Source: Minwuia sp.
GTDB taxonomy: Bacteria > Pseudomonadota > Alphaproteobacteria > Minwuiales > Minwuiaceae
Assembly (NCBI GenBank): GCA_029213165.1
Contig: JARGNO010000023.1
Coordinates: 13,019-55,697, forward strand
DNA length: 42,679 nucleotides
Direction: 5' to 3'
Shown here piece after piece: positions 1 through 42,679 of this stretch; positions within the stretch are counted from its first letter, which is position 1; every line of letters starts with the position of its first letter. Below the pieces are notes generated by a model. It saw only the letters and a list, made by a program, of their open reading frames with translations, had not been told where the DNA came from and did not search any database. Position numbers and translations under genes: made by a program.

Positions 1-1194
1 GCGGTTCCGGTGCTGACGGCCGGTGTCGAAATTCATGCCAATATCATTGATCAGATTGTCCATGGGCGTTCCGTGCCGGAAGCAGGCGATACCCAACGCT
101 GGCTGATCATCATCCTTGTCGCGTTCCTTGGCGCGCTGCTTGGCGTTCTCGAGATGTCGATGGCAGTGCGCCTTCTTGGCGTGATCGTGCTGGCAGGCGG
201 ATATGGTTTCCTTGTCTGGTACTCGGCGATCAGCAACTGGCCCCTGCTTCCCGCCTCCCGTCCGGTGGCGATCCTGGTCATGGCGTTCGTGGCGACGACG
301 ACACTCCGTGCCTATATCGCGCGCCGCGACGGGCGCTTCATCCGTGATGCCTTCTCCCAATATCTGGCACCGGCACTGGTCGATGAACTGACCCGACACC
401 CCGAACGGCTGAAGGTGGGGGGCGAGCGGAAGGAGATGAGCTTCCTGTTCTCCGACATCGCCGGTTTCACGGGACTCAGCGAGCGTCTGGAACCGGAACG
501 TCTGTCGAGCCTGCTGAACGGATACCTCGACGGCATGAGCGAGATCGTGCTGAAGCATGGCGGCACGATCGACAAGTTCATCGGAGATGCTGTGGTGGCG
601 CTGTTCGGTGCGCCGGCGGCGATGGATGATCACGCGATGCGGGCCATTCGATGTGCCATCGAGATGGACGGCTTTTCAGAGCGTTACAGGGTCGAGAATG
701 CCGACGTGTCGATGGGGATCACGCGTATCGGTGTTCACAGTGGTGATGCCATTGTCGGCAATTTCGGAGGGGCCAATCGTTTCGATTACACGGCCATGGG
801 CGACTCGATGAACATCGCCGCCCGGCTGGAGGCGGCGAACAAGCACTTCGGCACCCGCGTGGCGGTCAGTGAAGCATCCCTTTCGCGGGCTTTTCCCGGG
901 CCGGTGAAAGATGATCTGGCGCTGGACGGTGCCACAATTCTGCCAATCGGGAATGTGATCCTGAAGGGAAAGAAGCAGCCAGTGACCATCTATACCTGCC
1001 TGCGCGATACTGGGGCTGCGCTTGCGGCGAACTACCGGAATGCCTATGTCGCACTGGATGTCGATACGGCCCGGGCTGCTGCACTGCTGACTGCAATCGA
1101 CGAAGGTCAGGCGGTCCATCCGCTGGCGGCACTGCATCTGCGGCGACTTGGCGCCGGTGAGACCGGTGCGACCTTCGAACTGCTAGAGAAGTAA
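1..1194 (+). CDS. CHASE2-domain adenylate/guanylate cyclase (5' end outside window)
   Basis: This is the C-terminal part of a membrane class III nucleotidyl cyclase. The reading frame is open from base 1, so the start lies upstream. The first residues (GVEIHANIIDQI) match the end of a CHASE2 extracellular sensor domain. Three hydrophobic segments follow, encoded at about 97-160, 169-235 and 262-300, then a cytoplasmic cyclase domain from about 430. The two metal-binding aspartates are in FSDIAGFT (about 448-471) and IGDAVVALF (about 583-609). A Lys in DKFIGD and a Thr in DYTAMGD fit adenine recognition, and Asn and Arg in NIAARLE fit transition-state stabilisation. It should therefore be active and make cAMP from ATP in response to a periplasmic signal. 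ATP specificity is inferred from residues only. The next gene encodes a secreted protein on the same strand, 70 nt away. Confidence 0.9.
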   Translation, partial: AVPVLTAGVEIHANIIDQIVHGRSVPEAGDTQRWLIIILVAFLGALLGVLEMSMAVRLLGVIVLAGGYGFLVWYSAISNWPLLPASRPVAILVMAFVATTTLRAYIARRDGRFIRDAFSQYLAPALVDELTRHPERLKVGGERKEMSFLFSDIAGFTGLSERLEPERLSSLLNGYLDGMSEIVLKHGGTIDKFIGDAVVALFGAPAAMDDHAMRAIRCAIEMDGFSERYRVENADVSMGITRIGVHSGDAIVGNFGGANRFDYTAMGDSMNIAARLEAANKHFGTRVAVSEASLSRAFPGPVKDDLALDGATILPIGNVILKGKKQPVTIYTCLRDTGAALAANYRNAYVALDVDTARAAALLTAIDEGQAVHPLAALHLRRLGAGETGATFELLEK

Positions 1195-1264
1195 ACGTGA
1201 CCGTTGTACGTGAATTTGCGGTGGAGTTCGGATATATTGCCGCTCGGGTCTGGGATAAAGTGTG

Positions 1265-2035
1265 ATGGATATGAAAAAAGTGAATCTATTTGGAAATCGA
1301 CGGGCGCTGGGATTTGTCCTGGCCGCCCTGATTGCAATCACGGCGTGGGCACCACATGCGCACGCGGCTGATGTGATTGTCCTTGATTCAACCATCTCTG
1401 CGTTTTCACCGGGAACATCCTTGCCGGCAAATGCCTACGTGGACATTCCTGAGGGCGGAAGCATCAGTCTGATGGACAGTGCCGGGGGCACGCGGGTCCT
1501 GCGCGGTCCCTATACCGGTGCAGTGGCGTCCGATGCGCCTGCGGGTGATGGTGGCGTCATGTCCATGCTCGGACAGCTGGTGAAGGAAGACGAGCGGGAG
1601 CGTTCCCAGCTCGGGGCAGTGCGCGCGTTTTCCAAGGATGACCTGCTGCGTGACCCGCTTGCCATCGATGTCTCGCGCAATACCACATTCTGTCTGCCGC
1701 CTGCTGCCAGCCCGAAGTTCTGGCGTCCCGGTTCGCTTGACCGCGACACCCGGTTTTCCGTCAAGGACTGGTCGAGCTCGGATGAGCCGCTGGTTGCTTA
1801 CTGGCGCAAGGGTGACCGGGAACTCGGCTGGCCGCCGACGCTTTCCACAGCCGATGGCACGACCTTCCTGATGAAGGTTGAGGCCGCGCGTTCTGCCGCC
1901 GAAGTCACCATCCTGAAGGTTCCGGAGAATGTGGGCGGCGACCTGGAGACCATCGTCTGGATGGCCCAGCACGGCTGCCGCGAACAGGCACGCCGCATGG
2001 TCGGCAGCATTCGCTCACCTGCGGAAACACAATAG
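1265..2035 (+). CDS. secreted protein of unknown function next to the CHASE2 cyclase
   Basis: A protein of about 256 residues with a clear Sec signal peptide: a basic start (MKKVNLFGNRR), a hydrophobic core and a probable cleavage after AHA, giving a mature start ADVIVLDS. The first mature section, with a VDIPEGG turn and LRGPYTG, resembles the small beta-rich FecR-type fold often encoded beside CHASE2 cyclases; this is a weak likeness by eye. The C-terminal third contains two Cys (CLPP and HGC). Possible starts are GTG 1262, ATG 1265 and ATG 1271, and none has a strong ribosome binding site. It follows the cyclase on the same strand, so it may be a periplasmic partner or ligand-binding modulator of it. 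That role is inference. Function unknown. Confidence 0.75.
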   Translation: MDMKKVNLFGNRRALGFVLAALIAITAWAPHAHAADVIVLDSTISAFSPGTSLPANAYVDIPEGGSISLMDSAGGTRVLRGPYTGAVASDAPAGDGGVMSMLGQLVKEDERERSQLGAVRAFSKDDLLRDPLAIDVSRNTTFCLPPAASPKFWRPGSLDRDTRFSVKDWSSSDEPLVAYWRKGDRELGWPPTLSTADGTTFLMKVEAARSAAEVTILKVPENVGGDLETIVWMAQHGCREQARRMVGSIRSPAETQ

Positions 2036-2160
2036 ATCGTTCCATCAGATGATGGAATCGCACCGGCCCGCTCCCCCACCCGGCCACCTGTTCAGCATGA
2101 CCGATTGGGTGGCGGGGTGGGGGAGCGGGCCGGTGCCGCAATGAAACAGTCGAACGATCT
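2034..2160. repeat. nested inverted repeat between convergent genes
   Basis: Three sets of inverted arms are nested in 127 bp. The outer arms are 9 bp (2034-2042 and 2152-2160), and the main inner arms are 22 bp and perfectly complementary (2060-2081 and 2115-2136). A separate 8-bp palindrome with a 2-nt loop lies at 2040-2057. The 33-nt central loop can pair further with a bulge. Neither strand shows a T-tract after the stems, so it is not a standard intrinsic terminator, although its place between convergent genes would suit a bidirectional one. It may instead be a small palindromic repeat element. Confidence 0.7.
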
Positions 2161-2187
2161 GGTTTCTGACGAACTGCCTTCAGGGTA

Positions 2188-2215
2188 ACGCCGTACGGGA
2201 TCGCCCGTCCGGCGT
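2188..2215 (-). terminator. terminator-like hairpin directly after the flavoprotein stop codon
   Basis: Twelve-base arms (2188-2199 and 2204-2215) pair with one mismatch around a 4-nt loop, starting at the base next to the TGA stop of the minus-strand gene. No T-run follows, so intrinsic termination is not assured. It may act as a 3' mRNA stabiliser. Confidence 0.4.
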
Positions 2216-4666
2216 TCAGCCTTTCGTGCGTGTTGCCTGCGGATCGTACAGGGGCCGTAGGGAGGCGCGCGCCGGGAAGCGCCTGCCGGCAATCTCGATC
2301 TCGTATTCCGACTGCAGCAGTTCCCGGGTTTCCTGACCCGCGCAGGGTACGTATCCCATCCCGACCGTGCCCCCGAGCGTGTGTCCATAGGCACCCGACG
2401 TGATCGTGCCGACGATCCGGCCATCGCGCACGATTGCCTCGTTGTGGAAGATCATTGCCGCCGGATCGGTAACGAGAAACTGCAGCAGGCGTCGCTCCAG
2501 CCCTTGCTCGCGCTTTCTCAGCACCGCTTCGCGACCGATGAATGGTCCCTTGTCCGTTCGCACCGCAAACCCGAGGCCGGCTTCGAGGACATGATCCTCA
2601 TCTGTGATGTCGTGACCGAAGTGGCGAAATCCCTTCTCCATGCGGCATGAATCCATGGCGTGCAGGCCGCAGAGGCGCAGGTCATGCTGTTGCCCGGCCT
2701 GTTGCAACACTTCCAGCACGTGCATGGCCATCTCGGTCGAGACATAGAGCTCGTATCCATGCTCGCCGACGTAGGAGATGCGATGTGCCCGCGCCAGCGC
2801 CATCCCGATCTCGATCTGACGGGCTGTTCCGAATGGCTGGACCGCATCGGAGAAATCCTCCGGTGAACATGCTTGCAGCACTGCGCGGGCGTTCGGTCCC
2901 ATCAGGCAGACCACGGCCTCCGCCGCCGTCACGTCGGTGACGGTCACATGCAGGTCAGGGTCAAGTTGACGGTGCAGCCATGCCATGTCCCGCACCAGCG
3001 TCGCGCCCGGAACCACCAGCAGGAATGCGGTCTCGGAGAGGCGCGTGACTGTCAGGTCCGACTCGATTCCTCCACGCGGGTTCAGCATCTGTGTGTAGAC
3101 GATGCGCCCCGCTGCAACATCCATCTGGTTGGCCATGACATGCTGCAGGAAGGGCAGGGCATCGCGGCCTTCCACCCTGACCTTGCCGAAGGACGACATG
3201 TCATACAGTCCGGCCCCCTCCCGCAGACTCCGGTGTTCGCGCGCCTGGCTGGCGAACCAGTTCTGGCGATGCCAGTCATGCTGGTAACGGGCTGTCTCGT
3301 CCGGTTCGGCAAACCAGTTGGCGCGCTCCCACCCCGCAGCCTCACCGAAGACGGCACCCTGTGCAGCGAGTGCGGTGTGTAGCGGGGAGCGGCGGATGCC
3401 CCGCGCGGTATCCGGCTGGCGATAGGGATAGTGGTCGGCGTAGAGCAGGCCCAGGCTTTCACTCACCCGCTCCCGCAGATAGCTTCGGTTGCGCTGAAAC
3501 GGCTGCGCGCGGCGGATGTCGACTTCCCAGAGGTCGAAGGGCGGCTCCCCCTCCGCGATCCAGTGCGCCAGTGCGAAACCAGCCCCGCCTGACGAGACGA
3601 TACCAATCGAATTGTACCCGGCAGCCACCCAATAGCCTTTCAGTTCCGGCGCTTCGCCCAGGTAGTAGCGGTCATCCGGTGTGAAGCTCTCCGGCCCGTT
3701 GAAGAAGGTATGGATGCCTGCCTTCTCCAGCAGGGGCATGCGGTTCACTGCCGTGGTGAAGATCGGTTCGAAATGATCGAAATCCTCCGGCAACTGATCG
3801 AAGCAGAAATCCTCCGGGATGCCGTTCATGCCCCAGGGCTTGGCCCTTGGCTCGAATGCCCCGAGCATCAGCTTGCCCGCGTCTTCCTTGAAGTAGGCGT
3901 GCTCGTCCGGCACCCGCAATACCGGCAACCGCCCCAGTCCGGCCACGGGTTCCGTCACCAGATAGAAGTGTTCGCAGGCATGCAGCGGCAGGGTGACACC
4001 GGACATGGTGGCGAACTCCCGGCCCCACATACCGGCGCAATTGATGACCACATCGGTGGCGGTACGTCCAGGCTCGCCGTCCATCTCCCATGTCACGGCG
4101 CTGACCTGTCCGGCTGCGACCTCGACACCCGTCACCTTCACGTGCTCGATCACCGTCGCGCCTGCCATCCGCGCACCGCGCGCCAGTGCCAGCGCGATGT
4201 TGCCCGGATCGCACTGGCCGTCGCCGGGCAGATGCACGCCCGCTGTCACGCCGTTCGTATTGAGATGGGGATAGAGCGCCTTGATCTCGTTCGGCGAGAT
4301 CTCGTGCACCTCCACGTCGAAAGCCCGGGCCAGCGTGGCCTGACGCAGGATCTCGGCGCGGCGATGCTCGGTCAGGGCCACGGTGATCGACCCGTTCTGG
4401 CGCATGCCGGTGGCGATGCCTGTTTCCGCCTCCAGCTTCGTGTAGAGATCAGCCGAATATTTCGCCAGCCGGGTCATGTTGCGGGATGCGCGCAATTGCC
4501 CGATCAGACCGGCGGCATGCCAGGTCGTGCCACTGGTCAGTTGCTGGCGTTCCAGCAGCACGATTTCCGACCAGCCCAGCTTTGCCAGATGGTAGGCCAC
4601 CGAACAGCCGGAGACGCCGCCGCCAACAATGACGGCGCGGGCATTTTCCGGCGGGCGCGCACTCAT
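2216..4666 (-). CDS. FAD-dependent dimethylglycine/sarcosine dehydrogenase-like protein (DAO-GcvT fusion)
   Basis: An 816-residue flavoenzyme with the layout of dimethylglycine and sarcosine dehydrogenases: an N-terminal DAO-type FAD domain (about 10-370), a short FAO_M-like link (about 370-430), and GcvT and GcvT-C folate-binding domains (about 430-800). The dinucleotide motif is GGGVSG at 15-20. H50 in TSGTTWHAAG matches the His that carries covalent FAD in this family. The expected reaction is oxidative N-demethylation of a methylated glycine, with the C1 unit passed to tetrahydrofolate. Alphaproteobacteria carry many paralogues, so the substrate cannot be named. I chose the ATG at 4666 because homology begins there and because it overlaps the TGA of the upstream VOC gene by 4 nt (4663-4666), implying translational coupling. 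The longer frame up to 4816 lies inside that gene. Confidence 0.9.
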   Translation of the reverse strand: MSARPPENARAVIVGGGVSGCSVAYHLAKLGWSEIVLLERQQLTSGTTWHAAGLIGQLRASRNMTRLAKYSADLYTKLEAETGIATGMRQNGSITVALTEHRRAEILRQATLARAFDVEVHEISPNEIKALYPHLNTNGVTAGVHLPGDGQCDPGNIALALARGARMAGATVIEHVKVTGVEVAAGQVSAVTWEMDGEPGRTATDVVINCAGMWGREFATMSGVTLPLHACEHFYLVTEPVAGLGRLPVLRVPDEHAYFKEDAGKLMLGAFEPRAKPWGMNGIPEDFCFDQLPEDFDHFEPIFTTAVNRMPLLEKAGIHTFFNGPESFTPDDRYYLGEAPELKGYWVAAGYNSIGIVSSGGAGFALAHWIAEGEPPFDLWEVDIRRAQPFQRNRSYLRERVSESLGLLYADHYPYRQPDTARGIRRSPLHTALAAQGAVFGEAAGWERANWFAEPDETARYQHDWHRQNWFASQAREHRSLREGAGLYDMSSFGKVRVEGRDALPFLQHVMANQMDVAAGRIVYTQMLNPRGGIESDLTVTRLSETAFLLVVPGATLVRDMAWLHRQLDPDLHVTVTDVTAAEAVVCLMGPNARAVLQACSPEDFSDAVQPFGTARQIEIGMALARAHRISYVGEHGYELYVSTEMAMHVLEVLQQAGQQHDLRLCGLHAMDSCRMEKGFRHFGHDITDEDHVLEAGLGFAVRTDKGPFIGREAVLRKREQGLERRLLQFLVTDPAAMIFHNEAIVRDGRIVGTITSGAYGHTLGGTVGMGYVPCAGQETRELLQSEYEIEIAGRRFPARASLRPLYDPQATRTKG

Positions 4667-5064
4667 TCGGCGCCCTCCGGCCCATCGCAGACCACGCAGA
4701 GCTTGTTGCCCTCCCGGTCCCGGAAGTAGGCACCATAGTAATCCGGATGATAATGCGGCCTCAGTCCGGGTTCCCCCTCCGAGGTGCCGCCGTTGGCCAG
4801 AGCCAGCCTGTGGCAATCATCGACCATGGAGCGGGTCTCGGCCAGGAAAGCGGTCATCTGCCCATTGCCCGGTGATGCCGGCTTGCCGTCGAAGGGGCGT
4901 CCGATGACCAGCAACGGACGGAATCCCTCGCCCTTGTTCCAGGCTGCCCAACAGTTCTCGGCGTCACTGAAGCGAAGCGTCAGTCCCAGCGCCCCGGCCA
5001 GGGGCTGGTAGAAGGCCATGGCGCCCTCGAAATCATTGATCCCTATGAAGATGTGGGAATACAT
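4663..5064 (-). CDS. VOC (glyoxalase/bleomycin resistance) superfamily protein
   Basis: A 133-residue single VOC-fold protein. It begins MYSHIFIGI, giving the N-terminal metal-ligand His of the family, and ends with the typical strand YGAYFRDREGNKL. Length and pattern match small glyoxalase-like proteins of proteobacteria, whose substrates are mostly unknown. The ATG at 5064 fits the family start and has AGGGCGG just upstream, though the spacing is tight. An ATG at 5100 in the same frame is possible. Its stop overlaps the start of the DMGDH-like gene by 4 nt, so the two form one transcript. It may act on a product or side product of that dehydrogenase, but that is inferred from coupling alone. 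Confidence 0.85.
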   Translation of the reverse strand: MYSHIFIGINDFEGAMAFYQPLAGALGLTLRFSDAENCWAAWNKGEGFRPLLVIGRPFDGKPASPGNGQMTAFLAETRSMVDDCHRLALANGGTSEGEPGLRPHYHPDYYGAYFRDREGNKLCVVCDGPEGAE

Positions 5065-5235
5065 CCGCCCTGGCCCCCTGTGCACATGTTCTGCCGTCAT
5101 CGCGAGGATGCGGGTGATCCGGCACCCGCGCAAGGCAGGGGTGATCGAAGGTCACGGCCACTTCCCACGGGGCAGAAGCGCGGTCATGATGCGCGTCAGG
5201 GATACATGGCGACGATATCGGGGGAGGACGCGGCA

Positions 5236-8200
5236 ATGGCCGAGCTGGCAAAGGTGTCACTGGACGACAAGTACACGGTCGAAAGTGGCCGGATCTATCT
5301 GACCGGCGTCCAGGCGCTCGTCCGTCTGCCGATGATGCAGCGTCAGCGCGATCTCGCAAACGGCTTGAACACGGGCGGCTTCATCTCCGGCTATCGCGGC
5401 TCTCCGCTGGGCCAGTACGACGCGGCGCTGTGGGGGGCGAAGCAGTACCTGGCGGAGAACAATATCCATTTCCAGCCCGGCCTGAACGAGGATCTGGGCG
5501 TCACGGCGGTCTGGGGCAGCCAGCAGACCAACCTGTTCCCGAAGGCGACCGTCGATGGTGTCTTCGGCATCTGGTATGGCAAGGGGCCGGGCGTTGACCG
5601 ATCCCTCGACGCCCTGAAGCATGGCAACTCTGCCGGTTCATCCAAGCACGGTGGCGTGCTGGTGCTGGCCGGGGATGACCACGGCTGCCAATCCTCCACC
5701 CTGCCGCATCAGTCGGAACAGGTGTTCGAGGCCGCGATGATCCCGGTGCTGAACCCGGCAAGCGTGCAGGAATATCTGGATCTCGGCATGTTGGGCTTCG
5801 CCATGTCGCGCTATTCCGGGACCTGGACCGCGTTCAAGGCGATCTCCGAGACCGTGGAAAGCAGCGCCTCCGTCCATGTCGATCCCAACCGGCTCGATAT
5901 CCGGATGCCAACGGATTTCGAGATGCCTGCGGGCGGGCTGAACATCCGCCTGGGTGACGCGCCAATGGTGCAGGAAGCCCGCCTGATGGGTCCGAAGATG
6001 GAGGCTGTGGCCGCCTTCGCCCGCGCCAACCACTTCGACCGTATCGTGCATGAGCCGACCCGGCCCGCGCGCATCGGCATCATGGCGACGGGCAAGGGCT
6101 ATCTGGATCTGCGTCAGGCCCTGGCTGACCTGGGTCTGCCGGAAGACCGTCTGAACGAGATGGGCGTGCGCATCTACAAGGTCGCCCTGACCTGGCCGCT
6201 GGAACGCGAAGGGGCGCTGAAGTTTGCCGAGGGGCTGGAAGAAGTCATCGTGGTGGAGGAGAAACGCGGGTTGATCGAGGATCAGCTGATGAAGCTGCTC
6301 TATCACGTCCCGGCGGACCGCCGCCCGAGCGTGGTTGGCAAGACCGACGAGCGCGGCAAGCCCCTGATGCCTTCCACCGGGGAACTCTCGCCGACGATGG
6401 TGGCGCGCGCAATCGCGGAGCGGCTGCGTCAGCGCGACCTGACCGATTCGGCGATGGAACAGCGGCTCGCCCGGATCGAAGCCAAGGAGGCTGCGCTTGC
6501 CGCCCCGCCGCCGAAGACCATGCGGACGCCGTTCTTCTGTTCCGGCTGCCCGCACAACAGCTCCACCAAGGTGCCGGATGGCAGCCGCGCCGGGGCTGGT
6601 ATCGGCTGTCACGGCATGGCGATCTGGATGCCGGAACGCCGCACCCAGACCATGACCCACATGGGCGCGGAAGGCGTCACCTGGGTCGGCCAGTCGCCGT
6701 TCACGGAGGAAGAGCATATCTTCCAGAACCTGGGCGATGGCACCTACTACCATTCCGGCCTGCTGGCCATCCGCGCCGCCTCCGCCGCCGGTGTGAACAT
6801 CACCTACAAGATCCTCTACAACGACGCCGTCGCCATGACCGGCGGGCAGCCGCATGACGGCACGTTGACGGTCTGGGACATTTCCCTGCAGGTCCATGCG
6901 GAGGGGGCGAAGCGGGTCGTCGTTGTCACCGATGAACCCGACAAGTACCCCAGTGGTCTGCATTGGGCGCCGGGCCTGACCATTCACCATCGCGATGAAC
7001 TGGATCAGGTACAGCGCGAACTGCGGGCAACGCCGGGCCTGACGGTGCTGATCTATGACCAGACCTGTGCCGCGGAGAAACGTCGCCGCCGCAAGCGTGG
7101 CACCTTCCCCGATCCGGCCAAGCGCGTCTTCATCAACGAGGAAGTCTGCGAGGGCTGTGGCGACTGCTCCACCCAGTCCAACTGTGTCTCCGTGAAGCCG
7201 CTGGATACCGATCTCGGCCGCAAGCGGCGCATCGACCAGTCCGACTGCAACAAGGACTTCTCCTGCCTGAAGGGCTTCTGCCCCAGCTTCGTCACCATCG
7301 AGGGGGGCGGTGTCCGCAAGGGCCGGAAGCCGAGCCTGAAACTGGTGGGTGACGGTGCCGATCCCTTCGCCGATCTGCCCTTGCCGAAGGTGCGCGACCT
7401 GACGGAACCCTACGGCATCCTGATCACCGGCATCGGCGGTACCGGTGTGATCACCGTCGGCGCGCTGATCGGCATGGCGGCGCATCTGGAGGGGAAGGGT
7501 GCGACAGCACTCGACTTCACCGGACTGGCGCAGAAGAACGGCGCGGTGATGAGCCATGTGCGGCTGGCACCGAGGCCGGAGGATCTCTACTCCGTGCGCA
7601 TCTCCGCCGGTGGCTCCAATCTGGTGCTCGGTTGCGACATGGTGGTTGCGGCCAGCCCCAATGCCATCGCAACGATGGAGCAGGGTGTCACCCGTGCGGT
7701 GCTGAACAGTGCCTTGCAGCCGACCGCGGCCTTCGTCACCAACAACGACATGGACCTGGGGGAGAAGGAGACGGTGGACCGCCTGGTGGAGGCGCTGGGC
7801 GACGACCATGCGGACTTCATCTCGGCCACCAACCTGGCGACGGCGATCATGGGCGATTCCATTGCCGCCAACCTGTTCCTGCTCGGCTTCGCCTGGCAGA
7901 AGGGGCTGGTGCCGCTGTCCTTCGATGCACTGGACGAGGCCATTGCGATCAACAATGTCGCGGTCGCGATGAACCGCCAGAGCTTTGCCTGGGGTCGCCT
8001 GGCCGCGCATGACATGGCGGCGGTGGAAAAGGCCGCTGCACCCCGCATCGCCGCCCCGGCGCGCCGTGAACTGACGCTGGAGGAAACGGTTGCAGACCGT
8101 GTGGAACGGCTGACCGCCTACCAGAACTCAGCCTACGCTGATCGCTATCGGCAGTTCGTCGACAGGGCGATCCAGGCCGAGAAGTCAAAGGCGTCCGGCC

Positions 8201-8733
8201 GCGATGGACTGGGGCTGGCAGTCGCCCGTTCGCTCTACAAGCTGATGGCCTACAAGGACGAGTATGAAGTCGCACGGCTCTACACGGACCCGGCGTTCAG
8301 GGCGAAGATCAATCGCCAGTTCCAGGGGGACTTCAAGGTGAAGTTCCATCTGGCCCCGCCGATTGCCGCCGCCCGCGACCCGGAGACCGGGGAGTTGAAG
8401 AAGCGCGAGTACGGCCCCTGGATGATGTCCGCCTTTGGCCTGCTGGCGAAGATGAAGGGCTTGCGCGGCACCCGTCTCGACATCTTCGGGCGCACCGAGG
8501 AACGGAAGATGGAACGCCAGCTGATCACCGACTACATGGCGATGATGGAGGAAGTGATGGCCGGTCTGGATCCGTCCAACCACGTGACCGCCCTGCAGAT
8601 CGCCGCCCTGCCGGAACAGATCCGCGGCTTCGGCCACATCAAGGAAGCCAGCGTGGAAGCGGCAAAGGCCCGCCAGTCCGCCCTGCTGCACGCCTTCCGC
8701 CACCCTGAGACACAGGCGGCGGCGGCGCAATAG
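5236..8733 (+). CDS. indolepyruvate:ferredoxin oxidoreductase, fused alpha and beta subunits
   Basis: A 1165-residue fusion of IorA-like and IorB-like parts. It oxidatively decarboxylates aryl pyruvates (indolepyruvate, phenylpyruvate) to aryl acyl-CoA, using thiamine diphosphate and iron-sulfur clusters. The N-terminal pyrimidine-binding section is followed by a Cys-rich FFCSGCPHNSST segment, a TPP-binding region (GIGCHGMAIW to YNDAVAMTGGQPHDG, about 6598-6855) and a ferredoxin-like cluster region with ECs in EEVCEGCGDCSTQSNC and CNKDFSCLKGFC (about 7138-7290). The C-terminal IorB-like domain starts with GILITGIGGTGVITVG (about 7412). I chose ATG 5236 because GGGGGAGG lies 8 nt upstream; ATG 5206 is possible. 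A frame reaching back to 5053 would run into the divergent VOC gene. It stands alone on this strand. Confidence 0.93.
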   Translation: MAELAKVSLDDKYTVESGRIYLTGVQALVRLPMMQRQRDLANGLNTGGFISGYRGSPLGQYDAALWGAKQYLAENNIHFQPGLNEDLGVTAVWGSQQTNLFPKATVDGVFGIWYGKGPGVDRSLDALKHGNSAGSSKHGGVLVLAGDDHGCQSSTLPHQSEQVFEAAMIPVLNPASVQEYLDLGMLGFAMSRYSGTWTAFKAISETVESSASVHVDPNRLDIRMPTDFEMPAGGLNIRLGDAPMVQEARLMGPKMEAVAAFARANHFDRIVHEPTRPARIGIMATGKGYLDLRQALADLGLPEDRLNEMGVRIYKVALTWPLEREGALKFAEGLEEVIVVEEKRGLIEDQLMKLLYHVPADRRPSVVGKTDERGKPLMPSTGELSPTMVARAIAERLRQRDLTDSAMEQRLARIEAKEAALAAPPPKTMRTPFFCSGCPHNSSTKVPDGSRAGAGIGCHGMAIWMPERRTQTMTHMGAEGVTWVGQSPFTEEEHIFQNLGDGTYYHSGLLAIRAASAAGVNITYKILYNDAVAMTGGQPHDGTLTVWDISLQVHAEGAKRVVVVTDEPDKYPSGLHWAPGLTIHHRDELDQVQRELRATPGLTVLIYDQTCAAEKRRRRKRGTFPDPAKRVFINEEVCEGCGDCSTQSNCVSVKPLDTDLGRKRRIDQSDCNKDFSCLKGFCPSFVTIEGGGVRKGRKPSLKLVGDGADPFADLPLPKVRDLTEPYGILITGIGGTGVITVGALIGMAAHLEGKGATALDFTGLAQKNGAVMSHVRLAPRPEDLYSVRISAGGSNLVLGCDMVVAASPNAIATMEQGVTRAVLNSALQPTAAFVTNNDMDLGEKETVDRLVEALGDDHADFISATNLATAIMGDSIAANLFLLGFAWQKGLVPLSFDALDEAIAINNVAVAMNRQSFAWGRLAAHDMAAVEKAAAPRIAAPARRELTLEETVADRVERLTAYQNSAYADRYRQFVDRAIQAEKSKASGRDGLGLAVARSLYKLMAYKDEYEVARLYTDPAFRAKINRQFQGDFKVKFHLAPPIAAARDPETGELKKREYGPWMMSAFGLLAKMKGLRGTRLDIFGRTEERKMERQLITDYMAMMEEVMAGLDPSNHVTALQIAALPEQIRGFGHIKEASVEAAKARQSALLHAFRHPETQAAAAQ

Positions 8734-8737
8734 CTGA

Positions 8738-8774
8738 GGGTTATTGAGTAACCCGCGCAAATGGTGTTTGCGCG
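8738..8774 (+). terminator. tandem hairpins after the indolepyruvate oxidoreductase gene
   Basis: Two stem-loops follow the TAG stop. One has 6-bp arms (8738-8743 and 8749-8754) with a 5-nt loop. The second has 8-bp arms (8754-8761 and 8767-8774) with a 5-nt loop. No T-run follows. They probably mark the transcript end or protect it from 3' decay. Confidence 0.4.
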
Positions 8775-8793
8775 AGGTATTGGCAGATTGGAT

Positions 8794-8879
8794 GACGCCG
8801 CCGCCGGGCCTGACCCGGTGGCCCAGGGGGGCCGCACGAACGCGAGCAACTGGACACCCGGGTCAAGCCCGGGTGAGGC
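8794..8879. repeat. 86-bp direct repeat, copy 1
   Basis: First of two 86-bp copies that differ at 5 positions by my count (about 94% identity). Each unit holds two small palindromes: a CCGGG/CCCGG hairpin near its start, and CACCCGGG-TCAAG-CCCGGGTG near its end. No coding potential was recognised. With the second copy it fills most of the 313-bp gap 8734-9046; the remaining 48 bp between copies show nothing notable. Confidence 0.85.
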
Positions 8880-8927
8880 ATGGAGTGGTGAGGGGACGGT
8901 CGCGTCTCCGGCAGATCCACGATAACA

Positions 8928-9013
8928 GACGCCGCCGCCGGGCATGACCCGGCGGCCCAGGAGTGCCGCACGAACGCGAGCGACTGGACACCCGGGTCAA
9001 GCCCGGGTGAGGC
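8928..9013. repeat. 86-bp direct repeat, copy 2
   Basis: Second copy, in the same orientation, starting 134 bp after the first. It keeps the same length and both palindromes. The identical CCCGGGTCAAGCCCGGG-type core suggests a dispersed intergenic repeat family. A genome-wide count would decide. Confidence 0.85.
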
Positions 9014-9046
9014 GTCTCCCGCTGACGATCTGCGTCGGCAGCGGGC

Positions 9047-10072
9047 TCAGGCTGCCCGCGCCGCCTCCGTGAAGGTCTGCCACTTCTCAACCGGGTCACC
9101 CTCCGGCACCGGATAGTAGTAGGCGATGCGGTCGACGACGCCTGTGTAACGTTCACGTGCGATGCGACCGGCGTCCTTCAGATTGCCGACGACGGCGACC
9201 TGTTCGACGATCCGGTCGGGAATCTTCGCGGCCATCTGGTCCATCTGGCCGGAGCGCATCATCTGGCTGAGCTCCTTGCCCAGCGCGCCCTCGCCGATAT
9301 GCTCCAGCACCGCGCGATAGTTCGGCGTGGAGCCGTAGAAGGCAATCTGCATCCGCACGTCCTCGACCGCGCTGTCGATCTCTGCCTGGGTCTCGCCGGA
9401 AGCGATCATCACCATGGTCTGGATTTCCATGTCGTCGACGGACTTGCCGCGTGTCTTCGCGCCTGCGTCGATGGCCGGGCGTACCACATCGCGCAGATAG
9501 CTGATGGTGTGGATCGGGTGGGCATGGAAACCATCCGCGCACTCACCCGCCGCGCGGCACATGCGCTCGTTCACCCCGGCGAGATAGATCGGGATGGCGG
9601 GGCCTTCGTTGGGGCCGGGATTGAAGAACGGGTTCATCAGGGTGAACTGATAGAATTCGCCGTGATAGTCAGGCTTGGTGTCATTCTGGAAATTGTCCCA
9701 GATCGCGCGGACGCAGTGCACGTAATCTGTCAGGCGCTTGGCGGGCTGGTCGAAGGGCATGGAGAAACGCCGTTCGATATGGGCCCGAACCTGGGTGCCG
9801 AGGCCCAGATGGAATCGCCCGCCCGAAAGCCGCTGCATGTCCCAGGCACTCTGCGCCATGGAGAAGGGGCTGCGCCCGAAGGCGACCGCGATATTCGTGC
9901 CGAGATGGATATTCTGCGTCTGGCCCCCTGCCAGGATCAGCGGCGTGAAGGCGTCCTGTCCGGCCTCGAAGGTCCAGATGGCGTCAAAGCCCATCTTCTC
10001 CAGTTGCTGTGCGTGGGCGCCAACGCGTTTGAAATCAAACCCGCGCAACTGTGTGTCGATCTTGAGTGTCAT
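9047..10072 (-). CDS. LLM-class flavin-dependent (F420-type) oxidoreductase, TIGR03617-like
   Basis: A 341-residue luciferase-like monooxygenase fold protein. Typical pieces are the N-terminal HAQQLEKMGFDAIWTFE, then IHLGTNIAVAFGRSPFSMA and GGRFHLGLGTQ. The length and pattern fit the TIGR03617 group, predicted to use F420 or FMN. The physiological substrate is not known for this group. The ATG at 10072 has a clear GGAGG about 9 nt upstream. It lies alone on the minus strand, downstream of the terminated sulfotransferase operon, so it likely has its own promoter in 10073-10141. Whether the host makes F420 cannot be judged from this window. Confidence 0.85.
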   Translation of the reverse strand: MTLKIDTQLRGFDFKRVGAHAQQLEKMGFDAIWTFEAGQDAFTPLILAGGQTQNIHLGTNIAVAFGRSPFSMAQSAWDMQRLSGGRFHLGLGTQVRAHIERRFSMPFDQPAKRLTDYVHCVRAIWDNFQNDTKPDYHGEFYQFTLMNPFFNPGPNEGPAIPIYLAGVNERMCRAAGECADGFHAHPIHTISYLRDVVRPAIDAGAKTRGKSVDDMEIQTMVMIASGETQAEIDSAVEDVRMQIAFYGSTPNYRAVLEHIGEGALGKELSQMMRSGQMDQMAAKIPDRIVEQVAVVGNLKDAGRIARERYTGVVDRIAYYYPVPEGDPVEKWQTFTEAARAA

Positions 10073-10141
10073 GTTTCCGTTCCTCCCCAGGTCGTCCGAA
10101 TGTCAGCCATTGTTTCGGGGGCAGGGGGGCGGTGGCAAAGG

Positions 10142-10165
10142 AAAAATGTGCGGGTCAGGCCCGCA
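10142..10165 (-). terminator. intrinsic terminator overlapping the sulfotransferase stop codon
   Basis: On the minus strand a 6-bp stem (10160-10165 with 10149-10154, 5-nt loop) is followed by a run of five T (10142-10146 read as A on the plus strand). The TGA stop of the sulfotransferase gene falls in the loop. This is the best intrinsic terminator in the window and should end the operon that runs from about 14008. Confidence 0.65.
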
Positions 10166-11177
10166 GCCGGAAAAATACCACCCGGATGCGCCACAGCAAA
10201 CGCCCCTCTCGCGCGTATCTCAGTCCATTGCGCAGCCGTCTGCCCAGTGTCGCCAGGGACAGCCGCAGCCGGGTGAGCAGCAGGGTCAGGCGACCGGCAC
10301 GGGCGGCGGCCGTGGCGTCGATCGCGTAACCCTTGGCCCCAAGCACCTCTGCCGCACCGGACTGGCTGAGCGCGATCTCCACGGCGGTCAGTTCCGTGCG
10401 CCATGCTTCGATCCGGTCGGCGCGGGGTTTCCGGACCAGGTTCTGGTGCAGGTGCCGCTGCCCTTCCGGAATGCGCTGCAGATAGGCTTCGCCGTCCATC
10501 TCCCCCGGTGCCTCAAGTGCAGGCAGTCCGTCACGCATCATGAAGCTGCGGATCGTGGTCAGGGTGGCGTCGTAGTCGGTGATCAGGTCCTCGTAGAGGA
10601 CTTCCAGCAGATCCGGTCCGGCAACGCGGTCCACGCGCCGGGCATTCGCTGCCCAGCGTCTGGCCGCATCGTATGCGTCCTCGTTCATCGCGGTTGCGGT
10701 CTCGGAACCCAGCGACTGCTTCTGGCTGCCGAAGACACCGCGTGGATCGCGGATGATGTGCAGGAAGCGGGCGCCGGGACTGGCCTGACGCAGGCGGGCA
10801 ATATGGTGGGTCAGGCGCGTGCCCTTGACGAGGTAGTAGGGAATCTCCGCGCCCTGGAAATAGAGGTCCAGGACGGCGCGCATCACGCTGTCGAAGTCTG
10901 CAGGACGGGGCAGGTCAGCGAGTGCCTGGCGCAAGGCATCTTCACTGATGTTCCATTCCTGGAACTTCCGTTCGCCCATGAATATCCGCACCATGCGCTC
11001 AAGGTCGGAACCGTCACGCAGCACCGGGCCGGTCTCCAGCAGGTCGGCGAAGGTCTCGGTCTCGATCGTGACGCCGACTTCCGGGTGCAGGTCCAGACGG
11101 CTGGCCAGGAACGTGGAGCCGGAACGGTTCTCGTACAGCAGGAAGATGATCTGGCGATGGGGCAGCGGAATGGTCAT
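10155..11177 (-). CDS. sulfotransferase family protein
   Basis: A 340-residue cytoplasmic sulfotransferase-like protein that would move sulfate from PAPS to an acceptor, probably a carbohydrate. The 5'-phosphosulfate loop is ENRSGSTFLASRL near residue 16-28. The 3'-phosphate binding strand is FLHIIRDPRGVFGSQ near residue 134-150, with the usual Arg and Ser. The ATG at 11177 overlaps the TGA of the flippase gene by 4 nt, so the two are translationally coupled. Together they suggest sulfation of a lipid-linked or exported glycan, which is an inference from the pairing. The acceptor is unknown. An intrinsic terminator overlaps the stop codon. Confidence 0.85.
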   Translation of the reverse strand: MTIPLPHRQIIFLLYENRSGSTFLASRLDLHPEVGVTIETETFADLLETGPVLRDGSDLERMVRIFMGERKFQEWNISEDALRQALADLPRPADFDSVMRAVLDLYFQGAEIPYYLVKGTRLTHHIARLRQASPGARFLHIIRDPRGVFGSQKQSLGSETATAMNEDAYDAARRWAANARRVDRVAGPDLLEVLYEDLITDYDATLTTIRSFMMRDGLPALEAPGEMDGEAYLQRIPEGQRHLHQNLVRKPRADRIEAWRTELTAVEIALSQSGAAEVLGAKGYAIDATAAARAGRLTLLLTRLRLSLATLGRRLRNGLRYAREGRLLWRIRVVFFRLRA

Positions 11178-12499
11178 TGCCTGCGCAACATAGCCTTCAG
11201 CGCCGACGGCGTCAGCGTTCTTGGATCGGGCAGCGAGAGGGCACCGGTCAGGCGCCAGGCAAACCAGGTGTGCAGCGCCATGCGCCCGGTGATCGTGCAG
11301 GCCGTCACGATGGCGACACCGACCATGCCGTGATCCTGCACGACCAGCACGTTGGCGATCACGTTCACGACAAGGGCGCCGAGCGTCAGCGCCGACATCA
11401 GGTTCTGGTGGCCGGTCATCTGCAGCATCATGCCGGGTGAACCGACAATGGCGCTGACGGTCTGACCCGCTGCCAGGATGATCAGCACTGTCGCCCCCGC
11501 CGCATAGGGTGCGCCGAACAGGATCACCATGATCGGCTCCGCGAAGAACAGGACCACGATGAACAGCGGCACCGAGACCACCGTTGACCAGGTGGCGGCG
11601 GTACGGGCGATCTTCTCGAAGTCCGCCTTGCGCCCCTGGGCATGCAGCGACGCCAGCAGCTGCGGCAGGGCAATGTTGATGACGCTGAGGGCAAACAGCA
11701 CCAGGTTCGTGACCCGGACCGCCGCCCCGTAGAAGGCCACGTCCTCTGCCGGGCGATAGAGGCTCAGGATCCAGACGTCCGTGGCCTTCAGCACCAGCGC
11801 CCCGGCGCTGTGGACCAGGATCGGCGCGGAAAGGATCGCCAGGTGCCGCATGCCGAAGGGCTCGGCAATGGCCGGGCCGCCGCTGTGGCGCGCTGCGAAG
11901 CGCAGGCAGACCAGCAGCGCCGCAAGCGCGACAATGGCGGAGGCCGCAGCATAGGTCGCGACCGTATCGCGCACGTCGAAGCTGCCGGACGCCAAGAGGG
12001 CGGCGAGGGCTACGGCGAACACGATTGCTTCCCGCGGGGCGCTGAGCAACAGCGCACCGGCGCGCGTGCGCCCGACGCCGCGCAGGTAGGCGGCGCCGAT
12101 CTCCTCTGCCGCGCGGGTCAGGATGATCAGCGCGATCAGACCGCCGATGGTCCAGCCCAGCGGACGGGCGAACAGATGTGCCTCCAGCGTCGGCCAGAGC
12201 AGCAGGAACAGGGTCACCGTGACCAGCGCCATCAGGGCGAACAGTTTCACGGTCGCGCGCAGGACATCGCGGGCACGGTCCCAGGCGCGGATGCCACCCG
12301 CGACACCGGCCAGCTTGGTCACCCCGGTCTGCATGCCGAAGCTCTGGATCATCGCGCCGACAGCCATGATCTGCACGAACACGGTATAGAAGCCGAAATC
12401 GGCGGGACTGAGCAGGCGCGTCAGCACCACTGCCACGGCAATATTCAGCACGCCCAGCGAGGCACGGTTCACCAGCCCGAACAGGGCCCCGTGGCGCAA
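11174..12499 (-). CDS. polysaccharide/oligosaccharide flippase (Wzx/MOP type); true 5' end uncertain
   Basis: A 441-residue membrane protein (from a TTG at 12499) with about 12-14 hydrophobic segments and the MOP-superfamily start LVNRASLGVLNIAVAVVLTRLLSPADFGFYT. It should flip a lipid-linked oligosaccharide across the inner membrane. The TTG is a poor start, with no suitable ribosome binding site. The same frame continues upstream with protein-like, GC3-rich sequence (RPPQEISVFSR and before) to a TGA near 12664, without any ATG, GTG or TTG. A well-placed ATG at 12606, overlapping the FetB stop as TGATG, is in another frame. A one-base indel between 12606 and 12499 would join them. The gene is therefore either started at an unusual codon or frameshifted near its 5' end. 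Confidence 0.85.
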   Translation of the reverse strand: MRHGALFGLVNRASLGVLNIAVAVVLTRLLSPADFGFYTVFVQIMAVGAMIQSFGMQTGVTKLAGVAGGIRAWDRARDVLRATVKLFALMALVTVTLFLLLWPTLEAHLFARPLGWTIGGLIALIILTRAAEEIGAAYLRGVGRTRAGALLLSAPREAIVFAVALAALLASGSFDVRDTVATYAAASAIVALAALLVCLRFAARHSGGPAIAEPFGMRHLAILSAPILVHSAGALVLKATDVWILSLYRPAEDVAFYGAAVRVTNLVLFALSVINIALPQLLASLHAQGRKADFEKIARTAATWSTVVSVPLFIVVLFFAEPIMVILFGAPYAAGATVLIILAAGQTVSAIVGSPGMMLQMTGHQNLMSALTLGALVVNVIANVLVVQDHGMVGVAIVTACTITGRMALHTWFAWRLTGALSLPDPRTLTPSALKAMLRRQ

Positions 12500-12605
12500 T
12501 CGGCTGAAGACCGAGATTTCCTGTGGCGGACGGTCGATGGCGAGATGCTCCGTTGGGCGCGATTCAGGGTTGGAGAATCGGTTGCCGGCGCGGCCCTGTC
12601 CAGCA

Positions 12606-13400
12606 TCACGATCCGCGCAGGCGATCCAGCCGAATGCGATGACGATTGTCTGTGAGGCGGATCACGCCACCCATGACTGCCACGATCAGCCCAAGACCGG
12701 TCGCCCCGGCGATCAGGAACATCACCATCAACTGGTACCGCACGGCCTGTGTCGGATCGGCGCCTGCCAGGATCTGGCCGGTCATCATGCCGGGCAGCGA
12801 CACGACACCCGTCGCGGTCATGGCATTGATGACCGGCACCATTCCCGCCGTCGCCGCGCGGCGCATGGCCGGGGTCATGGCCTGCCATCGTGTCGCGCCG
12901 GTCAGCAGATGCGCCTCGATCCCCCGCCGTCGCGCCGTGACTTCCCCGGTCAGGGCATTGAGACCCAGGGCGACCCCGGTCATGGCGTTGCCCAGCATCA
13001 TGCCGAACAGCGGAATGGCGTAGCGTGGCGCATACCACGGGTCAGGACCGATCTGGATCGTCAGGGCGAAGACCGTGACGATGGCCGACCCGAGCAGCAT
13101 GGTCGTTGCCCCCAGTCCATAGCCCCAGAGGCCTGCAAACCGTCTCTCTTGCCGTGCCATGATCTCGTAGCCCGCAACGGCGGCCATGAATCCCATGACG
13201 CCGAAGGTCAGCCAGGCCGAGGCGCTGGTCAGCACCACCTCCAGCACCAGACCGACGAGAGCCAGTTGCACCGTCATGCGCAGGGCGGCAACGAACATGC
13301 TGCGCACGAAGCCCAGTTGCAGGGCCAACGACAGGCCCGCATTCAGGATCAGGAAGATTGCGGCCAGCATCACTGCGCCATTGCCGGGATCAATGGTCAT
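12606..13400 (-). CDS. fetB: FetB-like ABC transporter permease (UPF0014/YbbM)
   Basis: A 264-residue integral membrane protein with about seven hydrophobic stretches and the conserved UPF0014 pieces: ALRMTVQLALVGLVLE near the N-terminus, PLFGMMLGNAMTGVALGLN in the middle, and SLPGMMTGQILAGADP towards the end. In Escherichia coli FetAB (YbbLM) is linked to iron export and peroxide tolerance. Here the substrate is inferred from family. The ATG at 13400 overlaps the TGA of the ATP-binding gene by 4 nt, so the two subunits are coupled. Its own TGA overlaps an ATG at 12606 by one base, hinting at coupling to the flippase gene as well. Confidence 0.9.
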   Translation of the reverse strand: MTIDPGNGAVMLAAIFLILNAGLSLALQLGFVRSMFVAALRMTVQLALVGLVLEVVLTSASAWLTFGVMGFMAAVAGYEIMARQERRFAGLWGYGLGATTMLLGSAIVTVFALTIQIGPDPWYAPRYAIPLFGMMLGNAMTGVALGLNALTGEVTARRRGIEAHLLTGATRWQAMTPAMRRAATAGMVPVINAMTATGVVSLPGMMTGQILAGADPTQAVRYQLMVMFLIAGATGLGLIVAVMGGVIRLTDNRHRIRLDRLRGS

Positions 13401-14008
13401 GGCGTGCCCCTGATCCGACCACCGGTGATCTCCAGCTTCTGCAGGCCCAGTCGGCGGGCCTGCTCCGGGTCATGCGTTGCCATCATCAGCACCAGCCCGG
13501 CGGCGATCATGGGGTCCAGCAAGGCCTCCACCAGGTCGCGACTTGTCTCGTCCAGGGCGGCTGTCGGTTCGTCGAGCAGCAGTGCCTCCGGTTGCCGCGC
13601 GAAACCCAGCGCCAGCGCCAGTCGCTGCCGCTCGCCAGTGGAGAGGCGATCAATCGGCTGGTCCGGCGGGATATGGTCAAGGCCGAGTGCGGCCCGGGTT
13701 TCCGTGCTGTCCGGACCTGCCAGATGGTCCCCGACACGCTCCCCCCACCAGCCGGGTTCGGCGGGTATGTAGACGACGGTCCGGCGCCAGAGCGGGGCGC
13801 TCATGCCCGACCGGCTGACGCCATGCAGCAGCACCTCGCCCTCATTCCTGTCCAGATCGACAATGGCCCGCATCAGGCTGGACTTGCCGCTGCCCGACCG
13901 GCCGACCAGTGCGACGGGTACGCCAGGACGCACGGCAATGTCCGCCACGTCGATGATTGCTGACGTGAGGTGTCGGATCTCCAGCCCGTTCTTCTGTGCC
14001 ACTTTCAC
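13397..14008 (-). CDS. fetA: FetA-like ABC transporter ATP-binding protein
   Basis: About 203 residues from a GTG at 14008. The Walker A motif is GRSGSGKSS, the ABC signature is LSTGERQRLALA, and Walker B is ALLLDEPTAALD, followed by the switch His in MATHDPEQ. It supplies ATP-driven energy to the adjacent FetB permease, with which it overlaps by 4 nt. The frame stays open up to 14191, into argG on the other strand, but family-like sequence starts at about GLEIRHLTS. GTG 14008 and GTG 14002 both lie behind GAAGG, and 14002 has the better spacing. The protein is slightly short for the family (about 220). Transcription would start in the divergent space 14009-14168 shared with argG. Confidence 0.85.
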   Translation of the reverse strand: MKVAQKNGLEIRHLTSAIIDVADIAVRPGVPVALVGRSGSGKSSLMRAIVDLDRNEGEVLLHGVSRSGMSAPLWRRTVVYIPAEPGWWGERVGDHLAGPDSTETRAALGLDHIPPDQPIDRLSTGERQRLALALGFARQPEALLLDEPTAALDETSRDLVEALLDPMIAAGLVLMMATHDPEQARRLGLQKLEITGGRIRGTP

Positions 14009-14168
14009 CAGCCTTCGCTGTTCCCCGGCCCTGACGATAGCGGAATTTGCGGCGGCGCGGGCGCACGTCACTGTGTGAAGCGACACCACAGCACTTGCGA
14101 GCGGACGCAAGCTTCCTGTACTTCGTGCGGCACGGCGACATTCAATGGCTTCCGGGGGACCAAGGGTC

Positions 14169-15383
<1,215 letters not shown>

Positions 15384-15386
15384 CCG

Positions 15387-15914
15387 ATGCCTGTCGATAC
15401 CAGCCGGGCCTTCGTGCCCGTCAACATCGCGGTCATGACAGTCTCCGACACGCGCACGCCGGAGACGGACAAGTCCGGTGATGCGCTGGTGGAGCGCCTG
15501 ACCGCAGCCGGGCACGTCCTGGCCGCCCGGAAGATCGTCAGCGACGATATCGACCGGATCACCGGGCAGTTGCGCGACTGGATCGGCGATGACGGCCTTG
15601 ATGTCGTCATCTCGACCGGGGGTACGGGCGTCACGGGCCGGGACGTGACACCGGAGGCCTTTGCACTGGTCTGGGAGAAGGAAATCGCCGGTTTCGGCGA
15701 GCTGTTTCGCCAGCTTTCCTACGAGAAGATCGGGACTTCGACCATTCAGTCCCGCTGCACGGCGGGTGTTGCGGGTGGAACCTATCTGTTTGCGCTGCCG
15801 GGATCGCCCGGCGCGTGCCGCGATGGTTGGGACATGATTCTTTCTACCCAGTTGGATATCCGTTTCCGGCCCTGCAATTTCGTGGAACTGCTGCCACGTC
15901 TGACGGAGCGCTGA
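15387..15914 (+). CDS. moaB: molybdenum cofactor biosynthesis protein MoaB
   Basis: A 175-residue MogA/MoaB-fold protein that binds molybdopterin and probably adenylylates it, or assists molybdate insertion. Characteristic pieces are [19 protein letters not shown] at the start, [19 protein letters not shown] in the middle and [15 protein letters not shown] near the end. The length is usual for MoaB. Its ATG comes 3 nt after the argG stop, so the two are almost certainly cotranscribed although their pathways differ. A GGGAG sequence inside the argG end can serve as ribosome binding site. A short hairpin follows (15923-15943). Confidence 0.93.
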
Positions 15915-15922
15915 TTGCGGCA

Positions 15923-15943
15923 CAAGGGATGCATATCCCCTTG
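15923..15943 (+). terminator. hairpin after moaB
   Basis: An 8-bp stem with a one-base bulge pairs 15923-15930 with 15935-15943 around a GCAT-type loop. No T-run follows. It sits between moaB and the ompA-like gene and may end the argG-moaB transcript or act in the next leader. Confidence 0.3.
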
Positions 15944-16000
15944 AAAAGCCTGTACGAAGCAGTCTGATCTGGTATGTTTCGTTGCGAGGAGGGACCCGAT

Positions 16001-17137
16001 TTGCAAAAAATTCTCGGAATGTGTGTCGCGTCCCTGGCGCTTGCCGCTTTCAGCGCGCCGTCTCAGGCGGAACTGAGTGGCCCCTACCTGAGCGCCGGAG
16101 TTCTGGGAACATCGCCACGCGACAGTGACGTCACGGGTGCCAATGTCGGTGACCTTGAACTCAACCTGGGGCTCGGTGGTCTTGTCGCAGCGGGATATCA
16201 GTTCGAGAGCGGTTTCCGGCTGGAAGGGGAGATTTCCTTCCGCCACAACGGCGGTGATTCCTTCAACAATGCCGCGACCAGCGGCGACCTCAGCAGCCTC
16301 GCCGGCATGGGCAACCTGATCTGGGAATATGACAACAGCTCCGGCATCTATCCCTATATTGGTGCGGGTATGGGGCTGGCCTATCTCTCGGCGACCGACA
16401 TCAATCTGGGCGCGCAGACGCTGGACGACTCGGATTACACGATGGCCTATCAGGGTCTGGCCGGTGTTGCCTTTGCGGTTACACCGAACCTCTCCATGAC
16501 TGCCGAGTACCGGTATTTCTTCACCGAAGATGCTGATTTCGTGAATTCCGCGAACGGCAACCTGACGTCCTCCTATTCGAACCATACCGCGATGCTGGGG
16601 CTGCGTTACCGTTTCGGTTCCTCCCCGCAGCGGCTGGAGCAGGCAGAGGCAAAGCCGGTCGTGCGCCCGATAGCCCGCGCGGTGGAGCCCCGTCCGCGGC
16701 GTCTTGCGCCGCCCCCGGCCACACGTGCTGTTGCGCAGACATTGCCTGCTTCCCAGGCCCAGGCCGCGATGCAGTTGCGCCAGACCTATGTGGTCTTCTT
16801 CGCCACCGACAGCGCGACACTGTCGCCGGAGTCGCGCGGCATCGTCGCGCAGGCCAGCACCCAGGCGAAAGCCGACAAGGCGAAGCTGATCGAGCTGACC
16901 GGTCACACCGACCGTGCCGGACCTGCGGCCTACAATCTGCGGCTCTCCCAGCGTCGGGCGGAGAATACGGCAGTCGAACTGCGAAACAGTGGCGTTACGG
17001 CAGAGATGAAGCTTTACGCCAAGGGCGAGACGCAGCCGGAGGTGCCAACTGCCGACGGTGTTGCCAATCAGCGCAATCGCCGGGTCGAGATCGTCGTCCA
17101 GGGTGATGGCGACGGCATGTTGAAGCCGCAGAACTGA
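16001..17137 (+). CDS. OmpA-family outer membrane protein (beta-barrel plus peptidoglycan-binding domain)
   Basis: About 378 residues from a TTG at 16001. GAGGAGGG lies 7 nt before it, and the resulting signal peptide is well formed (QKILGMCVASLALAAFS, probable cleavage after SQA). The ATG at 15974 would put a charged stretch before the signal and has no ribosome binding site. Residues about 25-205 form an OmpA/OmpW-like barrel with alternating strands (LEGEISFRHNG, MTAEYRYFF, LGLRYRF). A Pro/Arg/Ala-rich linker follows (about 210-255), then an OmpA C-terminal domain with FFATDSATLSPES and GHTDRAGPAAYNLRLSQRRAE, including the Asp and Arg that bind diaminopimelate. It likely ties the outer membrane to peptidoglycan. 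Confidence 0.92.
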   Translation: MQKILGMCVASLALAAFSAPSQAELSGPYLSAGVLGTSPRDSDVTGANVGDLELNLGLGGLVAAGYQFESGFRLEGEISFRHNGGDSFNNAATSGDLSSLAGMGNLIWEYDNSSGIYPYIGAGMGLAYLSATDINLGAQTLDDSDYTMAYQGLAGVAFAVTPNLSMTAEYRYFFTEDADFVNSANGNLTSSYSNHTAMLGLRYRFGSSPQRLEQAEAKPVVRPIARAVEPRPRRLAPPPATRAVAQTLPASQAQAAMQLRQTYVVFFATDSATLSPESRGIVAQASTQAKADKAKLIELTGHTDRAGPAAYNLRLSQRRAENTAVELRNSGVTAEMKLYAKGETQPEVPTADGVANQRNRRVEIVVQGDGDGMLKPQN

Positions 17138-17256
17138 CAATCGGCCCCGGCCAGCGTCTGAACCCGGACCTGTCGGACTGACCCTTCCACTTCCATTCAT
17201 CGCGTCCATCACGAACGCGGTTGACCGTGTCCGTGTTCCGTGGTTTCGTTTCCGGT

Positions 17257-18417
17257 ATGGAACAAAAGAAGAACATTGGCGTGAGAACCGGGCGCAGGAA
17301 CAGTGTGCGGGGGGAAGTGGACTTTGACTTCACGACCCGCGCTGCCCCGGACGCGGTCCGCGGGCGGGGCGCGCGATCCAATGCGGTCGGACGGTATGAG
17401 CGGGAACAGCGGCTGACCGTTGATGACGGCTGGGGCGGGCCGGAGGAATGGCAGGGTCAGGGCCGGGCGATCCGAACCCAGGTCAGCGTGGATTCATCGC
17501 GCAGCATCATCGCCCGCAATACCTCACCGGATCTGGGTTTCGACCGTTCCATCAATCCCTACCGGGGTTGCGAGCACGGCTGTATCTACTGCTTTGCCCG
17601 ACCCACACATGCATATCTCGGCCTGTCGCCCGGACTGGATTTCGAGACCCGCCTGTTCATGAAACCGGAAGCGGCAAGGCTGCTGGAGGCAGAGCTGCGC
17701 CGACCGGGATATGATTGCCGTACCATCGCGATGGGCACCAACACCGACCCCTATCAGCCGCTGGAGCGGGAGCAGGGCATTACCCGCGCGGTGCTGCAGG
17801 TGCTGCAGCGTTTCAATCATCCGGTCGGCATCGTCACCAAGTCCGACCTCATCAGGCGCGACATCGACATACTCTCCGACATGGCCACGCGCGGACTGGC
17901 CAAGGTCGCGGTTTCCGTGACCACGCTGGACACCGGACTGGCGCGCCGGATGGAGCCGCGAGCGTCGACGCCGGAAAAGCGACTGAAGGCCGTGCGCGCA
18001 CTCAGCGATGCCGGCGTCCCCGTCGGTGTGCTTGCGGCCCCGATGATCCCGAGCCTGAACGAGCCGGAGCTGGAGCGGATTCTGGAGGCGTCGCGCGATG
18101 CCGGGGCCAGCGAGGCCGGTTACATCATGCTGCGGCTGCCGCTTGAAATCGCCGACCTGTTCGGCGAATGGCTGGAGGACGAGGTGCCGAACCAGGCGGG
18201 CCGGATCATGAAGCTGGTCCGGGAAATGCGGAGCGGACGGGCCTATGACGCCCGCTTCGGCCTGCGCATGACCGGTACAGGCCCCTATGCCGCACTGGTG
18301 GCGAAGCGGTTCAGGGTCGCGACCGCCCGGCTTGGCCTGAACGTGCGGCGCCTGCGTCTCGACCCATCGCAGTTCGCGGTACCGCCAAGGGCCGGGGACC
18401 AGCTCCGGCTGCTCTGA
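17257..18417 (+). CDS. PA0069-family radical SAM protein
   Basis: About 386 residues from ATG 17257. The radical SAM cluster motif is CEHGCIYC (C105, C109 and C112 in this numbering), preceded by DRSINPYRGC, which is typical of the PA0069/Rv2578c group within the SplB-like COG1533. Further pieces are TIAMGTNTDPYQPLE and FNHPVGIVTKSDLI. The protein would cleave SAM at a [4Fe-4S] cluster to make a 5'-deoxyadenosyl radical. The substrate of the group is unknown. The frame is open from a TTG at 17221 with GTGs at 17227 and 17233, and no candidate start has a clear ribosome binding site. It stands alone between the OmpA-like gene and hmgA. Confidence 0.9.
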   Translation: MEQKKNIGVRTGRRNSVRGEVDFDFTTRAAPDAVRGRGARSNAVGRYEREQRLTVDDGWGGPEEWQGQGRAIRTQVSVDSSRSIIARNTSPDLGFDRSINPYRGCEHGCIYCFARPTHAYLGLSPGLDFETRLFMKPEAARLLEAELRRPGYDCRTIAMGTNTDPYQPLEREQGITRAVLQVLQRFNHPVGIVTKSDLIRRDIDILSDMATRGLAKVAVSVTTLDTGLARRMEPRASTPEKRLKAVRALSDAGVPVGVLAAPMIPSLNEPELERILEASRDAGASEAGYIMLRLPLEIADLFGEWLEDEVPNQAGRIMKLVREMRSGRAYDARFGLRMTGTGPYAALVAKRFRVATARLGLNVRRLRLDPSQFAVPPRAGDQLRLL

Positions 18418-18498
18418 AACGGCTTCTTGAGGTCGCGGTCACGCCGTCGGTATGATTGCACAGGAAACGCGCACCCAGGACTGGATCGGGCATTTGGC

Positions 18499-19854
18499 AT
18501 GACGGACCACACGGCAGAGACAGGCAATCGACCCGGGGCGGGCTACATGACCGGTTTCGGCAATGAATTCGCGACCGAGGCGCTTCCGGGCGCCCTGCCG
18601 GAGGGGCAGAATTCGCCGCAGCGAGCGCCCTACGGGCTCTACGCAGAGCAGATTTCCGGATCGCCCTTCACGGCGCCGAAGGCCACCAACCTGCGCACCT
18701 GGTTCTATCGCATCCGACCGTCGGTGCTGCATACGGGGGCCATGACGGATGTCGATCTGCCGCTGTTCCGCTCAGCCCCGACTGTGGGGGAGAGCAGCCT
18801 GCCGCTGAACCCGCTGCGCTGGGATCCTACGCCCCTGCCAGGTGCGGCGGCGACCTTCGTCAGTGGCCTGCGCACGATCACGACCGGTGGTGATGCAGGC
18901 ACCCACGTCGGATACGCGATCCATACCTATGGCATCACCCGGTCGATGGTGGACGACTATTTCTACAATGCGGACGGCGAGTTCCTGGTGGTGCCGGAGC
19001 AGGGGGCACTCCGGTTCCATACCGAGATGGGGATTGTCGCGATCCGTCCGGGCGAGATCGCGATCATCCCGCGCGGGGTGAAGTTCCGCGTTGCGCTGGA
19101 CGGTTGCGAGACCGCGCGCGGTTATGTCTGCGAGAACTACGGGGCGCCTCTGACCTTGCCGGAACGCGGTCCCATCGGCGCGAACGGACTGGCCAATCCG
19201 CGTGATTTCCTGGCGCCTGTGGCAGCCTGGGAAGACAAGGACGGTACGGACTGTACCCTCACGGTGAAGTGGTGTGGCCGGTTCCAGCAGTGTCGGCTGA
19301 AGCATTCGCCGCTGGATGTTGTCGCCTGGCACGGCAACTACACCCCCTGCAAGTACGACCTGGACCGCTTCGCGCCGGTCGGTGCCATTCTGGTGGACCA
19401 TCCGGACCCGTCGATCTTCACCGTCCTGACCTCCCCCACCAGCGAACCGGGCACCGCCAACGTTGATTTCGTGATCTTCCCGCCGCGCTGGCTGGTGGCG
19501 GAGAACACCTTCCGTCCGCCCTGGTACCACATGAATGTCATGTCGGAGTTCATGGGGCTTATCCATGGGGTCTACGATGCCAAGCCGGAGGGCTTCGTGC
19601 CCGGCGGCATGTCCCTGCACAACTGCCTGCTGCCGCATGGTCCTGACCACGATGCCTTCAATGGTGCCTCATGGAAGGAACTGACGCCGGAGAAGCTGGG
19701 CAACACCATGGCCTTCATGTTCGAGACGCGGTTGCCGCAGCATCTGACCCGCTATGCCTCCGACCTGCCGACCCGGCAGGAGCGCTATTTCGATTGCTGG
19801 CGCGGGCTGAAACGCAATTTCGATCCGGCCCGGCGGGACTGGACCAAGGATTGA
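18499..19854 (+). CDS. hmgA: homogentisate 1,2-dioxygenase
   Basis: A 451-residue non-haem Fe(II) dioxygenase that opens the ring of homogentisate to maleylacetoacetate in tyrosine and phenylalanine breakdown. The N-terminus has the family hallmarks [19 protein letters not shown] and [15 protein letters not shown]. The iron ligands are expected in [16 protein letters not shown] (His and Glu) and [16 protein letters not shown] (His). The length is normal. I chose ATG 18499 because homology begins soon after; the frame extends to 18427 without family likeness. No other hmg gene is next to it, so the later steps (maleylacetoacetate isomerase, fumarylacetoacetase) must lie elsewhere. Its 3' end overlaps a convergent gene by 70 nt. 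Confidence 0.96.
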
Positions 19855-20330
19855 TCACCGACAGGCGCCAGACCCGCTGACATGCGCCTGTAGAGCCGCC
19901 ATGGCGTGGTAAAGGGGCCTGCATCGACACCGGTCAGATGCGCGATTGTCGCGACACATGTGAACAGGCCGCGAAATTTCCAGGTCGGTGGTTGTTGTCC
20001 CGAGACAGCCACGACATGTGCCCGCCCGTCAGCCACCGCAGCGCGCAATTCGTCGATGACGCTGGTGCTGTTGAGGCATCCGACCGCGAGCGCGTCGCTG
20101 CCCGGATTGACAACCAGCCACTGATTCTCCGTCCCCTCCGGGCTGATGGCGAAGACGTGCCGAAAACCGGGACGCAACAGGCTCAGGAAGCGATACAGCA
20201 GCCTGACCCGGATGGGCGCGCCTGCTTGCGGTGCCGGGGGATCGACCAGAACCACCAGCCACAGCCGCTGCGTCGGCGCGGTCGGGAAGGCGACCAGGCT
20301 GAAGTGTCGGCTGGCAGGTTCGGCCATCAT
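19785..20330 (-). CDS. conserved-looking protein of unknown function, convergent with hmgA
   Basis: A 181-residue frame. It begins at tandem ATGs (20330, 20327) with GGAGAT 4-6 nt upstream, which decides the start. Protein-like features include [27 protein letters not shown], a [14 protein letters not shown] segment with one Cys, and a TPWRLYRRM end; these resemble small alphaproteobacterial proteins of unknown role with a Cys in a CV...LLG-like helix before a TPWxLYRxL motif. I cannot name a function. The last 23 codons run antisense over the end of hmgA (70-nt overlap), and this tail may be poorly conserved. It has no signal peptide or membrane segment. Several plus-strand frames here look like shadows of it. 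Confidence 0.65.
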
Positions 20331-20442
20331 CTGATCTCCATGCGCGATGCCAGGATGTCGAGCAGCCATGCTATGCGCGTTGCCGAATTGCGTACCTGTG
20401 CCGGATAGGGAATGCTGGGGACCAATTCCGGGGAGGGACAGG

Positions 20443-21276
20443 ATGACGAAACTTGCAGGCAAGGTGGCGCTGGTGACCGGCGCAGGGCGCGGCATCGGCC
20501 GCGCCGTGGCCATGAAGCTGGCCTCCGAGGGGGCAAGGGTATTCGTCAATGATCTGGATGCGGCGCCGATGCAGGACGTGATGCAGGCCATCGGAGATGC
20601 AGGGGGCGAGGCGGCGGGGCTTGCCGGGTCGGTCACCGGTGAGGGATTTGCGGACGAACTGGTCGGCGGCGCGCTGGATGCGCTGGGTGGTCTCGACATC
20701 ATCGTGAACAACGCGGGCTATATCTGGAACTCGACGATCCAGAACCAGACGGATGAACAGATCGCGGCAATGCTCGACGTCCACGCGGGTGCGCCGATCC
20801 GTATCCTGCGTGCGGCCCAGCCACATTTCCGGGAACGTTTCAGGGCGGAAAGTGCGGCGGGTCGGCGGGTCGTGCGGAAGGTGGTCAATATCTCTTCCAT
20901 GGCCGCTGTCTACGGCATGCCTGCCGCCGTGTCCTATGCCGCTGGCAAGGGCGCCGTGGTCGGCATGACGAACGGGCTGGCGCGGGAGTGGGGCCGGTTG
21001 CAGGTGACCGTGAACTCGGTCGCCTTCGGCTATATCGAAACGCGTCTGACCCAGCGGTTCGGCGATACCGCCCACCCGACGATCGAGGTTGAGGGGCGCG
21101 CCCACAAGGTCGGCTTTCCGGAGGAGCAGCAGGAAGACCTGACGCGCCTGATCCCGCTGCAGCGCCTTGGCACGGCAGAGGACGCGGCGAATGGCGTCTA
21201 CCTGTTCTGTATCCCCGAAAGCGATTACATCACGGGTCAGACACTGGTGGTTGGCGGTGGCCTCACCACTGGCTGA
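20443..21276 (+). CDS. SDR-family NAD(P)-dependent oxidoreductase
   Basis: A 277-residue classical short-chain dehydrogenase. The cofactor motif is TGAGRGIG at 12-19, NNAG lies at 89-92, and the catalytic set is Ser 151/152 with Y165 and K169 in SYAAGKG. NDLD after the second strand suggests NAD over NADP. The C-terminal ITGQTLVVGGG is typical of FabG-like hydroxyacyl dehydrogenases. ATG 20443 follows a strong GGGGAGGGACAGG site, and the upstream extension to 20347 lacks family sequence. It is 39 nt before a hotdog thioesterase gene and heads a four-gene set, which points to a beta-hydroxyacyl-CoA or similar substrate. That substrate is inferred. Confidence 0.9.
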   Translation: MTKLAGKVALVTGAGRGIGRAVAMKLASEGARVFVNDLDAAPMQDVMQAIGDAGGEAAGLAGSVTGEGFADELVGGALDALGGLDIIVNNAGYIWNSTIQNQTDEQIAAMLDVHAGAPIRILRAAQPHFRERFRAESAAGRRVVRKVVNISSMAAVYGMPAAVSYAAGKGAVVGMTNGLAREWGRLQVTVNSVAFGYIETRLTQRFGDTAHPTIEVEGRAHKVGFPEEQQEDLTRLIPLQRLGTAEDAANGVYLFCIPESDYITGQTLVVGGGLTTG

Positions 21277-21315
21277 AATCGGACATCAGAACACGAATGG
21301 ATCGGCAGGTAGCGG

Positions 21316-21753
21316 ATGACGGGAATGACGGAAACCGTGCGTGGTGTCGTGCGCGCGGATCAGTGTGATCACTTCGGGCACATGAATGTGCAGTTCTATG
21401 ACGCGGCCCTGTCCGACGGATACTTTCACATGATGTCGCTGATCGGCCTCCACCGGCAGGCGATACTGGATCGCAAGCTCGGTATCGCGGCGACGAAGAT
21501 GGAACTGAACTATCGGCGTGAACTGCGTGCCGGGGATCTGTTTCGCGTGGAAACGGGGTTCCTGGAATTCGCGCCCGGGCGGGTGATCACGGCGCACCGG
21601 ATGACCCGTCTGACCGACGGCAAGCTGGCGCTGACCGCGCAATCGACAGGCACGCCGATCGACCTGGCGCTGCGCCGTCGCACGCAACTGCCGGACGATG
21701 TGGTTGCACTGGCCAGCCATTTCATCTGCACGGCGGAGGATCTGGCGGCATGA
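21316..21753 (+). CDS. acyl-CoA thioesterase-like single-hotdog protein
   Basis: A 145-residue 4HBT-type hotdog protein. The active-site loop is DQCDHFGHMNVQFYDAAL (about 15-32), with the Asp and GHMN pattern of 4-hydroxybenzoyl-CoA thioesterase relatives. The strand ELNYRRELRAGDLFRVETGF is also typical. It likely hydrolyses an acyl-CoA thioester. The start ATG 21316 has AGG upstream; an ATG three codons in is also possible. Its stop overlaps the next gene by 4 nt (21750-21753), indicating translational coupling with a second, longer hotdog protein. Confidence 0.87.
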   Translation: MTGMTETVRGVVRADQCDHFGHMNVQFYDAALSDGYFHMMSLIGLHRQAILDRKLGIAATKMELNYRRELRAGDLFRVETGFLEFAPGRVITAHRMTRLTDGKLALTAQSTGTPIDLALRRRTQLPDDVVALASHFICTAEDLAA

Positions 21754-22646
21754 ATGACGAAACCGGGAACTGGGAAGAGATGCCAACGCTCTGGCGCGGC
21801 ACCTTCAACCAGTGGCAACGCGGGCTTGGCGTACATGTGAACATCCAGCATACCGCACACGCCATTGATGACGCGCGCCAGGCCTGGCTGCTGCAGGCCG
21901 GCATCAACCCCTTCGACGCCCGGTCGGAGGGGATCGGATTTGGCGCCCGCCGGTTGCGGATCGACTATCGCCGGGAAATGGCGGCCGGGGATGCGGGTTT
22001 CATCGTCGGCAAGGTGGCCGGAACGGCTGATGGCCAAGGCATGCTCTGTGGTCGCCTGCTGCGCAGCCATGACCGGGCCCTGCTGACATGTTTCGAGACC
22101 GGGATCGACCGGATTGATGTCGCGACCGGCGCGTTCCTTGAAGCGGTGGTCCTGGCCGGGGCGGAACCCGTTGCCCCGTTGCGTGCCATGCCGGAAGTCA
22201 CCGAACCGCCCGCCCGCCATCCGGCGATGCGGCAAAGCTGGCTCGGGACCGTGGAAACCCGCGATGGCGACCCGTCAGGTCGCATGACTCCGCGTGCATT
22301 GTTCGATGTCGCGACGCGGGGGCTCTGGGCGACGCAGATCGAAGCCGGCCTGACCCGCGAGCTGCTGACCGAGGCGCATTTCGGAACAGGCGTCAACGCG
22401 CTGCAAGTGACCCAGTTCCATGTTCCGGCCATTGGCGACCTGCTGGCCACCCACACAGGCCTTGTCGGTTTCGGCAAGCGGTCCTGCAGCTTCCGGCATC
22501 TGATTCACGATGTGGGCAATGACCGTCCGGTCGCCGTGGTCGACTATGTGCTGGCATTCTTCGACCGGCAGACGGGTCAGCCTGCCATGCCGGGAGATGC
22601 CTACCGGAGGAAGGCCGAAAAGCTGTTGATGCAGCCGCTCGCATGA
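21750..22646 (+). CDS. double-hotdog thioesterase-like protein
   Basis: A 298-residue protein that looks like two hotdog domains in a row. The first (about 10-130) has HVNIQHTAHAIDDARQAWLL and RLRIDYRREMAAGD. The second (about 155-290) has RMTPRALFDVATRGLW and ALQVTQFHVPAIGDLL. Internal duplication of the fold occurs in some acyl-CoA thioesterases and dehydratases. No clear catalytic Asp matching the GHMN class is visible in the second half. It overlaps both neighbours by 4 nt, so the two hotdog proteins and the AEC transporter are made together. The exact reaction is unknown. Confidence 0.8.
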   Translation: MNDETGNWEEMPTLWRGTFNQWQRGLGVHVNIQHTAHAIDDARQAWLLQAGINPFDARSEGIGFGARRLRIDYRREMAAGDAGFIVGKVAGTADGQGMLCGRLLRSHDRALLTCFETGIDRIDVATGAFLEAVVLAGAEPVAPLRAMPEVTEPPARHPAMRQSWLGTVETRDGDPSGRMTPRALFDVATRGLWATQIEAGLTRELLTEAHFGTGVNALQVTQFHVPAIGDLLATHTGLVGFGKRSCSFRHLIHDVGNDRPVAVVDYVLAFFDRQTGQPAMPGDAYRRKAEKLLMQPLA

Positions 22647-23578
22647 CCTCTGTCATCAATGCGGTCCTGCCCCTGTTCGCGATGGTCCTGGTGGGGTTCG
22701 CCGCCATGCGCTTTCGCCTGATGGGGGAGGCGGCGCTGAGTGGTCTGAACACCTTCGTCTATTTCTTTGCCCTGCCGGTGATGCTGTTCTTCACCATGGC
22801 GCGGGCACCCATACTTGACCTGTTCGACTGGCGGCTGATCGTGGCCTTCTCCGGCACGTCGGTCACCATCTTCCTGATTGCCCTGCTGGGCGGGGCGGTC
22901 CTGTTTCGCAACACGTTCCAGGAACGTGCGGTGATCGCCGGGGCGTCGTCGTTCGGCAATATCGTCTATCTGGGCATCCCGCTGGCCATTGCCTCTCTCG
23001 GCCCGGCTGCCGGGCCGCCTGCGGGCATGATCGTGGTGGCGGACAATCTGATCATCATTTCCCTGACCATGTTCTGCATGGAGGCCGCGGCCCCGGGGGC
23101 GGTCTCGATACCACGGCTGTTCGCGCAGGTGTTCCGGGGCTTCCTGCGCAATCCCTTCATGATCGCGATGCTGGTTGGCGTGGTTGTCGGTATCATCCAG
23201 ATCCCGATCCCGGAGCCACTGGATCGCTTTGGCAGCCTGCTGGGGGGAGCCGCCGGACCCTGTGCCCTGTTCGCGCTTGGCGGATCGCTCCATGGCCGGC
23301 CAATTGCGGAGGGAAAGGGCGAAGTCGGCTTCGCGGTGATCCTGAAGCTGGCGATGATGCCCCTGCTGGCCTGGGTGGCGGCTGCCCTGCTGCTCGACCT
23401 GCCCGGCGAGACGGTCGCGTTGATCGTGCTCATCGCCGGACTGCCGACAGGGGCCAATATCTTCGTGCTGGCGACCCAGTATGAGGTTGCGAGTGCGCGG
23501 GCATCGACGATCGTCCTGGTGACGACCGGGCTGGCCGTCATCAGTGTCTCCGGCATTTTGATCTACATGGGGGGGTGA
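22643..23578 (+). CDS. AEC (auxin efflux carrier) family transporter
   Basis: A 311-residue inner membrane protein with about ten hydrophobic segments split around a central loop, as in the AEC family (PF03547). Typical pieces are NTFVYFFALPVMLFFTMA, GASSFGNIVYLGIPLAI and GLPTGANIFVLATQYE; the conserved Asn-rich GANIF turn is in the second half. AEC proteins move organic acids such as malate and malonate, or auxin-like compounds. The ATG overlaps the previous hotdog gene by 4 nt. The operon as a whole (oxidoreductase, two thioesterase-like proteins, exporter) suggests release of a free acid from its CoA ester followed by export, which is inference. Confidence 0.92.
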   Translation: MTSVINAVLPLFAMVLVGFAAMRFRLMGEAALSGLNTFVYFFALPVMLFFTMARAPILDLFDWRLIVAFSGTSVTIFLIALLGGAVLFRNTFQERAVIAGASSFGNIVYLGIPLAIASLGPAAGPPAGMIVVADNLIIISLTMFCMEAAAPGAVSIPRLFAQVFRGFLRNPFMIAMLVGVVVGIIQIPIPEPLDRFGSLLGGAAGPCALFALGGSLHGRPIAEGKGEVGFAVILKLAMMPLLAWVAAALLLDLPGETVALIVLIAGLPTGANIFVLATQYEVASARASTIVLVTTGLAVISVSGILIYMGG

Positions 23579-23680
23579 GCCACACCACTGGAACAGGTCT
23601 TGCTTCGGCAACATCGGGATTTGGTTCAGATGCATCAATCATCTTTGACCAATGTGTGAACACCTGAAGCGGATTTCGGA

Positions 23681-24853
23681 ATGGCAATCTACCTGTTTCT
23701 CGACCGGATCTTTCACGGCACCAGCTATCTGGCCAAGATCCTGATCATCAGTTTCATTGGCGTTCACGTGCCAATGATCGGTGCCGTCATCTACATCCTT
23801 GCCTCCAGCGGGACAGGCATACTGGACCAGATCGAAGTGCTGCTGGCCCTTCTGGTGGCCACGCTGCTCGGGACTGGTGCCACACTGGTTGCCATCTACG
23901 GACTCCTCTCCCCAGTCCGGCGTGCTGCCCATGCGCTGAATGCCTATCTGGAGAAGCGCGAGGTGCCGGCCCTGCCGGTTGACCTGACGGACGATGCCGG
24001 TGTTCTGCTGTCGAACGTGCAGGAAAGCGTCACCCGCCTCGACGCCGCACTGGACGCTGCCAATGCCAGGCGGGAGGAAACGGAAAGGGCGTACAGGGAA
24101 AAATTCGAGGCTCTTTCTTCCATGAGCCACGAGATACGCACCCCATTGAACCATATCATCGGCTTTGCCGAGATGATGTCGAACGAGGTCATGGGACCCC
24201 TGGGGGGTGAGAGATACAAGGACTATGCATCCGGCATCGGCCGGAGCGGCACCGAATTGCTCGAGACCTTGCAGACAGTGCTGGACATGAGCGCTGCTGA
24301 GGCGACTGGCGATGTGACCCATCATGAAACGATCAGCGTCCAGGATGTCCTGCGTCAGGCCATCGGGCTGACCCATTTCCTGTCACAGGATCGCGGTGTC
24401 GCCGTGATCGGTGATGGCCATCCGGGTGCAACACTGCATGTGGTCTCGGATCCGCGCGCCCTGAAACAGGGACTGGTTCACATGATCCGCAGCATGGTGG
24501 AAACGGCAGAAGCCGGTGCGGTGGTCAAGGTCGGGTCCATCAGCCGTGACGGCAGATGCGCGGTCACTGTCCGCTCCAGCGGCGCATCGTGGCAGGCAGA
24601 TGACTTGCCGAGGGAGTATCGGGCCAGTGCCGATGCCGTCGGGAACTTCTCCAGCGCGAACGCGCCAACCGGTGATGCGATCCGCAACCTCAGCCCGGTT
24701 GGGCTCCGACTGTCCCTGATCGGTTCGCTGGCGCGTCTGGCTGATGGCACGCTTGCAATTGGTGGCGCTGACGGAACCCGGGAACTGACCATCACCCTGC
24801 CGATACAGCAGGGCGCGGAGGTCAGTCAGCAGATCGACAGCGCAGCCGCCTGA
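23681..24853 (+). CDS. membrane histidine kinase-like protein with degenerate ATPase domain
   Basis: A 390-residue protein with two membrane helices (about 18-42 and 51-76), almost no periplasmic domain, a charged linker (about 115-145) and a HisKA dimerisation domain with H150 in SMSHEIRTPLNHIIGF. The HATPase part (about 215-380) is badly altered. The N-box Asn is replaced (S271 in HMIRSMVE), the Lys of NAxK is Glu, the G1 motif DxGxG is missing (VRSSGASW), and the G2 region reads PVGLRLSL. It probably cannot bind ATP normally. It may act as a phosphatase, a histidine phosphotransfer dimer like ChpT, or a modulator of another kinase. No response regulator lies beside it. It ends 6 nt before the convergent smpB stop. 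Confidence 0.85.
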   Translation: MAIYLFLDRIFHGTSYLAKILIISFIGVHVPMIGAVIYILASSGTGILDQIEVLLALLVATLLGTGATLVAIYGLLSPVRRAAHALNAYLEKREVPALPVDLTDDAGVLLSNVQESVTRLDAALDAANARREETERAYREKFEALSSMSHEIRTPLNHIIGFAEMMSNEVMGPLGGERYKDYASGIGRSGTELLETLQTVLDMSAAEATGDVTHHETISVQDVLRQAIGLTHFLSQDRGVAVIGDGHPGATLHVVSDPRALKQGLVHMIRSMVETAEAGAVVKVGSISRDGRCAVTVRSSGASWQADDLPREYRASADAVGNFSSANAPTGDAIRNLSPVGLRLSLIGSLARLADGTLAIGGADGTRELTITLPIQQGAEVSQQIDSAAA

Positions 24854-24859
24854 GGCCTC

Positions 24860-25312
24860 TCAGCCCTTCTCCCGCATCAGACGCTGCTTCTGGCGGTTCC
24901 AGTCGCGGTCCTTCTCCGTGGCGCGCTTGTCGTGCTGCTTCTTGCCCCTGGCAAGACCGACCGACAATTTCGCCAGTCCGCGATCGTTGAAGTAGAGCTT
25001 CAGCGGCACCAGCGTCATGCCCTGCTTGTTGCGGGCACCGGCAAGCTGCTCGATCTCCTTGCGCTTCAGCAACAGCTTGCGGCGGCGCGTCGGTTCGTGA
25101 TTGTGCCGGTTACCGGCCTTGTACTCGGGGATATGTGCGTTGATCAGCCAGAGCTCGTCCCCCTCAGGTGACGCATAGGACTCGGCGATGTTGGCACGGC
25201 CCTGGCGCAATGCCTTGACCTCCGTTCCGGTCAGGACGATCCCGGCCTCCATCGTGTCCTCGATGAAGTAGTTGTACCGGGCCTTGCGATTTTCCGCGAT
25301 TGTCCGTCCCAC
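24860..25312 (-). CDS. smpB: SsrA-binding protein SmpB
   Basis: A 150-residue small protein that binds tmRNA and brings it to stalled ribosomes for trans-translation. Family marks are [23 protein letters not shown] at the start (shown here only as the family pattern), [18 protein letters not shown], and the basic tail [19 protein letters not shown], which enters the decoding centre. The start is a GTG at 25312, with AAGGA about 12 nt upstream. It is downstream of dapA on the same strand, separated by 76 nt that contain a hairpin. The ssrA gene itself is not in the window. Confidence 0.96.
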
Positions 25313-25346
25313 GAAGCAGGCGTCCTTGTACCGTGTTGGAATGCGG

Positions 25347-25380
25347 CTGCCCGATCCCGCACGCGTCGGGATCCGGGCAG
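25347..25380 (-). other. stem-loop between dapA and smpB
   Basis: Thirteen-base arms (25347-25359 and 25367-25380) pair with a single bulged base around a 7-nt loop. It lies after the dapA stop and before the smpB start on the minus strand, with no T-run. It may be a weak terminator or processing site, or a structured smpB leader. Confidence 0.45.
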
Positions 25381-25388
25381 ACGCTGGT

Positions 25389-26264
25389 TCAGTTCAGCAG
25401 GCCGGCGTGACGCAGCGCCGCGTCAACCCGGTCGCGTGTGTCCTGGCCGACGGGTACCACGGGCAACCGGACCTCGTCCGACACATCGCGAATGCGCGAC
25501 AGCGCATATTTCACTGGTGCCGGGCTCGGCTCCAGAAACAGGGCGGCATGCAACGGCATCAGCCGGTCCTGCAACTCCAGCGCGGCGGCATAGTCACCGG
25601 CCAGACAGGCCTCCTGAAACGCCGAACAGAGCTTCGGTGCGACATTGGCGGTCACCGAGATGCAGCCACGACCACCATGTGCCATGTGTGCCAGTGCCGT
25701 TCCGTCCTCTCCTGAAAGCTGGACGAAATCGGTGCCGCATGTGATGCGCTGCAGTGACACCCGGTCCAGCTTTGCGGTTGCGTCCTTGACCCCGATGATC
25801 TCCGGCAGTTCCGCCAGGCGGCCCATTGTCTCCGGTGTCATGTCGATGATCGACCGGGGCGGGATATTGTAGATGATGACCGGCAGGCCGACGGCGGCTA
25901 CTTCCGCGAAGTGGCGGTACATGCCTTCCTGGCTCGGCTTGTTGTAATAGGGCGTGACCACCAGTGCGGCATCGGCCCCGGCTTCCTTGGCGTGGCGAGT
26001 CAGGGCCACCGCCTCCAGCGTATTGTTGGAACCGGTTCCGGCGATCACCGGCACCCGTCCGGCCGAGGCCTCGATGCACAGTTCCACCACGCGACGGTGT
26101 TCCGCGTGGCTCAGCGTCGGCGACTCGCCTGTAGTGCCTGTGGGCACCAGGCCATGGCTGCCTTCGCGGATCTGCCAGTCGCAGTGGTCGCGAAAGGCTT
26201 TCTCATCGACGGCGCCGTTCGTGAACGGCGTGATCAGTGCCGGTATCGACCCCTTGATGTCCAT
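25389..26264 (-). CDS. dapA: 4-hydroxy-tetrahydrodipicolinate synthase
   Basis: A 291-residue aldolase-fold enzyme that condenses pyruvate with aspartate semialdehyde, the first committed step to diaminopimelate and lysine. The Schiff-base Lys is in [13 protein letters not shown], and the catalytic Tyr is in [23 protein letters not shown] forms the carboxylate-binding turn. The length is exactly that of the family. I chose ATG 26264 because homology begins at [14 protein letters not shown]; the frame extends to 26360 with no family sequence. GGGAG and CGGAAG lie upstream. It is divergent from the lytic transglycosylase gene and upstream of smpB, an order seen in other alphaproteobacteria. Confidence 0.97.
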
Positions 26265-26401
26265 GACTTCCGCTCCCAGGATTTCGTTCGCCCGCACGTT
26301 TGCGGGCCGCGCACTTCTAGTGCATTTGTATTTGTGCTGGCAACACCACGACAACCGCATTGTGAAGACGGGAGCCCGTTTGCGCGGCTATTGTAGCGCG
26401 G

Positions 26402-28474
26402 ATGATTCGAATGATGGAGCCATCTGTCGTGTTTCGTATCCGACTGTTATCCCGGTTTGTCGCCTTTCCCGTTCTGGCGGTCCTGACCGTGCCTGTGGTG
26501 TCCGTCATGGCCGGGGCACCGCCCGTCCCGGCCCCCAACCCCTTCCGGGCAGAGATGGCGCGTGGGGGAGAGCTCTCCCCAGGCGATATCGTCGCCTACC
26601 GCGCGGCATTTGCGGCGGGTCGGCGGCATTTCTGGGAAACGGTGCCTCTGCTGCTGGCACCTGTGCGGGACCGGCGGCTGGTGCCTGTGCTGGACTGGCT
26701 GAGGATCCGCAACGGACGGCAGGATGATCCCGGCGTGATCCGTCAGTTCATCGCGGACCAGCCCGACCTGCCAGGACATACCCGGCTGGCCACCCGCCTG
26801 GAAGAGGCTGTACTGGCAACCGGGGATCAGGCAGCGATCGACGCCCATTTCGGCGCCCGCCCGGCGTTGACGCGGGAGGGGAAGCTCTATCTTGCGCTGG
26901 CGCGAAAGGCTTCCGACCCGGCTGGCGCGCTGGCGACCGCGCGGGACCTGTGGCGCGACGCCGACCTTGACCTGGCGGATGAGCGTCGGCTTCTTGCCGG
27001 CTTCCGCAGTGGACTGACGGCGGAAGATCATGCCGCGCGGCTCGACCGCCTGCTGTGGTCGAAGCATCGCGCGGCCGCGACCAGGGTGCTGCCTCTGGTT
27101 CCGGACGGCCTGAAGCGATTGGCCCGGGCGCGGCTGGCGCTGATGTACCGGCGTCCCAATGTCGACAGTGCCATCGCGGCAGTGCCGGCCCAACTGCAGA
27201 ACGACGCCGGATTGCTTTATGACCGTACCCGCTGGCGGCGCCGGGCGGGACGTCATGAGGGCGCGCAGGAGATCCTGCTTTCCGCCCCGGACCATGGCGC
27301 ACGTCCGGATCTGTGGTGGATCGAGCGGCGTATCCAGATACGTCAGTTGCTCGCCGATGGTGCCTTCGAGAAGGCCTGGCGGATCGCCAGCGAGCACGGG
27401 CTGGAACGCGGTGCGGCCTTCGCCCAGGGCGAGTTCGAGGCGGGCTGGATCGCCCTGCGTTATCTCGACAGGCCAGGGCTCGCCCTGCAACACTTCGAGA
27501 CCCTGTTCGACAACGTTGCCTACCCGGTCAGCCGAGCCCGCGGTGCCTACTGGATCGCCCGGGCACATCAGGCATTGCAGGACCCGAACCAGGCGGCGGA
27601 CTGGTTTCGCCGCGCCGCCACCCATTCAGGCACCTACTATGGCCAGCTTGGCCTGCAGGCCATCGGTGGCGCGCGTCTGGACCTGCCGGACGAGCCATTG
27701 ATCAGCGATGCTGCGCGGACAGCGTTCGACCAGTTGCCGCTGGTGCAGCTCACGCGGTTGCTGGTCGAGGTCGGTGAGGATCACCTGGCCCGCCAGTTCC
27801 TGACCCATATGGGTCAGTCGGCTGCCAGTACCGAGCGTCGTCTGCTGATCGGGGACATGGCACGGCGTCTGGAACGGGCCGACCTGCAGGTCCTGGCCGG
27901 CAAGCTGGCGGCGCTCGACCAGGTCGTGCTGCCGTCCATCACGTGGCCGCTGAGTCCGGAACTCTCGGGCGATCTGGAGGTTGGTCCAGCACTGGCCCAT
28001 GCCATCGCGCGGCAGGAGAGTGCCTTCAATGCGGCCGCAATCAGTCATGCGGGGGCACGCGGGCTGATGCAATTGATGCCGGGGACGGCCCGACTGGTCG
28101 CGCGGGAAACGGAGGCCGCTTACCAGCCAAGGCGTCTGATCGACGATCCGGCCTACAATGCACGATTGGGCAGCACTTACCTGGCCTGGCAGATTCGCGA
28201 CTTTGACGGCTACCTGCCGATGGCAATCGCCGCTTACAACGCTGGACCACACAGGGTGAAACGCTGGATCGAAGCGCATGGTGATCCCCGCAGCGGGGCC
28301 GTCGATCCGGTCGACTGGGTGGAGCGCATCCCGTTTTCGGAGACCCGGAATTACGTCCAACGGGTGCTGGAGGCGCTTCAGGTCTATCGGGTGCGCATGG
28401 GCGGCGACCATGACCTGCAACTGGCGAGCGATCTTGGCGTCCGCGCTGACGGGCTGCGTATCGTCTTTCGCTGA
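26402..28474 (+). CDS. soluble lytic murein transglycosylase (Slt70 type)
   Basis: A 690-residue periplasmic enzyme that cleaves peptidoglycan to 1,6-anhydro-muropeptides. An N-terminal hydrophobic signal (about residues 15-38) is followed by a long, helix-rich superhelical region (about 45-500). The C-terminal SLT domain (about 525-670) has the catalytic Glu E539 in AIARQESAFN, plus GARGLMQLMPGTA, MAIAAYNAGPHRVKRW and FSETRNYVQRVL, all typical of family 1 transglycosylases. The start is uncertain: ATG 26402, ATG 26411, ATG 26414, or GTG 26429, which has GGAG 9-10 nt upstream. It is divergent from dapA and convergent with the TorS-like kinase gene. Confidence 0.94.
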   Translation: MIRMMEPSVVFRIRLLSRFVAFPVLAVLTVPVVSVMAGAPPVPAPNPFRAEMARGGELSPGDIVAYRAAFAAGRRHFWETVPLLLAPVRDRRLVPVLDWLRIRNGRQDDPGVIRQFIADQPDLPGHTRLATRLEEAVLATGDQAAIDAHFGARPALTREGKLYLALARKASDPAGALATARDLWRDADLDLADERRLLAGFRSGLTAEDHAARLDRLLWSKHRAAATRVLPLVPDGLKRLARARLALMYRRPNVDSAIAAVPAQLQNDAGLLYDRTRWRRRAGRHEGAQEILLSAPDHGARPDLWWIERRIQIRQLLADGAFEKAWRIASEHGLERGAAFAQGEFEAGWIALRYLDRPGLALQHFETLFDNVAYPVSRARGAYWIARAHQALQDPNQAADWFRRAATHSGTYYGQLGLQAIGGARLDLPDEPLISDAARTAFDQLPLVQLTRLLVEVGEDHLARQFLTHMGQSAASTERRLLIGDMARRLERADLQVLAGKLAALDQVVLPSITWPLSPELSGDLEVGPALAHAIARQESAFNAAAISHAGARGLMQLMPGTARLVARETEAAYQPRRLIDDPAYNARLGSTYLAWQIRDFDGYLPMAIAAYNAGPHRVKRWIEAHGDPRSGAVDPVDWVERIPFSETRNYVQRVLEALQVYRVRMGGDHDLQLASDLGVRADGLRIVFR

Positions 28475-28525
28475 GCATCCGGTTCCATGGGGTCAGACGC
28501 GCGCAGCAATCCACCGCCGAGGTGA

Positions 28526-30499
28526 TCAGGTGCGGGAAGCGACCACGGTAAGCCTTGGCTGTGCCTGTGCCGATTCCTTGCTGACCACGATATTCGCAGG
28601 AAAAAGCAGTCGGACTGTCGTTCCCGCGCCTTCCTCGCTTTCGATACTCACTGTTCCGCCGTGCAGGCGCATCAGGTTGTCAACAATGGCCAGACCCAGG
28701 CCGGTGCCGGCCTCACCTGTGGCGACATAGTCCTGTCGCGCCTGCTGGAACGGCATCATCACCGCGTCGAGCTGGGCGCTGGGAATTCCGACGCCCTTGT
28801 CGATGACGGCGATTTCAAGGGTTTCGGGCTGCTGACGCACACGCAGCACGATCTCCCGACCGTCGGGCGAGAACTTGATCGCATTGGACAGCAGGTTCAC
28901 CAGCATCTGGCGCAGCGCCTGGGGGTCAACATTGATCAGCAGATCCTGTGGGGCGTCCTGGCGCATGGACAGGCCGGCAGTCTTCAACTGGAACTCGATC
29001 AGCGGATTGATTTCGCGGACGATGTCGGCAAAGCGGACATCCTCGCGCGTCAGTTCCATCTTGCCAGCCTCGATCTTCGAATAGTCCAGCACCTCATTGA
29101 TGACGGTCAGCAGATGCCTGCCACTGGTGCTGATGTAGTTCGCGTATTCCAGGTTGCGTTCCGGCCTGTCGCGGAAATGGGTGATCATTTCGGAGAAGCC
29201 GATGATGGCGTTCAGGGGCGTGCGCAGTTCGTGGCTCATGTTCGCCAGGAACATCGACTTCGCGCGGTTGGCGGCCTCTGCACTGTCGGCCAGGTGTTCG
29301 GCGTTCAGTTTCGCATTGCGCAGGTTCTGCTCGCGTTCCGAGATCATGCCGACGAGATAGCGCAAGGACTGTCCGATATCCGAGATCTCGTCCTGACCCT
29401 GGACGGGAATCTCGACCCGGTCGCCATCCACGTGGCGCAGGATTGCGCGCTGCAATTCCGAAAGGCGTTTCAGAACGCTGAGGCGCAGGTAGGCGAGAAG
29501 GCCAAGGATCAGCGCGACACCGGCCAGAAAGGCGAAGAGCAGGGTGAGCTCGCTTTCGTGCTCCAGATTGCCAAGCTCCGCATTGCGACTGTCGATGCGC
29601 AGTTGCATGGTGTGGAACAGGTCGGAGACCGAACTGGTCAGCCTGCTGGAAAGCCGCTTGTTGCGCGACAGCAGGCCATTCTCCTGCGCCATGAGTGCCA
29701 GCCTGACACGTGCAAGCTCGAAGACGTGGTGGTTGCCGGCAAGAAAGTCGGTCAGGCGCCAGCCAAGTTCCTCAAGCAGTGTCGGACGCCATGATGCGTC
29801 AGCGGGATCCGAAGGTCGCCCGAACCCGGTTTCGCCCAGTCCGTTAAGCCCCGCGCGATAGCTCGCCACATATTTCTGCTGTACCCGGTCGATGCGGAAG
29901 CGGCTCTCGGCATTGCGTACGGACAGCATCGATTCCAGTGCCCAACCGAGATTGATCAGCCATTCCTTGCCCATGGCGGCGTCGTCGGATTGCGCCAGAA
30001 GCCGGGTGATCTCATCACTCAGCTGGTCGGCCTGGCCCAATATCCGGTCGATCTTCTCCTCGGCGCGGATACGTCTCGCAACGATCTGACTCAGGTCCGC
30101 CAGATTGTTGCGCATGCTGTCGCGGTTCTCGCTGACCTGCAGCACAAGGCCCCGGTCCCCGTTCGCACCAGCCAGGTGGTCGAGGTCGAAAGTCCGAAGC
30201 GCCTCGTCGAGAGCCTTGATGTTGTCATCCAGCCGGTTCGCGATCGTCATGCGCACATAGTCGGACTTGCTGGCCACGAGTCGGGAGGCGGTGGCAGCGA
30301 TGGAACTGGAAATGCGGTCCAGTCGCGCCGCGCTTGTCAGCTTCGGGATGGTCCGGGTGGCCACACTGTCATACCCGTCTGCCAGGCGGTTCATGGAATA
30401 GTATGCAACGCCGATTGCCCCCACCATGACCAGAAGGATCAAGGCAAGCGCAGCCGAAAACTTGGTCGAAACCGAAATCTTCCGGTCAAGCCGTGTCAA
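28526..30499 (-). CDS. TorS-like membrane sensor histidine kinase
   Basis: A 657-residue kinase from a TTG at 30499, which has AGGAGG 8 nt upstream and decides the start. The first membrane helix (about 14-38) is followed by a large, almost wholly helical periplasmic region of roughly 300 residues, in the manner of the TorS sensor domain. A second membrane helix (AFLAGVALILGLLAYL), a HAMP-like segment, a coiled linker and HisKA with H423 (MSHELRTPLN) follow. The HATPase is complete: NLLSNAIKF, DKGVGIP and GTGLGLAI. There is no receiver or HPt domain, unlike TorS itself. It follows a periplasmic amino-acid-type binding protein gene by 43 nt on the same strand, so the binding protein probably feeds the sensor. 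No response regulator is adjacent. Confidence 0.92.
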   Translation of the reverse strand: MTRLDRKISVSTKFSAALALILLVMVGAIGVAYYSMNRLADGYDSVATRTIPKLTSAARLDRISSSIAATASRLVASKSDYVRMTIANRLDDNIKALDEALRTFDLDHLAGANGDRGLVLQVSENRDSMRNNLADLSQIVARRIRAEEKIDRILGQADQLSDEITRLLAQSDDAAMGKEWLINLGWALESMLSVRNAESRFRIDRVQQKYVASYRAGLNGLGETGFGRPSDPADASWRPTLLEELGWRLTDFLAGNHHVFELARVRLALMAQENGLLSRNKRLSSRLTSSVSDLFHTMQLRIDSRNAELGNLEHESELTLLFAFLAGVALILGLLAYLRLSVLKRLSELQRAILRHVDGDRVEIPVQGQDEISDIGQSLRYLVGMISEREQNLRNAKLNAEHLADSAEAANRAKSMFLANMSHELRTPLNAIIGFSEMITHFRDRPERNLEYANYISTSGRHLLTVINEVLDYSKIEAGKMELTREDVRFADIVREINPLIEFQLKTAGLSMRQDAPQDLLINVDPQALRQMLVNLLSNAIKFSPDGREIVLRVRQQPETLEIAVIDKGVGIPSAQLDAVMMPFQQARQDYVATGEAGTGLGLAIVDNLMRLHGGTVSIESEEGAGTTVRLLFPANIVVSKESAQAQPRLTVVASRT

Positions 30500-30542
30500 C
30501 GCAGAGCCTCCTGGCGACTGATGCTGGCGGCAACATGATAAC

Positions 30543-31583
30543 TCAACGAATTGGCGGGGCGTAGTGCAGGCCCCCGTTTCGCCAGAGTGCGTTGAGTCCG
30601 CGTGGAATGCCAAGCCCGTCTTCACCCAGGTGACGCTTGTAGATCTCGCCATAGTTGCCCAGATCGCGAATCATGCGATAGGCCCAGTCATTGCTCAGGC
30701 CCATGCCCAACCCGATCTGGCTGTCTGTCCCGAGCAGCCTGCGTACCTCGGGGATGTCGCCGTTTCGCATTTCGTCGACATTTGCGCGTGTGACGCCCAA
30801 TTCTTCTGCGGCCACCAGGGCGCGGGTCGCCCAGCGCACGATATGGAACCATTCATCATCTCCGCGCTGGATGACCGAAGACAGCGGTTCCTTCGAGATG
30901 ATGTCGGGGAACAGGACAAAGTTCTCCGGATCGTTCGCTCTCGTCAGTTTCAGCGATGCCAGCGGCGAGAGATCGTAGGTAATGATGTCACAGCGGCGGG
31001 AGAAGAAGGCGTCATAGAGGGCTTCGGAGGAATTGAACTCGATGGCCCTGATCCGTCCATCCAGGCCAGCCGTCAGTTCCGACAGGTTCTTCACGGTCGT
31101 GGTGCCGCCCGGCACGCAAACAGTCCCGTTCTCGACATCCGCCAGAGACTCCGCCCCCAGTGACCGGTGGGCAAGGAATCCCTGACCGTCATAGAGCAGA
31201 ACGTCGGCGAAGGTGATTCCCAGTGCCGTATCGCGCCCGATTGTCCAGGTCGTATTGGCCATCAGAACATCGAACGCCCCATTGGCAAGTGCTTGGAAAC
31301 GCACGATATCGTCCACTTCCACGGGCTCGACAGCATCCGGATCGTCCAGCACGGCAGAGGCCAGGGCACGGCAGAAATCAAAGAAGAACCCCTCCCACTT
31401 GCCTGAAACACCGACCTCGGACAGGCCGACACCACTGGCGGTGACCCCGCACCGCACCACACCATCCGCCTGGATGCGTTTCAGAACCTGACCGGCATCG
31501 GCAGATTTGTGCGGCAGGACAGAAAGGCAAAGACCCATCACCATGGCGATGAACAGGCCGTTGGGACGGTAGAAACTGATCAT
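30543..31583 (-). CDS. AapJ-like amino acid-type periplasmic binding protein without transporter genes
   Basis: A 346-residue solute-binding protein of the general L-amino-acid (AapJ) type. A signal peptide (MISFYRPNGLFIAMVMGLCL, probable cleavage after ADA) precedes the mature protein. Family pieces are RCGVTASG, WEGFFFDFCRALASAVL, MANTTWTIGRDTALGI, LYDGQGFL and NYGEIYKRHLG near the C-terminus. ATG 31583 gives the best signal peptide; the frame extends to 31667. No ABC permease or ATPase gene is nearby. Instead the next gene, 43 nt downstream, is a TorS-like kinase, so this protein may serve as a ligand sensor rather than for uptake. The ligand is unknown, with amino acids expected from the family. 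Confidence 0.9.
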   Translation of the reverse strand: MISFYRPNGLFIAMVMGLCLSVLPHKSADAGQVLKRIQADGVVRCGVTASGVGLSEVGVSGKWEGFFFDFCRALASAVLDDPDAVEPVEVDDIVRFQALANGAFDVLMANTTWTIGRDTALGITFADVLLYDGQGFLAHRSLGAESLADVENGTVCVPGGTTTVKNLSELTAGLDGRIRAIEFNSSEALYDAFFSRRCDIITYDLSPLASLKLTRANDPENFVLFPDIISKEPLSSVIQRGDDEWFHIVRWATRALVAAEELGVTRANVDEMRNGDIPEVRRLLGTDSQIGLGMGLSNDWAYRMIRDLGNYGEIYKRHLGEDGLGIPRGLNALWRNGGLHYAPPIR

Positions 31584-31767
31584 GACAGGCTTCTCTCGGG
31601 CTTCAGCGCTCAGGGGGGCAGAGGTCATCTTCGGCCTGAATTGGTTAACAAACAGTTGCTCCAGCATGGAATCAATGGAATTGCCATGATCCGTTTCGAC
31701 ACCAGAACGTATGCACTACATTGGCGGTGCAACAGGTCGGTTTCGGCCTGCGTCAGGGAGAGACCGA

Positions 31768-32457
31768 ATGACCAAGAAGCGCTTGCCCGGAATCCGCGCC
31801 TGCGTATTCGACGCCTATGGCACGTTGTTTGATGTCAATGCAGCCGCAAGGCATTGCGCAGACAGTCTGGGCGAGAATTGGCAGCCGCTGGCCGACACAT
31901 GGCGAGCCAAGCAACTGCAGTACACATGGCTGCGCGGCCTGATGGGGCATCACACCACCTTCTGGCAGGTCACCCTGGACGCGCTGGATTACGCCATGGC
32001 TTCGCTGTCGATCCGGGATGATGCCTTGCGGGACGAACTGGCCGAACTCTACCTGCGGCTTGATGCCTATCCGGAAGTGCCGCAGATGCTGCGGGACCTT
32101 AAGGCTGCCGGCATCCGCACTGCCATCCTCTCGAATGGGTCCCCTGACATGCTGGACGCGGCAGTTACGCACGCTGGCATCGCCGATCTGCTGGATGTGG
32201 TACTGACGGTCGAGGCTGTGGGTGTGTTCAAGCCGCACCCCTCAGTCTATGCATTGCCGGAGGAAGCCTTTGGCCTCAGGCGGGGGGAGATGAGTTTTCA
32301 GTCATCGAATGCCTGGGACGCCCATGCGGCCAAGGCGTTCGGGTACAATGTGGTCTGGGTCAACCGCTTCGGACAGGCGGAGGAACGCATACCCGCGCGC
32401 CCTGACATGCAGATCACGGATCTGACCGGTCTCGCGCATATTGTGGGAGCTGTCTGA
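31768..32457 (+). CDS. haloacid dehalogenase type II-like hydrolase
   Basis: A 229-residue HAD-superfamily protein close to L-2-haloacid dehalogenases. The nucleophile is D15 in FDAYGTLFD, motif II is ILSNGSP, the Lys is in GVFKPHPSVY, and motif III is FQSSNAWDAHAAKAFG, with the SSNAWD signature of type II dehalogenases. The expected reaction is removal of halide from 2-haloalkanoic acids, though many relatives have unproven substrates. ATG 31768 follows AGGGAGAG; the frame runs back to 31711. The next gene starts with GTG directly after its TGA. The divergent space 31584-31767 should hold its promoter. Confidence 0.9.
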   Translation: MTKKRLPGIRACVFDAYGTLFDVNAAARHCADSLGENWQPLADTWRAKQLQYTWLRGLMGHHTTFWQVTLDALDYAMASLSIRDDALRDELAELYLRLDAYPEVPQMLRDLKAAGIRTAILSNGSPDMLDAAVTHAGIADLLDVVLTVEAVGVFKPHPSVYALPEEAFGLRRGEMSFQSSNAWDAHAAKAFGYNVVWVNRFGQAEERIPARPDMQITDLTGLAHIVGAV

Positions 32458-33336
32458 GTGTCAGTCTTCAGCACGCATCATTTCTCCGCCCAGGATGGTA
32501 CCCGGATTCACTACCGTCGATACGGTGACCGCGCCCTTGCCGGTACACCGGTTCTCTGTCTCGCCGGTCTGACGCGAAATTCGAAGGACTTCAACAAGCT
32601 GGCAACCCGTCTGGGACAGGACCGTCTGGTGCTCTGTCCGGATTATCGCGGGCGGGGCCAGTCGGCCCATGCCGACTACCGCACCTATGCGCCCGGCAGC
32701 TACATCAGTGACGTGATGCATCTGCTGGCGGTGGAGGACATTCACCGGGTGATCGTCATCGGCACGTCACTCGGCGGGCTGATGGGAATGGCGCTTGCAG
32801 TCGCCATTCCCGCGGCACTGGCCGGACTTGTCATCAATGACGTCGGCCCGGACATTTCAGCCGACGGTCAGACGAGAATCCTCGACTATGTGGGCGTTGA
32901 TCAGCGGCATGCCACGCTTGAAAAGGCGGCGGAGGCCATGCGCGAGACCTATGGCGCCGCCTTCCCCGACTGGTCGGAAGACGACTGGCTGACAAATGCG
33001 GCAGGGACCTATACCCACGACACCACTGCAGACAACTGGAAGCTGGATTACGACCTGAAGCTGCGCGACGCGCTGGCGGAACAGGCGAAGTCCGGTGCCC
33101 TGCCGGATCTGTGGGCGTTGTTCCGGAGCCTGAAGAAGCTTCCAGCGCTTCTGGTTCATGGCGCACTATCGGATGTCCTGAAAGCGGAAACCGTTGCGCA
33201 GATGCAAGAGGAGAAGCCGGACATGGAACTGGTGACACTGGACAATCGCGGTCACGCCCCCTCCATGACCGAGCCTGCCTGCCTGCCCCGAATTCTCGCA
33301 TTCCTGGAGCGTTGTGATGACACAGGCCGACACTGA
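32458..33336 (+). CDS. alpha/beta hydrolase
   Basis: A 292-residue alpha/beta-hydrolase fold protein. The nucleophile elbow is GTSLGG (Ser), preceded by DYRGRGQS. The acid is probably the Asp in HGALSDVL and the base the His in NRGHAPSM. A serine nucleophile makes it an esterase or C-C hydrolase type rather than a haloacetate dehalogenase, which uses Asp. The GTG start at 32458 abuts the TGA of the HAD gene, and the 3' end overlaps the next gene by about 20 nt, so the three are likely one transcript. The substrate is unknown. Confidence 0.88.
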   Translation: MSVFSTHHFSAQDGTRIHYRRYGDRALAGTPVLCLAGLTRNSKDFNKLATRLGQDRLVLCPDYRGRGQSAHADYRTYAPGSYISDVMHLLAVEDIHRVIVIGTSLGGLMGMALAVAIPAALAGLVINDVGPDISADGQTRILDYVGVDQRHATLEKAAEAMRETYGAAFPDWSEDDWLTNAAGTYTHDTTADNWKLDYDLKLRDALAEQAKSGALPDLWALFRSLKKLPALLVHGALSDVLKAETVAQMQEEKPDMELVTLDNRGHAPSMTEPACLPRILAFLERCDDTGRH

Positions 33337-34321
33337 AACCGTGTCCGAATTCTCTCTGCGCGACATAGAGGCTGCGGCGGCGCGCATCGACGGTATTGCC
33401 CGGTGTACGCCCCTGCTGGAATCCGCGCGCCTGAATGACCGGCTTGGCGGGCGGTTGCTGGTGAAGGCCGAATGCCTCCAGCATACCGGTTCCTTCAAGT
33501 TTCGCGGAGCATACAACCGGCTCGCGGCCATGGATCCTGAGGTCCGTGCGCGTGGGATTCTGGCCTATTCGTCAGGCAACCATGCCCAGGGTGTCGCGCG
33601 GGCGGCGCAGTTGTTCGGTGTTCCGGCGACCATCATCATGCCGCGCGATGCCCCGGCCATGAAGCAGCGCAACACCGCCGAATATGGTGCGACCATCGTG
33701 CTCTATGACCGGCATGGTGAAAGCCGGGAGGACATTGGCAGGCGGATCGCGGCAGAGCAGGGGCTGACGCTGGTGAAACCCTATGACGATCCGCTGATCA
33801 TGGCTGGCCAGGGCACATCCGGGCTGGAATGCGTGCGGCAGTGCGCTGGGCTCGGCGCGGTGCCTGATCTGGCGCTGGCCCCGACGGGCGGGGGCGGCCT
33901 GATGGCCGGTTTCTCCACCGCGATGAAGGCGGCCTTTCCCGATCTGCGGCTCTATGCAGTTGAGCCTGAAGGTTATGATGATACGGCGCGGTCCCTGCAG
34001 TTGGGCACACGGGTTGCGAATTCGGCGACACCGGCCAGCATCTGTGACGCGATCATGACACCGGAGCCGGGAGAACTGACGTTTCCCGTCAACCGGCACA
34101 CACTCGCCGGTGGCTTGGCAGTCAGCGACGCGGAAGTACGCAAGGCCATGGCAGATGCCTTCGCGGAACTGAAGATCGTCGTCGAACCCGGCGGTTGCGT
34201 CGCGCTTGCCGCAGTCCTGTCCGGTCGGGTTCCGGTTGCGGGCATGACGGTCGTGGTTGTTGCCTCCGGCGGCAATGTCGATCCTGCACTGTTCGCCGAG
34301 GTCCTCGCGCAGGCTGCCTGA
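33317..34321 (+). CDS. threonine/serine dehydratase-like PLP enzyme
   Basis: A 334-residue fold-type II PLP enzyme that would deaminate threonine or serine to the 2-oxo acid. The Schiff-base Lys is K61 in GSFKFRGAYN. SSGNHAQG is the substrate-binding loop, and TGGGGLMAG binds the phosphate. It lacks the C-terminal ACT-like regulatory domain of biosynthetic IlvA, so it is the short catabolic or racemase-like form. ATG 33317 has GGAG 7 nt upstream; a GTG at 33314 precedes it. It overlaps the alpha/beta hydrolase end by 20 nt in another frame. Confidence 0.9.
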   Translation: MTQADTETVSEFSLRDIEAAAARIDGIARCTPLLESARLNDRLGGRLLVKAECLQHTGSFKFRGAYNRLAAMDPEVRARGILAYSSGNHAQGVARAAQLFGVPATIIMPRDAPAMKQRNTAEYGATIVLYDRHGESREDIGRRIAAEQGLTLVKPYDDPLIMAGQGTSGLECVRQCAGLGAVPDLALAPTGGGGLMAGFSTAMKAAFPDLRLYAVEPEGYDDTARSLQLGTRVANSATPASICDAIMTPEPGELTFPVNRHTLAGGLAVSDAEVRKAMADAFAELKIVVEPGGCVALAAVLSGRVPVAGMTVVVVASGGNVDPALFAEVLAQAA

Positions 34322-34358
34322 GAGGGCTATGCTGCCCTGACATTCGGGGGAGATCGTG

Positions 34359-35744
34359 ATGCCTGTACCCACGTCCGTGCTGCAGTTGATCGGCAACACG
34401 CCGATGGTCGAACTGACCAATCTGGATACCGGGCCGTGTCGGCTGTTCGCCAAGCTGGAGAGCCAGAATCCCGGAGGATCGATCAAGGACCGCATCGGCC
34501 TGTCGATGATCGAGGCCGCGGAACGCGACGGGCGGCTGAAGCCGGGCGGCACCCTGATCGAGGCAACGGCAGGCAATACCGGGCTGGGCCTGGCCCTTGT
34601 GGCCGCGCTGAAGGGCTATCGCCTGATCCTCGTCATCCCCGACAAGATGAGCCTGGACAAGATCCAGCATCTGAAGGCGCTGGGGGTGGAGGTCAGGCTG
34701 ACCCGCTCCGACGTGGGCAAGGGGCACCCGGAGTACTACCAGGACATTGCGGAGCGGCTGCAGCGGGAGATTCCGGGCGCGTTCTGGGTGGATCAGTTCT
34801 CCAATCCCGCGAACCCGGCGGCGCATGAAACCGGGACCGGTCCGGAGATCCTGTCGCAGATGGATGGTGATGTGGATGCGGTCTTCTGCGGTGTCGGTTC
34901 CGGCGGCACGATCACCGGTATCGGACGTTTCATGCGCGCCAACTCGCCGAAGACGCAGATGATCGTGGCAGATCCGGAAGGCTCCGTTGTGGCGGAGGCC
35001 GCGAATACTGGCAATGTGCCGAACGAGGTCGGGTCCTGGCTGGTGGAGGGGATCGGGGAGGACTTCATTCCCCCGAACTGCGATCTGAGCGTCATCAGCC
35101 GTGGCATCACGGTCTCGGATGGTGAGGCCTTCGGGGCTGTGCAGTTGCTGCTGTCGAAGGAGGGGATCCTGGGTGGGTCCTCCACCGGTACATTGCTCGC
35201 GGCCGCCCTGCGCTACTGCCGGGAGCAGACGGAGCCGAAGCGCGTCGTCACCCTGGTCTGCGATACCGGCAACAAGTACCTCAGCAAGGCTTACAACCGG
35301 GCCTGGCTGGTCGATCAGGGGCTGGTGAAACGGGAAAGGCACGGCGACCTGCGCGACCTGATCATCCGTCGCGCCGATGAGGGGGATGTGGTCAGCGTCT
35401 CGCCGGACGACACCCTGCTGACAACCTATTCACGGCTGCGGATGTTCGATGTCTCGCAACTGCCCGTCTTGTCCGGCGGGGCGATTGTCGGCATCATCGA
35501 CGAAAGCGATCTGCTGCTGGCCGTGCATGGTCACGAGGAGAATTTCCAGAGCCCGGTCTCGGAATTCATGGTGACCCGGCTGGAGACCATCGCGCCCGAT
35601 GCACCGCTGGAACAGCTGATGCCGATCCTGCGGGCGGACAAGGTGGCGATCGTGGCCAGTGACAGCACGTTCTTCGGCCTGATCACCAAGGTCGACATGA
35701 TCAACAACATGCGCCGCCACATGGCGGAGGCAGTCGCCGGCTGA
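34359..35744 (+). CDS. cystathionine beta-synthase with CBS-domain pair
   Basis: A 461-residue PLP enzyme that would join serine and homocysteine to cystathionine in reverse transsulfuration. The catalytic Lys is K43 in GGSIKDRIG. ATAGNTG is the Asn loop, and CGVGSGGTITG binds the phosphate. Two CBS domains fill about residues 330-460 and suggest control by an adenosyl ligand, as in other CBS enzymes. GGGGGAG lies 6 nt before ATG 34359; the GTG at 34356 is too close. It starts 37 nt after the dehydratase stop, so it may join that operon. No cystathionine gamma-lyase gene is nearby. O-acetylserine-using relatives without haem look alike, so the exact substrate is inferred. Confidence 0.9.
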   Translation: MPVPTSVLQLIGNTPMVELTNLDTGPCRLFAKLESQNPGGSIKDRIGLSMIEAAERDGRLKPGGTLIEATAGNTGLGLALVAALKGYRLILVIPDKMSLDKIQHLKALGVEVRLTRSDVGKGHPEYYQDIAERLQREIPGAFWVDQFSNPANPAAHETGTGPEILSQMDGDVDAVFCGVGSGGTITGIGRFMRANSPKTQMIVADPEGSVVAEAANTGNVPNEVGSWLVEGIGEDFIPPNCDLSVISRGITVSDGEAFGAVQLLLSKEGILGGSSTGTLLAAALRYCREQTEPKRVVTLVCDTGNKYLSKAYNRAWLVDQGLVKRERHGDLRDLIIRRADEGDVVSVSPDDTLLTTYSRLRMFDVSQLPVLSGGAIVGIIDESDLLLAVHGHEENFQSPVSEFMVTRLETIAPDAPLEQLMPILRADKVAIVASDSTFFGLITKVDMINNMRRHMAEAVAG

Positions 35745-35756
35745 CTGGGCGAAGCC

Positions 35757-36620
35757 TCAGGCGGGGCGTCGGGACCTGTTGCGCAGGCCGAGGATGGTGT
35801 TGCCCAGCAATGCGCTGAGGATCAGTGCGCCACCGATCAGTCCCCATTGGTTGGGAGTCTCCGCGAGCACCAGCCACACCCAGATCGGGCCGACAACCGT
35901 TTCCAGCAACAGGAACAGGCCCACCTCCGGCGCGGAGATGTAGCGGGGGCCGACGGTCAGACCGAGATAGGCCAGTGGAATGAAGAAGAGACCACTGACC
36001 AGAACCGCCATCCATTCGGTTTCACCCGCGGGCACGTCGAACCAGAAACAGCCCGCCAGCCCCATGATGAAGGCGCCAAGTGCGGTGCCGGGGATCATGC
36101 TGACCGACTTCGCCTTGCGGATGATGACAAAGGACAGGGAGACGAAGGCGGCACACCCCAGGGCCAGCAACTCGCCCAGTCCGGCATCGCGGCTGATCTC
36201 GTCCGCACCCACCAGGGCCACACCGGCAAGGGCAACGATGGACGCGATCCAGGTGCGTGCCGGTGTCGGTTCCCGCAGCAGCAGGGTGGAGAAGATGGAG
36301 GAGAACAGCGGTGCCGTGGCCACGATGACGAGGACATTTGCGGCAACGGTCATTGTATTGGCAGCCACGAAGCAGCCTGTGCTGATCGCATAGCACCAGG
36401 CAACGCCGATCCCGGGCCAGCCAATGGCGCGCCAGTTGGCGATGAACTGTCCACGCCAGATGAAGACGAAGGGCAGGGTCATCATCAATGCCACCAGCAT
36501 TCCGCGCCAGAAGAACAGTGAAGGCGCGGCCATGCCGGACATCTTGATCAGCAGGGCATCCGGCGTGATCGCCATGACACCGCCCGCCGTGATCAGCAGG
36601 CCCTTGACGTGATCATCCAT
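35757..36620 (-). CDS. EamA/DMT-family transporter
   Basis: A 287-residue inner membrane protein with ten hydrophobic segments arranged as two EamA repeats (about 8-135 and 150-280). Typical pieces are LLITAGGVMAITPDALLIK at the start, ATAPLFSSIFSTLLLREPTPARTW in the first repeat (a family pattern) and LVLAETPNQWGLIGGALIL at the end. It is probably a metabolite exporter of unknown substrate. The start ATG at 36620 lies 3 nt after the stop of the DksA-like gene, so it is probably cotranscribed with it. Its stop is 12 nt from the convergent cystathionine beta-synthase stop. Confidence 0.9.
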   Translation of the reverse strand: MDDHVKGLLITAGGVMAITPDALLIKMSGMAAPSLFFWRGMLVALMMTLPFVFIWRGQFIANWRAIGWPGIGVAWCYAISTGCFVAANTMTVAANVLVIVATAPLFSSIFSTLLLREPTPARTWIASIVALAGVALVGADEISRDAGLGELLALGCAAFVSLSFVIIRKAKSVSMIPGTALGAFIMGLAGCFWFDVPAGETEWMAVLVSGLFFIPLAYLGLTVGPRYISAPEVGLFLLLETVVGPIWVWLVLAETPNQWGLIGGALILSALLGNTILGLRNRSRRPA

Positions 36621-36623
36621 GCG

Positions 36624-36962
36624 TCACCGGCCGCTGGCGCAATCGATGCAAAGCGGGGTCGCGGGATCGACCGCCAGGCGCTTGGCCGCAATCTCTTCGC
36701 CACAGTCGAGGCAATATCCGAAATCGCCGCTCGACATGCGTGCCAGAGCCGCATCGATGCGGGCGACCTGCTGGGATCGCTGGCTTTCCGAAGCCTTGGC
36801 CATTTCCTGCTGCTGCAATGCGTCCATGCGCGAAAGCCGGCCCACCCGCGACTGGTCAAGTTCCACAGCATCGCGGGAACCGGCCGACAGCGCGCTCAGC
36901 CCCGTCAGATCCTCCCGCCGCCGCAGCAGTGCCGCCCGCAGTTCGTCGATGTTGTCAGGCAC
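36624..36962 (-). CDS. short DksA/TraR-type C4 zinc finger protein
   Basis: A 112-residue protein with an N-terminal coiled helical part (about 5-75) and a C-terminal C4 zinc finger, CLDCGEEI to LCIDC, spaced C-x2-C-x17-C-x2-C. It resembles short DksA paralogues that bind in the RNA polymerase secondary channel. The acidic DxxDxA tip of true DksA is not evident here, so a canonical ppGpp-linked role is not assured. I chose GTG 36962 because GGGAG lies 6 nt upstream; ATG 36992 has no such site. It leads the EamA transporter gene (3-nt gap) and is divergent from the DUF2336 gene. Confidence 0.85.
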   Translation of the reverse strand: MPDNIDELRAALLRRREDLTGLSALSAGSRDAVELDQSRVGRLSRMDALQQQEMAKASESQRSQQVARIDAALARMSSGDFGYCLDCGEEIAAKRLAVDPATPLCIDCASGR

Positions 36963-37075
36963 TGTGTGCTCCCGATCCCTTATCGCCAGCATTTAACAGG
37001 CTGCGCCGCGGTCCGTCACATTAATCCGACATTAAGCCTCCCCGCCTATCCTGGTGGCTGGTTGGGAGTGAAGCA

Positions 37076-38233
37076 ATGACCGCTCAGATAGACGTCACGG
37101 AAGTCCAGCGCCTCATCGGTGCCCTGTCCGCCGACAACAAGTCCACCGTCGCCGCGCAGGTTGGCCGACTGATGAACAGTTCCGGCCTTGCGCCGAAGGA
37201 ACTGCGTGTCGCTCTGGAACTGGTCGATCAGCTGATCGCGGACTCTGTCGCGACGGTGCGCCAGTCCCTGGCCGAACACATTGCCGAATCGCCCATGCTG
37301 CCTCGCCCGATGATCGAACGGCTGATCGCCGACGTGGATGCTGTTGCCCTGCCCATCGTGCGGCTGTCGTCCCTGCTGGATGACACCCTGCTACTGGAGC
37401 AGCTGGAACGTGGCGAGAACTACCAGATGGCCGTCGCCGGGCGCGAATCGGTCAGCGCGGTGGTGTCGGAACGTATCGTCTCTGTCGGGACGGAGCAGGC
37501 GGTCGGTGCCCTGGTGCGCAACACTGGCGCGGACCTGCAGGCCGGTGCGCTGGGCCGAGCGATGGATCGGTTTCCGGAATCGACCAATGTCATGGGGGCG
37601 GTTGCGGCCCGTCCGGGATTGCCGCTGGAGACCGCCGAGCGACTGGTCTCGCTGGTGGTCAGCGAGGAATGCATTCGCTCCGTTTCCGACATGATGATGG
37701 ATGCGCTGGTGAAGCGCAGCGACCTGCCGCCGATCCTGGCGGAGGACATCTTCGTGCATGGCATGGAGCGCTCGGTCGCTTCCGTCATCAAGGATTCCGA
37801 CGACGTGGCAGAGGTTCAGGAACTTGCGGCCCGCATGAAGGCACAGGGCCGCCTGACCACCAGCCTGATGCTGCGTGTACTGGCGGGCGGCGATCACCAG
37901 TTCTACATGGCGGGCATGGTCGCGCTCAGTGGCTGGCCGGAACAACGGGTGAAGGGCGCCATGGATGGTGCCGGGCTGGACGGCTTCCGTCGCCTCTACG
38001 AAGCATCCGGTCTGGAACCGATGATGTTCCATGCCTTCAGGGTTTCCCGCGACGAGATTGCCGCCGCCCGGAAGCGTCGGGAGGGTATGGACGAACCGAC
38101 CTTCATTCGCCGTGTCGTCGCCCGCATCAGTGACGAGTACAGCAACATCAGTCCGACGGGACTGGAAGAGGTTCTGGCCCGCCTGCGCCGTCGCGCCGAC
38201 GGCTCCGGTGGTGCCTCCCGCGCCCGCGCCTGA
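37076..38233 (+). CDS. DUF2336-domain protein
   Basis: A 385-residue, mostly helical protein with HEAT-like repeats of the DUF2336 family, common and almost confined to Alphaproteobacteria. Repeated units with patterns such as VRQSLAEHIAESPMLPRPMIERL and VAARPGLPLETAERLVSLV are visible. There is no signal peptide or membrane segment. The C-terminus is basic (ARLRRRADG). GGGAG lies about 7 nt before ATG 37076. The function of the family is unknown. It is divergent from the DksA-like gene, sharing an 113-nt promoter region, and is the last normal-composition gene before the AT-rich island. Confidence 0.88.
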   Translation: MTAQIDVTEVQRLIGALSADNKSTVAAQVGRLMNSSGLAPKELRVALELVDQLIADSVATVRQSLAEHIAESPMLPRPMIERLIADVDAVALPIVRLSSLLDDTLLLEQLERGENYQMAVAGRESVSAVVSERIVSVGTEQAVGALVRNTGADLQAGALGRAMDRFPESTNVMGAVAARPGLPLETAERLVSLVVSEECIRSVSDMMMDALVKRSDLPPILAEDIFVHGMERSVASVIKDSDDVAEVQELAARMKAQGRLTTSLMLRVLAGGDHQFYMAGMVALSGWPEQRVKGAMDGAGLDGFRRLYEASGLEPMMFHAFRVSRDEIAAARKRREGMDEPTFIRRVVARISDEYSNISPTGLEEVLARLRRRADGSGGASRARA

Positions 38234-38760
38234 CCGCCTGATCCCAACCGTCACACCTACCTGCCCATCGTCCGGCTGACCTTTCAGGCGGACCACCTTA
38301 TTGAGCAGCCCATGCTGGCGACGTGCTGGCGCGGTCCCCGCGATCAGCCGCTTGGCATCCAGCAGCTTCGCTAGGCTGGTCATTCTACGGATCAGTACAC
38401 AGCAGAGGGAAGTCCTTCAGGCTGAGGGCGCGCAACAAGAGCGCGACCGTCGCCGATTACCTTGCACGGAAGGTGCCTAGACAATCTTGCGACGTGCCGA
38501 CGTATTGTTCGCTAATAATCATTAATTCATTGGCCGCCATATCCGTATAGCTGCAGAGAACGGCATGGATTCGATAAATATCAGCATTCTAGGAAATGTT
38601 TCTGTTAGTTTATCGATGCAGTTCGATCAGTAAAATTCAAGATAAAAAAAATCCTTGCCGCAACATTTTCGTGAATGATTTATTCAATCTTCGTCTTTTG
38701 ATCAATTTCGAAAAATTTTATGCCCCTAATTTTGTCATGAATCGAAGATATGCTCATTAT
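38234..38760. other. gap with composition switch; no gene recognised
   Basis: Up to about 38500 the composition is like the rest of the window; beyond it the DNA turns AT-rich. An 8-bp inverted repeat (38234-38241 and 38284-38291) follows the DUF2336 stop. A minus-strand frame starting at 38383 (TSLAKLLDAKRLIAG) looks protein-like for about 45 residues and then runs antisense through the DUF2336 gene; it may be a gene remnant that I cannot identify. The 38560-38760 part shows only AT-rich sequence and a loose 7-bp inverted repeat (38687-38693 and 38743-38749). Confidence 0.5.
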
Positions 38761-39396
38761 TCACGGGCCTTTTGATTGAATCCTAACTAGATTGTATAGG
38801 CTATCAAATTCCAAAATTGCTATTTCTTTATATGTTCCGTCTGAATTTTTTGGAAAATGAAGATTTTCTATTGTATAGGCAACGTTTCCTCTTCCAGATT
38901 TCCTGGTTACCTGCAATTTTCTATTTTCCACCCAATTCAAATTTACCAGAGATCCACCGTGGAATGCTGAGGAAGGCTCAATCTTGTAGCGAAGGTGAGA
39001 TCCTCTATTCCCATTTACAATATTCAACACATAGTATGGCGAAACATAAGCCAGTACATTCCCATCCGGGGAAATATCATAGCTTTCCCTTCCAATTCGA
39101 CATCCCCTCCCAACAGTAGCTGTAGCAAATTTCATAGGAAAAATGTAGGGACATGGTTCAAAATGGGTGCCAGCGACCGGATGAATTAAATAATCACTAA
39201 GTATTCCATCTTCCAGTGCCCAACCATTATTGTTACTGTTAGGCGCGATAGGGTTGGCATTTATTGATGAGAAGGATTCCGGAATCTTGTCATTTGATGA
39301 AAAAAATTCAGAAATATTATCTATCCCTGTCAAAAATACGAAAATCGTTATCATAGATGCCAAAAAACCCGCAACTATGACCGCAAGCATGTTCAT
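38761..39396 (-). CDS. membrane-anchored orphan protein in AT-rich island
   Basis: A 211-residue protein whose codon use (AT-rich third positions, AAT, AAA and ATA common) differs strongly from all neighbours. One N-terminal membrane helix (MNMLAVIVAGFLASMITIF) is followed by a Ser/Asn-rich linker and a likely periplasmic domain with two Cys (PCPY and GRGCRIG). The segment ISPDGNVLAYVSPYYVLNI resembles a single beta-propeller-type blade, but no family can be named. A start at ATG 39396 is preferred over TTG 39402; ATG 39390 is also possible. No strong ribosome binding site is seen. The long open frame in AT-rich DNA, where stops are frequent, supports a real gene. It was probably acquired by transfer. 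Confidence 0.6.
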   Translation of the reverse strand: MNMLAVIVAGFLASMITIFVFLTGIDNISEFFSSNDKIPESFSSINANPIAPNSNNNGWALEDGILSDYLIHPVAGTHFEPCPYIFPMKFATATVGRGCRIGRESYDISPDGNVLAYVSPYYVLNIVNGNRGSHLRYKIEPSSAFHGGSLVNLNWVENRKLQVTRKSGRGNVAYTIENLHFPKNSDGTYKEIAILEFDSLYNLVRIQSKGP

Positions 39397-39424
39397 GATC
39401 AAAACTCACATCGCATCTATCAAA

Positions 39425-39451
39425 AATATATTGCTATTGGACGAATCGCAA
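39425..39451 (-). promoter_or_regulatory. possible promoter of the orphan gene
   Basis: On the minus strand TTGCGA (39446-39451) and TATATT (39425-39430) are separated by 15 nt, a little short of the usual 16-18. Transcription would start about 20 nt before the ATG at 39396. This is a weak call made by eye. Confidence 0.25.
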
Positions 39452-39479
39452 CACTTAAGCACCTTGCAATCGACCACGC

Positions 39480-39934
39480 ACCGGGATCACCCGTTCTGGC
39501 GTTGTCTAGGCGTCCGCGATACTGCAGCCTACTATCGCCATTCATGCTGAAAAATTCCGGAGCGCGGACCGCCTGCCCCCAAGGTCCAACCGACTTTCTG
39601 GTCTTCAACAACCAGAAAAGGGAAGAGGAAGCCGAAATGACTGGCGAACTGTTTCATGCTGTCATGCGGGGCGGGCTTTCAGTGCTGACCATAGTATAGT
39701 CTCTCGACATGACAATCTGGACGTTGAATCCCTGAGCCATCAGTGCTGCGGTGCCCGCTGCTAGGTGCTCACCGATGGCCTGACCGCGCACGGGCAATGA
39801 TTGCAGATGAAGGCGACCAGCAGGCCCCTCTCACCCAGGTGATCCGACATGCGGAAACTCTGGCCTGACGGGTCGTTCAGAACGAAATCCGGGGCTTTCC
39901 AGCCAAAGTCGCAGATGGGTGTGTCGAGCAGCAT
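39480..39934 (-). pseudogene. thioredoxin/peroxiredoxin-like protein, frameshifted and truncated
   Basis: A good start remains: ATG 39934 with GAGGAG 7 nt upstream. The first frame reads MLLDTPICDFGWKAPDF and the redox motif FICNHCP, then stops at TAG 39761-39763. The family sequence continues in other frames: AIGEHLAAGTAALMAQGF and VMSRDYTMVS (about 39683-39779), MKQFASHFGFLFPFLVVEDQ (about 39591-39662) and FFSMNGDSRLQYRGRLDNAR (about 39490-39555). These follow the order of intact proteins of about 180 residues, so at least three frame changes have broken the gene. Its 3' end fades out where the AT-rich island begins. The first lesion, near 39780, looks like a one-base loss. It lies just downstream of greA. 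Confidence 0.8.
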
Positions 39935-39944
39935 CGCAAGCTCC

Positions 39945-40418
39945 TCAGAGCCACTTCACCCCGATGATTTCATAGGACTTCTCACCGCGCGGCGTCTGTA
40001 CATCGACGGAATCGCCTTCCGACTTGCCGATCAGCGCACGCGCGATGGGACTGGTGATGGAGATCAGGCCGCTGTCGATATCGGCTTCATCGACACCGAC
40101 GATCTGATACTCGCTCTCCTCATCGGTATCCACATCGGCCAGGCTGACCGTGGCACCGAAGCGCACTGTATCGCCGGACATCCTGGTGGTGTCGATCACC
40201 TCTGCCCGGCTGAGCGCGCTTTCCAGATCCATGATGCGGGACTCGATGAAGCCCTGCTTCTCCTTGGCCGCATGATACTCCGCGTTCTCGGACAGATCGC
40301 CGTGCGCACGCGCCTCGGCAATGGCCTGGATGACATCCGGCCGTTCAACCGACTTCAGATTCTTCAGTTCCGCTTCAAGGCGCTGCTGGCCTTTCAGCGT
40401 CATTGGGACACGTTCCAC
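39945..40418 (-). CDS. greA: transcription elongation factor GreA
   Basis: A 157-residue factor that enters the RNA polymerase secondary channel and promotes cleavage of backtracked RNA. The N-terminal coiled coil has [27 protein letters not shown], with the acidic tip Asp and Glu (D-L-S-E-N-A-E; family pattern). The C-terminal FKBP-like part includes [17 protein letters not shown]. The start is GTG 40418 (MERVPMT is the usual family start), with AAGG about 9 nt upstream; ATG 40403 is possible. It is 75 nt after carB on the same strand, as in other alphaproteobacteria. A hairpin lies in the gap. Confidence 0.96.
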
Positions 40419-40452
40419 GCCGATACCTTCTCTGGACCCGGGAGAGACACAT

Positions 40453-40483
40453 GCGCCGGTCGCTGATATGCAGCAACCGGCGC
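40453..40483 (-). other. hairpin in the carB-greA gap
   Basis: Eight-base perfect arms (40453-40460 and 40476-40483), one mismatch, then four more pairs (40462-40465 and 40471-40474) around a 5-nt loop. It lies between the carB stop and the greA start. No T-run follows on the minus strand, so it may be a processing or attenuation structure rather than a terminator. Confidence 0.5.
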
Positions 40484-40493
40484 AATCGAAGGA

Positions 40494-42679
40494 TCAATAG
40501 TAGGACTGCAACGGCGCGACTTCAAGACGACCGGTCTTCAGTGCCTTCAGGGCCTGAACTGCGGCCCGCGCCCCGGCGGCGGTGGTGTAGTAGGGCACGC
40601 GTTCCTGCAGCGCCGTCCGGCGCAGCGAGAAGGAATCGCGGATCGCCTGCTCGCCATCGGTGGTGTTGATGACCATCTGGACCTGATGGTTCTTGATCGC
40701 GTCCACGATGTGGGGGCGACCCTCCAGCACCTTGTTGATCGGCTTGCAGGCGGCGCCGTGATCGGTCAGGAACCGCGCGGTGCCGTGGGTGCCGACCAGC
40801 GAGAAGCCCATTCCGACAAGATCCCGGCCCAGTTCCGCGAACATCGCCTTGTCGCTGTCGCGGACAGAGACGAAGATCGTGCCGCTTTCCGGCAGGCGCG
40901 TACCACTGCCGAGCTGCGATTTCAGGAACGCCATCTCGAAGTCCTGCGCCAGACCCATGACCTCGCCCGTGGAGCGCATCTCCGGCCCCAGGATGACATC
41001 GACACCTGGGAAGCGGGCAAACGGGAAGACGGCTTCCTTGATGGCGATGTAATCAAAGTCCAGCGCGTTCTCCGGCAGGTCGAAGTCCGCCAGTTTCTCG
41101 CCTGCCATCAACCGCGCCGCGATCTTGGCGATGGGCTTGCCGATGGTCTTGGCGACGAAAGGCACCGTGCGGGACGCGCGCGGATTGACCTCCAGGATAT
41201 AGACAACCTCGTCCTGCACCGCGAACTGCACGTTCATCAGGCCGATGACATTCAGTTCGCGCGCCAGGATGTCGGACTGGCGGCGGATCTCGGCAATCGT
41301 CGCATCGCTCAACGAATAGGGCGGCAGGGAACAGGCCGAGTCCCCGGAATGCACGCCCGCTTCCTCGATATGCTCCATGATCCCGGCGACGAAGGTCTCC
41401 GTGCCGTCGCAGAGGACATCGACATCGACCTCGGAGGCATTGCCGAGGTAGGAATCGACCAGCACCGGGCTGGTGCCGGAGACCCGGACAGCCTCCCGCA
41501 CATAGCGTTCCAGCCCCGGCATGTCATGGACGATCTCCATGGCCCGGCCACCCAGCACATAGGACGGACGCAGCAGCACCGGGAAACCCAGCTTCTCCGC
41601 CACGGCCTTGGCTTCCTCATTGCTGCGGGCAATGCCGTTGGGGGGCTGGCGCAGGTCAAGGCGCTGCAACAGGTCCTGGAAGCGGTCGCGGTCTTCGGCC
41701 AGATCAATGGCATCGACGGAGGTGCCGAGGATATTGACCCCGGCAGGGGCGTCTGGCCACCGAACTGCACGATGACACCGACGACTTCGCCGGACTGTTC
41801 CTCCGTGCGCACGATCTCCAGCACCGTCTCGATGGTCAGGGGCTCGAAATACAGCCGGTCGGAGGTGTCATAGTCGGTCGAGACCGTTTCCGGATTGCAG
41901 TTGATCATGATGGTCTCATAGCCCGCTTCCTTCAGCGCGAAGCAGGCATGGACACAGCAATAGTCAAACTCGATACCCTGACCGATGCGGTTCGGGCCAC
42001 CGCCAAGGATGATCACCTTGCGCCGGTCCGTCGGCTGGGATTCACACTCTCCGCCGACCAGTTCACCGGTGGGGGAGGGGAAGCCCTCATAGGTCGAGTA
42101 CATGTAGGGGGTGGCGGACTCGAATTCGGCGGCGCAGGTGTCGATGCGCTTGTAGACCGGTGTGACCCCGGCCATGCGACGCGCGGCGGCCACGCGCGAT
42201 TCGGATGTCTTGGCCAGCTTCGCAATGCGGGCATCGCCGAAACCCATCTTCTTCAGTTGCAGCCAGCCCCAGGGCGTTGTCGGCAGGCCCTGCTCCCGCA
42301 CCCTCTCTTCCGCCGTGACGATCTCGTCCAGGCGGTCGACGAACCAGGGATCGTAGCGGGTGATGCGGACAATCCGTTCCTTGGCGATGCCGAAACGCAG
42401 CGCCTCCGCCGTCATCAGCAGACGGTCCGGTGTCGGGCGTCCAAGCGCGGCGATCAGCGCATCCTCGTCATCGCCCTCGACCAGTTGGTCGTCCAGGCCG
42501 TCCAGGCCGGTTTCCATGGACCGGAGTGCCTTCTGCAGGCTCTCGTGGAAGTTCCGGCCCACGGCCATCGCCTCGCCCACCGACTTCATGGAGGTCGTCA
42601 GGTAAGGCTCAGCGCCCGGGAACTTCTCGAAGGTGAAGCGCGGGATCTTGGTGACCACGTAGTCGATGGTCGGCTCGAA
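40494..42679 (-). CDS. carB: carbamoyl-phosphate synthase large subunit, partial, with internal deletion/frameshift
   Basis: The large subunit makes carbamoyl phosphate for arginine and pyrimidine synthesis. The N-terminal part (about 290 residues by comparison with Escherichia coli) lies beyond the window. The frame is open from 42679 with [15 protein letters not shown], then the linking and second-half ATP-grasp parts ([47 protein letters not shown]) and the MGS-like allosteric end. At about 41743 the frame breaks. VQFGGQTPL is followed in another frame by [21 protein letters not shown]. Family members have about nine more residues (KLAxALExA) between them, so about 25 nt appear lost, changing the frame. 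Downstream sequence is intact to TGA 40494. Because the gene is normally needed, a sequence error is as likely as a real mutation. Confidence 0.9.

Follow-up and report, generated by a model that had tools for sequence, protein, structure and literature searches.

Cortez et al. 2009 (PMC2718499) described ORFans in clusters of atypical genes of integrative-element origin, and in Sinorhizobium fredii MucR reportedly represses foreign genes that are rich in AT (PMC8857273). The locus considered here lies in a window of 42,679 nucleotides (the whole stretch of DNA that was analysed), which belongs to contig C84 of a 4.12 Mb genome that is 99.86% complete. Like the ORFans of Cortez et al., its gene has an atypical composition, homologues that were not found, and no counterpart in relatives. 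Unlike them, it is a single gene that comes without a recognisable element gene, and its link to an element is one that we infer. With the strain-specific genes targeted by MucR (PMC8857273), it shares an AT-rich, lineage-specific character and an alphaproteobacterial genome with MucR homologues; the present gene is likened to those targets by its sequence. The insertion target, in turn, resembles genes of the AhpC/TSA-Redoxin family (PF00578/PF08534), since the intact copy in one congener, G001, is above the Pfam cut-offs for both; it differs from them in that a frameshift, a stop codon and the insertion have disrupted the copy in the window. With its atypical composition, its absence from congeners and no homologue found, the orphan gene fits an ORFan of the lineage-specific, probably horizontally acquired kind.

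The explanation that we consider likely is that, in this lineage, a redoxin gene received an insertion of about 1.1 kb of foreign, AT-rich DNA with one orphan gene in it (Table 1). The segment would have arrived by horizontal transfer, a claim that is built on composition and on absence in relatives because no donor or homologue was found. It would most likely be phage or integrative-element debris joined by illegitimate recombination, a residual reading, since neither a match to a recombinase family nor a terminal repeat was found. The redoxin (AhpC/TSA-type) gene that it entered lies between DUF2336 and greA, appears dispensable and would have been hit in its last fifth. As gene acquisitions go, such an event is ordinary; it is also a fairly clean single-gene foreign insertion, for which the uninterrupted host gene is available in two congeners.

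Table 1. Features at and around the insertion (positions in the window).
Feature	Position	Strand	Remarks
DUF2336 gene	37076..38233	+	PF10098, E 1.4e-41; flanks the insertion
Redoxin 3' remnant	38290..38380	-	About codons 148-181, in two frames; tblastn matches score 36.6 bits and 23.5 bits (E 5e-8 when joined)
Inserted segment	38372..39480		About 1.1 kb (midpoints; span used as query); absent in congeners; redoxin homology stops and resumes there
Left part of insert	38381..38500		About 120 bp, 58% GC, no recognisable content
AT-rich island	38501..39470		37% GC
Orphan gene	38761..39402	-	213 codons if read from a TTG start, 211 if read from the ATG at 39396; predicted N-terminal hydrophobic helix; Cys82, Cys99
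Redoxin (AhpC/TSA) 5' part	39477..39934	-	About codons 1-148; frameshift and in-frame TGA; tblastn with the G001 protein, and alignment
greA-like gene	39945..40418	-	Open reading frame upstream of the redoxin gene; 94.5% DNA identity to G001

According to alignments with the congeners, the left junction falls within 38366-38381 and the right one within 39470-39486; on the left, the DNA alignment of the redoxin 3' remnant to G001 extends up to 38365. Of the 182 codons of the redoxin gene, about 145-148 precede the cut. The initial annotation had seen here a broken thioredoxin-like gene next to a DUF2336 gene. The broken gene is the redoxin gene, interrupted by the insert and further damaged by the frameshift and the TGA; the DUF2336 gene beside the island is confirmed by its family match, and its product is 94% identical to that of the nearest congener compared and 91% identical to that of a second one. 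The open reading frame on the other side is taken to be greA-like, following that first reading of the sequence. Both G001 and G005 have an unbroken redoxin frame at the insertion site; there the gene occupies the interval between DUF2336 and greA, downstream of greA and in the same orientation. The insert DNA is found in none of the six congeners, and thus in one of seven genus genomes when the source genome is counted. The proposal of a past insertion is borne out by the uninterrupted redoxin genes and by the absence of the segment elsewhere. Close relatives that shared the segment as ancestral sequence had been named as grounds for abandoning that proposal, and when the six were examined none of them carried it. 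By these alignments the insertion is lineage-specific, absent from the congeners at the same locus.

The G001 redoxin is a protein of 182 residues with the motif FICNHCPY, which matches AhpC-TSA (PF00578) with an E of 3.4e-19 and Redoxin (PF08534) with an E of 1.4e-17; the G005 copy is 77% identical and unbroken. Full-length redoxin is present in four of the seven genus genomes (the source included): G001, G005, G003 and G006. The copies in G003 and G006 show 52% identity and lie away from the DUF2336 gene. No redoxin match was obtained in G002 or G004, and G004 has a gap of about 40 bp between its DUF2336 and greA matches. The redoxin gene thus appears, from its distribution, to be dispensable in the genus. 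At 6140-6420 of L046 in G002, there is seemingly a short redoxin remnant between DUF2336 and greA, which would mean that the gene was lost here independently.

Composition changes sharply within the insert. GC is 0.372 across the island and 0.631 in the whole window. In 200-bp steps it falls from 0.62 (38300-38499) to 0.35 (38500-38699), stands at 0.32 in both 200-bp windows that span 38600-38899, and on the right side rises from 0.395 (39300-39499) to 0.545 (39500-39699). When positions 1-42500 are divided into fixed 500-bp blocks, the blocks at 38501 and 39001 are the only ones with less than 52% GC. The stepwise profile and the block scan confirm that an AT-rich island of about 1 kb lies within high-GC DNA. 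On the left, the insert reaches further than its AT-rich part. Such low-GC islands look rare in this genome: a 500-bp window below 45% GC was encountered in just one of 20 stretches elsewhere, with a minimum of 43%, in a non-random sample of 20 kb per stretch (400 kb of the 4.12 Mb) for which nine contigs were used that earlier matches had brought up. The low-GC stretch of the 400-kb sample is at 10551-11150 of L054; with 300-bp flanks, its three longest listed frames have 82-106 amino acids.

The left piece of the insert, of about 120 bp and 58% GC, could be host DNA rearranged here. Compared with the source genome, 38366-38520 matches itself, and the 17 other matches are short, with an E of 0.29 or worse. 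A Pfam scan of one open plus-strand frame over this piece gave no match. The possibility that it is a second redoxin fragment was rejected, as there was no tblastn match within 38386-38500 at an E of up to 10.

The island carries one long frame whose product has a probable membrane anchor and two cysteines, as had been claimed. In 2000 dinucleotide shuffles of the island, no open reading frame was as long as 213 residues (mean 73, maximum 196). The protein has a single hydrophobic segment, at residues 4-22, where the best 19-residue Kyte-Doolittle mean is 2.7, and both cysteines follow this segment; Cys82 and Cys99 could perhaps form a disulfide. The lone hydrophobic segment and the charges on its flanks suggest that the product is a bitopic protein of the inner membrane, probably with a periplasmic C-terminal domain; the periplasmic placement is suggested because an acidic flank follows the helix. 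Structure prediction gave a pLDDT of 37 for the whole protein, with values above 50 only in approximately the first 25 residues, and 31 for the C-terminal 177 residues. The predicted helix is the only part that is modelled with confidence.

The GC contents at the three codon positions of the orphan frame are 0.43/0.39/0.34, which differ from those of DUF2336 (0.72/0.46/0.78) and greA (0.65/0.41/0.75), so the frame is un-adapted to its host. Its start codon and upstream signals appear weak. The initial annotation had proposed that the gene has a promoter of its own, for which the sequence offers no support: the nearest minus-strand site (39423-39395) overlaps the start codon. Over the region, seven promoter-like sites were found where 2.2 are expected, and one terminator-like site where 1.7 are expected.

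Searches for relatives of the orphan protein covered families, genomes and mobile elements. Scans of Pfam, PHROGs, NCBIfam and PADLOC families gave no match below an E of 0.3. The best family match (PHROG 12081, E 0.33) and the best entry of a PDB sequence search (2zbu, E 0.47) are not significant, and an assignment as an Rz-like spanin by way of phrog_12081 was rejected, the match covering only residues 8-64, that is, the hydrophobic segment and its flank. Among 60 relatives, the source genome included, the protein is present in the source genome alone. A class-wide search of 385 genomes returned the source genome and one weak match (G257), a phylum-wide search of 398 genomes the source genome and two (G705, G538), and a search of 369 genomes in the class of G705 a single weak match, G705 again; these four samples overlap. 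The three matches, with E-values of 0.001-0.007 that are stated for one genome among the 369-398 searched, span 49-71 residues with one or two internal stop codons each and were taken as chance. Phages and plasmids contain no match to the protein at an E of up to 1, a distant DNA search of plasmids found nothing, and no relative was confirmed among viral and genome contigs by a method that finds close relatives only and may leave out records very near the window. The genome, phage, plasmid, viral-contig and family searches did not reveal a donor. Together, the profile scans and genome searches gave no convincing relative, in keeping with the first description of the domain as unrecognised. Should the protein turn out to be in use, a new family would be there to characterise.

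Divergence from G001 varies along the redoxin gene. DNA identity is 93-97% over 39819-39938, 78% over 39759-39818 and 50-71% over 39519-39758. At fourfold sites, the identity between the source genome (G000) and G001 is 0.67 in DUF2336 and 0.81 in greA, and the first 141 aligned bases of redoxin are 96.5% identical, with 0.905 (19/21) at fourfold sites. The 50-71% identity of the redoxin body is comparable with the fourfold value of DUF2336, which argues that this body has decayed about neutrally. The high values next to it suggest a later recombination patch that covers greA together with the 5' end of the redoxin gene, with a candidate breakpoint near greA at the step in identity at 39759-39818. 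Neutral decay and a recombination patch together yield no date for the insertion.

It is very improbable that the segment is ancestral in the genus and was precisely deleted in the other lineages. The locus is indeed unstable, as seen in the two congeners without a redoxin match and in the close spacing of DUF2336 and greA in one of them, but the frame in G001 and G005 is both continuous and conserved, and deletion would have to restore it exactly in at least two lineages, which strongly disfavours this history. Somewhat less remote, though still quite unlikely, is a degenerate insertion sequence, a MITE-like element or a minimal mobile cassette. The insert has the size of an insertion sequence, and a perfect 10-bp inverted pair (38475-38484 and 39502-39511) lies near its edges, exactly as first reported. 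The pair was said to bracket the island; it exists, but it does not mark the ends of the insert. Its right arm, being redoxin coding sequence that can be aligned to both G001 and G005, predates the insert, and its left arm sits 94-109 bp in from the left junction. At the insert ends themselves, terminal inverted repeats were not found. That the pair might be chance, as was conceded from the start, agrees with its being only mildly unusual, post hoc: 827 of 20,000 base shuffles produced an inverted 10-mer match between the two 250-bp edge zones. The stretch 38200-39700 holds six inverted 10-mer pairs against 1.5 expected from base shuffling, and three of the six derive from one internal 12-bp pair (38840/39301). 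Two 6-bp direct repeats join the junction zones, CTAGGC (38371/39506) and GGATCA (38389/39484), although about 0.7 are expected by chance, as estimated from the sizes of the zones; the flanking pseudogene has diverged too far for the junctions to be placed to the base, which limits any reading of these repeats as a target duplication. No transposase, integrase or recombinase family was matched in Pfam by the frames scanned (the orphan frame; one minus-strand and three plus-strand frames of at least 60 residues over or overlapping the island; and one plus-strand frame over the left part), and the source genome contains no copy of the segment other than the insert itself.

Whether the long frame serves as a gene is a separate matter. 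That it is a passenger in recently acquired DNA, not used as a gene, is a real possibility that falls somewhat short of an even chance; it overlaps with foreign insertion into the redoxin gene, which needs no use of the gene. The lack of a convincing homologue and the weak start and upstream signals are what a passenger would show, and a young insertion stays open by default: in simulations with substitutions only, indels being uncounted, the frame was still without a stop in 1257 of 2000 runs at 0.02 substitutions per site, 627 of 2000 at 0.05, 287 of 2000 at 0.1 and 68 of 2000 at 0.2. A mere passenger fits less well with a typical hydrophobic helix and with a length that the shuffles show to be unexpected in random AT-rich DNA; length and helix make it probable that the frame was a gene in the donor at least. 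It is doubtful that the orphan gene encodes an undescribed membrane-anchored periplasmic domain kept by selection, its frame remaining open while the redoxin gene decayed. If the insertion caused the redoxin decay, the frame should have drifted to loss, and an open frame would imply selection; for an insertion as old as the decay, chance survival of the 211-codon frame is unlikely, given the outcome at 0.2 substitutions per site. The low GC at third positions of the frame (0.34, against 0.75-0.78 in the neighbours) instead speaks for a recent arrival, at a time when the gene was decaying already; this order is preferred over decay caused by the insertion, although the data do not decide between them.

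If, as we favour, a foreign segment entered the redoxin gene, the product may be an envelope protein that derives from an element and brings the host modest benefit or none, which is a guess. Expression would be low through Ros/MucR-type silencing of AT-rich DNA. The source genome has two ROS_MUCR matches over the cut-off, and silencing of the orphan gene by MucR is plausible by analogy.

Elsewhere in the window, at about 41744, a minus-strand gene that is presumably carB-like is split into two frames with approximately 8 residues missing between them, and the corresponding gene in G002 is one open frame of 1085 codons (stop to stop). The split is likely an assembly error, or else a real lesion in a core gene.
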